Assembly: GCA_022925895.1 (NCBI GenBank)
Contig: JAKSYS010000219.1
Span: 21,387 to 85,386, forward strand
From: Fragilaria crotonensis
Taxonomy: Eukaryota > Bacillariophyta > Fragilariophyceae > Fragilariales > Fragilariaceae
Length of the DNA stretch: 64,000 bases
Direction of reading: 5' to 3'
The position numbers and the translations under genes were made by a program. Numbering within the stretch: position 1 is the stretch's first letter; each line of letters starts with the position of its first letter. The notes beneath the pieces were generated by a model. The model was not told the origin of the DNA. It made no database searches and was given only the letters and a program-made list of their open reading frames with translations. Shown piece after piece: positions 1 through 64,000 of the stretch.

Positions 1-13
1 GTACCCGACTGAT

Positions 14-265
14 TTGAACTCAGCGTACAGCCTGCTCGTGAACTATCGCACGCCTACAAACACGAGGCCCAGGAACAGCACCGGAAACGACAACGCTAAC
101 AGTCAGCGAACAAGTCAGACCTCCCCGGCGGCCGAAGAAAGCGCAATGACATTCGCCCAACAGAGCACTCCGGCGGCCGGAAGCCAGGGAGGCCATAACA
201 GCGCCCAGTCATCGACGGACCCCGACCGTAACCCCAGCTCCAAACTCCTCCGCCGTCTCAGTTAA
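14..265 (+). pseudogene. copia Gag C-terminal fragment
   Basis: This open frame carries short motifs (AYSLLVNYRTP and, further on, AMTFAQQ) that resemble the Gag tail of diatom copia polyproteins, from my memory of the family. No CCHC zinc knuckle is visible, so it is upstream or lost. The pol frame is open over the same interval in another phase (it reads SSAVSVNTGTT before position 282). A frameshift between gag and pol is therefore likely around 180-262. Confidence 0.5.
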
Positions 266-3200
266 CACCGGCACTACGCTCGTGCAGTACGCCGTAATGA
301 TGGCGCAGTCCAACGCCCAGTCCATTGACCCTAACTGGGTGCTCCTTGACTCCCAGTCCACCATCTCCGTGTTTCGGAACAAAAGCATGCTACACAACAT
401 TCGCCGGAGCCCACACGTCCTCCGAGCCATCACGAACGGGGGCTACCAGGATTCGCACATGATTGGGGATTTCCCGAACCTTGGCCCAGTGTGGTATAAT
501 AAGGACTCCATTGCGAACATCCTCTCACTATCGGAAGTTAGGCGAGTGTGCACGGTGACTATGGACACGTCCAAGGAGCCCGCCATGAATGTCCACCGCA
601 AGGACGGCACGATCATGAGTTTCATCGAACACCCCTCGGGTTTGTATGTGTACAATGGTAATGATGTGACTAGCGATGCTGTTAATGCGTACACGTTACT
701 CAATACTGTGGCCGAACACAAAAAGATGTTCTCCCAACGTCAAATCGCGGCCGCCGACGCCGCCCGTGCTTTGTACAGAAAAATCGGACGCCCCGACGAA
801 TCCGAATTCCAGTCCATCCTGCGCGGGAATTTCATCCGGAACTGCCCAGTCACACCGGATGACGCAAGCCGTGCGCTGCTCATCTACGGACCCGACGTCG
901 CGGTGTTGAAAGGCAAGATGACACGCTCCCGCGCATCCCCACGTGCGCCAACGTTCGAGGCCATCCCCATCCCGGCTCCAATCCTGGAGCATCAACGCAA
1001 CGTTACTTTGTGCGTGGATTTTTTCTTTGTCCAGGGTATTGGCTTTCTGCACACCATTTCACGTGGGATCGGTTTCCGCACGGTCGCACCTATCGTGGAC
1101 CGTTCACACAAGACTATTTTAAAAGAACTTTCCACCGTCATCAGCGTTTACCAGGCTCGGGGTCTCGTTGTTCGGGACATTCATGCCGATAACGAATTCG
1201 AGTGTATTCGCAATGACGTCCGACCAGTTGCCCTCAACATCATCCCTTCGGACAGTCACGTTGGAGAAGTAGAGCGCTCTATCCGCACTATCAAGGATCG
1301 TCTTCGATCGGCGGTCCACGGCCTTCCGTTTAAGCGTTATCCAAAACTAATGATTCGGCATCTGGTATCCGACGCCGTCCGGTGTCTCAACCAATTTCCT
1401 CGCAAGAACGGTGTCTCTGACACCATGAGTCCCGCTACCATTGTGGTCGGCACCGGCACGCCCGATTTCACAGCCATGCGCATTGAGTTTGGGGCATATG
1501 CACAAGTATTCGAGGAGTTTGATCCCACCAACACCCCGCGTGCGCGTTCGCTGGGCGCCATCGCCCTTACCCCCACGGGGAACGCTCAGGGGGACTACTA
1601 CTTTATGTCGCTTGCTACGGGTGCACGCATCTCGCGCCACCGTTGGACCGAACTTCCGATCCCCGACACCGCCATTGCCCGCGTCGAAGCCCTCGCCATC
1701 GCCGACGGTCAACCCCTCATTCAAGCCACCGGTTTTGTGGTTGAGTGGCGTCCTGACCATCCTATCGACGACGATGCGTACGATTTCGATTTCCACCCAT
1801 TCCCTGACCACGCGGCTGACGATAATCTTGACGTTGATTTTGACCCCATCGATGCCGACGAGCTCGCTGCCCTCGCCGCCCCTGCACACGATCCTGCCCC
1901 GCTACCGCCGGTCCCGGATCAAGGAGCGGTCATGACCGTCGATGTCAACGAGTATGTAGAAGAACCAGAGGAACCTGCCGACGACGCAGAAGATGAGGAC
2001 GACGCAGAAGACGAGGACTACACCGGAGACTACACCGATGATGCAGACGAGGACCAGGACCAGGACGATGACCCTGTCGAAGCATACGACCCGAACGAAG
2101 CGAACGATGGTGATGTCGTAGATCGCGAAATCAGGGGAGAACAACTTTTGGAACCCATCGAGGAGCAGCCTACGGTGCAAGAACAAGAGCCAGAACCAAT
2201 CGAAACACTCGAACCCCATGTAAATCAAGGAGCGGAAGAGATGGCTGAGGCCCAAGGTGCCATGGGCATTCCAAATCCCACGAGTCACCCGTACAACCTA
2301 CGTCATCGGGGCACATCATCGACCGATTTCCGAGTCGCCATCGACGAACCTCACAACAGCAAGTCCTACTTTCCCCCACGCCACCAGATGCATCAGGTCG
2401 GCCACATCAAGATTAGAGACCCTCACCGTTTTGCTTTCGATTACGTGTTCGCACACATGAGTGCCCTCCTCTTCACACAGATGAGTGCGAAAGCTGCGAT
2501 CAAGAAACACGGGAAAGCTGCCGAAGCCGCCCTCATGAGAGAATTTGGGCAACTGGAAGACTTGGACGTATACGAGCCAGTCCATGCAAGGACTCTAACA
2601 AAGGAACAACGAAAGGGTGCCCTGAGGGCCCTTCCTCTCGTCGCGGAAAAGCGCTGCGGGACGTTGAAAGGCAGGACTGTAGCGGACGGTCGACAACAGC
2701 GCAATTTATATGACAAGTCCGAAACGGCGTCCCCCACTGTCTCAAACGACGGTCTAACACTCACTATTGTTGAGGACGCCTATGAGGGCAGAGACGTTGG
2801 AACCGCGGATGTTGCAGGCGCCTACTTAAAGGCTTACATGAAAGATTTCGTGATCATGAAGTTCACTGGAGAGATGGTTGATATCCTTTGCAAGATGAAT
2901 CCCAAGTACATTGAATACGTGGTGTTGGAGGCGGGTGTACGAACTCTTTACGTGCGTCTCATAAAGGCCATCTATGGATGCGTGCAATCCGCACTTCTCT
3001 GGTATGAGCTTTTAGCGAGACCTTGCAGAAGATGGGTTTCGTGTTGAACCCGTACGATCGGTGCGTCGCGAACTGCGACATCAATGGTAAACAATGCACC
3101 ATAGCCTGGTACGTGGACGATACCAAGATATCGCACGTGGATCCGGAGGTTGTGACCATGATAATTAACAAATTGGAGGCTGCGTTTGGGAAAATGACTG

Positions 3201-4309
3201 TGACTAGAGGCTCATCGCACGTGTTCCTTGGGATGAATATTGAGTACAACAAATCCGAACGAACAGCTAAAATCACAATGAAAGACTATTTGAAAGAAGC
3301 CATCATCGAATCGGGCCTGGCGATCAACAAGACAGCATCCACACCAGCGAGCAAGGAGTTATTTGAGGTGGACGACGCTTCCCCTGCGTTACCGAAGCGG
3401 TACGGAGACGTTTTCACAGCGTCGTGGCTAAACTATTGTACGTCTCCATACGGGCACGAATGGACCTTCTTTTGTCCACCAGTTTCCTCACCACCAGAGT
3501 GTCACGAAGCACACGACAAGACATGGGCAAGTTGAAGAGACTATTGGAGTATATTAACGGTACTATCGATCTGGAGTACACTGTCGGCGCGGACGACCTG
3601 GGACGCATGCGCACCTGGGTTGACGCCGCGTACGCCGTGCATGCTGACATGCGTAGCCATACCGGAGGGGTCATTTCTTTCGGAAGGGGCGGCATAGCGT
3701 GCAAGTCGAGCAAACAAAAGCTTAACACCAAAAGTTCCACTGAAGCAGAGTTCGTGGGTGCGAGCGACTACCTCCCGAACACCATCTGGGTGAAAATGTT
3801 CATGGAAGCGCAAGGATATAAAATCAACGAAAACATTCTTGAGCAGGACAACGAGAGCGCCATAAAGCTGGAAAAGAACGGACGCATTTCTGCGGGGCCA
3901 AAATCCAGACACATTCACATTCGATACTTCTGGTTGAAGGATCGGCTGAAATCTGAGGACATCTCCGTCCGGCACTGTCCAACGTTGCAAATGCTGGCGG
4001 ATTTTTTTCACCAAGCCTCTACAAGGAAACCTTTTCCGACGTTTTCGCGACGTTGTACTTGGACGTTGCCACACCGACACCCTCGCCTCCGTCAACGATG
4101 GGTCGTTTGAGGAGCGTGTTGGAAGTATGCAATCTGACCCAATCGCTACCGTCGACTCGAGTAACGGTACGGTGGCAAGGGCGAATGAAGAAAAAGAGAT
4201 CCATGCACACACTCACGTCACATGGGCTGACGTAGTAAAAAGAAAGCGCGTCACGAGAGCAATCAAACCAAATCATATGAGTTTCAAGGGTCGCATTCTC
4301 TTGAAATAA
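243..4309 (+). pseudogene. pol: copia Pol polyprotein, frameshifted
   Basis: Domains in order: retropepsin-like active site (LLDSQST, near 340-365); integrase core (CVDFFF near 1010, HADNEFE near 1185, then SHVGEVERSIRT); an acidic linker at 1750-2200; reverse transcriptase with VAGAYLKA near 2810 and the catalytic WYVDD near 3108-3122; RNase H with VDAAYAV, KSSTEAE and HIRYFWLKD. The reading frame breaks near 3018 (one base missing in GCGAGACC), near 3415 (one base missing in GTTTTCACAGC) and at the T-run 4002-4008 (one T too many). Downstream of that run the expected FFTKPLQGNLFRRF frame resumes and stops at 4309. The integrase and RT motifs make the family call firm. Confidence 0.88.
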
Positions 4310-4440
4310 TCCAGTTAGTAAGCATCAGAGTTTGATTGACTCTTCACGCTTGTTATCAATAGTTTGAACACGCTGCGTTTTCACCATCGCGTTGGGTTTA
4401 GGGCCTGTATCGCGTCGCAGTAGGGTTTCACTCTACAACA
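4310..4440 (+). repeat. probable 3' LTR remnant of the copia element
   Basis: The sequence directly after the pol stop is non-coding, and the stretch from TGATTGACTC (about 4333) to CTCTACAACA (4440) has TG...CA ends. No clear polypurine tract is visible, and without the 5' LTR the boundaries cannot be confirmed. Confidence 0.3.
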
Positions 4441-5454
4441 CATAGAGTTACACCATTGCTTGGAGCTTGGAGTACAAACATACTCTGAGAACTGAGAAGT
4501 ATGTACTTCGCGGTACGGAGTACTTGTACCCTAATTAAAAAGCGCTCTTTGAGAAGCGTTTCGCATGTGGTGCCAACAACAAGTTCACAAGATGAACCTG
4601 CATCACATTCATATCTTCCCATGTCACTTCCTCAAAATGTTAAACCAAGGTGGTCCGTGCGCTCCTCTCGCGACAAATAGCCTCAGGAAGTTTATCATCA
4701 CTCTCAGACCCGAGACATGCTCGTACTTGTAAAGCCTAAAAGCAGTTCGGTTGCCAATACTACCTCATGCAAGATCTCGGAGTGCTCTCCAACACGCAAG
4801 CGCAAGGTGCCAGGCGGCTGTCTGGATGTCGCCACGTTCGCCACACAGTATCCAAAGGTAACCTTCGAACAGGTGGGCGCAAGCATCAAGAAGGGAATCG
4901 ATACGTCCGAGCTCGCGAATCAACTCGCCTCGGTCTAGTTGGCATAGTCGAAGGCTTCCCGTATTGATCTTGATAAGGGGTAGCCTGCTCGGCGAAGTCC
5001 ACTATCAGTGCAACGACACGCGGCAGATGATCAGTACGATACGCAACCGTGTCGAACGGCTTGATTCCAACAAGTTGCCTCGCCAGCTTCCATAGCATCG
5101 TCTGCATACCAACAGAACCACTCAAGAGCTTAGTCGTCCATCGCCGACTCCCAACTGCGTAACGACGCCATGCAGAAACGACAACGCATCATTGACGGTC
5201 AAATTCTTTGCTTCCCATCGCCAGTGTTCCGGCCTGTTCAAATGTGGTATCTCTTTGTTACTCAAATGCTGTCGTATCGTGATCTTGTGACGTGTGTCAA
5301 CTTCATCTCAAATCTGCCTGTTTTGTACTGTGGAGTATTCAGTAGTCGTACTTGGTCGGTCTACATGGAGTAAACGATAGGTGACCATTTAGTCGATATG
5401 CTAACTTCACGCCAACACTGAAGAGTCGATTTGTAAAGAAGTTTAGATAAGATG
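4441..5454. other. intergenic, no supported gene
   Basis: Only short open frames of 60-79 codons occur on both strands. Two of them (4717-4938 plus, 4886-5125 minus) have protein-like composition but match nothing I recognise and overlap each other. They may be relics. GTAC-containing motifs are sparse here. Confidence 0.5.
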
Positions 5455-6300
5455 TTATGACGAAAGCAGTTTAACTCGATGATAAATGCTGCCCTGCAGT
5501 TGTTGAACAATTAGCAGGTGCTCTGCTCGCTCCTTTGATCGGGGTGCCACAACCATATCCAATGCCTTTGTAAGTGCGTCGGCGACGTTGATCAGCATTT
5601 GAGGCCTTGGTTGCGACTGAGGCATCAAGACGACAGAGCTTACAGCTTGGAGTGCAACACATGCTGCCGATTGAACGGCAACCGAGCCTGAGTGCATTCT
5701 CATCGTTGCAAGAATCTGAAGCATTGTTTCCATATTTCTATCATCTTGCAGGTCGCTGCCGTTTCGCACGAAAAGTCTTCCAAGTGAGTTACAACAAACT
5801 TCTTGCAGGCATGCATGCTCGGGAAAGGCTTTCATTGCCTTGACGATGGTGGCAACACCATCAGCCGAACGGATAACAACACGATAGAAGGCATCGTCAG
5901 CGAACTCAGCGAGCATTGCGCACTCGTAGTAAGGGATGTCCGCTTCGGATACCGTCGCGGCTCGGGAAGCATCGTCGCATTTCTTGTTCAAATTAGACAC
6001 CAGCTCTTTCGCTCCCTTGGCGTTTGATCTCATCGACTTCATAACAATTGCTTTGTGTTTGAATTGCATCGTCTTGTGTGGTACTGCCGTAATCTTTCTG
6101 ATATTCCAACAGGCAGTTTTAGTTGTCGAACTACTACGCTCGTGAGAACATGTGGTGCTTGATGACTGTGCAGTTGACGAGCCGAAGGTTACGCCATTTG
6201 GCATTGAAGGGGTCAGCTTGCAAGTCATTTCGTTCAAGTTGTTGTGCCTATGAATTGAAGGTGATGTATGTATGGATCTCCGCAAGCCGATGGCGCTCAA
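5455..6300 (-). CDS. ARM/HEAT-type helical repeat protein
   Basis: Intact 281-codon frame. From about residue 115 onward it is built of helix-rich units of ~40 residues with the small/hydrophobic spacing of armadillo repeats, for example EVCCNSLGRLFVRNGSDLQ and VQSAACVALQAVSSVV. Armadillo folds mediate protein-protein contacts. No catalytic motif is visible. The first ~80 residues are Ser/Thr-rich and unstructured-looking, so the true start may be the internal Met near residue 76 (MQFKHKAIV). The right neighbour is the transposon-rich block and the left is the copia element, so no functional context can be drawn. The specific role is unknown. Confidence 0.65.
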   Translation of the reverse strand: MSAIGLRRSIHTSPSIHRHNNLNEMTCKLTPSMPNGVTFGSSTAQSSSTTCSHERSSSTTKTACWNIRKITAVPHKTMQFKHKAIVMKSMRSNAKGAKELVSNLNKKCDDASRAATVSEADIPYYECAMLAEFADDAFYRVVIRSADGVATIVKAMKAFPEHACLQEVCCNSLGRLFVRNGSDLQDDRNMETMLQILATMRMHSGSVAVQSAACVALQAVSSVVLMPQSQPRPQMLINVADALTKALDMVVAPRSKERAEHLLIVQQLQGSIYHRVKLLSS

Positions 6301-7228
6301 TTATATGTCATTCAGCGCTTTCTGATATTAATGCGATGCACGAGCCGGTTTCCAAAGTAAGTTCGCAATTGTTGCGACGTTGGAGTGTTCGGTTTTGTTG
6401 CAAACTGCGACATTTTAGCGCGCGGATCAATGGGTGATTTTAAGATGGACATTTAGCGGTCATTCGACACGCGTTGTACTTATAAAACAAGGAATACTGG
6501 ATTTCCTTATCTCGAAGACATCGATCCAGTTAGGAAGACTTTCACGTAAATTACTATAAAATTAGAAAGAAATCTAAGCTAATGTCCTAGGCGTGTTTCG
6601 TAACATGCATATGTGCTAATTGCCTGACAGTATGTCGTAGAGCGAAGGGAAATGAATCGTGGGATTCGAAAAGCTAGGATGCATTCTACGCCGAAAATGA
6701 CCCCGAGAATTTCCAGAAAGACTCAAATGGTCAGATGTCATCATGAGAATCCTTAGATAGACTATATAATGTAAGATATATGATATATTTAATTAATTGC
6801 CCGTACGATACATACGACACAAAAATGAATTGTTCGGAGTTCGGATGACGAGGATCTCAAATAGCTCACCGTCAGGTTTGGGGGGCATTCGGTGCTGTCG
6901 ACTTTACTCATTACAAGATTAGACCGGGAGTCGCAGGTATAAAATCCATCGATTTTACATGCTGCCTCCCGTACATATGACATACATATGTAATAAAGAA
7001 GGATCGACACTTGGGACTGTTAAGTAAAATCCCCTTTAGACGGATAAACATGCGGGGAAACGGCCAAATGCCGCGGATGAATGACCCCATATGACTGTAT
7101 CAATAAATAGGCGTCCTCAGCTGGCACGTAACAGGACACACTCGATGTTTTTCCATGTGCGTTGGCAGTTTTCCCAATTATACACATGTTTAAAACATTG
7201 ATTTCCGGGTTGCACGCAGTGTGGCCAT
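6301..7228. other. AT-rich intergenic region
   Basis: No convincing reading frame, RNA gene or repeat is seen. Open frames here are short and of random composition. Confidence 0.5.
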
Positions 7229-7551
7229 CATCAAAGACGGGAATGTCTGAAAATATCAAACCCATTGATGGATGCCCACGTGAACCCCTACGCTCATGGA
7301 AGTACAAGTACCAGCCCAAACCAACCCTGAACACGCACGCTCTACGCAAACCTACCCAAACGCACCCAAACCCAGTTGTCAGTACCAGGTAAAGGAGTAG
7401 ATGGTTCTACTACCGGTAGCAAACATCTACTGGTTTTTTTGCTATGATTGTTGGCCCACCCAGACCCACTCATGAAATCCTGAGCTCACCCAAAACCCAC
7501 CCTCAACCCAATGGGTTTGGGTGGGCCGTGAGTTTGAAATTCCCATCTCTG
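7229..7551. mobile_element. hAT-like non-autonomous element (MITE), ~323 bp
   Basis: The right end reads, inward on the minus strand, CAGAGATGGGAATTTCAAAC. The left end contains a similar block (AGACGGGAAT, then ATCAAACCCATTG). An identical 8-bp GTGGCCAT flanks both sides (7221-7228 and 7552-7559), as expected for hAT target duplications. The interior carries many CCCAAACCC-like motifs, reminiscent of hAT subterminal repeats. No coding capacity. A caution: GTGGCCAT also occurs at 7832-7839, so the duplication could be coincidence. Confidence 0.45.
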
Positions 7552-7834
7552 GTGGCCATAGACTTGTTTTCGACATCGTCACACACAGAGACCGTTTTGA
7601 ATGTGCTACGTTTTTGAACATTGCGAGACAAGAGTCACCCTAATGTGACGTCAAAAAGAGAAGTGAATGTGCTGTTCGTGCCGTAATGTTATTAAAAATT
7701 GTAGACCGATCCATACTTTACCGTCAAATCCGTTATTAGCTGTCTTGTCGTTGTTGTTACTATCGCTATGATGATTGACAATCTTCCAATAGTTTAAGGT
7801 GCTGATATGTCCTTTCTCCTGACAACTTTTGGTG

Positions 7835-7860
7835 GCCATCTAAGGGTGCCAAAACCAAGT
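7835..7860 (+). repeat. left terminal inverted repeat
   Basis: Begins GCCATCTAAGGGTGCC and pairs with 19680-19705 at 25 of 26 positions; the only difference is C versus T at position 21. Flanked outside by GTG. Confidence 0.85.
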
Positions 7861-7984
7861 CGGCTCTTGGATATGAAAAACCAATTATCTTTGATATGAG
7901 AATTTTTTGTTCATAATTTTTACCTAAAATATAGGTAAAAACTTAGGACTAAAGAGCTTGTACATCATGTGTATGAAGCGGGTT

Positions 7985-8200
7985 TCCTCGTATTCCTGAA
8001 CTCTGAAATTTATGTTTCCTGAACTTTTTCATCTCTTGCATAGGAGCTCATACTTTGCATTCCTGAGCTCCAAAATTTCAATTCCTGAATTTCACTGACT
8101 CATTTTTACTAACACTCGGGTGGGATTCCTGAACTCTTGGACTCTAAATATATGAACTATACCACTTCTTCATTTGTGATCATGAATTTCAATTCCTGAA
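7985..8200. repeat. left subterminal repeats (TTCCTGAACT motif)
   Basis: At least six imperfect copies of ATTCCTGAACT/ATTCCTGAATT occur in ~215 bp. Related copies, in both orientations, cluster at 19495-19640 inside the right end. Subterminal arrays of this type bind transposase or its accessory protein in CACTA elements; the binding role here is inferred. Confidence 0.6.
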
Positions 8201-8414
8201 TTAGATATTCGAAAAGAAGAAGTTTGCTGTGTAGTGTGTATGAAGTAATCACCTCAGTAGTTCTGAGCTGACATTGTTCATATAATAGATGTTATTGTCG
8301 CTCATTTTAACTTTTGTTGGAGATTAGTTTTAATTGTGCCTATTCGTGTGGCTTTGATGAACCATTCTACTATTCATTACTAAGTGTCTGATCTATTCTA
8401 AACTGCCTCCACTT

Positions 8415-10022
8415 TCAATTCACTGTAGACAAGTTCAGGAGCAAGATGACTGGAGTAGTTATCATCCTCCTCATCAGAGTCCTCGTCAAATACATCAATG
8501 CACTTGTGTGGGCGTTTCTTACCCTTGTCATCAAATTGTTTCCTGACCCCCCCCGGCCAGACTCCTTTTTCCTTCTGGACAGAAACATTTTAAGTAGTTC
8601 CTGGTTGAATGTTGGGGTGGTTGATTTCTTTCTATCATTCTTGATGGCCATGTATAATTCATCGTATTTCCTCATTCCCACCTGTGACCAACCACAGCCT
8701 CCCCCCATTATCATGAGCACCCTTGTTCCTGGAGAATGTGTAAAGTGGTGGCTGCCGAACATGGTATTGCAAAGATTGGTCAGAAGTTAGGATGTGGTTT
8801 TTTCATTTCATTTAGTATCATAGTGTAACTTACGGGTAGGTTGTTGTTGTCCTCATCAGTCCATGTACCAATTCGCTGTTTCCAACAAGTGATAACAAAA
8901 CAAGTCAGTTTCTTGTTGTTTGTTCTGTGACAAACCATTCGGATAAACTTACCATTTTCTCTGTCTTAACTAATTCCGCGAACCACCTCTTCCCATAGTT
9001 GATCAGGCACAGCAAAATGAATGCTTCATCACTTATGGACAGGATTTTCTTGCTCCATACTTTTCTGTCAGTTGTTGCACAGTGGTTCTCCATGTTGATA
9101 GTGTTATTCCACTTGCTGCTGCCGACAATGCATGGGGCATAGGTGTCTATGATTTGGGCATAGTAGCAGATATTATCCCTCATCTTGAGGAGGTAACTGG
9201 TTTCTTCCTCGCTTCCACTGTATAGGCTGTGTTCATACGTTCCTAAATTGGAAGTGAATCCTCTGGATGCAAGGTGTTTGATGTTGAATGCAAGTGAGTG
9301 TGAGTATGCTCGGGCTTTGGCAAAGTACACTCACTTCAATTCCTCACCTTTGAATTTCGTTTGCATGTTTTTTATTGCATTGTTCGAAGATCAGTGTGTG
9401 TTTTACAACTATTCTCCGCATCCCAAGCCACCAGTTTTCGGTTCCTCGAATGTTTGTGTGCTTCATGATAAAGCCACAAAGTGTTTTCTCATCTTCACTG
9501 AAATGAGAATGATAGTCTTTTTGATAGAACTTCCAAATAGAGAACACGTGTTTTTTGATGCAAGTCTTGATCACACTGATTTGATTCTCTTCTGTATTTT
9601 CCGTCATGCTCATGTCCACTATGCTGCTTAGCCCTGGAACCGATGATGTTAGTTGGCTGTCACTTGATTTCCGACTTTAATAGTTGAAGGTAGGGATGGT
9701 GGATTTCCGTATGCATGCTTCTGTCCTAGTTTTGCATCCATTTTCCGTGGCACTTCTTCCTCCTCCTCCTCCTCGTTGTCACTTTGAATCAGATCATTGG
9801 GATCTGTGGTCACTGTTTCACGCCTCTTATGAAGTCTCTCCTTTGTTTCCTAGAGCTGGGCTTTAAGGCAGTCATGCCTGCTGCTGTTTGGTGTGCCATT
9901 GATGCCATGGTTGTATTTGTGGTGCTTCCTTGTTGTGTGAAAACTTTCCGATTGTGCGCCAAATTTTGAACACTGAAAATCCTGTTTGTGGGATAGTCTT
10001 TTTGCCACCATTTGAATTTCAT
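8415..10022 (-). pseudogene. accessory protein of the large transposon, decayed
   Basis: Read from 10022 leftward, the frames 10022-9810, 9619-9344, 9330-8905 and 8762-8415 look like successive pieces of one protein interrupted by stops and frameshifts. Recognisable features are a basic start (MKFKWWQKDYPTNRIFSV), the Ser/Arg-rich block ALKPSSRKQRRDFIRG, the segment DYHSHFSEDEKTLCGFIM, the Trp-rich NWWLGMRR, and near the end GWSQVGMRKYDEL. I believe similar proteins accompany diatom transposons of this type, from memory. No enzymatic motif is visible; a DNA-binding helper role would be a guess. Confidence 0.5.
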
Positions 10023-10134
10023 ACCAAGTACCGAGTTGGTATGTAGGTTCTACACATTCATGCAGGGTTTTCAAATTTTGAATTCATACCACACCCCTTC
10101 ATTCTTTACATACACCAAAATGTACCGAAAGTAA

Positions 10135-13100
10135 ATGTACAATTTGAATGCACGCTTTCCGAACTTCTGTTTAGTGAATCTGTGTCCTGTCAATTTCAAC
10201 ACCTCATTTTCACTTCACTCGTCCTCTTCAAAACCCTTTCTTCAAAACCTTCTCTTCAAAATGTTGTCCTCGTCTGCTTCCTCAAAGGCACCCCTGCTCT
10301 TCTGTCAAAACCCCTTCTGCCTGAATTTCAACAAGAAACCCTTTTCCAATCAAGCAGCATATACACAGCATATTGATAGAAACATCGGGTGTTATAATTT
10401 CATTGTGAAGAAATCACACCATGCAGCAACACATGGGGCTTCTGCTTCACACCGTCGCCGTCTTCATGAGGATGGGAATATCACATGCACAAGTAACAAG
10501 AGGCCTGCCCTTTAAGGCGACATATGGTGAATGATCCCCACATGGATTTTGATGGCACAGACAACCTTCTGCAGTTTCCGGCTGGCAATGGTGTGGAAGT
10601 TGAAAGCACTTCTTGTGAGGACATCGAGGACTGCAACAAAAGTGATGATTTGTCCATGTTAAGTGATGACCCAAACATTCTTACCTGTACGAATTCTGCA
10701 CTTGATGAAGATGTGGAAGCCCCATCATTTCGTTCAAACTTCATGTATACTACCGATCAGAAGTGGACTGTTTCTCTCCTCAAAATCCTGGACCATGCCA
10801 ATGCACCCGACTACACTTTTGGTCAAGTCCTGGAGGGGCACGCTCTGCATCTGCTGATAATTATTCTTACAACCCAGTGGGTGGACTCTCGCGTGCCAAA
10901 AATGTTGATGCCCTGATCAACTCAGTTCGTAATGGGAAAAGACTGCTTCCCTTTGTACGAAGAGTGGATGTACATCATGGCTCTCCATCAGATGTGATTT
11001 GTTTTGACTTCGCTTCACAGTTGCTAAGTTTGCTGCAAAATCCAAGCATTATGACTGCAGAAAACCTTGCCATCGATATCAATGATCCCTGAAGCCCTAC
11101 CACAAATTGAAAGGCAGCAATGTTTTGGGTGAGGCACTGTCCGGGAGTGTCTATCGCAAGGCGTATGATCGATTAATCACAGATCCTCAGAAGCAATTGT
11201 TTGTTCCAATCATCCAATGGATTGATCGTACCTCTGTAACAGGGAATGATCGCTTTTCACTTAAACCCTACATGTTCACTCCAGCCATTTTTACAGAAAA
11301 ATTCAGAAGGAGTATCAAGGCATGGGGCTATCATGGCTTTCTCCCAAAGAGGAAGTCCTCATCAGCTCAGAAGCAGACACTTCGTATGGGCGATGCCATT
11401 CGTATCTATCATAAGGAGCTGGATGCTGTATTGGAGACCTTTCGAAATGTTCACCACAACTGTGTGGTGTTCATTTGCCAATTGGTCCAAAGGGTAGAAT
11501 CTGTGTCGACATTGTCACATGTGTGTTGTTCATCATTCAAGATATGCAAGAAGGAGATATGCTGTGTGGTCGGTATGGTGTTCACACCAGTGGAATCCAA
11601 CGCCCTCATCGGTGCTGTGATGTCAATTATGATGATCTGAAGAACTGTGATGTCCATTGCAAATACCTGGTAGCCTCGGATATGGGTTTCATTGCCAGGA
11701 GTAATGATGATGATCTCAGGAAACGATGGTCTCAACATAAACTTGAAAATGCATTTGAACACATTGCCTTTGCTGACCCTGAGCGTGGAATCTTTGGGGC
11801 CACTCCTGTGGAGACAATGCATGCATTTCGGAAAGGTGTCATCGAAAGTAACAAAACTTATATTGGACAGTCTTCCAGCATCCAAGAAGGCTGCCTTTGA
11901 TGACCTTGCAATAGCATTTCACAAGTCTCATCGCCAAACCTACCGAAAGGAGTATCCATCAACAGATTTCAGCAATGGGGTAACAAATTTGACAAAGATA
12001 ACTGCATCAGAACGCGTTGGCCTCGTTTTTTTTGTTTGTCATCCTCTTCCAATATGAAGCAGGATGGCAAATGATCCAAACATGTCTTGAGAAAAGAACA
12101 ACTAAGAAGGTTCCTGAGGTCCTTGAAGTACTTGAATCTCTCCTTTGTTTCGATGCTTGGCTAAACCAGAGTCATTACTGGGAGACTACAAATCCAGCAC
12201 ATGTTGCAAATGAAATGAAGAAACATCAGGATTCCATTCGCAATTTCATGGATATGTGCAAACAGTCCATTCCCTTGAAAGTTGAGGGAAAGGAGGATGA
12301 CAAGAAAAAGGGTAAGAAAAAGGGGAACCATCATAAGGAAGGAAGGACAGAAAAGCAATGCCGAGGATGCATGGAAGTTTCCGAAATTCCATGAGTTGTT
12401 ACACATTGTGGATGATATGTCTCGGTTTGGCTCTCCAGTGAACTTTTGTGCACAGCGTCCAGAATCACTTCTAATTCCTGCTGCAAAGCACCCTGGGAGA
12501 CGGGCACAGAAGCGAATTGAGGGTTCTGCATATGAACTTCAGGCAGCCCAACGTTTAATGTACTCCTTCATGATCGACACCATACACACGCGCATATGGG
12601 AGCAACCAGATGGTGATGCTGATGTACCCGACAGCCACCATGATGATGAAACAACAAGGAATGGAATCTTTCAGAGCACCGGACAAGCAACATTTGGCTG
12701 TGTTTATCGATTCAAATCGAGTAAACAAATTCAGTACAAAATTGAATGGGACACCAGAACTCACCGTGATTTACTTGCTCTTCCCCTGGAGTTGATTGAG
12801 TTTCTTTTTGATTCCTTTAAGGAATCCGACTCAATAACATTTTGTACTGAATACAAACGAGATGTCCACACCTTTCGATGTCATCCCTGCTATCAGTCCG
12901 ATGGTCCCATACATGACTGGATGATAATTGACTTTGGGGAACATGGGAAGTTTCCCCTGTCGTTTGGCTCTTGTAGTTGTTGTTGACTCACCCGCGGATC
13001 CGGACGAGAGATACCAACTGGTTGTTCAATCAACAACAGAAGAAATTAAAGAACACGAGTCAACACTGTTGAGGGAGTGGAAGTGGTCTCCAACATACCA

Positions 13101-13215
13101 CCTTGTCTCTGGAAACACTGTCGTGGCCCCTTGTTTTGTTATATCCATCTCACACAACAGTTCCACAGTTCTTGAGACAAAACCATATACAGAGTGGGCA
13201 TCCAAATTCGCTTAG
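10135..13215 (+). pseudogene. Plavaka/CMC-like DDE-type transposase, frameshifted
   Basis: A possible zinc finger opens the protein (CQNPFC, later YTQHIDRNIGC, ~10310-10410; start possibly the ATG at 10261). The catalytic region follows: FVPIIQWIDRTSVTG (near 11200) places the first acidic residue, then a CGRYG / HRCCDVNYD metal-binding-like segment (~11560-11630) and GIFGATPVETMHAFRKG (~11790-11840). The C-terminal part has FHELLHIVDDMSRFGSP and NFCAQRPESLL, a block resembling the KFH...LFG...ERLH signature of Plavaka transposases. The frame changes about six times, mostly through apparent single-base losses (for example near 10830 and 11090), so this copy is inactive as read. It is convergent with the protease gene; their 3' ends are ~105 bp apart. 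Confidence 0.7.
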
Positions 13216-13319
13216 CTAGCTTGTTGCATCAAAGTACCTAAAGGAAACATGTTGCCATCGTCTGTCCGAGCCCTCACAATCTTTGGACCATCACCATCGG
13301 CTCGCTTTCTTGTTTGAAT

Positions 13320-14093
13320 CTACCCAAAGAGTAAAACTTGCCTTCCTGTTGATGTCTGGGCCATCATAAAAAGAGTTGCCTTCCGAAAGCTCACAAACTC
13401 ATTCTTCACAGTTGAGGTTGAGCAGCAATAATCCAAGGCCTCCTTGCAGAGAGGAATTGCAACCACTTCATTTGCATCATACACATACCCACTGTGAATG
13501 GTAACTGCATGTGAACCATTTCCATCGGATTCATTGAGCACAGCCAATACCATTGTGTCCTTCATTTGTTCTTGAAGGAGTTGCCAATCAAACATGTGTG
13601 GTCTCTTCAGAACTTGTCGGGTGATCCATGTAGGCAGCTGAGTTTCAGCAAACTGTCCCACCTTTCGAATGGCATCAACAGTACCTCCTCTTAGGTGACT
13701 TTCACCAAAATGGTTAATGGATTTGGCAGCATTATCAAATCCAATTGCATATAAAGCACTGGCCAATGACTTTGAAACACAAAGATCTTCACCTTCGGAT
13801 TGTACAAAGTGGACCTGGGGTGCTTCAGGAACCTGCAGCTTGGGATATTCATGCAAATGTGATTCTTTGAAATCGCCCACTGGTATGTCAACAAATCCAC
13901 ACCTCATACGCTTGACCTCCTCCAAGAATCCTGTCTTAAATTGTTTCACAAAGTCTTCATCAGTTCGAATGGGCTGTGTTTCTCCATGAAAGATGACCTC
14001 CCAGTAACCAGGGGCCTGTATCTGCTTCATATGTTTACCCCCTGGTGAGTCACTGTTGCTCCTTAAGGACCTTTTCGACTGAGGATCAAACAC
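13320..14093 (-). CDS. transposon-borne papain-like cysteine protease candidate (3' part of larger gene)
   Basis: Intact 257-codon frame. A cysteine sits in DLCVSKSLASALYAIGF (near residue 112) and a histidine ~90 residues later in GSHAVTIHSGYVYDANE, followed by Asp/Asn. This Cys...His...Asp/Asn order fits papain-like folds, but I cannot assign a named family. It may be the C-terminal portion of the long protease polyprotein upstream (14215-17650), since the frame between 14215 and 14093 also looks protein-like if one indel is allowed. Unlike its neighbours in the transposon this segment has no internal frameshift. Confidence 0.5.
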   Translation of the reverse strand: MFDPQSKRSLRSNSDSPGGKHMKQIQAPGYWEVIFHGETQPIRTDEDFVKQFKTGFLEEVKRMRCGFVDIPVGDFKESHLHEYPKLQVPEAPQVHFVQSEGEDLCVSKSLASALYAIGFDNAAKSINHFGESHLRGGTVDAIRKVGQFAETQLPTWITRQVLKRPHMFDWQLLQEQMKDTMVLAVLNESDGNGSHAVTIHSGYVYDANEVVAIPLCKEALDYCCSTSTVKNEFVSFRKATLFMMAQTSTGRQVLLFG

Positions 14094-14214
14094 CCATTGT
14101 GTCTGTGGGGGAACGTATCGCAGCTTATGTACCTTTTAGTATGAATGAGGATGGTTTCCCCTTCAGGAACAGGTACAAATCCATCCGTGTTTCCAACGTT
14201 AATGACATGTTGGA

Positions 14215-17200
14215 TTACCCCTTTGCATAATCGGCATCCTTGATCCAGTCTTTGGAAACAGCAATTTTTTCTTCCTTCTTTTCCAACTTTCCTTCTTTTG
14301 TCTTAACATTGTAAACCAAAAGTGCAACAAAGGTATCTTCACGTGGGTTGTACTTGAGGCCATGCACCATGGCCTCAGTGCCAAATGTCCATTCCAATTC
14401 AAATGCCCTTTTGAATTTCTTCCTTTCCTTCTTCATAAACTTTATTTCTTTCGTGTACTGCTCTCTGTAATCATCCTTTGTCTTTTTCTTCTTACATCCA
14501 TCAATTTTTTTGCATCTCGGCCCGCTTCTTTTCCACATTCTTCATGTGATCTTTGGTAGAGCTCCAACCCCAGTACAAAAATCTGTCCTCCACGAATTTG
14601 TTCATTGCTGCTTCATCCCTAAGAAGCACTGGTCGATCTTCACCGTCATCTCCTTTCTTTCGCCACTTTTTTCTAAATTTCTCAACTTCATTGTCTGATA
14701 CCAATGTTTTGTACCTACTTTCTCCGAAAGGTAATTTCGGGCATTCATCAGGTACATGAATGTCTCCATAACCATACGTACGAGGAGGCCCACCTTTCCA
14801 TACCCTGCTTGCTCGGGGAAGCTTAGCAGGATCATTCCACCAGGCTTCGTTGAGATCAATATCTTCTTCCTGTTGTTCAGGTCCATCAGCAGATCCAGAT
14901 GGTTTGAAATCGGCAACATCCTCCTCTGATGGCAAACTCCGTTCATTGGCATTTGGCAAAACATCCTCCCTGGAAGAAACATCCTCCAACGTAACACTGT
15001 CGTCCTCTGTGGCATTGGATGGTACTGGCACCCAGGGCCACGTGAAAGTCTGAAGTTCCAACTTCAGACTTCCGTAACAGGGATCCATCAAATGATTTGA
15101 ATTCTGACGTTTTGGGACTGTGACGTGTTGAAATTCTGCAATGCGATCAAACAGCAAAAACCACTGTGCTTTCATCGCATGCAAGTAGGAAATGGAAGCC
15201 GAATCATCCCTTTTAAACAGTTTTGTGAATATTCCCTGTGGAAAACAGCAAATGTGCTCCTTCGATTTCACATCAGTTGACATCTGGATTTCCATGCGAT
15301 CGCGTCTAAACATTTCGTTGTACGCTGCAACTCCATCTTGAGTCCCAATGATATCTCGGAGAATTATTGCAATTGCAGCTATAATCCCAATCCCACAGCT
15401 ATGGCCATCTTCTTGCAGGGGAAGAACATCATTATCCAACACCCTCAATGCAGGGAATGTATTGGTGCCCTTCATTTGCCCAAAAAAAGGTTCGTCCGAA
15501 CGGACTGAGCCACTTCATCTTGTTTGGAGTGCTGCTATCATTTGCACTGTTTTTCCTTTGCTCCTGGTAACTGAAGGCAAGGTTCAGGAACCAGACAACA
15601 CCGACATTGTTTGGAATTTTTCTCGTGCCGGAGGGATGAAGACTGCAATAGCGAAAAAAACATGTCCGGAGGCATGATACATCATCCGTGGCAGCCACAA
15701 CGTCTCCAGCATTGAAAACAAATGTTGCCCCCCAATGATCGTTGCTGAGATTCGTAGGAAACACAATCAACCTTTTCTGCAGAAGCCCTGGATAGAACAA
15801 CAGGACTTCCTTCACAACACGATTCATTTGGTCATCATACTTCTGGTAAAGTTCTTCCTTAGAACTTCCATACCTTTTTTTCACAAGGGCAAGACATTCT
15901 GCATGATCGGCTCCATTGGCTACCATCAAGTCGTTTTCGTACTTCTTTGCAGATAGATGACGTTGAAGACGCAAAGCAACCTTGAATTACCTGCATGTCG
16001 TCAAAGACAGGATTGCAACTGATGTGTGATACCTGCCATCCCTCATGAGGAGTGAAGTCATCATTTGCAGCTCACGGGTGGCCATCCAAGTTTTCCCACC
16101 ACTTTTGCTATGATCAAGCCTTTCCTGTGATCCCATTTCTCCAAAACCACGCAACTGGTCAGGCAGAACCAGGTCACCAAATGGTGGTGGAAGAAGGTTG
16201 TTCAAATAGTCCAGACCGGTAAATGCCTCTTCCAGATCTGCATTTGTCAGCAATGCTCCACTTGCAACATCATCTTGAGATCGATTGTTGATGAAGGGTA
16301 TTGGCACCATACAAATGTTTTTCTGGTGTTGCTACCATCATTCCGTGCACTGACTGTCTCATTGTTGCTCTGCACAATCTCCAAAACATCACTGCTCACG
16401 AGGGAAGGGGAACCACCACTCGATTTTGCGACTATATTGATCTTGCTTTCTTCCTCTGACTCAACAACAGCACGCGGGGAACCATCATTTCTTGTTGCAC
16501 TGATCACATCACTGTTGCTTTCAACAACCTCGACAGCAGCACTGTTAGCAGCACTGTTCAAAAGGGAACCGGAAGAAAGTTTCATCAGAGGGATAATGCA
16601 GTGCTCCTCAGACTCTGGTACAATCCATGCAAATCCACCTGTGGTCTCGTCCATTAAGGTGTCGGCAATTGTCTTGGGAAGAAACTCAATGCCAGTTGTG
16701 TCTTGGAGATTGATTTGACGGAACCCACAGGCTTGGTAGAATTCCTTTGGCTCGTCATGGGGACACTGCAAGTAGATGTCCACACCATGTAGGCTCTCCT
16801 GACATTGTGACAGCTCACGGTGAGACAATAATAAAAAAGTTGAATGCTTGATGAGCATTACTAACATCAGACGTCCAAACCCTTGCCGTCTCCAGGATGT
16901 AAGACCGGATGGCTTCCGTGATTCAGATTCTGCAATCAACAGCCAAAGCACCAACGACGCACCAACTTCATCTCCAATTCCACTTCGAAATGTAATGCAT
17001 GCAATAACAACAGAGTCTTGGCACCCTATGACAGATTTCTTGAAGGGGTCATCTTCTTTCCAAGAGGACGTCCCACAATCATTATTGATGGATCAGAATT
17101 CACAGCACGATCGATAGAGCTCAAATCAGCTTCTGTAGAATTGAATGATGTGCTGTAGAATTGCCTTGCAGCTTCTGTCGCCCACTTAAACCTTGTCGCC

Positions 17201-17527
17201 TCAGCTTTGTTTGTTTGGACACGTGTGGGGTACAACGTAACTACCTTGAATTGCCAAATTTCATTGGAGTCCTCTTTCGTTCTGAGTCATAATCTTGGAC
17301 AACGGGAGGTCTTGAAACCAAGAGCTGAACATGTGTAGTGGAAACTCTGAAACAGCACGAGCGGGTGATGATAAAAAGACTCGAACTTGCGATCTGAATT
17401 GTTTATTGACCTTTGTTCCTGGAGGTGGTGTGAATTCATCCATACCATCACGGAACAGGTACGCCTTATCCATAGGGACTCCTCCTTGCTGACGAGAGAC
17501 AGGGGACAGTGATGGAACCTCTGCCAT
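14215..17527 (-). pseudogene. transposon-borne protein with GNAT-like and Ulp1/C48 protease domains, frameshifted
   Basis: Read leftward from a start near 17527 (MAEVPSLSP). Around 17050-16700 lies a GNAT-like segment: a beta-strand block (VIACITFRSG), SWRRQGFGRLMLVMLI resembling the acetyl-CoA-binding RxxGxG/A loop, then EFYQACGFRQI, the typical FY..GF motif. Around 16090-15430 is an Ulp1/SENP-type protease: the histidine in FPTNLSNDHWGATFVF, then LPLQEDGHSCGIGIIAA with the conserved Gln, Asp and catalytic Cys-Gly. C48 enzymes cleave SUMO-like modifiers, and Ulp1 genes are recurrent passengers of Mutator and CMC elements. The tail is acidic then Lys-rich (14538-14215). Frame breaks occur near 17260, 17026, 16250, 15985, 15450 and 14510; some could be introns. 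Confidence 0.6.
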
Positions 17528-17910
17528 TTTGTTGGTTGAAATATGAATAATCCTCCAACTGGTGTGCGTGTATACAACTCTTGAGCATGCGAACAGACAA
17601 CTGACAAAAAGAACCAATACCGGTAGATCAATCTGGTTTGATTCACTCAAATCAATGAGAATCTCTCAGATGACCGAATATTGGATTCTAGATGACAGAT
17701 TGCCTTACAAACTCAATCGAAGCACGCACACAAGACGAAGTACTTATTCCCTCAATTAACAACAAAATGAGAAGCACAACACTTGTCGACAAGGATCCTA
17801 ATTATGAAAGGAGAAGAAGAGGAGGATGTGAGATTGAAAGCTGGAAAATACAATCATGTGCAATGACACAACGTCAACAAGAAAGACTGGAGTACAGTAC
17901 CAGCACAATG

Positions 17911-18630
17911 TTGTACGGAAGCCTCCAAGGTACTGTCGTGGTGCGAACTCGTCCCAGTACTTGACAGTACCATGAGTACAGTACGTAGACAATGGTACAG
18001 GCACAACAGGAGTACCTCAACAAATCAATCAGTTGCTCACAATGATGGAAACGACGATTCAACACAACATTCTTGTGTTGATAGGACAAAACAATCAAAA
18101 ACTCACGAACAAGAACGACAGTTAAGTGCCCTTGTTAGTGGAAAGGAAGAAGAAGCAAAGGGCAAAGGGGACAAGCACAGAATGAAACATTCAATGCGGT
18201 GTTGGGCATGACACCAAGTTGTGACATCGACAACCGTACAGCAGGCACAAGGTAGTATTGTAATAAACCGTAGGCCCACCAAGGTACTGTCATACTCCCA
18301 GTACTTGATAGCAACATGAGTACAGTCGTAGACAACAGTACATGCACAAGGTAGTGTTGTACCGTAGCCTCAAGGTACTGTCGTATTCCCAGTACTTGGC
18401 AGTACCATAAGTACGGTACGTAGACCACGGTACAGGCGCGACGTAGTGTATTACCGTAGCCTCCAAGGTACTGTCGTACTCCCAGTACTTGGCAGCACCC
18501 TAAGTACGGTAGGTAGACGACTGTACAGGCGCGACGTAGTGTATCACCGTAACCTCAAGGTACTGTCGTGCGAACTCGTCCCAGTACTTGACTGCACCCT
18601 GAGCACCGTACGTAGACAACGGTACTGGCA
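17911..18630. repeat. ~93-bp satellite inside the transposon
   Basis: Four tandem units (18251-18350, 18351-18442, 18443-18535, 18536-18630) share CAAGGTACTGTCGT, CCCAGTACTTG and GGTACAGGC. A solitary diverged copy lies at 17911-18020. Each unit holds four to six GTAC palindromes. The flanking GGGCATGACACCAAG recurs at ~18206 and ~18811, so there is a larger ~600-bp duplication around the array. Confidence 0.8.
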
Positions 18631-18879
18631 CAACGGGAGTACCTCAAAACTCATTCGACCATCACCATGATGGAAACATTCAATCAACACAACAATCAAC
18701 GAAAAAAGCACATTTGCAGTCTTACCACTTAAGACTGCAATGTCTTGTGGGTGGGAAAGGACGAAGAAGGAGCGAAGATGCCAAATAATGGAGCATCAAT
18801 GTGGTGTCGGGCATGACACCAAGTGGTGGAGTGCTCAACGAACGAAGTGTGAGATGTGACACTTCCCGCAAAAAAAATC

Positions 18880-19490
18880 ACGTACGATTCTACTAAAGAC
18901 AATACTGTGGCTGAAAAAGAATTAATTCCTTGTAGAAATATACAGCATGCACTGGTATTGGTGCCAAAGAATTAATCAGTACATACTATCGCCTACAATT
19001 CTACGGTTTGTTGTTGAAAACACAAGATCACGTAGTACGTAGCATAGTGTCATAGGAGTACTCGCATGATACAATACTGTACTAAAAATTATACGCTACC
19101 ACCATACCGTAGTACACAAAACACAGCGCTATAGTAATGAAAGTACCGTACACAGTACCACACTACCATACACACAGACCACGCCGTAGCTACCATACTG
19201 TACACCACCGCACCATACTAAACGTACTGTAGCAGGCACCGAACACCATGCACCATGCACCAGACACGCCCATAGCTACTTGTACAACGTACAATGTACA
19301 GCGTATAACCAACAACGAACCATTGCGCTAGTACGACGGTAGTATCAGCTGACAGCACTGTAAAAACCGCTGTATACTGTACACTGTACGGCACAACCAA
19401 TAGTCCACCCACGATACACCATGCTACTCCAGTATTTCGTACAAAACACGTACAGTACTCGGTGTTTTATGTGCATCGAAATAATGAAGA
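18880..19490. other. non-coding GTAC-rich transposon interior
   Basis: No gene is seen. The stretch is rich in TACTGTAC/CGTAC palindromes, resembling host promoter gaps elsewhere in the window. Confidence 0.5.
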
Positions 19491-19494
19491 AAAA

Positions 19495-19640
19495 GCTCAG
19501 GAATAATACTGCAGTAGTTCAGGAGCAAAAAAATTCTTCATAAAAATGAGGAAACAGCAAATGTCGGAATCCTGAACTAAATAAATAAACCAGAAAAAAC
19601 TTCAGGAATCCTGAACTAAATATGGGAATCCTGAAATTTT
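19495..19640. repeat. right subterminal repeats of the transposon
   Basis: Copies of GGAATCCTGAACTAAAT and its reverse complement cluster just inside the right inverted repeat, mirroring those at the left end. Confidence 0.6.
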
Positions 19641-19679
19641 TCCAATAAATATGATAAAAATTCTTGTATCAACTATGGT

Positions 19680-19705
19680 ACTTAGTTTTGGCACCCTTAG
19701 ATGGC
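19680..19705 (-). repeat. right terminal inverted repeat
   Basis: Reverse complement of the left repeat with one mismatch. Followed directly by the GTG duplication at 19706-19708. Confidence 0.85.
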
Positions 19706-19967
19706 GTGAATCTATCAGCACCTACTGGCAATAGATTCTGTGTGGACGGCAGTGACAAGTGCACTGATTTTTATGATGACACGACCAAGAATGACAATGA
19801 CAACAACCCACCAGTCTGTGCATTGCCCAAGCCAATGCCCAAGATAGCCCATCAAGGTTATGAATGAAAGTGGATTTGTCATCTGTCCATGTGAGCATTG
19901 ACGAGTACGATGTCGAAAATGTTGGAACACATGTGACTTAGTGCAGCAACGGTGAGGAAGATGATGT

Positions 19968-20285
19968 TGATGTCGATGTCGATGTCAATGTCAATGTCAA
20001 TGTCAATGTCAATGTCAATGTCAATGTCAATGTCGATGTCAATGTCGATGTCAATGTCGATGTCAATGTCGATGTCGATGTTGATGTCGATGTTGATGTC
20101 GATGTCGATGTCAATGTCGATGTCAATGTCGATGTCAATGTCGATGTCAATGTCGATGTCAATGTCGATGTCAATGTCAATGTCAATGTCAATGTCGATG
20201 TCAATGTCGATGTCAATGTCAATGTCAATGTCGATGTCAATGTCAATGTCAATGTCAATGTCAATGTCAATGTCGATGTCGATGA
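19968..20285 (+). repeat. hexanucleotide array (GATGTC/AATGTC)
   Basis: About 50 tandem hexamers of the form RATGTC with interspersed G/A variation at the first base. In one frame it reads Asp-Val/Asn-Val repeats flanked by acidic sequence (EEDDVDV before, DEYGEDNDTGLDDDG after). A TAG at 19939-19941 closes that frame upstream. The alternating Met-Ser and Leu-Thr open frames across it are by-products of the repeat. Confidence 0.85.
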
Positions 20286-23267
20286 GTATGGTGAAGACAA
20301 TGACACTGGCTTAGATGATGATGGCAAAGAGCGATACCACGAAGCTTGTTACAACTCTGTCATTGATTGAAGAGGATGATGCAGACAATAGAAGCCTTTT
20401 TGACGTCATAACCGGCTTGTACTACATGTACACACATCATCAATTGGGCACCCAAGATGCCAACTTCCTCTGACATCAGGAAGCTTCAGGGATTGGATTT
20501 GAATGAGAAATATATGCTCAGTAATTGATAGTAGTTGATATCAAGGGTTCAGACTATACTAGTAGCTAGATAGCTATCATCAGTTCAGACCATCATAGTA
20601 ATCATGTCAATGGAACAAAACATGCTGAATGCCAGCAGCATTGTATCGGTAGTGTATGATGCACAGTGCCAATAAACTACTACTTGCATCCAAAGCCAAT
20701 GTCTAAGATTACAGTAGAAACAGTGCGTTCACATCTGCGTTTTGATTTCACAGCTTGTTTTTTGGTTAAGATGAGCGGACACACTTGACCTGCAAGCCAG
20801 CCAAAATGAGGGATATAATCAAACCTATCGAATGTGTCAGACTCCGTGCTCCAGGTAATGGAATGGTCAAAGAGCTTGTATATGCATATGTGACACATGG
20901 ATGCGTCTGTTTTCATATGATACTAGAAATGATGCGCAAACAAAAGAAATTAAGGAGGTAGCATTGATGGCTGTTATTAGTGAGGTTGGCGTGCGAGCAG
21001 CAGGGTCCTCAGCCTATGCAACACCTTTTTGACTTGGTTGGAGTATCCAATATTACCAGGTAATATAGGTGCTCAAGCAATACATACTATTAATTGTTGA
21101 TATTTGACCTAAAATTATGTTTATTCATCAGCTACCTGTGAACTGATGCTATCACTAACTGAGACCTGAGAACTAATTAAGAAGGTCATAGCAGCATAAG
21201 CTACTGTCTACCACCTTACAGAGGGCATTTGCACCAGAGATGGGAATACTATTGGGCCCAGCCCACCCTAACCCATCGGGTTAAGGGTGTCCTCAATTCT
21301 AATTCTTCAGCAGGCAAGGTACTGCAACAGCTTGTACACACCTTGCTACCTGCTGGGCATCAAATGTCACACCAAGCTACTCTTGTCAAAGAAGATGCAT
21401 TTCATCCTACTACTGCTGCCTGTTGCTACGTTATGATAAGGACAAACTAACGTAAAGCAGCAACCACGTGAAATCATCTGTTGGTACAAGATGAAATCCT
21501 CAGTTAGCTATCTTTCTAACATGCCTTGCCCACGATGGACAAAGAAAGAAATTCGGGTGCACCTCTTTCCTCTTTTCTGTTTGGCAAGATGTAGACAATG
21601 CATTGACAGGAGCACCCACATTCAAGGATGAAATGGAAACCAGGGATTTTTAGTTCCAAATTGGCACAATTTTCTGGATACCTTTTCTGATCTTTCAAAT
21701 CAAACCTCCATCTGTTTTTGCCATCGCTCCCAACTCCAAACACAACAATACATGAACACATACCAATAAACTATGTTGGTGTTGTTCTTTCATGAGGATG
21801 TCAGCAGGATCTAGAGCAACTGCAGACCTCAGGTGCTGCTAGTTGTTCCAACCACTATTGCTAGGACTAATGACTTTTGCCTGGGCCTATAGTCATAACT
21901 ACTTTGATGCATTCTTGACCTCATGAGAAAAATGTCATGGTCTGGCACCATTAGCTACATGGGTTGGAGAACATTGATTCGTGGTTACCAGCAGCCAGCT
22001 ATCCATATTTGTTCTTAGTGTTGTGTGAGGTTTGTCTAGAAAAACTATAAACACTTCACTTAGTTGTTGTATCCACTCAATGATAAATTGTAATCATCTG
22101 CTGCATTGTTGATTTCAAAAATGAATTTGCAGCCTTTTCATCTCATTGGGTCCTGTTGGAGTATATACCCAGATTTCCAGTGGAAACAACACCGTGTGCA
22201 TCTGCCTGATGGATCATAACTCCTGGAACCATTATTGGCTGATGGCCTCATCCCGAACAAGTGGCAAAACATTGGAAATGTATTCTCCTCATCATGAAAG
22301 GTGCAAATGACAATACAAAATTTGGTATGTACGTGACTTCAAAATGCTGACGGTCACTTCAAAACTTCAAAACATGCAGGCCTTGATTCTCAGACAGCAG
22401 CCATGATGGACAAACTGTTGAGAAACTGTTGAGAAACTGCGAGACCCTCCCAAGTTACAAGTGCACATACTCAGGGGTACAAGGGATGAAACGTGTGGCT
22501 CACAGAGCTTGCCTTGTGAATGTATATGAATCCCAGCATGGGACAATGAACGATTCCTTGTGCAGTGTACTCCATGAGATGAATCTGATACATATCAAAT
22601 ACAAGACTGTCACATCAGGGAAATGAAATTGTTGATCCGGATGTATGGGTGGATATCACCAACGTTGGATGTGCGTTGCCAAAAAATCTGCATCAATTTT
22701 CAGCTGGGACGAGGTGCGCAGATCATTTTGGGAGTCCCTTACCATACACCAATTACACATCTACTATAAGCAAGTCCCACTCAGGAATCAGAACATACGC
22801 GCCGTGCCGGGGCTCCCAAGGAAGAGATCGGACAGGTTATGGCTATCTGTGCCATTCGCTCCTAGCCCTGCCAATCATTGACTGTCTGTAGTTTGCTAGT
22901 TGCAACAGGTATCACGTAGCAGATGGAATGCCGGTGCACTCGGCTATGAACGAATCCATCCGAAGCTGGATATCTTAGTTAAGTTATAGCGAGACCTACT
23001 AGGTACGAGAAAGATGCTTCAGCAGACGGTTGGCGCTGAGTAAAAACCTGCAAGAATTTGCGGGTGAAGAATGAATGAGATACATTCATTGGAACTTTCG
23101 CTTTCCGTTCCAGAGCGAGAGAAGATGAATTCGTCGAGTCTTCACCGCATCAGTAAGCGGTAAAGTTTGCTGGCACGTCAATGCAACATTGACACGCTCA
23201 TATCTAGCAGTAGTACGTAGGTTGGCAACTGAAAGTAAGATATTCGGCAGGTAGCAGCTGTTTCGTC
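20286..23267. other. gene-poor region, probable decayed mobile DNA
   Basis: No gene that I can recognise. A hAT-type end identical over 13 bp to the MITE at 7551 (CAGAGATGGGAAT) starts at 21235, facing right; I find no partner end or duplication. Short minus-strand frames at 20680-20916 and 21516-21761 have protein-like composition and could be relics of one coding sequence. Confidence 0.5.
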
Positions 23268-24140
23268 TTATGAGAGCGTCACTTCCCAGACTTCTATGTC
23301 GTCCACCGAATAAACTGGATCAAGGTCACGGGAAGGTATCCTCCGTGTTCGCAACCCCTTGGCTGCTGCTAATTGTCTGAACTTTTCTCCTGGATGATAT
23401 TCTGAATAGTACCGATGCTCATATGACAGGATGGCAACAGCGTCGTCTTTCATGAGTTCCACAAGGGCATCGACGAGGGGATCAATCGGGTAGAGTTTGG
23501 GCAAGACGCAGTCGGATACCAATATCACATCGAATCTTTCCTTCATCTTGCCACTTCCCCACCAGTACTCACAAACTTCTAGAACCTTACTGTCAAGTAA
23601 ACCTTCATCATGTCGAGAAGCGTTTTCCAGTTGTTGACATGCATCGATGACATTAGCCTGGGCAAGCGTTACCACATTCTGAATTCCATCCGTGCAAACA
23701 ACTCTTCGGGCTCCCAGCACTGCTGCTGCCAAGCTTGTGACACCAGTCCCTGCCCCCAAGTCAATCACAGACTTTTGCCGCACCTTGAGAGGGTACTTTT
23801 CCAAATACTTGAGTAGCACCATGCTGGCCGGCCACACTGTCGCCCCAGTTCCAAATGTTCCTTCAATTTCACCTCGTTGCACTTGCTTGACAGAAAATTG
23901 TATTCCTTCCAACATGAAAATTGGATAATCTTCTGCCTGAGAGTATCGAGACCTCCACCCGAGACTGGACGATTGCTTCTTGACAAAATCACTCGTGACG
24001 CATCGTTTGGTCTTGGAAGGCGACGCACGTTGATCCAACGCGTCGAAGAATGCTGTCGCAGTGGGATGTGGTCGCCTTCGTTGCAATTGAGTTGTCACCT
24101 CTTGAGCCTCCAACTCGGGTGATGATGCCATCGGTGGCAC
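23268..24140 (-). CDS. METTL21-like protein-lysine N-methyltransferase
   Basis: 290 residues, single exon. Class I SAM-dependent methyltransferase of the Methyltransf_16 (METTL21/FAM86) family. Visible motifs are the W-P pair in GATVWPASMVLLKYL (near 103), motif I DLGAGTGVTSLAAA (127-140), the acidic residue after the second strand (VVCTDG), SDCVLPKLY in the DxxY position, and SYEHRYY, the E-H-R stretch typical of the family. Members methylate lysines on chaperones, elongation factors and similar proteins; the substrate here cannot be read from sequence. The first ~65 residues are a poorly conserved basic extension. It is divergent from the HIR gene at 24749, with a GTAC-rich gap between them. 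Confidence 0.8.
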   Translation of the reverse strand: MPPMASSPELEAQEVTTQLQRRRPHPTATAFFDALDQRASPSKTKRCVTSDFVKKQSSSLGWRSRYSQAEDYPIFMLEGIQFSVKQVQRGEIEGTFGTGATVWPASMVLLKYLEKYPLKVRQKSVIDLGAGTGVTSLAAAVLGARRVVCTDGIQNVVTLAQANVIDACQQLENASRHDEGLLDSKVLEVCEYWWGSGKMKERFDVILVSDCVLPKLYPIDPLVDALVELMKDDAVAILSYEHRYYSEYHPGEKFRQLAAAKGLRTRRIPSRDLDPVYSVDDIEVWEVTLS

Positions 24141-24748
24141 TTGTCGTGATCGCCCAATTCGAATGCGGTGATACGTTTCCAGTGATAATGGAACGTGCGT
24201 TGTTGTTGTTGCTTTTTGCTTACGGTATGGTTCTTGTCTGTCATACCAGTACTGTACGAGGTACTTTGTGAACGACGTGCGTCAATACTCTGCCTGATAC
24301 TGTTATACACCGTACAGTAACGGTACCTGGTGCCTGGTACTGTGTACTGTAGTATCATAGGCGCGAGATCATGCGCGACTCGCCAACTACCGGTACTTGC
24401 GGTACGGTTGTACGGTCATACAGTCGCCAGTCGCGCCTCCCCAATGACTCAGCCGTGGGAGATCGATCAGATTCTGTCGGTAACCAAAGGCCACTCTCAA
24501 CTCAGACGCAGCCTAGATGACAAATCTTTTAATTCCCACAGAGAAGCTGAACCACAAGGTGTGAGTCTGTGAACAAGTGTAATGTGTACTGTAAGTATGC
24601 CAAGGCAAGGCGAGGTAGATAGTACTATTCTCCAGTACGAGTATATCGAATCTGACAACAGCGAACAGCGGTCTTGTTTCATAATTGAGCTGTTATCAAC
24701 GAGAAATTGCATTCCATTTCCTTCTTACATTCATTCTGATTCGATCCG
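24141..24748. promoter_or_regulatory. divergent promoter gap, GTAC-rich
   Basis: Lies between the starts of the minus-strand methyltransferase and the plus-strand SPFH gene. Multiple GTAC palindromes occur at 24248-24425 and 24585-24640. No canonical element can be assigned. Confidence 0.45.
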
Positions 24749-25843
24749 ATGTGCATCCCATGCCTCTTCACTATCTCCACCGCCGAAGTGGGCGTTATTG
24801 AAAGATGGGGAAAGTATTCCCGTTTGGTGCAACCTGGTCTGAACGTCATCATGTGTCCCATGGAACAAATGGTGGGACGCTTGTCCTTTCGCGTGCAGCA
24901 GCTCGATGTTCGGGTTGAGACCAAGACTCTGGATAATGTTTTCTTGACAGCCGTCGTTTCGGTCCAGTATCAGATTCTCAAGGAAAAGGTCTATGATGGT
25001 AAGTTCTGTTGCATTCTACCAGTACCATGCGGAGAGCTGCTTGGGCGCAGAACAGTAAAAGCTGAGACGTGGTTCCACCATCCTTCGAGAATATCTCTAA
25101 AAATTATGAAAACAAGCGGTGAATTACTTCTCACGCCATGTCTCTCTCTCTATGATAGCATTCTACGCTCTTACGAATCCGGCACAGCAAATCACTGCTC
25201 ACGTCTACGACGTGATGCGATCCCAGTTGCCCACCCTTGAACTCGATGCCGTCTTTGAAGCCAAGGAAGACCTAGCCCTGGCCGTCAAGAGTCAGCTCTC
25301 CGAAACCATGAGTGCCTTTGGTTATCAGATCCTTCAGACTCTCATTACTGATCTTGATCCTGATCAACGCGTCAAGAATGCCATGAACGAAATCAACTCG
25401 GCCAAGCGACTCAAGTTTGCAGTGGCTGAACGCGCCGAGGGTGATAAGATTTTGCAAGTCAAATCCGCCGAAGCCGAGGCTGAGGCTAAGTACTTGAGCG
25501 GTGTTGGTGTTGCCAAGCAGCGCAAAGCAATTGTGGACGGGTTGAAGAGCAGTATTGTTGATTTTGCGGGCGGTGTCAAAGGATCGAGTACAAAGGAAGT
25601 TATGGATTTGCTTCTCCTGACACAGGTACGTAGTGCGCTATTCATCTTATCTTGTCTACGGCAAACGAAACTGCTTTTGGCGCTGCGCTCACCGCTCTTG
25701 TTCTCGTTCAACAGTATTTCGATATGATCCGCGACGTTGGCCATGCACCACACTGCAGGACTACCTTTGTCCCCTCCAGCAAGAGTTCTGGAGATGAGGT
25801 TCGCAACGCCATGCTTCAAGCAGAATCTTCCAAATTTGTCTAA
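24749..25843 (+). CDS. hypersensitive-induced-response-type SPFH/band 7 protein
   Basis: Three exons: 24749-24998, 25159-25625 and 25715-25843. The introns begin GTAAGT and GTACGT and end AG; joined, they encode 281 residues, close to the ~285 of plant HIR proteins. The SPFH domain runs from VGVIERWGKYSRLVQPGLN (near 14) through VSVQYQI to a long coiled coil, with LDPDQRVKNAMNEINSAKR and AEAEAKYLSGVGVAKQRKA, both family hallmarks. Cys2 and Cys5 could be palmitoylated in place of the usual N-myristoylation; that is inference. SPFH proteins oligomerise at membranes as microdomain scaffolds. 3' end convergent with UTP13, only ~95 bp away. Confidence 0.9.
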
Positions 25844-25938
25844 TGTATTGCTGCACCTATGTATAGCGTATCGATTCCCGTCAAAGCCGTGGGTGACGGT
25901 ACTGTTTGCGATATTAATTTCTAGTAGAGAACGTGTGC

Positions 25939-28878
25939 CTATTCTGCATCGTCATCGTCAGAGGAGTCACTATCTCCAATGGACATGACTTCGATGTCAC
26001 TGTCGTCATTTGCGGTCGGTTTACTTAGACCAACGACCGTGCTACCACCAATTTGGATTCTACCATCGAGTTGCTTGGGTGGGAGCACCAGCTTGCTCTT
26101 GGATTCCCAGGAGGCGTACTCCTTCTGAGCCGACCCGTCGTCATCTAGAACACCCATGGAAAAGAGTGTATAGTCCAGAAGGAAGGCATTGGCGTACATG
26201 CGATCAAGCCGATCAAAGTGTCGTTCAGCGTACGGTGTAATGCCGGCGAAGATTTCTGGCACGCCATCCGCAGCCGCCAACGTGTGCACGGGAATAGACG
26301 TTACCACCGCCTGAACGACAAGCATCGCAATGTGCGAATTGCGAGCCCGCGTGTTCCAGTCGCGACAATACTTGAGGATCTGAGTAATCTTCTCCATGCC
26401 CCAGGTTTTGGTGTGTTGTTGAAGTGTCCGTAAGCCACTCTGGCCCTTTTGTACGTCATTCTCGACGATGGCATTCAACACTTTCAGGACTTGCCGCGGC
26501 TTTTCAAGGTCGAGCGCAATATCCAAAGCCTGTTCGTACTCCTTGTACCGCAGATGGTTGGCCAGCCTTTGTTCTAACATAATGTTCTTCTCATCTGCGG
26601 CACGTTTTGTCGCCTCTTCTTGTTTCGTCGTGTCGCCCCAGACCACAATCTGTGAATCAGCACCACCTGAGACTAACTTTTTGCCATCGGCAGACACATC
26701 CAACGCCCACACTTTATCTTGATGTCCATCCATCGTAGCTTCACACTCATTCGTTCGGATGGTCCAGAGCTTGATGAGGCCGTCAGCCCCAGCACTCACT
26801 AATTGAAGTCCTCCGGTCAGAAATCGGACACGAAGTGCACTCGCAATATGACCCTGAAACGTACGAACGCAGCAGTGATCATTCAACGACCACAGTTTGA
26901 TGGTCTTATCGCCACTTGATGTCGCAACGACCCTGTCGTAGGGAGAGAACTGACAGTCCCACACACCTCGTTTGTGCCCCTTCAACGTTGCTACAAGTGA
27001 AAGGTCAGTGGCATTCCAAAGTTTGACCAACTTATCTTGAGATCCGGTGGCGACGAGCGAGTCGTTTGGAGCTACCGTAACGATGTTGATATCTTTTTCA
27101 TGTGCTCGTGCACTGCAAAACGTCTTTAGCTCAATCGCTTCTTTAGTTTCGTCAAGTACAGAAGACCCTGGCAAATTCCATCGCTTCAAAGTTCGATCTT
27201 TGCTAGCTGTAACCACGAACGAACCTGCTCCATTAATGGTTGCCTTTCCTGAAACGTCGTATCGACCAATCTTTCGAGAGAGGCCAGTTGCACCAATGGC
27301 TTCCGTGTGACCGGTTGCAAGGCCGATACACTGACAGGTGGACGCCTGCCAAAGTCGCATCGTTTTGTCTTTCCCACACGTGGCAATGTACCGACCGCAG
27401 GGACTCACATCCACGCATAACACCGTGGCAGTGTGACCATTCAAAATTTCGCATGAAAACGTTCCTAGGTCAAAGAGGCGAACTTGAGCGCTGTTCGTCG
27501 CAACGACAGCACGAGTGCACTCATCATCTCCATTTGGCAGAAGTTTCAAATCCAGGACTTCATCATTGTGGCCTACAATGGTTCGCGTGGACAAAAGTTT
27601 CTGATCTTCCGACAAGGATAAGAACTGAAGATTGTGCTCAGCATCGGCGACAATCAGGTGTGCGTCGCTGACATCATCCTGCGAACGAACGTTCAAAGTG
27701 AGGTCCATGTATCCGCCCTTATCCTCCCCGAACATCTGAGCAGGTGGCTGTTCTGCTATACACTCAAATCCAGAGTGATTGTCGGTGCTCCACCATGCGC
27801 TCCAAATTCGCACTGATCCTTTGCTGCCGGCGGTGGCAACCAAAATGTCGCTCGATTTTGATTTTAAGACCACCATCCCTTCGACCTGCTCGTACAGGGG
27901 CTTGGTGTGAATCCTTTGATGCATCTTTGATGGTCCAGGCGTTGCATCTTTGGATCCCTTTTTCTTGCCTTTTTTCGCCTTCGGGGTGTCCTTGACGGTC
28001 GTCAACTTCCACAGGTTCAGAACTGCGTCACGACCCGCCGAAACAAAGAAGTTGTCGTTATTTGGACTCCAATCCAAGCACGTTACAGACCCCATGTGAT
28101 CCCTTAAAACCATGAGATTCTCATCCTTTTCATCACGTAGATTGTGAATTGCAATCGAGCCATCCTCCCGCCCAATGGCGATAATGAGTTGAGTGACATT
28201 GTGAGATTTCCACGCCAACGACGTGACACTTCGCATCCCACCAGACTCGCCACCCTGGTAGGGTCGAAAGACATGTGTTACGAAGGACCCTCGGACATCC
28301 CAAATCCGAACGGATCCATCGACGGAAGCTGTGGCCACAAAAATGTTGGAGGGATGGAACTTCATCAATGTGACGGGCAGGGTGTGGCCGGATTTAGACC
28401 ATGTTTTCACCTCTGTTGGATGCTTCAGAGAGTATTGGCGAATTAACTGATTGCGAGAGCAAGTGATTATCATCTCATCGTTGGAGGAAAGAGCGTAGGC
28501 AGTGATGGCATCACCATCCATACCTTCGTCGTCGTCGTCTTCCCGAGTTGCAACTGCATCTTGTCGAAGCATCCGAATCTTGGTACCTTTGCGGGCGTCA
28601 ACCAATGCAAGATCGCCATCAACGGGCAGAACTAGAAAAGGCGTAACATCATCATCATCATCACCACCATCCCCATTTGTTAATCCCCTTGCTCGACCGT
28701 GAGCAATCTTTCCTCCAGTGTACGTTGGAACATGGGCGGATGTCACAGACCATGATTTCGACAGAGTCACAGCTGCAATCTGCTTTGCGCCTTCATCATC
28801 CCCTTGATCTTCTTGGTGAACTACATCATCGTCATCAATGTCATCTTCGACAACTTGAACGTACTTAATCTCTGTCAT
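25939..28878 (-). CDS. UTP13: UTP13/TBL3, WD40 subunit of the SSU processome
   Basis: About 979 residues from the ATG at 28878 (MTEIKYVQVVEDD); the frame stays open to an earlier Met at 29013, but homology starts only after YTGGKIAHG, so I prefer 28878. At least twelve WD repeats form two propellers, for example VTCLDWSPNNDNFFVSAGRD, CVDVSPCGRYIATCGKD and VWDCQFSPYDRVVATSSGD. The Utp13 C-terminal domain follows (LANHLRYKEYEQALDIALDL, then WNTRARNSHIAMLVVQAV). The end is acidic. UTP13 is part of the UTP-B complex that assembles on the 5' external transcribed spacer for 18S rRNA processing in the nucleolus. Single exon, intact. A retrotransposon sits upstream, ~260 bp from this start. Confidence 0.93.
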   Translation of the reverse strand: MTEIKYVQVVEDDIDDDDVVHQEDQGDDEGAKQIAAVTLSKSWSVTSAHVPTYTGGKIAHGRARGLTNGDGGDDDDDVTPFLVLPVDGDLALVDARKGTKIRMLRQDAVATREDDDDEGMDGDAITAYALSSNDEMIITCSRNQLIRQYSLKHPTEVKTWSKSGHTLPVTLMKFHPSNIFVATASVDGSVRIWDVRGSFVTHVFRPYQGGESGGMRSVTSLAWKSHNVTQLIIAIGREDGSIAIHNLRDEKDENLMVLRDHMGSVTCLDWSPNNDNFFVSAGRDAVLNLWKLTTVKDTPKAKKGKKKGSKDATPGPSKMHQRIHTKPLYEQVEGMVVLKSKSSDILVATAGSKGSVRIWSAWWSTDNHSGFECIAEQPPAQMFGEDKGGYMDLTLNVRSQDDVSDAHLIVADAEHNLQFLSLSEDQKLLSTRTIVGHNDEVLDLKLLPNGDDECTRAVVATNSAQVRLFDLGTFSCEILNGHTATVLCVDVSPCGRYIATCGKDKTMRLWQASTCQCIGLATGHTEAIGATGLSRKIGRYDVSGKATINGAGSFVVTASKDRTLKRWNLPGSSVLDETKEAIELKTFCSARAHEKDINIVTVAPNDSLVATGSQDKLVKLWNATDLSLVATLKGHKRGVWDCQFSPYDRVVATSSGDKTIKLWSLNDHCCVRTFQGHIASALRVRFLTGGLQLVSAGADGLIKLWTIRTNECEATMDGHQDKVWALDVSADGKKLVSGGADSQIVVWGDTTKQEEATKRAADEKNIMLEQRLANHLRYKEYEQALDIALDLEKPRQVLKVLNAIVENDVQKGQSGLRTLQQHTKTWGMEKITQILKYCRDWNTRARNSHIAMLVVQAVVTSIPVHTLAAADGVPEIFAGITPYAERHFDRLDRMYANAFLLDYTLFSMGVLDDDGSAQKEYASWESKSKLVLPPKQLDGRIQIGGSTVVGLSKPTANDDSDIEVMSIGDSDSSDDDDAE

Positions 28879-29145
28879 GGTCGATGTAGCTGCGTTGTCT
28901 GATCGTTGCTGCCAACACAAGGCTTCGTCACGAAATTTTTCAAATGGAGAGCAAACGAGCACACGGGTTTGAGCCTGAGAAAAAGGATTGGCGCTGGAGC
29001 TCACGTCGCGCATCGCCCACCAGTGAAAGAACCGTGATTGGACAGCAGAATCGTGACTGAATAAAGGTCAAGATGTCTACCGCGCGTATGATAGGTTGAT
29101 GGTTCGCGCACTGGGCTCCCTGGGAACTGGGAACTGGGAATGTAC

Positions 29146-30042
29146 TGATAGACTTCCAGTATCGCCCTACATATTTTTACATCTATCCCGATCCCTAACT
29201 GACGCCCGTGTGCACAGTAAAACGTTACATCCGTGCTCCAGTAACCAGTGCGACACTGCACGACTGGAATCAAAACTCTCGTCGATTCAAATCATGTTCA
29301 TCTCATCCCATGAGCATGAACACTCATTTTCAAACGAGACTCAACGCCTCGTATACGGACGACCACACCGCGACACGAAACGACGTCTCCGCGAAACGAG
29401 GAGTGTTCCTTATTGTTCCAAAGGAACACTCCCTTCATTCAGACCTCTCATCTGTTGCCCCTCCTCACTCTTCTCACAATTGTCGAAATAATTCATTTTT
29501 AGTGCCACTTACCTTTTCTGCACATACTGTGAATATCTGCACAATCATGAATGAAATTGACCATGACGAATTTTTACCGCCGGTCGTCAAATTGTCAACC
29601 TCACCATACTGTACATATTTCAGTAGTCAGTACGACGGTACTCACTATTACGACAGCACACAACACGGCAATCAGTACAGCAGTACTTTTTGCACATCAC
29701 TTCCTCTGCCCGGCCATAGTCCGTGCACGTCTGAGTCTATCGTTACCGTACATAACGATAAACTATTAGACAGTGCCCACTATGACCAAAGCGATATTAT
29801 TACTAGTCAGTCCCTCGCACATTTATGTAGCGATAGACCGACAGATAGTATACGTATCGTTGTCTGTAGCGGTAGACAGCATTGTATTGCTGTACCGTTT
29901 ATAGACACACTAAGCAGTAGTCAGTGTCGTACTAGACACTTACCTACTGGGGGCGTACCCCGTAACGGTTACGTCCTGGTTCTTAACCCGAACCTTACGC
30001 CGACCTGCGCGTCGACAGGTTCCGTTAACCCGAACCATATCA
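29146..30042 (+). repeat. 5' LTR (897 bp)
   Basis: Differs from the 3' LTR by about four substitutions and four inserted bases, with the inserted bases and one substitution all in the first ~65 bp. Contains several GTAC palindromes and remains open in one plus frame from 29208 to its end. Confidence 0.92.
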
Positions 30043-30057
30043 TGGTTGCTCGCCAGG
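30043..30057 (+). other. candidate primer binding site
   Basis: TGGTTGCTCGCCAGG begins at the first base after the LTR, with the TGG expected to pair with a tRNA 3' CCA. I cannot name the tRNA. Confidence 0.45.
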
Positions 30058-30109
30058 CTTCTATCCTGGCCGGTCGCCGGGTTCCCTCCCCGGAAACTCC
30101 GAGCCTATT

Positions 30110-30145
30110 CAATTTAAATTTGGTGCCTAGCACCGATTTAAATTG
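30110..30145 (+). other. leader hairpin of the retrotransposon
   Basis: A 10-bp stem (CAATTTAAAT with ATTTAAATTG) is topped, after a one-base bulge and a possible G-U pair, by GGTGC/GCACC around a CTA loop. It lies between the primer site and the gag start. Leader stem-loops often serve genomic RNA packaging or dimerisation; that role is inferred. Confidence 0.6.
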
Positions 30146-30305
30146 CTCTAACCTTTGTTCTTTTCCCTTCCAGCTCAACTTTCATACCAGCAGTACATGT
30201 TCCTACTGCCTGAGAATTGAAATTCTCATTCCTTGTGCTCACTTTTTTTTGCAAAACTTGTCTAACCCAACTCACCCTTCATCCTTCAACTTTGCAACTC
30301 TCACC

Positions 30306-33300
30306 ATGGTCAACCCAGCACTAACCCATTTGCCTCCAACTGAGGCCAACTGCCCACCCTCCCATTGTGTCAAGCCTACGAAACACATGGTGAACTATGT
30401 CGCCGCCGACGGCGATTTTGCAGCTCCTTTTGATGCAGATGCACTCAAAAATGCTGCCCTACCTTTCAAGAAGCATTCCTTTTCCTATGTTGCAACTACT
30501 AACACTTCTTCCATTGCTGAATCTAACACCTACAGGCCCAAGAAGAGCCCCAAGCAAGCTCCAGGCCATTTTCAGCGCACCGCAACGGCCCTGACTCCAG
30601 AGCAAGAGTCCGCCGTCATCTCGCGTTTTCTTGAAACCATCGATCAAGAACGCCTCCAAGACACCGACACCAACAACAGAGTTAACTACGCCTGCGAACT
30701 CTCCTACGAAGCAGGATCTACCGATATGGGTCGCTCCCATTCTCTTTCCATCAAACCAGGCGCCATCAACGACAACGCAGCCGCCAAATTCCAAGACAAT
30801 CAAGACAACAACGCGCGCAATACCTTCGCTTCCACCATCATCCCGCGCCAAGAAGACCTCCAACTTGCCTCCTACGAAAGGCCTATCAAGAACCAACGTG
30901 TCAGATTCAATTTTAACGTCGAAACCATCAAGATCAAGAACAACAATGAAGTCGCGAAATGCGACTCTTTCAAGATTCCGGCGACGAACGCCGAAGACCT
31001 CCACTACGACAAGAGGGGTATCATCCAAACCGCCTTGAAAAGGCTCTCCAATGCATGTCTCAATCAAAATTCCGACGAATACTCGAGGAGAAATCGTCCG
31101 AACAGTGGACTGCATCAAAGAATTAGCGCAGAACGTACGTTTTACTACGCCGTGCAAGCGCGAAGCTCGCAAGAGCGATTCTGACGACGACATCACATCA
31201 AGCGAAGCCAGAGCTTCCCACAACATGTCTACTTTCCTTCAGGCACCAAGAATTGGCGGAGAACAAGCAAAAACAGTAATGGCAATAATGGACAAGTTCC
31301 ATGGCCAAAATTGCAAATTCTCCTCTGAGTGCCTCTCCAAGTCTCCAGAACTGCTGAATCCACCTACAAGTACTACAATGATGCAGCTTCCTATGAGATT
31401 GGAAGAACTTCACAGAATTTTCTTCCCAACTTTACCTGAGAAGGTCATTCCATTTGTAAGGCACCATAACAAAGCAGTCATACAGCATGACAGCATCCTT
31501 ATCTTGCCTGTGACCCCTCCGGTTACAACTTCCCATCAAACTGTCAGCACTTCAATTGCTACTCAGAATGATGAGAACACCCCCGTCCACGGTGACGCCA
31601 TCAATGGCCCTGTTCCGCACGACGGAATTGGTCCGATGTCCGAACGCGATCCCGGAATTGAAAATGCCGTTAACCCCAACTTCAACGACGACATTTCCGA
31701 TAACGGCCTTGACATAGGTAACATGTCATGCGGAATCCGATGGAAACGAACGATGACAGAAATTTTCATCAAGACTCCCCCGGACGAGAAATCGAAATTC
31801 CCTACGTCGAATTCCCCTCCCACGCCGCCCTACACAGACAAGACTCCCGCGGACACCACCTACGAATCTGCGGACATGCTGACGACTACGATTCCAGCAC
31901 AGCCACAGACTACGTCCGCCTTCCGCCACCCGCCGGACACCAAGATCTACCGTGACTCAGACATCAAGCACAAGAAAACTACCCAATTCTCAGTCACACT
32001 TCCACAATTTTTGAACAGAAAGCCTGTAGCTTTTGAAAGCTGCAATCCCTTCAGTTTTCTGTCAATTGCTGAGAACTCTCACAAGTTGCATCCCACCACC
32101 GACAGCGCCTCCGATTGCCTACTATCTACGACTGCAGGCATCACCAACTTGATCAAGACAATGTCACACAATCCCCCAGAATACCCATACACAAACAAGA
32201 CACCAGAGACACTCCTTCATGTCATTCCTGGTGAGTCTAGTTCTGTGTGTTCAAACAATGAAAACAAAGAAAAATCTATTACTTGCAACTCACTTACTCC
32301 TCCTGGCCACAGACACAATGATGTGAATGTAGCAACAGAGGATTATTGCAATGTGATAAGATATGAATTGGAAAAACAACAAAGCATTTGCAAACACAAT
32401 GCCCTTGCTGTTCAAACTCCCAGATCATTAATTTTACCCAAAAAATCCGAAAACACAGACATCAACAACAAACGCTCCGTCAACCGAAAATGCACCTCCA
32501 GAAGGAGCAAATGCTCACCAAGAAGTGCACCACCCAATGTTTGCAAACACGCCAACTAATTGTGAAACATTTTTTGATGACAATGAGCATGAAAACAATG
32601 ATGATGATCTGCCTCAAATTCCCTTAACCTCCCCAGATGCCCTGACATCATCAACCAGAACTGACTTCACATATCCACCGATTGAAGACCTCACAAGGAC
32701 GCTCCTGAAATATGCCAAGATTGCAAACCTTCAGGAACTTAGCTTCCCAACTGACCTTCTCTCACGAAGACGACAATTCAATGCCTTCATGGATAACCTC
32801 CGAATCATATGCAGCATATCACCATGGACACGCCAAGTCTTTGACCTTTGGCCGAGACAAATCAATTACTCTCATCCATGTGTTGGTATTGCAATCTTCA
32901 ATCTGATTTTCACCAACATCTGTGAGCCCTGCCAGACACACATTATTGACTGTTCCCAGATGCCAGAACAGCCATTCTGACTCTAAGACGTCACTGTGCA
33001 CCGCTCACCCAAGATCACATTGAACGCACGCGAATCCTTCTACTCCATCAAGCAAGGACATCAAGAAGTTGCAACATCCTACTTGAATCGCATTCGGACA
33101 TTATCGCGCGACTGTTATCACGCCGGAATCACAAACACCGATGCTGATATAATCAAACGAGCCATTCATGGCGGCAGCAATCACCACTTCTATGCTGCTT
33201 CCTACCAACGCTTTGATGCCGACATCCGTCGAGCAGAATTACATGACAAAGAACTACCAACATTTGCGGAACTTGAGAGCCACTTATTGAATATTGATGA

Positions 33301-34012
33301 TTCCTGTGGACTTACTCTCCCTTCCCAAAACCAACACAATTACAACCAACATGCAAATTCTGCACACCAACCTTCATCAAGTCTGCCTTTTCAACATCAA
33401 GGCACAACTTATGATGATCTTCCACCACACCAACACCAAGCCTTCACCAGCTCTTCAATGATGCACCCAAATGCAGCCAAAAACAATAACAGGCCACCAC
33501 ATCAAGAAGTTGAAAATCAAACAAACAATCTGGCCTCTGCACAGCATCCAAGAAGACAAAACAATGACAATGATTGCAGTATTGCAATGCAACAGCCTCA
33601 GCCTTTTCAAAAGCAACATCACAACACAAGACCTCATTTCAGACAAAATTCTTCAAACAATGCAAATCAAAGGCGTCCTCCAGATAATTTCAGCTCACCC
33701 AATGCTGCAAATATTACATGCTACAATTGTGGACAACTTGGCCACTATGCTAATCGATGCATAACCGTCAACAGATCACAAAACAGCAACCATGGAGGAC
33801 TCCAAAACACAAATCCAAACAATGATGAAACCGCACCCCACAACCAACGTGCGCATTACATCACTGATTCAATTCCATCTCAATCACATGCTTTTCACCA
33901 TCAAGCATACATTGCCTCCTGCAATGACCAGGGCAACTTCAACTGCCCAAAACCAGTTACTTCATGGCCTGATATTGACACCCCTGAGCAGATGGCAATC
34001 AACAGAGTATAA
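30306..34012 (+). pseudogene. gag: Gag-like polyprotein of the non-autonomous element, frameshifted
   Basis: The frame from MVNPALTHLPP (30306) runs to 31184, followed by overlapping frames 31051-32559, 32525-32980 and 32996-34012. A capsid-like helical domain lies at ~32660-33300 (LLSRRRQFNAFMDNLRII, then SYLNRIRTLSRDCYHAG). The CCHC zinc knuckle is perfect: CYNCGQLGHYANRC near 33720-33760. Two nearby shifts around 32955-33025 split the capsid region; reading DARTAILTLRRHCAPL restores continuity. It is Gln/Asn-rich after the capsid. The first frame continues uninterrupted from within the 5' LTR. No pol sequence follows the knuckle. Confidence 0.75.
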
Positions 34013-34231
34013 CTCAATGATTTCTAACCATCAGTTCCAATATCTCCATACAGGCCAACAACAAGACACACTACACATCAACTACGCTGAAAACCTTGTG
34101 AATCACATTTCACAGACATTCCCAAAAAAAAAATGCAAGTCTCACCAAAAAAAAACAATCTTCAGATCAAAAGATTCTGTATGTTTCCAAAGCAAATGCT
34201 ACAACATCAGAAATCAACAGAGATTTGATTC

Positions 34232-34239
34232 AAGAGGGG
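34232..34239 (+). other. polypurine tract
   Basis: AAGAGGGG immediately abuts the 3' LTR start at 34240, the expected position for the plus-strand primer. Confidence 0.75.
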
Positions 34240-35132
34240 TGATAGACTTCCAGTATCGCCCTACATATTTTACATCTATCGATCCTAACTGTCGCCCGTG
34301 TGCACAGTAAAACGTTACATCCGTGCTCCAGTAACCAGTGCGACACTGCACGACTGGAATCAAAACTCTCGTCGATTCAAATCATGTTCATCTCATCCCA
34401 TGAGCATGAACACTCATTTTCAAACGAGACTCAACGCCTCGTATACGGACGACCACACCGCGACACGAAACGACGTCTCCGAGAAACGAGGAGTGTTCCT
34501 CATTGTTCCAAAGGAACACTCCCTTCATTCAGACCTCTCATCTGTTGCACCTCCTCACTCTTCTCACAATTGTCGAAATAATTCATTTTTAGTGCCACTT
34601 ACCTTTTCTGCACATACTGTGAATATCTGCACAATCATGAATGAAATTGACCATGACGAATTTTTACCGCCGGTCGTCAAATTGTCAACCTCACCATACT
34701 GTACATATTTCAGTAGTCAGTACGACGGTACTCACTATTACGACAGCACACAACACGGCAATCAGTACAGCAGTACTTTTTGCACATCACTTCCTCTGCC
34801 CGGCCATAGTCCGTGCACGTCTGAGTCTATCGTTACCGTACATAACGATAAACTATTAGACAGTGCCCACTATGACCAAAGCGATATTATTACTAGTCAG
34901 TCCCTCGCACATTTATGTAGCGATAGACCGACAGATAGTATACGTATCGTTGTCTGTAGCGGTAGACAGCATTGTATTGCTGTACCGTTTATAGACACAC
35001 TAAGCAGTAGTCAGTGTCGTACTAGACACTTACCTACTGGGGGCGTACCCCGTAACGGTTACGTCCTGGTTCTTAACCCGAACCTTACGCCGACCTGCGC
35101 GTCGACAGGTTCCGTTAACCCGAACCATATCA
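34240..35132 (+). repeat. 3' LTR (893 bp)
   Basis: Near-identical to 29146-30042; followed by the TGTAC duplication at 35133-35137. Confidence 0.92.
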
Positions 35133-35137
35133 TGTAC

Positions 35138-35875
35138 TGGGGCCTGATCCTGATGAGCAAACCAACATCTAGCTAGCTAGTACTGGAGTAGTGAAATCAA
35201 ACACTACCGGTACAGTACCATGAAAAACTACCACGACTCGCACGAATGAGATTCCTCGTCGGAGGCCTCGTAGGAAATGTACTACCAGGTACCTACGTTG
35301 TAATCCAGTACACTCTCTACTTTCCACTATGTACTCCCTCGTATTAGCTATTAGCTAGAGTCGTGAGTAGATACATGTATGCATACGTCAACAGCGGGCT
35401 GCCTGGCGCCTTGCGCATGCTGGGGAGCGAGGCGAATCTTGAGCAATTGGTTCGGCGAGAGCCGAGAGCGAGACGTACTATGTAGTACTTGTACCAGGTA
35501 CAGTAGTACCTCTACTCTCCAGTACGTATGTATGCGTGTTGGAGTGCAACGTGCATCTCAGTATTCAATGCAGCGAGAACAGGAGGGAATTGAGAACACC
35601 GGACCGAAGAACAAAGAGGAATACGGAATACGTGATACAGATGTGCGTACGTGATCCTCCGTACATCATATGCAGTATACCACGATATCCTAGTACTACT
35701 ATTGTACTGCCACTGAACGCTGTACTCTAACGTGAGCAGTGGACTGTTCTTATTCAGATGTCATCAATCCCACACACGAATCTCAACTCCCAACTCCCAA
35801 CTCCCAACTCCCAACACATGAGCTTTCCCACAATTTCCATTACAACTCCCTACTCCGGAAACAACAGCAGTAAAC
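35138..35875. promoter_or_regulatory. GTAC-rich upstream region of the TLDc gene
   Basis: Many GTAC and TACCAGGTAC-type palindromes occur at 35175-35560. A heptamer tandem (CAACTCC, four copies plus a partial) lies at 35783-35814, ~60 bp before the ATG. No recognisable core promoter. Confidence 0.45.
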
Positions 35876-37381
35876 ATGAGCGACGAGAACGACAATGAGA
35901 AGAAACAAGAAGCGGCTCGAGAGCTCCAATCATCTATTATGAAAAAACGAGCATCTCTGACCGATGCTGAAATAACATTTCTCCGTGCATTGCTACTGGA
36001 CGATACTGTGCCTACAGCTAGCTTGACGCGTGCCTCCAAGAAGCTCAATGATGACATGCTTTTCTCAACTCCATTTGCCGGAACACAAGCTGAGAAACGC
36101 CCATCGAGCGTCAGGCGTACCCAACCCAATCAAATTGGTCTTTGGAGTGCCTTTCGCGACGGTATTCGACCGAAAGCATTGGCACGGAGGGGATCGAGAG
36201 TCACAGATTACGAAACAGAGGAACAAGCACCTGCACCAAAAGAAGTGAGCGATGAAGATTCGATCCAATCCGATGAAGAAGTTCGACCGGAACGCGAAGA
36301 CGACCAATCAGAGAATTCGTCATTGGCAGATGACGACTTACCTCCAGAGCACTATGATGCGTGGGAAGTCCTGAAGGACGAGTACGCCGCGGACTTCGGT
36401 TATGACAACACACCCACTCAAGTACTTACAGCGCAAGACTTGGATGATGACGATAACAACTACTTCACTATCCTCGGAACCTCGGCCGACGACACTCTTG
36501 CACGTCCTCATGTCCTCTCGCCCCCACTTATGGACTCTCTCATGACGTTCTTGCCGGCAGCCATTAAGAACCAAAATTATTGGCTAAAATACTCTCTTGT
36601 TCGCGATGGTGCATCTCTTGCGATACTTCGTCGCTACGTCCGAGGTGCTAGGCGAACAATTCTGGCCATTGAAACAACCGACGGCCATGTCTTTGGATCA
36701 TTCACCAGCACGAATTGGAGGTATCAACGACATGGCTTTTATGGAACCGGAGAGTCGTTCTTGTGGCGTATGCGACACAGTCGCAAAACAAAGTGTTCGT
36801 CCCTGTATGATCAAGCCCAGATGGAAAGTGAGATTGATGTCTACTTTTGCACCCATCAAAATGAGATGATTCAATTGAGTACCGACGAAATGATCGCAGT
36901 CGGCGGAGGTGAAGTGGAAAGTGACACTGACTCCTCTGTCGAAGAACGATCTGATCGGTTTGGGTTCGGCCTTTCGATTGATGATTTCATGCTCCACGGA
37001 ACTTCAAGTCCCTGCGCCACCTACAAAAACCCCTGCCTCGTGGATGGTGGTTCAAAAGATAAACGCTTCCGCATTGCCAATGTGGAGGTGTGGACGTTAA
37101 CTCCATGCGCCACGGTCGATGCCGCGGAGCGCCTCGAAATGTCTCAATTTTGGATTCAGCAGTCGTCTCGCGATATGTCAAGCACCATGTCTCTTCGGTC
37201 CGTGGCGGCAGGATCCCCCCGTCCCTCACGGTCCCCCCGACCGGGATTTCGAAAGGTGGAGGATTTCGATGCTGATGACTTGTCTCAAGAGTCATTCTAT
37301 CGACGTGTTGGTGAAAACGATGAAAGCGAACAGCAACGAGATATATGGCAGTATGCGACAATGATGAATACACACAAGTGA
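35876..37381 (+). CDS. TLDc-domain protein (OXR1/NCOA7 type)
   Basis: 501 residues, single exon. The N-terminal ~200 residues are acidic and low-complexity. The TLDc domain follows from about 215: LSPPLMDSLMTFLP, ILAIETTDGHVFGSFTSTNW, GTGESFLWRM, GGGEVESD, FGFGLSIDDFMLHGTSSPC and RFRIANVEVWTL. These match the VFGAF...W, GTGE.FLF, GGG, FGL...G.S..C and F.I..EVW signature of the family. TLDc proteins act in oxidative-stress resistance and several bind V-ATPase; which role applies here is unknown. Convergent with the lipase fragment at 37457. Confidence 0.88.
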   Translation: MSDENDNEKKQEAARELQSSIMKKRASLTDAEITFLRALLLDDTVPTASLTRASKKLNDDMLFSTPFAGTQAEKRPSSVRRTQPNQIGLWSAFRDGIRPKALARRGSRVTDYETEEQAPAPKEVSDEDSIQSDEEVRPEREDDQSENSSLADDDLPPEHYDAWEVLKDEYAADFGYDNTPTQVLTAQDLDDDDNNYFTILGTSADDTLARPHVLSPPLMDSLMTFLPAAIKNQNYWLKYSLVRDGASLAILRRYVRGARRTILAIETTDGHVFGSFTSTNWRYQRHGFYGTGESFLWRMRHSRKTKCSSLYDQAQMESEIDVYFCTHQNEMIQLSTDEMIAVGGGEVESDTDSSVEERSDRFGFGLSIDDFMLHGTSSPCATYKNPCLVDGGSKDKRFRIANVEVWTLTPCATVDAAERLEMSQFWIQQSSRDMSSTMSLRSVAAGSPRPSRSPRPGFRKVEDFDADDLSQESFYRRVGENDESEQQRDIWQYATMMNTHK

Positions 37382-37456
37382 TGAGATCGTGTTCCGTTGA
37401 GTGTTGAACAGTAAACAAATCTATGAAAATATGGCATGTTAATGTGGTTATCCCCT

Positions 37457-37975
37457 TCAATGCGTTTGTCTCATAACGTAGCTACGGCGGCCACGCGATC
37501 TCCAGCGTTGACGTCTCCGATGACGGCAGAAGGGTAAGTATGGGGTCTGGTGGGGGATACAGCGTTTTGTCGCAGAAAGTGCAATTGCTTTTCTGTCTTT
37601 CCCAGTCCACAGACGAATGTATCGATGAACGTCTCGTCGGCAACGTAAAAGATTTCGTCTGATGGACATTTTCGACGCGGATTTGGAGGACCCATTTTGA
37701 TGGAATCGACTACCTTGTTTCGAGCATGATTTGATCCACATCTGTATCCTGTCCAGTACCGCCGCAAGTCGCTCAACATCGGACGATGACTCCGAGCTGT
37801 TGCTGCGGAATTGAACGTCGTCCTTCACCCAATCTGGAAGGAGTTTCCAAAGGAGTCTCGCCAAAATCACAGCCACTGCTGCGGATGTTACAGCAGGCAG
37901 CATTTCATATGCCATTGTTTTGGCAGCCATGAGCTTGGGACCGCCCAACACAAACAGTGCTGGCGGTACTGGCAT
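37457..37975 (-). pseudogene. truncated copy of the class-3 lipase gene
   Basis: The first ~83 residues are nearly identical to the intact lipase at 41162-42898 (shared start MPVPPALFVLGGP, then LPDWVK and SSESSSDVERLAAVLDRIQ). After CSKQ the similarity jumps to sequence that lies downstream of the intact gene: ~37610-37715 resembles 41068-41165, including GTCGATTCCA and GACGAGACGT. The catalytic lipase core is thus missing. The upstream ~130 bp also matches the intact gene's promoter. An alternative minus-strand frame ending at 37471 is protein-like (ADETFIDTFVCGLGK) and could be a fused remnant of another gene. Confidence 0.75.
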
Positions 37976-38207
37976 TTTTGCTTCAGTATATCGTCGTCAC
38001 ATAGTCACATAACGCGAATGAATCAGCTACAGCAACACAGGAACGATCGTAGTTGGCATGCACGTGATTAGGGCAACTATCTTTCAGACGACGAGGACAA
38101 ATGCAAACCAAGTCCCCATCACACCCGCATATGCCGAAGGACCAAACCTCGCATCAAAGAACATGTTCTTGCTGCAAGGCTGGAGTTAACACGCACCCGC
38201 GGAGCGC

Positions 38208-39074
38208 TCATTCCAGTACTTCTGTTTTCTCCGCTGACACCACATAGTCGAATCCAAATTTGATAGGCCCGTTCACTGTGGCGTCGAAAGCCTGCCTGTC
38301 CAACTCATCGAAAACCTCCTTCATTGAACTCACTAAAGCTGGTGTCGGGAATGATGCAAACTTGGAGCGTCCAACATTGATTTGTCTGAGGATCGTGCTG
38401 TATTTATACAGAATCGGAAACTTGTCGGTCTGCTTTAGTTGAAGGTTAGGTGTGCGCATGACTTGTTTCTCGATCCAATCAACAGGATATTCTCTATAAC
38501 AGCGATGACCTGCAAGCAGTATGCATGCATCGCGAACTTGGCGAATCTTGCAAATGACGTTCCCGGGTCCTTCGGCTCTGTCTGGGATAGGTTCCAGACC
38601 CACAATGTAGATCCGGCCTCCAGGTTTCAAAAGATGCGCGAGCTTTGGAATAATCTCATCTTGCCGATAAGGAGAGAATCCATCCATTGCGCCGACCAGG
38701 TAATCCGCTATTATGGTATCGTACTGTGGCTGCGGTAGTTGCAACTCTCCGAACCAGTTTCCAATAATGATATGATTGCCTTCAAGGACGCCTAGCTTCT
38801 GAGCTTCTCGCATGACATTGTGTTGCATCGTTTTATCAGCTGTAATCGCTGTGAAAGAAGTCATCCCCTTCCCCTGCCCCAACGTAGCAATCCATTGCAA
38901 TGAATGCGAGCCAGTTCCTGCATCAAGAACATCGCCAAATGGAATGTCTCCCTGTTGGGCCTCGATGCAATCGAAGAGAACATCACCTTTACCAAATTGC
39001 TTCTCTGCCATATTCGCTGAAGATGATGCTGCGAGTAGAGCCCAGATGTCAAACAAAGCTTTCATAGGCATCAC
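38208..39074 (-). CDS. SAM-dependent methyltransferase, possibly secretory or organellar
   Basis: 288 residues, single exon. Motif I is VLDAGTGSHSLQWIATLG (near 50), followed by FTAITADK and YDTIIADYLVGAMDGF as the post-II/acidic strand, and LLKPGGRIYIVGLEP as motif III, all of the class I methyltransferase fold. The first ~20 residues (ALFDIWALLAASSSANMAE) are hydrophobic and could be a signal. No substrate family can be named. Its upstream gap (39075-39260) is GTAC-rich. It sits between the truncated and the intact lipase. Confidence 0.75.
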   Translation of the reverse strand: MMPMKALFDIWALLAASSSANMAEKQFGKGDVLFDCIEAQQGDIPFGDVLDAGTGSHSLQWIATLGQGKGMTSFTAITADKTMQHNVMREAQKLGVLEGNHIIIGNWFGELQLPQPQYDTIIADYLVGAMDGFSPYRQDEIIPKLAHLLKPGGRIYIVGLEPIPDRAEGPGNVICKIRQVRDACILLAGHRCYREYPVDWIEKQVMRTPNLQLKQTDKFPILYKYSTILRQINVGRSKFASFPTPALVSSMKEVFDELDRQAFDATVNGPIKFGFDYVVSAEKTEVLE

Positions 39075-39379
39075 AAATCCGTTTAGTGTTCAGTGACATG
39101 TTCTATTGCATGGTACGGTACCATGGTACTATCCTGTCCTGAACAAATCCTGGTCGGATTTATGATTTTTATTCAATGGATTCGGAGAATGAGTCCGTAC
39201 GAGTAGTACTCCAGTACACGTACACTACCCCGGTTCTAGTACCGTATGCGAGCATTCCAGATTCCTTACCGAGTCAGTCCTCGGTGCTCAGTGCTTTCAT
39301 GTCATTGATCCTTGCCTCCTTTCCGCACTCTCACCTAATCTATGCAACAGATGTGCAGGACGAGGAAAGGCAATGCAAA

Positions 39380-40440
39380 AGAGAGCCAACAAAACTACTG
39401 AGGTGACAGCAAACAAACCTGGAGATATTTTTATCTTGGACACAATTGGCCCATATGCTACTAAACTACAGTCATGGGACACCCAACTGCCTAGCGGCAG
39501 CACTGGTTCAACTTGAGGATGAAAAACAAGAAAGTCCTAGGATTTCTATGGTACCAGGATTGATGTTATTTCAAAATTCTTGAATAACTCATTCAACAGA
39601 TTGAAGGCATCCAGAAAGCATGTGAATAATGCCAGTCAGTTTGGGGTTTTTGAAAGAGAGAGATTATTGACAAGTTCATGTGGGAGGAACTCAAGAAATG
39701 GTTCAATATAGTATCTGATTTGGGACAATTGAAGAAACAGCTTGGCATATGGTATGACTGGAAAACTGATGACAATGAATACACCTAGTGGCAAGTATGA
39801 CAAAAATTGGAATTGCGTATGGAGTCATTTGTGATGAGTGTTGGAAGGAAATATCAAAGAGGAGGCTGAGACTCCAGGTTATTCAATGAATTTCTGAGTA
39901 AGAACAAGGGAGAACCAGTGAAAAAGACCAGTTAGCTTCTGTTCAATATTGGAAAGGTTGCACCAGATTTGACAAATGCAGATCAAAAATTTGTGCAACA
40001 TTTGTGCAATCCAGGTGAAGAAGACCACTGCTGGTGGAAAGCACCTACAAGATTGCTTGTGGGACTTATCAAGGCAACTATGAAGGTCTCATGCGCAAGA
40101 AAGCAAAGGAATGGAGGCCCAGCCATATCTTTTGCAACTCTGATTATGCAATGAAAAAGATGACAAAAAGAGAGTTTCATCTGGGATACACTCACTTGGT
40201 GGTACTTCAGTAAATTTGGAAAACCAAGACACAACATGTGGTGATGTTGTAAGAATGGAGGCTGAATGGAATCAGTGGTGCAAATGGTGCTACAATCTAA
40301 CCAATGAGGAAGAATGGACTGAGGTGGAGAACAAGGCATAGAAAGTTACTTTCAAGGAGCAAGAGCAAGATCAAATTGGAAGGACCTTAAGGTCTGACAG
40401 GATTGATGAAAGAAGTCTAAAGTAGTTACAACATTGCAGA
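39380..40440 (+). pseudogene. decayed Ty1/copia pol fragment
   Basis: Fragments in shifting plus frames resemble copia Pol: DIFILDTIGPYATKL (integrase start, ~39425), KKWFNIVSDLGQLKKQLGIW (RT end, ~39695-39755), APTRLLVG and QKFVQHLCNPGEE (~39985-40055, linker), and CNSDYAMKKDDKKRV with HSLGGTSVN (RNase H start, ~40130-40205). Stops and frameshifts are frequent and large parts are missing. It appears unrelated in sequence detail to the copia copy at the left edge. Confidence 0.6.
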
Positions 40441-41161
40441 CTAGGAAAGTAGTATGGGTGTAGAGTTTAGAGTATTGTCAATCTACAACTAGCTGGTGGG
40501 GTATCGTGGTACTTGGCACCGTACTTGTAATACGTAAGTGCAGTAGTGGAGATCAGGAACGTCTCAACGATGCAGGCAACGATATCGCCCAGTGGGGCTC
40601 TCCGTCTTCACTCCGCGTTGTTCCACTTAGTAGTAGTTTCTACTAGGCGGGTGTTGCTAGGGCAGATTGGGACTGGTGGTTGGCGTTTCCAAGACTTGGT
40701 CTCGGTTGATTTTTCCCAAGCACCAACACCAACACACCCGGAGCTTGATTGTTCCTGGGGTGGGCTGGCGGTTAATTGAAGATAAGTTAATCCTATTAGG
40801 AATGCGTTGATCGGCACAACCAGCCTTATTTCTAATTCCGGTTTGGTGCGTCTCCGAGTATGGTCTCGTGTAGGATCCTGCGTGTTTCAATCTCACCTGC
40901 CAACTGATGTTGACCATTGGCCATCCATTTCCTAGGTAGCTGTGGTTTTGATATTTGCTTCTAGTGGATTTGCAGGTAGAGGCAGTCCTTGCCTTTTGGA
41001 GCATGGACTGATTCGGACTGCTGGCAATGTTCTGACTCCTGCTTACTCCGTTGCATTGCAGACGAAGTGACATCGATGTACGTCTCGTCCTTGACGCAAA
41101 AAGATGGCCTCTAATCGGCATATTCGACGCGGCATGTAAAGGACCCATTGATTGGAATCGA
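40441..41161. other. intergenic, 3' of the lipase
   Basis: No gene supported. The 41068-41161 part is the segment duplicated in the truncated lipase copy at 37610-37715. Confidence 0.5.
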
Positions 41162-42898
41162 CTAACTTTCAGCCAACGAATCAATCGCAGCCATGTATGA
41201 TGCTGTCGTGTGGTCACCGAGCATTTGGTACCCGTTCATTTCAATCACTCTCAAAGATGGGGTACTTCCGTCAGTTACCAAGCAGTAGTACCGCCGGGAT
41301 CCGACAATAGAAGGATTCTGCAGGTCTTGCTGAGGATTGACGTTCCCTGTCGATTCCAAAAGAAGGACTTTACCAGGAACATACAAATGATCTGGGTCGC
41401 GCATTGCTACCTTATCCCGTGCCGCAGCCAGGGCGTCGGCAAGATCTTGTTCGGACCAGAACGGCTCACCTTTGTCACCCTTTGAAAGCTGCATCAGTAG
41501 AGCTCCAGCAGCTCGAGGGTTCGACGGTGCCAAGTCTTGCGCAACCAAGACTTCGGACGACACTGTTCTTAGGAATTCCAGGAAAACAGTCAAATTAGCT
41601 AGACTGCACCTCGAAATCAGATCGGATTGATGAACAATGGATGTGACGTAGGTAGACGCCCCAATGGCCGAGTCGTAGTCCAAGACTGGCGGAGGTCCAA
41701 ATGCGTAGACATGTAACCGGTCTGCTTGGATCAATTCTGGGTACATAGATCTGAGCATCAAGGCCAACAAGCACCCAGCACTGGCCCCCAAACTGTGGCC
41801 AACAATAACAAGCCGATGATCCCCCCGAACAATCTTTTCTTCGACTATCGGTCGCACTTGCCAGAACAGCCGCCTTGCTGAAATCAGTATCCCCTCGTGA
41901 CATCGTATTTGTGAATCAAGATTCGAAGATCGTCGAAGGAGCGGTCTACCAGGTAAGTGTTTTGAATCGCCGAGGTGTTCATCAAGCTGATTTCCATCTT
42001 GTTCAACACATACGCGTTCGTGACCACTGACTACTTCCACTTCTCCTTCCCATTCGTCGCCGACCCGATCGAATTCTGAGCCAAAACACACTTGATCTAC
42101 CTCGCGAGCTACTACTTCAATTCGAATACTGTTACCAATTCCCTCGCCAGAATCCTCCGCATAGCGATTGGGACCCTCGTAGGATACTGACCTGCCACAC
42201 GCATCAGTTAGCAGTTCTTCCAGAGTAGAGGTTCCTCGAATTCCAAGTATCATGGTCGATTTTGGCTGGTCAGGAGAGACATTTGTTGCTGAGTCATCGG
42301 CTTGCTCTCCGATGGCCACGTAATATCCAACAGATCCCGGCCGGGATGGCAAGACACACGTCTTGAGACCAAAGTGCAAGGTCTCCAATTTCGCTTGCAA
42401 GTCAGCGGCATCATCAATATAGTAAGCCCACGTGGCCAAGTTCGCCATATCTTTCAAGTTTTCAAAGTCAACATCAGCGCTGGCATGGACGAGGTCACCC
42501 TCAACCAACGCCGGCTTATCCCCACCATCCGATGGGTCTGTTTCCTCTTGCCGCAGTAATCTTTGCCTCTGATGCTGCGCCATGAGCTGCCAGTATATCA
42601 AAAATGACGCGTACAAATGTGGTACCGGCCGTTGGAGTTGTTCCGAGCACGCCTCGATCCAAGCCTGTATCCGGTCCAGTACCGCCGCAAGTCGCTCAAC
42701 ATCGGACGATGACTCCGAGCTGTTGTTGCGAAATGAAACGTCTTCCTTCACCCAATCTGGAAGGCGTTTCCATAGGAGTCTCGCCAAAATCGCAGCCACT
42801 GATGCGGATGTTACAGCAGGCAGCATTTCAAATGCCATAGTTTTGGCAGCCATGAGCGTGGGACCACCCAACACAAACAGCGCTGGCGGTACTGGCAT
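41162..42898 (-). CDS. class-3 lipase, sn-1 diacylglycerol-lipase-like
   Basis: 578 residues, single exon. A hydrophobic N-terminal segment (AVTSASVAAILARLLW) may anchor it to membranes. The lipase fold shows ILGIRGTSTLEELLTDA (oxyanion region), the nucleophile elbow VIVGHSLGASAGCLLAL with Ser near residue 368, VHQSDLISRCS supplying the likely Asp, and GDHTTASYM near the end supplying the likely His. A Glu/Val-rich insertion (residues ~250-300) separates the first strands. Such enzymes release fatty acids from di- or triacylglycerols. It is divergent from the coiled-coil gene at 43526 across a GTAC-rich gap. A truncated duplicate lies ~4 kb away. Confidence 0.88.
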   Translation of the reverse strand: MPVPPALFVLGGPTLMAAKTMAFEMLPAVTSASVAAILARLLWKRLPDWVKEDVSFRNNSSESSSDVERLAAVLDRIQAWIEACSEQLQRPVPHLYASFLIYWQLMAQHQRQRLLRQEETDPSDGGDKPALVEGDLVHASADVDFENLKDMANLATWAYYIDDAADLQAKLETLHFGLKTCVLPSRPGSVGYYVAIGEQADDSATNVSPDQPKSTMILGIRGTSTLEELLTDACGRSVSYEGPNRYAEDSGEGIGNSIRIEVVAREVDQVCFGSEFDRVGDEWEGEVEVVSGHERVCVEQDGNQLDEHLGDSKHLPGRPLLRRSSNLDSQIRCHEGILISARRLFWQVRPIVEEKIVRGDHRLVIVGHSLGASAGCLLALMLRSMYPELIQADRLHVYAFGPPPVLDYDSAIGASTYVTSIVHQSDLISRCSLANLTVFLEFLRTVSSEVLVAQDLAPSNPRAAGALLMQLSKGDKGEPFWSEQDLADALAAARDKVAMRDPDHLYVPGKVLLLESTGNVNPQQDLQNPSIVGSRRYYCLVTDGSTPSLRVIEMNGYQMLGDHTTASYMAAIDSLAES

Positions 42899-43525
42899 TT
42901 TTGCTTCAGTATATCGTCGTCACCTAACGCAAATGAATCAGCTACAGTAACACAGGTCGAGAGTAGTTGTTATGCATGTGATAAGTGCAGCAATCTTTCA
43001 GACGACGAGGAAATGCAAACCAAGTCCCATGATACATGCATATACATCCGAGAGTCGAGGAGAAGATTATGATGATTTGAGTCGTATTTCATGTTTGTAC
43101 TGTACTGTATGGCACAGTCCTCTCTCACACTACCAACTATGAACATACAAGTACTTGTACAGTACTTGTATTTGTACCAAATGCGAACTTGGAACATTCA
43201 ATTTTTTACAGTATTCATACATACATACACTTGTATCCTGTACCAGGTACTCCGATACTCCAGTACGGCGTACCTGTGGGGTACTGTATCTACGGTAGTT
43301 GTACTTTGGCATCGTACCGAATGGACTGTACATCAGTAACTCTGACATCATACACTCGTACATAGATACATATGATAGTACATAGACGTTCGTAGTTCGA
43401 AGTATTCAAGTTCTGAGTATTGTACATACACTGTATACTGTATACTCAGAGTACAGTCTACTGTCAATGATTCGTTGCACCATGTAGAAATTAATACTCC
43501 CGTACTGTAGTACGAAATAAATGAT
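42899..43525. promoter_or_regulatory. divergent promoter gap, very GTAC-rich
   Basis: By hand I count about 20 GTAC tetramers between 43090 and 43510, against ~1.6 expected for random sequence. The first ~130 bp are duplicated upstream of the truncated lipase. Confidence 0.5.
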
Positions 43526-44356
43526 TTGAATTTTCCACACTTAATTGGCGCGGCATTGCAATACATCGAGCAGCGTTGCACCATGAACGATGAATCGACC
43601 GACAACGACACACTTCCCCAGGAAGACAGGGTCTTGTTTGGAACAAAGACATTTGCAATCAGTGATAAACTGATGGATGCTATTGATGCAGCGCTGGTGG
43701 AGGGCGCTTCATCGTTGCCCAGATTGCCAAAAGAAGAAGCTCTGTTGCAAATGCTTCGTAAGGTCTACGTTCGCAACGTCAATCTTCTCGAGGCATACAT
43801 GGCGCGCAACATTTTCTCAATTCAATCGCTGCCTCCATCGAGAAGAAGAAAGGTTGTTGAGGCGTTCGTGACAAATACACTACCTGAAATTCCGGATATT
43901 CCCGACAACAAAGAGAACATCATGACATCTTCGGTCGAGTATCCAACGTCTGATCAGATTCCATCCCAAGAGGAGTTGACAAAGGCCGAACAAGAATTGA
44001 AAGATCTCCGTGTCAAACTTGCTGAGCTCAAGCGTCATCGCACCGAACTCGGCGCGACGATGGAACAACTAGCCATTGCGCGACGCACTATACCTTTAGT
44101 GCCGGCACACGTCCGAGTGCACGACAAGGTGACCAAGCTTTTCAAGGCGAAGGAAACGTTGGAAGACTTGACATCCAAGGCCAAGGAAGTCACCGCAAAG
44201 CTCGACGATGAAAAGAAAAATCGACATGACGAAGATGATGCACCTGCCATTCCCAAGAAACGCAAACTAGGTCTCGTAGAGGCGTACGAGGAAGAAAGCA
44301 CAAACATTACTTTGGAGGGACTCCAAAATATGAAGCAATTCTTAAAGCAACAATAA
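43526..44356 (+). CDS. coiled-coil protein, MIS12-like kinetochore candidate
   Basis: 276 codons; the second Met at 43583 (MNDESTDND) is an equally plausible start. Residues ~45-115 contain VRNVNLLEAYMARNIFSIQ, resembling the N...F.iYvlRNil block of MIS12, and residues ~145-240 form a charged coiled coil. A Lys-rich KKRKLG near the end could be a nuclear signal. MIS12 nucleates the outer-kinetochore complex; the assignment is tentative because the match is one short motif plus architecture. Single exon, intact. Confidence 0.45.
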   Translation: MNFPHLIGAALQYIEQRCTMNDESTDNDTLPQEDRVLFGTKTFAISDKLMDAIDAALVEGASSLPRLPKEEALLQMLRKVYVRNVNLLEAYMARNIFSIQSLPPSRRRKVVEAFVTNTLPEIPDIPDNKENIMTSSVEYPTSDQIPSQEELTKAEQELKDLRVKLAELKRHRTELGATMEQLAIARRTIPLVPAHVRVHDKVTKLFKAKETLEDLTSKAKEVTAKLDDEKKNRHDEDDAPAIPKKRKLGLVEAYEEESTNITLEGLQNMKQFLKQQ

Positions 44357-45266
44357 TGACGGATCAGTGCAACGGGTATAGCATAGTGCGCACACCGAAG
44401 TACACTATTGGGGAAAGAATCAATAGGTAGGTGGAATTCTAATTCTTGATCACTTGTTGAATGAGTTTTGTTCAACGGCGTATCACAAGGGAGCAGTCTC
44501 GCAGATAGCCAAGTAGTCATTCCGTTTGTACCTGCTTGCCATAGTCGACAGCACTGTATATCTGTTGATCACTCTGCATTACATCAGTGCATGCGTGTCT
44601 GCATGATGCATGAGCAAAATCCAACACTACGAATCCGGAACCCTCTCGACAACCCGGATCGAAGCCATGGGAATGTTCGCGAGCAGATGCAATCCTCGTG
44701 CTTGCACAATGCACGCTTTGCTTGTACGTGTACTGGTACTTGTACGTGTGGATCAGATACCGACGCTACCGGTATCATATACTCGGAGTATCCTACTGCA
44801 CCACACTCCTGTACTCGTTCCTTGTACTTGTAGCACGTACTACAGTACCAGTAGGTTCTTGCACACGAATGTTTATCTTATTGGAACGACGAAGAAAAGG
44901 CTATTGCAGCCCGAGAGCCCGAGTCACAAATCCTACATTTTTATGTTGATTTTGCGAACTCTCACAAAAAGATTCAGGTCAGTATCTGCGTTCAAGAGTA
45001 CTACAATCGTTTGAGGAACCGAATGCCGCCGCAAAGTTCATTCAATCTCCATCTCGTTAACAAAGCATTCTCTTTCATGATAGTGCTCGAGGGGGTGCCG
45101 TTGTTCCCTGCTCGAAGGGAACGAGGGGCTAGCTGAGCGCCGTTTTCGTTAGGTCGCGATTCTCCATTGATTTAGATGTTGACGTTTACCTGTTTGTTCT
45201 TCATTTCTGACTCAACGTTGTTCGATGCGTTCATAGCTGGCAACTTCACCACCCGAAAATCATACG
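44357..45266. promoter_or_regulatory. upstream region of 6PGD
   Basis: No gene. GTAC motifs cluster at 44720-44860. A perfect 7-bp inverted repeat GTTCCCT...AGGGAAC with a 6-nt loop lies at 45100-45119, ~150 bp before the ATG. Confidence 0.4.
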
Positions 45267-46730
45267 ATGTCTTGCGATGTTGGACTCTGGGGCCTGGCGG
45301 TCATGGGCCAGAACTTTGCTCTCAACATGGCCGAACACGGCTTCAAGGTTGTCGTCGGCAATCGTTCTTACGAAAAAGTGACTGCAACCGTTGCGCGTGC
45401 TAAGGATGAGGGTGATCTCCCCATTGTTGGAGCCAATGGGCCAGAGGAATTCTGTTCCAAACTCAGCAAGCCTCGCAAGATTGTTATTCTTGTTCAAGCC
45501 GGAAATCCTGTGGACGAAACCATTGCCAAGCTGTCCGAATTTTTGGAAGTAGGCGATGTGATTGTCGATGGAGGCAACGAGTGGTTCCCCAACACGATTC
45601 GTCGTGGAGAAGAGCTCGCGAAGAAGGGTATTTTGTTTGTTGGTATGGGCATCTCTGGAGGCGAAGAGGGTGCTAGAAATGGACCATCGCTCATGCCGGG
45701 TGGTCCGAAGGAGGCCTACGATCTTTTGGAACCCATTCTGGTCAAATGCGCAGCGAAAATTGGCACCGAAGCCTGCACCGGGTATGTTGGTCCCATTGGA
45801 TCTGGAAACTATGTTAAGATGGTCCACAATGGTATCGAATATGGTGACATGCAGCTCATTAGTGAGGTTTACGACATCCTAAAACAAGTGGTCGGTTTGT
45901 CGAACGAAGAAATGGCTAAGTTGTTCGAGGAATGGAATAAGAGTGACCTCGAGTCCTTCTTGATTGAAATTACATACAAGATCCTTGCCAAGAAAGACGA
46001 TCTCACCGGTGAGGGTGAAGTCGTCGACTACGTGCTCGACAAGACGGGCATGAAGGGAACAGGTCGCTGGACAGTTCAAGAGGCTGCCGAATTGTCCGTT
46101 GCTGCGCCAACAATTGCAGCCTCTCTCGACGCTCGCTGCATCTCAGGGCGAAAGACTGAGCGCGTTGCTGCGTCGAATGTTCTCGAGGGACCAGCCGAGA
46201 AACCAGCTGTTGACAAGAACCAGGTGATTGCTGATCTTCAGGGCGCGCTCTACTGTGCCAAAGTTATCTCATACGCCCAAGGTATGGGAATCATCAAGGC
46301 CGCCTCCGAGAAGCATAACTGGAACGTTGACCTCTCAGCCTGTGCTCGCATGTGGCGTGGTGGATGCATCATCCGCGCTCAACTGTTGGGCAAGATCCAG
46401 CATGCTCTGGCCCTCGACCGTGAACTTCCTAATCTCTTGGTCGACCCAACCTTTGCGTCGGAAATCAACTCCCGCCAAATGGCTTGGCGCCGCATCGTCA
46501 CTCTGAGCATTGCCTCGGGCATTGCCTGCCCGGCTCTTTCGGCCTCCCTCCAGTACTACGATCAATACCGTCGCGAATCGCTTCCTGCCAATTTGGTGCA
46601 AGCTCAACGTGACTTCTTCGGTGGACACACGTATGAGCGTACTGACAGAAAAGGAACTTTCCATACGGCTTGGACTGCAGCGCACAAGGATCTAGGCGAT
46701 TTGGCTGGTCGTACAGCTGGAGAGCTCTAA
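45267..46730 (+). CDS. GND1: 6-phosphogluconate dehydrogenase, decarboxylating
   Basis: 487 residues, full length, single exon. The N-terminal NADP fold opens with GLWGLAVMGQNFALNMA (GxAxxGxN) and NRSYEK, whose Arg/Ser contact the 2'-phosphate. GMGISGGEEGARNGPSLMPG and YVKMVHNGIEYGDMQLI carry the substrate-binding and catalytic residues, including the catalytic Lys. The C-terminal tail RTDRKGTFHTAW is family-typical. It converts 6-phosphogluconate to ribulose 5-phosphate with NADPH in the oxidative pentose-phosphate pathway. No targeting peptide is evident, so cytosolic. Convergent with the lumen protein gene, ~150 bp apart. Confidence 0.96.
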   Translation: MSCDVGLWGLAVMGQNFALNMAEHGFKVVVGNRSYEKVTATVARAKDEGDLPIVGANGPEEFCSKLSKPRKIVILVQAGNPVDETIAKLSEFLEVGDVIVDGGNEWFPNTIRRGEELAKKGILFVGMGISGGEEGARNGPSLMPGGPKEAYDLLEPILVKCAAKIGTEACTGYVGPIGSGNYVKMVHNGIEYGDMQLISEVYDILKQVVGLSNEEMAKLFEEWNKSDLESFLIEITYKILAKKDDLTGEGEVVDYVLDKTGMKGTGRWTVQEAAELSVAAPTIAASLDARCISGRKTERVAASNVLEGPAEKPAVDKNQVIADLQGALYCAKVISYAQGMGIIKAASEKHNWNVDLSACARMWRGGCIIRAQLLGKIQHALALDRELPNLLVDPTFASEINSRQMAWRRIVTLSIASGIACPALSASLQYYDQYRRESLPANLVQAQRDFFGGHTYERTDRKGTFHTAWTAAHKDLGDLAGRTAGEL

Positions 46731-46879
46731 AGGAATGGCATCTCGTTGTGGAAGTCACTTGTCGTTGTTGGTTAATCATCAACTTTGTATTACTTCTTTC
46801 CATCTAACTGGTCCTACTAGCTCACAGGCAATCTAATCATCTCATGTAAATATCGTAGCGCGCATAAGCGTTGGTACTT

Positions 46880-47632
46880 TCATCGTCCCTTGGTACGTTG
46901 ATTACTGTCAACCATGAATTTTCCTTTCTCATATTCGCCGTTCTCTGCCTCCCACGCTTCGCATTCTTCACTGAACTCGTTCATCTCGCACGGACTGATT
47001 GCACCGAATTGTTGTCCACCAGGATAACTCACAATGCGCAGACTCGAAAAACTGAGCGGCCCGATGCCGTTCTCAAACCCAGACAAGTCTCGTTCCATGG
47101 GAATGGCAGCAATGAATTCAAACGTGACTGTCTTATCGGTCGTCTTGACGCTTTCAATCATGGCGAACTGTCCGGCATCGGAATTGAGATCGGGATTGTT
47201 GGCCAGCACCGAATCGCCGGATTCGCCATCTTGGATGAATCCATAGACGCCCACCTTTTCCAAATCCTTGGGAGGAGTATCCTTCAAATCTGCCTTGACC
47301 GTGACACACAGTCCTCGCAGGCCCTTCATGGCCTTCTCTCCCGGAATCGGTTTGCTGGGAGGGCAGGGTTCGGCAAAATATACTGGATTGGCAAGATCCA
47401 ATTTTGTGGGACCAATGGCGTTGGCGGGGCTATTGTTGTTGTTGAGTAGCAGCAGCGAACCAAGGGCGATGCTAGTCGAGGACGAGAGGAAGGTTCGACG
47501 TGAAGGTGTATCAATCGTAGCATCCAGCGAGGTTTCAATTTGACGACTGCACCGCATGTTACCGGTACCGACCTGAAATGCGGCATTGGTGGAGACTTGC
47601 AAAGAGAGAAAGAAAGTCAATAGAAGGACCAT
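46880..47632 (-). CDS. thylakoid-lumen protein with tripartite Tat-type presequence
   Basis: 250 residues from the ATG at 47632 (MVLLLTFFLSLQ); the open frame reaches 47779 but the added residues precede a clear signal. An ER signal with a cleavage zone TNAAFQV, where Phe resembles the diatom plastid motif, is followed by a transit segment and then by RRTFLSSSTSIALGSLLLL ending PANA, a twin-arginine thylakoid signal. The mature part (from IGPTKLDLA, ~145 residues) contains Cys in AEPCPPSKP and GLCVTV. I do not recognise the family. The presequence supports delivery through four membranes to the lumen. Confidence 0.72.
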   Translation of the reverse strand: MVLLLTFFLSLQVSTNAAFQVGTGNMRCSRQIETSLDATIDTPSRRTFLSSSTSIALGSLLLLNNNNSPANAIGPTKLDLANPVYFAEPCPPSKPIPGEKAMKGLRGLCVTVKADLKDTPPKDLEKVGVYGFIQDGESGDSVLANNPDLNSDAGQFAMIESVKTTDKTVTFEFIAAIPMERDLSGFENGIGPLSFSSLRIVSYPGGQQFGAISPCEMNEFSEECEAWEAENGEYEKGKFMVDSNQRTKGR

Positions 47633-48321
47633 GGTGTTGAAGTGAATTCCAGTTGATGCGCGGTGTATGTGTCGTGTTGTGTATGCGTCGACAATCTCTT
47701 GCATCAGGCTGAGTCCACCCTGGGCACAGGGCACTGGGCCCAAGGCCCAAAGCATGACCTCGGAGTGATGAGGTGTCAAATCTTTAAACTTCGATGAATG
47801 GAATCCTGCAAATCAACTACGAACCTGGATCCATAATCCGTCTGTCCGTGCGTACCAACGTGTGTCACCCACCAACAGGGTGAATGACACATTCCTACCG
47901 TCCGTCTCCACCAGATCCATCACCCAGCAAAATCGTAGAAACACGACCGCCAAACCATCACTCATGCCACGCACCTAAGAGCTGTCCTGCCTGCTGTCGG
48001 TTTGGAATACTTGCACTGTTCAGGGCAAGACGTACGGTAACACGAAACCAAATGGCGATGATAACAACAGCTCTACCACAACCCACAACTGTGTTTGCTG
48101 TTGGTGTTTGATGCAAGCGTGATTGATCATTCAACACATTAGAACGCAACGAAGGCACCTGATGCAGCAGTAGAACGAAGTAGTGAGATCAGATTTGCTT
48201 GTGTCGCCCTCTATTCACTCAGCGAGTATTGCCTTTCAATTCTTGGTACAAGCCACACGCCTCGTACAGTGATATCCAATCCGCAATAACGTAACAGGTT
48301 ACAGCACAACACATTCATACA
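47633..48321. other. intergenic, divergent gap
   Basis: Between the lumen-protein start and the FAM133-like start. No gene or repeat; few GTAC motifs. Confidence 0.45.
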
Positions 48322-48892
48322 ATGTCGGATAAACCCACAACTGCCACTCCTCCGACCCGCATGTCGTCTCAAATGGAAGCTGTCATGCGTCTCATGACTG
48401 GCAAGGAAGAACGAACGATTGCAGAAAAGATGGCAGACTCCAATCGTCCGACATGGGAACAATACAAGAAAGACAATCAAGACAAGTTGAATCTCAGCGG
48501 TGCCGATCAACAAAAGATGGAAGCGTATCGGAAGGAATTGGATGAACAACGGGAGAAAATGTTAGCGCGGAGGAACACGGCAAACAATAAAGAAGGAGAT
48601 AGGAAGAAAAAGAAAAAGAAGCGAAAGAGTAAGCACGACTCGTCCGAGAGCGATACCAGCGACTGCAGTGAGGATGAACGACGGCGAAGAAAGCATAAGA
48701 AGAGTAAAAAGCGGAAAAAGAAGCATCGGCGTCGTGACGATGACAGTGAGAGCGACTCGTCTTCCTCAGTGAGGAAGAGAGACGACGCAAGAAGCGGAAA
48801 AAGGGCACGAAAAGGACGACGAAGACGAGGAGGTGGATGATCGATATAAACTGAGCAGTTTCTTCACCAAGGGTAATGACAACGACGAGTAG
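48322..48892 (+). CDS. FAM133-like Lys/Ser-rich nuclear protein (frame broken near the end)
   Basis: The N-terminal ~90 residues match the FAM133 pattern: NRPTWEQYKKDNQDK corresponds to the RPTWEEVKEQLEKK block, followed by MEAYRKELDEQREKMLARRN, then long Lys/Arg and Ser/Asp runs. FAM133 proteins are spliceosome-associated and likely nuclear. As read, the frame stops at 48840. However another frame gives an acidic end with YKLSSFFTKGNDNDE and a stop at 48892, which looks like the real C-terminus. One or two indels between about 48768 and 48815, or a very short intron, would connect them. Confidence 0.6.
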
Positions 48893-49537
48893 GCAAGCCT
48901 CGGCTGCGAATTTTACAATCATCGAGCCATCAAGATTCACCCTTCTTACTTTGATCGCGGGCTACGACTAGGCGTCGGATACTCCGTTGCACGACGAACT
49001 TCAGACATATCGCATGGAATTCTTCCCTGGTACCAGTTGCATGGGTATCTGGATCGAAACATAACGCGGGTCTTCCGGCGACGCCGTTGACATTACAAGC
49101 CCAGGATAGGAAGAGGTACGTTTTCTGACTTGGACTCGTTAAAACGCTCTCGCGAAAGCACAATCCCCTGCACTCGACAATTACAGAAGATTACACTTGC
49201 CTATGTGTATCCCTTCTGTTCCTACATGGAATGGGGGAATAGAAAAGCTTGCAACGTTTGCTGAGTGTCTTCGGGCCTGCATAAGGCCCCTTGAAGAGTC
49301 TCTCTATCCCAACATTGCAATATTTAGACTCACTTTTTGTTTCGTTCACTCCAGAAAACGGTCTTGGATGAGCCGAACTGAGACATCAATTGGCGTAGTA
49401 TCATCACGCTTGGCGTGGGAGTGCTCCGAGTGTTCCGTTACTACTATAGCTATAGACTACTTCCTATATTCGTCCAACGTTCTTGTTGCTGTTGTCGCCA
49501 TCGTCATCATTCTGCTTGTAAAAACGATTCCGAATAA
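48893..49537. other. intergenic, no supported gene
   Basis: Only short frames without recognisable features. Confidence 0.5.
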
Positions 49538-50124
49538 CTACAAGTATTGACCATCATCTCGCTCAAATTCTTCGATTCCGCCTGTCACAATCGCCGCAAT
49601 ATCTTGCGACCTCATGAAGGAAAACTTTTTCCCATCCGACGTTTCCTCGTCCTTGGGGCCGATTCCCCATGGGTTTTTGGCAATCACAATGTCTCCCACC
49701 GACAGATCTGGCATGGGAGCGATCATACCGTTCTCTTCTTCTCGGCCGGGTCCAACGGAAACGACTGAGATGTGAATGTTGCATCGGTTAGGTTAGCAAT
49801 AATTGACAAATAAGGATGGACCATCATCAACATCATTCATGGCACGAACAGTCGACGAGGCATACCTTTACATAAATGTAACTTTGGCAAGTCTTCTTGT
49901 GGCACAAAGAGACCCGATTCGGTCTTGGGACGACCTTGAATTCTCTCTACCAGAACCATGTCATAATGACAAGCGATCTTTTGTGACGACAAGTCTTCCA
50001 ACGTTAGTCTTCCGACACCGGCTCCACCAAAGAATTTTGGTTTCGGATTGCTGGAGAGTGCCAGTGTGTCCGAGACGAGAAGAACAGCAACAACGGTGAA
50101 TGTGATAAATCGAAACAACACCAT
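49538..50124 (-). CDS. Cpn10/GroES-type co-chaperonin with secretory or plastid signal
   Basis: Two exons, 50124-49866 and 49764-49538, with a 101-bp GT-AG intron that joins LHLCK to VVSVGPG in phase. Total 161 residues. The start MVLFRFITFTVVAVLLVSD is a clear signal peptide, consistent with plastid import in a complex-plastid alga, although a Phe at the cleavage site is not obvious. The mobile loop is GRPKTESGLFVPQ; then VSVGPGREEENGMIAP, VGDIVIAKNPWG and the final strand DIAAIV match GroES. It would cap the Cpn60 chaperonin. The divergent neighbour is Snu114. Confidence 0.88.
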
Positions 50125-50525
50125 GATCAAGAATTGATGATGATTTGAACGAAAACGAGATAATAAACCATCGCTTTCATCGAACTCCATTCATCACACA
50201 TTTCGCACGGAACTGACATCAGACCTCGGACCGTGACCCGCGATGGGAGTTTCTGACAGCCACACAAAGACTGCACTGTAGTACTGTAGAAGGCTGTAGT
50301 AGGATCGTCACATTTTCAGCACCAAAGTGCTCGTCTGTCTGTCTACACAGTCTATTGAAAATCAATTTCACCCCGAGATCATGTTGGCAGTCCAATACAT
50401 TTGCGGTATGATCCGACTACTGGATCGACATGTTGCGGTTGCGGAGACAGCCTTGTCATTTTCCATTCCCTTCGCTGTTGTGAGTCATTCCACTCAAGCG
50501 TGAGTAGCAAGTCGTTACTCCCAGC

Positions 50526-53500
50526 ATGGCCGACGCAGATCAGGATCTCTACGACGAGTTTGGAAACTACATAGGTCCGGACTTGGATTCTGACGACGAT
50601 TCCGATGATGATGACGACGAGGAGGAACAAGCACCCGACGATGCGTCTGATGTGTCGGCCGATCAGGATCAAAAAATGGTGCTCGTCGAAGATGATGAGC
50701 AGGATGGTCAAGCAGATCCAGTGCAAGCCATTGTCTTACACGAAGATAAGGTCCACTATCCGAGTGCGAACCAAGTCTACGGAGATGACGTGCGAACGGC
50801 TGTCCTGGACGAGGACGCCATCGACTTGAATGTACCACTCGTGGAACCGGTTTCCACCAAGACAAATCGAGCCAAAAACACCGAAGCCGATGATTATATA
50901 TACACCGACAACTACTTGACTGCTCTGTTTGGTAACGAAACGACTCGCGTCCGACGTGGATTCGCCTTGGTTGGTCATTTGCATTCGGGCAAGACAACCT
51001 TTGTAGATTTGCTGCTCGAAACGACGAAACGCCACAAGTGGGGAAGTAATAGCAATGGCGAGCAAGACAATGCATCGTCCCAGAATGCACGAGAGGGCCC
51101 CCGGTATGCAGATCAGATGGAAAGCGAACAAGCGCGCCAAATGAGTTTAGTCAGTACACCCATTTCAACAATACTGCCTGATACGAGAGGCAAGTCATAT
51201 CTTGTAACGTTGGTGGATTGTCCTGGGCATGTCAACTTTCATGATGAAAGTGTAGCAGCACTCCGTGCTGTTGATGGAGCTGTAGTTGTGTTGGATGCTA
51301 TCGAGGGTATCATGCTTCACACCGAAATGGTTGTCCGACATGCTGTTTCAGAAGGACTTCCAATCACGTTATTGATAAACAAGGTGGACCGATTGATCGT
51401 GGAGCTAAAACTGCCGCCGCGTGATTGCTATTACAAGTTGCTACACCTGGTGGAGAGTGTGAATGATTTGGTGGCGCAGGCGTCGAACGGTCGCTATCCT
51501 AAGATATCTCCCGATCGCGGTAATGTGGCCTTTGCTAGTGCTCAACATGGTTGGTGTTTCACGTTACAAAGTTTTGCAAATCTCTATCTTGATCACTTGT
51601 GCGAAGATGGCTTGGGCGACAATCTTGGAGCTGACGACTTTGCCAAGCGCCTCTGGGGAAATTCTTATCTGGATCCGGAAACGAGATTGTTTCACAAATC
51701 TGCTCGCAATTGCCAGTCTCCGGGCGTCGAGCGCACGTTCTGTACCTTCGTGTTGGAACCTCTCTATAAATTGTACTCGGCGTGTCTGGCAGAACGAGAA
51801 CAGGACGTGAACAAGCTGCTGCGTAAGGTGGGGGTTTTGCTACGCCGGGACGAATTGCGCGCAAGTGCCAGGACATTGTTGCGAGCAGCCCTTTCGAAAT
51901 TCTTTGAGACAGCAACCAGCGGGTTCGTTGATATGGTGGTGCAACACTTGTAAGTGACTTCTGCTAATTCTCTTTGAGTTTTAGGCGTATGTCTGTGGGA
52001 CTAACCGTCACCCCTTCCCTTTGACAGCCCTTCTCCATCCGCGGCCGCCAAGGGTAAAGTGGCACTGTGTTACAGCGGTCTGCAGGACGGAAAGGTTGCG
52101 CAAGCCATGCTAGAATGCGATTCTCAAGGCCCTCTCATGATGCATGTTGTTAAACTGTACGCTTCGGAGGACGGCCAAAACTTTTCGGCGTTTGGTCGCA
52201 TCTATTCAGGAAGCGTGCGACCGGGGGAACGAGTTCGAGTCTTGGGCGAAGGTTACTCTCCCGAGGATGATGAAGAGGATATGTGCATCGCGACTGTCGG
52301 AGCTGTCGCCATCCCCCGTGGCAGAATACAAACTCTTGTGTCGCGAGCAACAGCTGGAAACTGGGTCTTGTTAGAAGGGATTGAAGCAACCATCTCCAAA
52401 ACAGCCACGATTGCATCAATATCCACGAAGGAGGAGGATGAGGTCCACATCTTTGCGCCGCTCAAGTTTCCGCAAGCAGGTGGTGACTCTGTCATGAAGC
52501 TCGCAATAGAGCCGCTAAATCCTGGCGAATTGCCAAAAATGGTGGAGGGGTTGCGTCGCATCTCCAAGGCGTATCCCATGGCGAAAACCCGTGTTGAAGA
52601 AAGCGGGGAGCATGTTCTGTTTGGAACCGGCGAGCTGTACATGGACTGCATGATGCACGATCTCCGACACGTGTACTCTGATATTGAGGTCAAGGTTTCG
52701 GATCCAATCGTTGGGTTTCGCGAGACTGTGATTGAAACCAGCAGTCTCAAATGCTTTGCCGAGACTGCCAATAAGAGGAACAAGTTGACGTTCATTGCAG
52801 AGCCACTAGACGACGGTCTTGCCGAGATGCTGGAGGCTGGAAAGATTAATCAAGTTGGGACACCCGCAAGCAGGGACGGTTCTTTCAGAAGAAATTTGAT
52901 TGGGATCTTCTTTCTTCTAGGTCTGTGTGGGCATTTGGAGCGTCACCTACCCATGGAACGAACATCCTATTGGATGATACTCTACCTAGTGAGGTTGACA
53001 AGAATCTCTTGAAGACATGCAAGTCTAGCATTGTCCAAGGATTTCAATGGGCGACTCGTGAGGGCCCCCTCTGCGAAGAACCGGTGCGCGGGACGAAGAT
53101 TCGGATTCTGAATGCCTCGCTCGCCGACAAGCCTATTCATAGAGGTGGGGGTCAAATCATTCCTACGGCGCGACGGACGGTGCATTCGGCACTTCTGACT
53201 GCAACGCCACGTCTCATGGAGCCCATCTATCGTCTGCAAATTCAATGTCCTGGAGACATGGTAGACTCAATTCAACCAATTTTGACTAGGCGGCGAGGTC
53301 ATATTGTGCAAGATCGTCCAATCTCGGGGTCAATGTTGTACTCAGTGAAGGGATTCATTCCTGTTTTGGATAGTTTCGGATTCGAAACAGATCTAAGGAC
53401 GTTTACGCAAGGCCAAGCTATGGTTCATGCGGTGTTCGATCACTGGAATGTTGTGCCTGGCGACCCTCTGGATAAGAACATCATTCTACATCCACTGGAA

Positions 53501-53653
53501 CCCAGTCCGCCACCACATTTAGCGAGAGAGCTGCTTATCAAAACTCGACGACGAAAGGGCTTGTCAGAAGATGTTTCTATCAGTAAATTCTTCGATGATG
53601 GTATGAGGGCGCATTTGGTGCAGGATCAACCCATTGATGCCGCGTTGCAGTGA
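50526..53653 (+). CDS. SNU114: Snu114/EFTUD2, U5 snRNP GTPase (one frameshift)
   Basis: Exon 1 50526-51949, intron 51950-52027 (GTAAGT...CAG), exon 2 52028-53653; ~1016 residues. It starts [17 protein letters not shown], the hallmark acidic N-terminus. GTPase motifs: GHLHSGKTT (G1), [11 protein letters not shown] (G3) and NKVDR (G4). EF-2-like domains II-V follow, with [16 protein letters not shown] and GRRGHIVQD-like RRRGHIVQD. It drives spliceosome activation with Brr2. The frame breaks at ~52854 (CAAGTTGGGACA): one missing base before TGGGAC would restore the conserved path into [13 protein letters not shown]. Since this gene is normally essential, an assembly error or a second intact allele is likely. 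Confidence 0.93.
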
Positions 53654-54345
53654 AAAGCTGCACCGATGTGGGAATTCGGCGTCGCGCGGTGAGTTTCAAG
53701 GGATTGCTAGCTAGTTAGCGGCCTCCAAGCTGCTAAGTTATTGTGCAAATACCCCTACAAGGCATTTGCGGTATAGATACCTAGCGTTAGGCCTTGAAGC
53801 GATGGAGCGGAGCCGTTGACTCTCGTTTACATCGTCTCGCGAGTTCGTTGATTAGCTCCATGAGCGTTATTGGAGTTAAACCCTAAACTCTCAAGATAAT
53901 GAGCTTTTCTGGTGCAGAGCAGCCTGTGCCCGTGTGGTGTGTAGTACTAGTAGTACGTACTCCAGTTCGGAGAACGAGTGCCGTGGCCTCGAGCTTGGAG
54001 TACAGTACTTGCGTACGGGCACACTGCAATTTGTACTCGGAACTCGGAGTTCTGGTACCGGTACATAGTTGCTGGTAGTTAGTAGTGTGAAGTACAAGTT
54101 GCTAGTATATCCTGCACGATACTCCACGGGCACAGGGGTTAAGTACTAGGTACAGTACGCGTACTGCGAAACAAGGCCGATGGGGGTTGTATCGAGCTCC
54201 AAAAACGAGGTATTCTGTTATTTATATTTGAATTTGACAAAGTGGCTTCACGAGTAACGGCTGGGTATGGCAACGAAGGTTCATGATGTGGTAACAGTGC
54301 CACCTTTTCGCCATTGCAAACTGAGTTTGCGTTCTTAGACGGCCA
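53654..54345. promoter_or_regulatory. intergenic, GTAC-rich part upstream of FHA gene
   Basis: About 14 GTAC tetramers by hand count between 53940 and 54165. No gene. Confidence 0.45.
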
Positions 54346-55088
54346 TGACATCCAACGTTTTCCCCGACTTTCCGCATTCCATAGATAGTGGTGAGTATTT
54401 TGAGATCGATTGCTTTTCAGATTACTCCAATGCATGTTTTTGTGACCCCGTTTCTGACTTTCTCGATCGTAACGATAGAACCCACAGAAAATTGGTCGGT
54501 TGAACATGTCTTGCAATGGCACTTGTTGCAAAGTCACGCATTGACGGATCAAAAACATGCCGAACTGGTTGAATCTCTGCAGCGCCAGTTTGAAGAGCGC
54601 AAACAGGAATTGTGGAGAATCATGGAGTCTGATGAAAACGTCCCATCCGTCTCGTCGTCGAACGTGATGGTTGCCGCTCCATCTAAAGGAGCCAAGGCAT
54701 ATAATGCCGCGATTTCCAAACAACCATTTGCAACCTTGAATACTACTGTCATCAAAAAAGTGCAAGCCATTCATATTCAAGTCACCACAGGTCCACATAC
54801 TGGTATGACTGTGACAGTGCAGCCGAAAGCCAACACTGCTTGCTTAGTTGGCCGATCGGCCGGCAAAAAGTTTCGAGAGAAGGAGTTAGTTTGTCCAAGG
54901 ATAGTGAGGTTTCAACCACCCACGGAAAGTTCGAAATCATATCTGGCAAAGCCTATTTTACGGATGTCGGATCGACGAATGGTACTGTTTGCAAGGATCG
55001 AGCGTTGGCTACAAATGAGGCATTCTTGTTGGAAGAACCTGTGGAATTGATACTTGGTGGATCGACGTTGCGCATTACACTTAGCTAG
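54346..55088 (+). CDS. FHA-domain protein (one frameshift)
   Basis: Exon 1 54346-54391 (MTSNVFPDF), intron 54392-54478 (GTGAGT...TAG), exon 2 54479-55088; ~218 residues. After a short helical N-terminus (ENWSVEHVLQWHLLQSH) the C-terminal FHA domain shows CLVGRSAGKK, VSLSKDSEVSTTHGKFEI, FTDVGSTNGT and ILGGSTLRITL, the phosphothreonine-binding loops. The frame shifts at ~54884 (AAGGAGTT, one G missing would give REKGVSLSKD). FHA domains dock phosphothreonine; no partner can be inferred. Convergent with SCS-beta, ~100 bp apart. Confidence 0.82.
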
Positions 55089-55186
55089 GGACGATTCATG
55101 AAAGAGGGCAATATTTTAAGGGAGCACAAAAACATATGAGTCGTCGTCTAATTGTCATTTACGTGAACTGCTATTACGCGTTCCTT

Positions 55187-56733
55187 TTACAACAGAAATC
55201 CATTGAACTTGATCCCGACTCGAATCTTGGCAGCTTGCGCCGCAATCTCTGCGACACCCACGGCCTTGATGGCAGCATCCTCCAAGTCGTCTGCCAACGT
55301 CATATGGAATCCGCATCCCTCAATCAGGGTCTTGGCTTCATTGACATTTGTACCCTGCAGACGAATCACGATAGGCTTCGAGAGACCGATTTCCTTGGCA
55401 GCATTGATGATTCCAGTCGCAATCACGTCACATCTCATGATACCTCCGAAAATGTTGACCAGGATTGCTTGGACGCGAGGGTCCGCGTTGAGAATTTCAA
55501 AGGCTTTTTGAACCTGGGTTGCGTTAGCACCTCCGCCAACGTCCAAAAAGTTTGCTGGGCTGCCACCCTTTAGCTGAATAATGTCCTGGCAGAAGCGACA
55601 GAAGGCAACCAGTGAGTTTCTTCCTCGTCCCCGAAATTAATCTCACATAATGTTTTATCATCTGTTTGCAAGACACACTTACCATGGTGCTCATGGCCAA
55701 ACCAGCTCCATTCACCATACATCCAATGTTTCCGTCCAATCCAATGTAGTTCAGATCATATTTGCTCGCCTCAACTTCTCGCGAATCTTCCTGAGTGATG
55801 TCACGGCGGGCAAAGATCGTGGACTGACGGTATTCGGCATTATCGTCGAAATTGACCTTGGCGTCGCAAACGACAATATCGCCGTCTGGTGTCTCCGCCA
55901 ATGGGTTGATTTCGACTTGCGTGCAATCGCAGGAAACAAACATGTTGTAAAGATTCTTCATCAAAGCGACGGCCTTGTCATGTGGTCCCGTGCCCTCGTC
56001 AAGGCCAAGGTTCTTCGCCATTCGGACGCAGGTATCATGCTGAATGCCCTTAATCAAATCAATTGGTTCCGTAAAGATGACTTCCGGATTGGATGCGGCA
56101 ACGTCTTCAATGGAGGTTCCTCCTCTAGGAGATGCAACCAAAACAGGACCCTGTGAAGCGCGGTCCATGAGGATAGAAAGGTACATTTCTTGCCTCATGT
56201 ACATGCGTTCCATCAAAAACACCTTGTTGCAAATGATTCCGTTGGGTGCTTGCTTGGTGACCAATTCTTGACCGAGCATGGCCGCAGCAAACTCACGGGC
56301 TTGGCCGGGCTTGGTAACCATGTGGACGCCACCCTTGAAGCCGTTCTTGAAGGTACCCAAGCCACGGCCTCCTGATAGAACTTGCGCTTTGATGACGACA
56401 TCCTTAGGAGTGGATCCGGCTGAGGAATTCAAATAAGATGAGCATTTCAGTACGTGAGAACAATCCGAAGAATTATGAAAGAACTTCTACTTGTGGAGAA
56501 CAATACACATAAGGCAAAGAGACAGAAATAATGTTGAACGTACGCTTGGCAAACTCCTTCAAGTAAATATTTTCGGCTTCTTCTGGTGTCGATGCCACAA
56601 ACCCTTTTGGTGTAGCAATGCCGTGAGTGTTCATAATCTCCATCGAAATGTATTCATGGACATTCAAGTTACGGACGGCTCCCAGAGAAGGAGCTGCCGT
56701 TCGACGGGTTGCAATGCGAAGAGAAGAGTACAT
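55187..56733 (-). CDS. succinyl-CoA ligase beta subunit, mitochondrial
   Basis: Three exons: 56733-56544, 56419-55683 and 55585-55187, all with GT-AG introns that preserve frame; 441 residues. An Arg/Ser-rich presequence (MYSSLRIATRRT) indicates mitochondria. The ATP-grasp domain has KAQVLSGGRGLGTF (nucleotide loop) and VEINPLAETPDGDIVVCDAK (metal-binding Glu/Asn/Asp). The C-terminal ligase domain has FLDVGGGA and NIFGGIMRCDVIA, the phosphate loop of the family. It converts succinyl-CoA to succinate with nucleotide triphosphate in the TCA cycle. The sequence looks ADP-forming-like, but nucleotide choice is not certain. Confidence 0.95.
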
Positions 56734-57700
56734 TGTCGTTTTCTGTCGTTCGGATGTGCGGCGTTGACTGGCTACAGCGTACCGATGATGTGTGTGGAGC
56801 CTGTTGGCGAGTGCAGTCGCCTTGAGAATCAAGAATGGAATGCCTGCACTTTTGTCAGTTGGTGATGGAAGTTCTTCCTTGTACACATGTGCAGACCGAA
56901 GATTCCCGTAAGGATATGCAAACAATCAGCAGCTGTCACGGTGCTATTGTTTTAGCCGTGACGCGAACCCTCACCGGAAACAATTGTTGTGTGCAGATGG
57001 CTCAACAACGGTCCGCCTTGCGAACCGCAAACAGGTACGAGTACGCCGTCCTAGTAAATGAATATGCATACCTTATGTCCATACACTAATATTACTCTAT
57101 ACTCCAGTACACTCCATACTCCATACTGTACTCCATACTCACTGCGACCATGCTGCATCTTGCATGCTGTGCATGCTCAATATGTCCATATGTCATATGA
57201 AATAATATGAATAAACCTGTACTACGGTAGAGTACCAGGTACTAGTAGACGTGTACACCAATCTCCAATGGAGCACTCGAGTACTTGTATTCGTACCTGG
57301 TACCTGAAGTTGTACCGGTACTGCATTCCGAGGACTGGAATATGGTTTTTCGATTAGTAGTCGCTTCTTTCAGCAACTACGGTAGACCATGCGAACTGTG
57401 AACGGCATACTTTAGCAGGAGGTTCCCTTGTTTGGATTCATTTCAACTCTGTACGTATGTACACTTCCGGACTGGATTCTAGATGATCTCACTTGTAAGG
57501 GTAGCATGGAAGCGCTTATATTCATGGTCGCATACCGTGCAGGTCTCGCGTCTCGTCTCACCCTATTTGTATGACGCAAGTCGCAACTACCATGGAAGGA
57601 ATCCCGAAATCAAATGGTGTAGCGACTTGCAGCGTGCTAGAACGTCCCGATAATATTCAGGTCCGCGAGTAAATGCCTACCTTTCCTCGTCAGCGAAGAA
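56734..57700. promoter_or_regulatory. divergent gap, GTAC-rich middle
   Basis: GTAC palindromes cluster at 57030-57320, upstream of SCS-beta and of the small unknown gene. No gene is seen. Confidence 0.45.
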
Positions 57701-58256
57701 ATGGTGCGTGGGAAGCGTGGCGTGATAAACGAAATCTTGAAAGGAATACGCTCACAAATTCACAAAATCACAAAGAAAATCAGGAACACCACCACCACCA
57801 TGCGCACCATATCTGCCTTCGATGCCTCTGAATCTCTTATTACCACGTATTCTGCGTGGACTCCTCAACGTTGTGCTTGTTATGCCTCAGCTACCTCGCG
57901 GTGTACCGAATCCTACATTTTCGTCAGACAAACATACCAGAGAAAGGGAAATACAGGAGTGACGAGGAGGTTGATGACTGCGTTTTCGAAGCCGTGCAGC
58001 TGGAATTAAAGGTGCTCCCATCCAACTGTTCGTACACCACGCACGCGGAGGTCGACGAAGATGACGCCTTACCCATCGTGGTCAAGTGCGCCGTGACTCG
58101 CCTTCCCGCTGTGACCTTGATGCAGACTGTGCGCCAGACATTGATTGCTGGGGAACACGGCGAAGACAGAGAAAGCGTCGCCTGAACGAGTACATTGGCT
58201 ATGCCGCAGTGTACTACATCTTGTCTCGGGTGGTGCGTCGTAAAATGAAGGTGTAA
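57701..58256 (+). CDS. small unknown protein, frames shifted
   Basis: The frame from 57701 begins with a Lys/Arg-rich stretch (MVRGKRGVINEIL). A second plus frame is better from ~57856 to 58180: a hydrophobic segment TLCLLCLSYLAVYRILHF, then acidic EEVDDCVFEAVQLELKVLP. A third frame gives a plausible end, EYIGYAAVYYILSRVVRRK, stopping at 58256. Together they suggest one short membrane-associated protein with two indels. I recognise no family. Confidence 0.35.
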
Positions 58257-58309
58257 TATAGAATTATCAATTTTGGAAGTTACATTTTGCAATGCTGATG
58301 ATCCGGCCC

Positions 58310-59176
58310 TCAATTATTTTCTTCAACCTCCGCGTCGTCGTCAGTATCAGCCGACACGTCGTCTCCAAGGATTTGTTCCTCGTTTGGTTCTTCAGCATCG
58401 ACGTTTGCTTCTTTTGTGTCATCATCTACGTCTCCGGCATCATCGTTTCCTTCTTCAGCATCATCATTTGCGTCTTCAGCATTGTCATTCGAGTCATGAG
58501 CATCCTCGGGATCCTCCTCTTTAGCCGGAGATGGATCCTCAGAGTTGCTATCCTTCTGATTTGCATTGTTTCCCAAAACAGTGGTACCTTCAAACATGAG
58601 GGGTGCCAACTTCACTGCGTTATCTGACTTCTCACAAGTTCGTTCTTGTCCCCATTTAGTTACTGTCATGTCCCCAAAATGATCGTAGATTTCAACGTCA
58701 AATGCCCTTGTGCATTCGTCGCCATCCATGACTTGGAGTGTCAACCTGATATTCATTCCAGCAACAACCTGTGTCAAAAGAATGATTGCAAAGGTGAATT
58801 CTGTGAGACTGGCTGAACATTCCAGCATTCATTTGCCACTCGTAAAAAAACAATCATTCACACATTACAGCATACATAGTCGTACCTGTATTTCTGCGCT
58901 TTCCACTTGCAACGTCACATTAGGAGTCTCGTCCAACACAATTCCAGGGTAAGGCGATTGCAACGCCAGAGCTTCCTTCGTGAATTCGACAGCGCGCACC
59001 ACGAACGGGTCATTCACATCAGCATCATGGTAGGCTCCTATACGCATGCTACGGTGGTATTGTTCATGGTGCTGGTGAGACTCGACCGTTTGCATTGTCA
59101 GGAGAATCAGAAGAACAGAAGCGATAAGGAGGAGCAGGAGAGTAGAAGTGATAGAAGAGGAGAATAGTAATCTCAT
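58310..59176 (-). CDS. secreted cystatin-type cysteine protease inhibitor with acidic tail
   Basis: Two exons, 59176-58886 and 58768-58310, with a 117-bp GT-AG intron; 249 residues. A long signal peptide (LLLLLIASVLLILLTMQ) precedes the cystatin fold: a Gly (RIGAYHDADVNDPF) before the helix VVRAVEFTKEAL, and the first inhibitory hairpin QVVAG, formed exactly across the exon junction, followed by MNIRLTLQVMDG. Cystatins block papain-family proteases. The last ~85 residues are an Asp/Glu/Asn-rich tail, unusual for cystatins. Divergent from IRE1 across a GTAC-rich gap. Confidence 0.8.
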
Positions 59177-59876
59177 ATTTGTCAAGTGTGGAATTGAATG
59201 CAATCGTGTTCTGATGAACCAGTTCCTGTTCTTCACGGCCTCTGTCAATGAGAAATGAGAAGCGGGTCTTGCTTCCTTTGAGGACAGCGCATGTGTGACC
59301 CATTTCCCTCGTACAAGTATGATTCCTGCTGGTACGAGGTACAAGTACTTGTATCTGTACACGCTCGCATGTCGCATGTCCATGTCGCATGTGCATTTGA
59401 GGACCTCTGGTACAGCATGCGTGTACAAAGTACTGGTACACTGGTACTAGTTCCTGGTGCTATTTGCTACTATCGTAGAATGCATATAGTTGGTGGCTGG
59501 TGGAAGTCGTCGGAGTTCGACATGCTGAAAATGAAATACGTGTTCTGCACTACGAGTAGACCAGTCTCCAGTACACAGAGGTAAAAGTACCGAGTTTGGA
59601 GAATGAGGTTCGAGTACCAAAGGTACTATCACTGTACACTCCACACTACTGCAGATCGTTGTACCAAAGTACTACACTTGAGAAGTGTGTACGATTGGAC
59701 AACTGCTATGAGCGATGACAGACGGGAACCATTGGACGCCATCATCACTTATCTCAGGCACAAACTAGCGACCAACACTCCGTCAGTACCTCTTCTTCCG
59801 ATCTCATACCTACGCAACGCTAATTTTCAATTGGTGTCTTGGAGTGAATGAGTCTCCAGAATCGAAAAAGTATAGA
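59177..59876. promoter_or_regulatory. divergent gap between cystatin and IRE1
   Basis: GTAC motifs are dense at 59310-59670. No supported gene. Confidence 0.45.
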
Positions 59877-62800
59877 ATGAACGCTTCGAGCGACCTTATG
59901 GTTGTAGACGCCGTTGCGGTTCCTCCTCGCCCCAGAAATCGATTGCTCCGAAAGGCTCTCTGGGTCAATACCTGGTTGCTCTTGTCGCTGGCAGTAGTCT
60001 CAAAGCAACTTTCTGCGGCAAAGGCCAGCAATTCAGTCAATATTGATGCGCAAGGCAATCCATTTCCAGAATCACAAGAATTGAGGTCTCTGACGACTAC
60101 GACATTGATCATGGCGTATCGTGGACCACGGAAACCCTCCTAAATGGAGAGATCAACGATGACGACAGTCGAGGAATTATTGTTGTAGCGACCGTGGATG
60201 GAAGTATCGCCGGTCTCACGTCAAACGGGTAAGGTTCTGTGGAAACAATCTGGTATTTGTCTAATGGAGGCAGACCTCCCGGCAAACGACGATTCCACCA
60301 ACAGCACAGACTCTTCCAAAGTACTTAGTCCCCTCGTCTCTACCACAACAACCACTAAATCAAGCTCCCACGATTCTCGAACGGCCGCTGTGCCCTCGGT
60401 TGATGGGTCTTCTTGACGGCCGGTCGTGACAAGGAGCTCACGGCAACGTCCACGCTCAAGGAGTTGGTTGCGCGAGCCCCTTCGTCGACTCCCGAGGTCG
60501 ATTTTACGTCGGATCCCGACAAGCTACCGCAGCAGCCATGGACCGAGACACGGGAGAAATCTTGCGGGTTGTGACGGGGGGCGATGTGGCATCGTCGCAA
60601 GACGAGGGTCCAGACCTTCAAGGGAGGAACATTGTTTGGGTGGGCCGCGTCGATTATTCGATTTCCTTGTTCGATGCCAGAAGTGGCGCTATGGATGTCA
60701 AATTTTCTAGCTCGGAAATCATGGGTGTTCGAGATATGATGGTTGATGATATTGAGGATATTCGCTCGCAACCTCACGCACCTCGCCTGATGCTTCCGAC
60801 GAAGGAGGAGGCCAAGAAACAGTTAGCCATGCTAATCGCGACGCCGAATGGGAACGTTGCGCCCGGAACGCGCACACAGGAGGTATTGACTGGGTGTCTG
60901 ACGAAACTTTGATACTCCTGTTGCTTTTGCGTTGGAGGCGTCGACTGGAACTTCGCTAGGTGTGGATATCTTACCGATGCTCCTTTACCCGATAGCTCGC
61001 CTGAATATGTAGCACGGCAATTGGAACGGCAAATGGATCTGATAAAAGCCTCCGAAGAACCTGAGCAGACAATTGTTGGTGCGCTATCGAGTGGACAGCT
61101 CTTCGCCATGCCGCTTGGGAAACGACTTTCTCAAGCCAAGCTTGTGACATCGATTGGTTTGCCCCATTCGACCGCCCCGGCCTCGTCAGCTGTCGGATCG
61201 AAAGCAATAGGTAGCAAGCTTCCTAATCTTGCAAAGACTCCGGCGACAGGAACCTATTCTCACAAGTCTGACGAACATTCCAAGGTCTCCGCTCTTGCTA
61301 AGAAAACCTGTGGACCAACGAACCCTAATTTCCCTGCATGTTTGGTAGGTGGGATTCACCACAATCATGATTTTGTGTCCAGCTTAGAAGGATCCTTTCT
61401 AGACAGTGATGGGACTGCAGACCAAACAGCAGTGCTACCCTTTCAACAGATGCATTCCATGCAAAGCGACCTCTTGGAGCTACAACAATTTCGCAAGAAT
61501 AAGCGTAATTTCTTCAAGTTAATGGAATCCTGGCTTCCACCCCACGATGGCCCTTCTCTTTGTCTTGGCATTTGACATGGGAAGACGAATCAAGGCAAAG
61601 AAGCGAAAAGAGAAGGAGACTGCGATACAGCCAATGGCATCTCTCGAAAGTACGAGCGCCATCGCTGAAAGCAGTGTCAACGGCGATGGAGTTCGAAATG
61701 TTGGTGTCATTCAAGTCACTGATGACGTTTTGGGCTTCGGAGGTCATGGGACTGTTGTCTACAGAGGGACGTTGGATAGTCGACAAGTAGCCGTCAAGAG
61801 AATGCTGAAGGCCTATCACGCGAGTGCTGACAGAGAGATCTCGCTGCTCATTGAAAGCGATGGGCACCCCAATGTTGTTCGATACTTTCTGAAGGAAGTC
61901 AAAGGAGACTTTGTATATTTGGCTCTAGAATTATGTGATATGTCGTTGCACGATTTGATTGCGGAGCTCAGAAGGCATTCAGTGGAGCCGGTCCTTGCAG
62001 CACCCCAGCTAAGGAAACTGTCCAGGCGACTTTATACCAAATTGCGTGCGGCGTTCGGCACTTGCACTCTCTGAGGATAGTGCATAGGTAAGTAGTACTG
62101 TGCGCGACTTACTCATCCGATCAACGAGCGAACTAACGCCTCGATGTTGTCAACAGGGATCTCAAGCCAGCCAATATCTTGCTGGCTTGGTCAGGACGAA
62201 CGAAAGTCAAAGCTGCTTTCACGCCCGACGGACTCAAAGGCGAAGACGAGTTTATCGTTCGCTACGAGAAAGGAGGCTACATTGCAAAGATATCTGATAT
62301 GGGTCTTGGCAAACAGCTTGCAGGGCAAAGTAGCTTCGGACTGAGTACGTTGGGAGCTGCGTCGATTCAGGGATCGGTGAATGGTTGCGAGTCACGTTTG
62401 GTCGGAGCTGGGCCAGGAAGCGTCGGATGGCAGGCGCCAGAAGTCATGGCGATTCGATGGTCTGCTGAATCGTCGTCTGTCAAGTCTGGTGAAAGTAACT
62501 CTCGTACTGACTCGTTAATGGAAACATCTCCTCTTGATGCCGCGATGTCTTCTCGAACTAGTCGTTCCGTGGACATTTTTTCACTAGGGTGCATTTTCCA
62601 TTGCACCTCGTCCCTGGAACTCATCCGTTTGGAGATTGGTACGAGCGGGAAGTTAACATCATGCGTAACAAGACGTCAACAGAAGAGCTCCTTGACATAT
62701 CACCGGATGCGCACATCTAATTATCGCCATGATTTCCAGGGATGCCACTCAACGACCCACGGCACAAGAGGTTTGCGAGCATCCCTTCTTCTGGAGTCCA

Positions 62801-63979
62801 CGGAAAAAGCTGGCGTTTCTGTGTGACATTTCTGATCGAATCGAAAATGACGCCCAATTGTGGAGCAGGGCAAAAGGTATCTCTCGATTCGCTGCAAATG
62901 TCTTTGCAATAGAGAGAAATGCGGCGCAAGTGGTTGGCACAGCCTGGGATCAACTCGACCCTGATCTGATCAGCAATGTGTCGAAATTTCGTACCTACGA
63001 TCCGTCATCTGTACGAGACTTCCTCCGACTCATCCGCAACAAACATCATCACTATGATGAACTACCGGGACACGTCAAGGTGAGAGTTGGTCCAAATCCA
63101 GACGGCTTACTTTTATACTTCAGGTCTTCCTAGACTCTTGATGCACTGCTTTAGCTTGAGCAAAGAATTCCTTGATGCCGACGATCCCTTGGCGCAGAAG
63201 TACTCGATTCCAACGCCAATTCTTCCTAGGCGGAGACTTGAAGCGAAGGAATTAGCAAACGTAGGCGAGTGCGACGATTTCGACAGGGGCGAATTCCGGA
63301 CCCCGAAGCGAATATTCAGGCTAGCACGGACACCTACACGCACCAAGAACGCAAATATGAAACGTTCGACACTCTCAATGGTGCGGTGCGCGATGACAAT
63401 TTTCTTGTAGAGAGTACCGAATGTCAAGTTGCCACCGACACAAATCACGTCGTCGACATGGAAAAAGGACAATGGGACGCGACAGCGCCTCTTCTCCCGG
63501 ATGGGGATATCGTTATCTGGGACGGAAGCACGGCCGCGAAGACTTTCAAAAGTCGCGGTTGGTTGCGTGCTGATGACGAATGGATCAGAAGAGGTGATTC
63601 AAATCTGAAGAAGTTAGATGGCAACCTGGCCCGATGCGCTGATGATTCAAAGTTTCGCACACGTTTGTGCAACCATTGGGATAAGAGTTTAGGAACGTTT
63701 TGCCCAATGCAAAACGAAATAAGTGTATTTTGCGCACGGTCCGGTCGAGTTACGTGTCAAAGAAGGCAAAAATCCAGATGGGGAAAGCTTGTTGATGCGA
63801 ATGGCAACAACTCGAACCCTAAGCACTCAGGTGGGGAGGATACGTATAGCCGCTCGATCTATTGAGGCAACAAGGAAGGAAGAAGGAAGTGGAATACGGG
63901 TAAACTGGCACCAGGAAAAGCGAAACCAAAAGCAAATCAGACGCCTGCTAGGAACTACGGGAAAACTGACATGGTATAG
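59877..63979 (+). CDS. IRE1: IRE1-type ER-stress kinase/RNase with C-terminal CCCH zinc finger (multiple frameshifts)
   Basis: Start at 59877 (MNASSDLMV; alternative 59844). A hydrophobic signal/anchor (LWVNTWLLLSLAVV) leads to a lumenal PQQ-type propeller (VVATVDGSIAGLTSN, GKVLWKQSG, ISLFDARSGAMDVKF). After a TM (MALLFVLAF, ~61550) comes the kinase: GFGGHGTVVYRG, VAVKRM, VHRDLKPANIL (across a 69-bp intron, 62088-62156), DMGLGK instead of DFG, and WQAPEVM. The KEN RNase domain holds the catalytic Tyr in KFRTYDPSSVRDFL and Arg, Asn, His in LIRNKHHHY. The frame then continues ~250 residues into a CCCH finger (CNHWDKSLGTFC, KC, FAHGPVELR) and stops at 63979. At least ten apparent indels interrupt the frame, for example at ~60228, 62031, 62601, 62708, 63120, 63300, 63730 and 63848. 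Confidence 0.82.
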
Positions 63980-64000
63980 AGAGAATTTATAATGCTCATG

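Follow-up and report, generated by a model that had tools for sequence, protein, structure and literature searches.

How IRE1 chooses the mRNAs that it cuts is an open question, for which work such as PMC8104961 implicates a hairpin motif and the alignment of the dimer. An IRE1 with an RNA-binding-type module of its own, in a photosynthetic stramenopile, a lineage distant from animals, fungi and plants alike, would be a natural experiment on target choice. Such a protein was proposed for the diatom Fragilaria crotonensis from the window, a stretch of 64,000 nucleotides (C136:21387-85386), where the IRE1 frame seemed to continue past the KEN RNase domain into a CCCH zinc finger that could help to select mRNAs for splicing or decay. 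In the window itself the ORFs at 59877-63979 are short and overlapping, and the CCCH finger is split over two frames. The locus thus raises two questions: whether kinase, RNase and finger belong to one protein, and what such a finger would do.

Two contig copies of one IRE1 gene

A search of the assembly (62.1 Mb in 881 contigs) with the KEN family hit the window and one other place, contig C705, where the open frame spans 621 codons; both carry the same gene, which is, as far as this search detects, the sole IRE1 gene of the diatom. On C705 (29,521 bases, of which the first 10,000 were compared) the locus was 99.1% identical to the window copy over 6,807 aligned columns. The gene runs there on the reverse strand from an ATG at 4995 to a TAG at 856, with one 69-nt GT-AG intron, and encodes 1356 residues without an internal stop. 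Its start and stop agree with the ends given by the original prediction, 59877 and 63979. A single frame contains a luminal region, a weakly predicted membrane helix, the kinase, the KEN RNase, a linker, the CCCH finger and the stop codon, as laid out in the table.

Features of the IRE1-CCCH gene, in window positions
Feature	Positions	Strand	Remarks
IRE1-CCCH gene	59877..63979	+	window copy with many indels; intact copy at C705:4995-856 (-), 1356 aa
Hydrophobic N-terminal segment (residue 23 on) and luminal region	59943..61509	+	beta-propeller/PQQ-like matches under Pfam cut-offs
Possible membrane helix (residues ~549-571), then basic stretch	61510..61579	+	hydropathy only, weak
Protein kinase domain, interrupted by the intron	61727..62806	+	VAVK, HRDLKPAN, SDMG, APE
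69-nt GT-AG intron at the HRD motif	62088..62156	+	found in C705, located in the window
KEN RNase domain, end approximate	62807..63175	+	Pfam Ribonuc_2-5A; RNKHHH motif
Linker of ~155 residues	63176..63649	+	no Pfam domain reaches its cut-off; the IRE1 frame scores as coding
CCCH finger, KFRTRL-C-x10-C-x7-C-x3-H	63650..63737	+	tristetraprolin-like lead-in; whole in C705, broken up by indels in the window copy
Lys/Arg-rich C-terminal tail with the stop codon	63738..63979	+	

Over the 6.8 kb compared, the two contigs differed at 44 places. Of these, 6 are substitutions and 38 are indels, of which 35 are deletions on the window side; 29 of the indels and 5 of the substitutions fall within 59877-63979. 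Contig C136 ends with the window (85386 of 85386), placing the IRE1 gene at its very end, and half of the indels (19 of 38) sit in the final 2 kb of the contig, its densest part. Counted per 1-kb bin from 57 kb, the first bin being partial, the indels number 3, 2, 4, 7, 3, 8 and 11, a rise that is not monotonic. The 29 indels within the gene might suggest a pseudogene decaying in the haplotype of the window, with the finger frame as a relic. However, the C705 copy is intact across 1356 codons, and a predominance of small deletions (35 of 44 differences), denser near the contig end, is what errors of a long-read consensus would be expected to leave, so that decay of the gene seems to us extremely improbable. 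Because of this pattern of differences we infer that the broken frame is probably a consensus error at the contig end, and the gene would be intact in the organism, judging from its copy on C705.

A 1.75-kb insertion in C705 (L003:7634-9389) is missing from the window copy at 57243-57244. It has perfect 24-nt terminal inverted repeats and an apparent TA target duplication, and most of it, used as a query, gave 81 matches in the genome, many of them partial and one being itself, features that suggest a polymorphic DNA transposon or a MITE-like element. As the element is present in one contig only, C136 and C705 may represent two haplotypes; they may also have been built on overlapping or shared reads. 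Upstream of the gene and on the opposite strand, positions 58310-59180 (-) hold two ORFs resembling pieces of a secreted protein, one starting with a strongly hydrophobic leader and the other having a tail that is acidic and repeat-like; no Pfam family matched the leader piece (103 aa) at E<=0.1. The silicon transporter family gave 19 matches in the assembly (18 above the cut-off, the best at 646 bits), which fits a diatom genome; a single control genome matched, below the cut-off.

A single frame from the RNase to the finger

KEN is matched up to about residue 1089, and the finger occupies residues 1252-1275, starting about 160 residues past KEN, with some 267 residues in total lying C-terminal to the RNase. 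With a codon table taken from eight selected long ORFs of the window, the in-frame coding score was positive for the luminal region (+0.175), the stretch from membrane to kinase (+0.189), the kinase (+0.102), KEN (+0.166), the linker (+0.236) and the tail (+0.196). The five other frames of the linker and of the tail were negative, as were all three forward frames in each flank (600 bases downstream, 696 upstream). The finger segment itself scored -0.074 over its 45 codons, not better than frame 2 at -0.057, and so gives coding no support; it is a short segment with an unusual composition. The probability that 266 codons would stay open by chance was 7e-7 from base composition, and 1 in 20,000 first-order Markov sequences stayed open.

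These data bear on the possibility that a separate gene further downstream, or an alternative transcript, starts at the in-frame ATG of residue 1182 (Met1182) and supplies the finger, while IRE1 itself ends earlier by polyadenylation or splicing. That ATG is in its favour. Against it, the whole linker is coding in the IRE1 frame, and the stretch from KEN to finger contains no stop, no GTRAG donor and none of the signals AATAAA, ATTAAA or TGTAA. The only GTRAG donor of exon 2, GTRAG being the donor form scanned, lies inside KEN. A poly(A) site between KEN and finger had been named as something to look for, and the lack of such signals agrees with the predicted continuity, although this is a weak test, since no such signal occurs in the ~550 bases after the stop codon either. 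We consider a separate gene or transcript very unlikely. At the level of sequence, the observation that the IRE1 frame runs on into a CCCH finger was thus confirmed by the intact C705 copy, in one frame of 1356 residues.

The kinase, the RNase and a divergent finger

The domain order and the sequence matches of the RNase support the assignment of the predicted protein to IRE1. The kinase is directly followed by the KEN RNase, with Pfam scores of 44.4 and 50.4 bits for Pkinase on the two exons and 116.7 bits for Ribonuc_2-5A, and the best PDB match of exon 2 was yeast IRE1 (E 2.8e-44). Among the 42 PDB sequences that matched this exon, the farthest reached residue 361 of its 614. The luminal region gave propeller and PQQ matches, all of them sub-threshold in Pfam. 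Hydropathy was 1.45 for residues 23-41 and 1.27 for residues 549-571, to be read against a segment within the kinase that is nearly as high (1.24).

The catalytic Arg, Asn, His and Tyr of the RNase had been described as kept. In the alignment with yeast IRE1 this was so for Tyr1043, Arg1056, Asn1057 and His1061, which are identical, although Arg1039 is replaced by Lys; Tyr1059 is replaced by His. The kept residues give the R-x4-H form of a motif described in PMC3710099 as the HEPN active site, and Arg1039 takes part in binding of the RNA substrate according to PMC8104961. In the same paper, the selectivity of the enzyme goes with positions 988, 992 and 1059: a strict pattern, S. cerevisiae-like, has Glu/Asp, Lys/Arg and Tyr, and the permissive, S. 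pombe-like one, found in 175 of 230 orthologues, is variable, Asp/Glu and Lys/Arg. The diatom residues aligned to these positions are Ala, Asp and His. The Asp at 992 agrees with the permissive pattern, whereas the His at 1059 fits neither pattern, Tyr being strict and Lys/Arg permissive at that position. The putative interface is nearer to the permissive pattern, yet not identical to it.

The finger is a single one of the form C-x10-C-x7-C-x3-H, preceded by KFRTRL and ending in FAHGxxELR. When the 253-aa tail was shuffled 200,000 times, 292 of the shuffled sequences showed the CCCH pattern taken by itself, 2 showed it together with FxHG, and none showed it with both the lead-in and FxHG. A 56-aa finger piece matched seven PDB sequences at E<=1, all of which we take, by their names, to be CCCH proteins. 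For the three best, whole-chain E-values were 1.3e-4 for 9y10, 0.0065 for 1m9o (tristetraprolin) and 0.022 for 1rgo (Butyrate response factor 2), values to which both fingers of a target contribute; for one finger alone the best E was 0.037. Against Pfam the finger stayed under the curated cut-offs, with 15.2 of 31.1 for zf-CCCH_UNK and 14.9 of 25.8 for zf-CCCH_2, and the unrelated TSP_1 (E 0.027) came close to the best CCCH model (0.021). Across the assembly PF00642 gave 27 matches at E<=1, neither IRE1 copy being among them. Within this genome the finger piece (E<=1) and the linker (E<=10) matched nothing but the two copies of the IRE1 gene, except for one linker match at E 4.41, which was dismissed; no second gene with the finger or the linker was thus detected.

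Canonical CCCH spacing is 8/5/3, and the tristetraprolin type is a tandem of two C-x8-C-x5-C-x3-H fingers, each with an (R/K)YKTEL lead-in. With tristetraprolin/TIS11 (1m9o, 1rgo) the diatom finger shares the end C-x-F-A-H-G-x-x-E-L-R, and its lead-in, KFRTRL, is similar and not identical to (R/K)YKTEL, both fitting K/R-aromatic-K/R-T-x-L-C; it differs in its 10/7/3 spacing, in being one finger and not the tandem of two, and in its kinase-RNase context. Lead-in and end look typical, spacing and finger number do not; we call it a predicted divergent tristetraprolin-like CCCH finger and place it outside the tandem family.

The main rival to a role in RNA contact holds that this CCCH-like stretch binds zinc for a structural purpose or for contacts with other proteins, for instance in oligomerisation or in docking to the ribosome or translocon. 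The 10/7/3 spacing, unlike the canonical one, and the presence of a single finger would fit such a site. Furthermore, the Tyr after the second Cys of 1rgo, which has a stacking role, aligned with no aromatic counterpart in the diatom finger. On the other hand, the lead-in and the FAHGxxELR end are like those of RNA-binding, tristetraprolin-type fingers, and we judge a protein-contact site to be the less probable reading, albeit one of real weight. The finger is likely an accessory RNA contact of an IRE1 capable of decay.

Possible output, and relation to known systems

Whether an RNA-contacting IRE1 of this kind would serve splicing or decay was approached through ligases and targets. RtcB and archease had no matches in the assembly and were matched in 9 and 6, respectively, of 14 control genomes, the matching controls being prokaryotes and therefore no test for intron-split genes in an incomplete assembly. 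RNA_lig_T4_1 had no matches in the assembly and none in the controls, hence it is uninformative. A scan for paired CNGNNGN hairpins covered 22 of 26 bZIP matches, in 20 stretches (the matches on C236, C857, C279 and C548 were left out). A strict rule gave 0 pairs, and has no power since the shuffles also gave 0; a relaxed rule gave 1 pair vs 0.5 in shuffles, and longer stems gave 0 vs 0.15. Among these 20 bZIP stretches, then, no splicing target rose above chance. The interface residues and the undetected RtcB and archease make us lean to decay over splicing, although another ligase may serve. The failure to detect RtcB and archease also raises the question of which ligase would act in tRNA splicing and in any IRE1-type splicing.

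Luminal sensing, clustering and activation of KEN are established for the IRE1 family. In the diatom, luminal sensing of ER stress would lead the protein to cluster and the KEN dimer to become active; the finger of each subunit would contact single-stranded, perhaps AU-rich, RNA, the cluster would keep ER-bound mRNAs next to the nuclease, and the output would more likely be broad, RIDD-like decay than the splicing of a single target. With moderate confidence we favour this reading as a whole, that is, an ER sensor IRE1 whose cytosolic part continues past KEN via a linker into a divergent tristetraprolin-like finger and a basic tail, with clustering, RNA contact and decay included. The part borne by the sequence itself is one gene, in one frame, with the signature residues of kinase and RNase kept; the interpretation originally placed on the fusion was partly supported. 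A bolder extension, which we regard as speculative and rather unlikely, is that one weak finger per subunit would make RNA capture depend on clustering, such that only oligomerised, stress-activated IRE1 holds AU-rich mRNAs and avidity, not the KEN hairpin alone, sets the targets; as no RtcB was detected, the diatom may then use IRE1 mainly for decay.

No relative was confirmed in the two collections scanned, either among viral contigs (with the 614-aa second exon, the 52-aa finger and a two-sequence KEN alignment) or among prokaryote genome contigs (with the 388-aa KEN-to-end piece and the KEN alignment). No study of a diatom IRE1 was found in the literature searched, from which most subscription journals were out of reach. 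Among PMC11062448, PMC9902392, PMC11679888, PMC11122798, PMC6794094, PMC8104961, PMC3710099, PMC4061530 and PMC4245714, CCCH and KEN were seen side by side in PMC3710099 alone, within one cell of a table.

The diatom protein is like IRE1 (ERN1/Ire1p) in the order of kinase and KEN, and in the kept Tyr, Arg, Asn and His, and may also resemble it in the sub-threshold propeller matches of its luminal region and in its hydrophobic segments. It differs by the ~267 residues past KEN with their CCCH finger, and by Lys at 1039 and His at 1059. The CrIRE1 of Chlamydomonas reinhardtii reportedly differs from other IRE1 proteins by a C-terminal tandem zinc-finger domain; compared by description, the two are alike in having a C-terminal zinc-finger region, which is a tandem in the green alga and a single finger in the diatom. 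In a 2013 survey of HEPN domains (PMC3710099), the KEN row of Table 1 gives fusions to an S/T/Y kinase, with ankyrin repeats, and with CCCH "in some". Given this entry, the premise that IRE1 and other KEN proteins stop short of a finger of this kind is not supported as a general rule. The diatom IRE1 likewise joins KEN, kinase and CCCH in one protein, as found on C705, the CCCH being assigned by motif and PDB matches rather than by a Pfam cut-off. As it stands in that table, the entry names no species, no number or position of fingers and does not tell IRE1 from RNase L-like proteins, so that closeness to it is not judgeable. Because the table lists CCCH with kinase-KEN, and in view of what is said of CrIRE1, the architecture is not new as such; the novelty may lie in its occurrence in a diatom, with one atypical finger. 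The gene is real, and deserves annotation as a further case of this known architecture.
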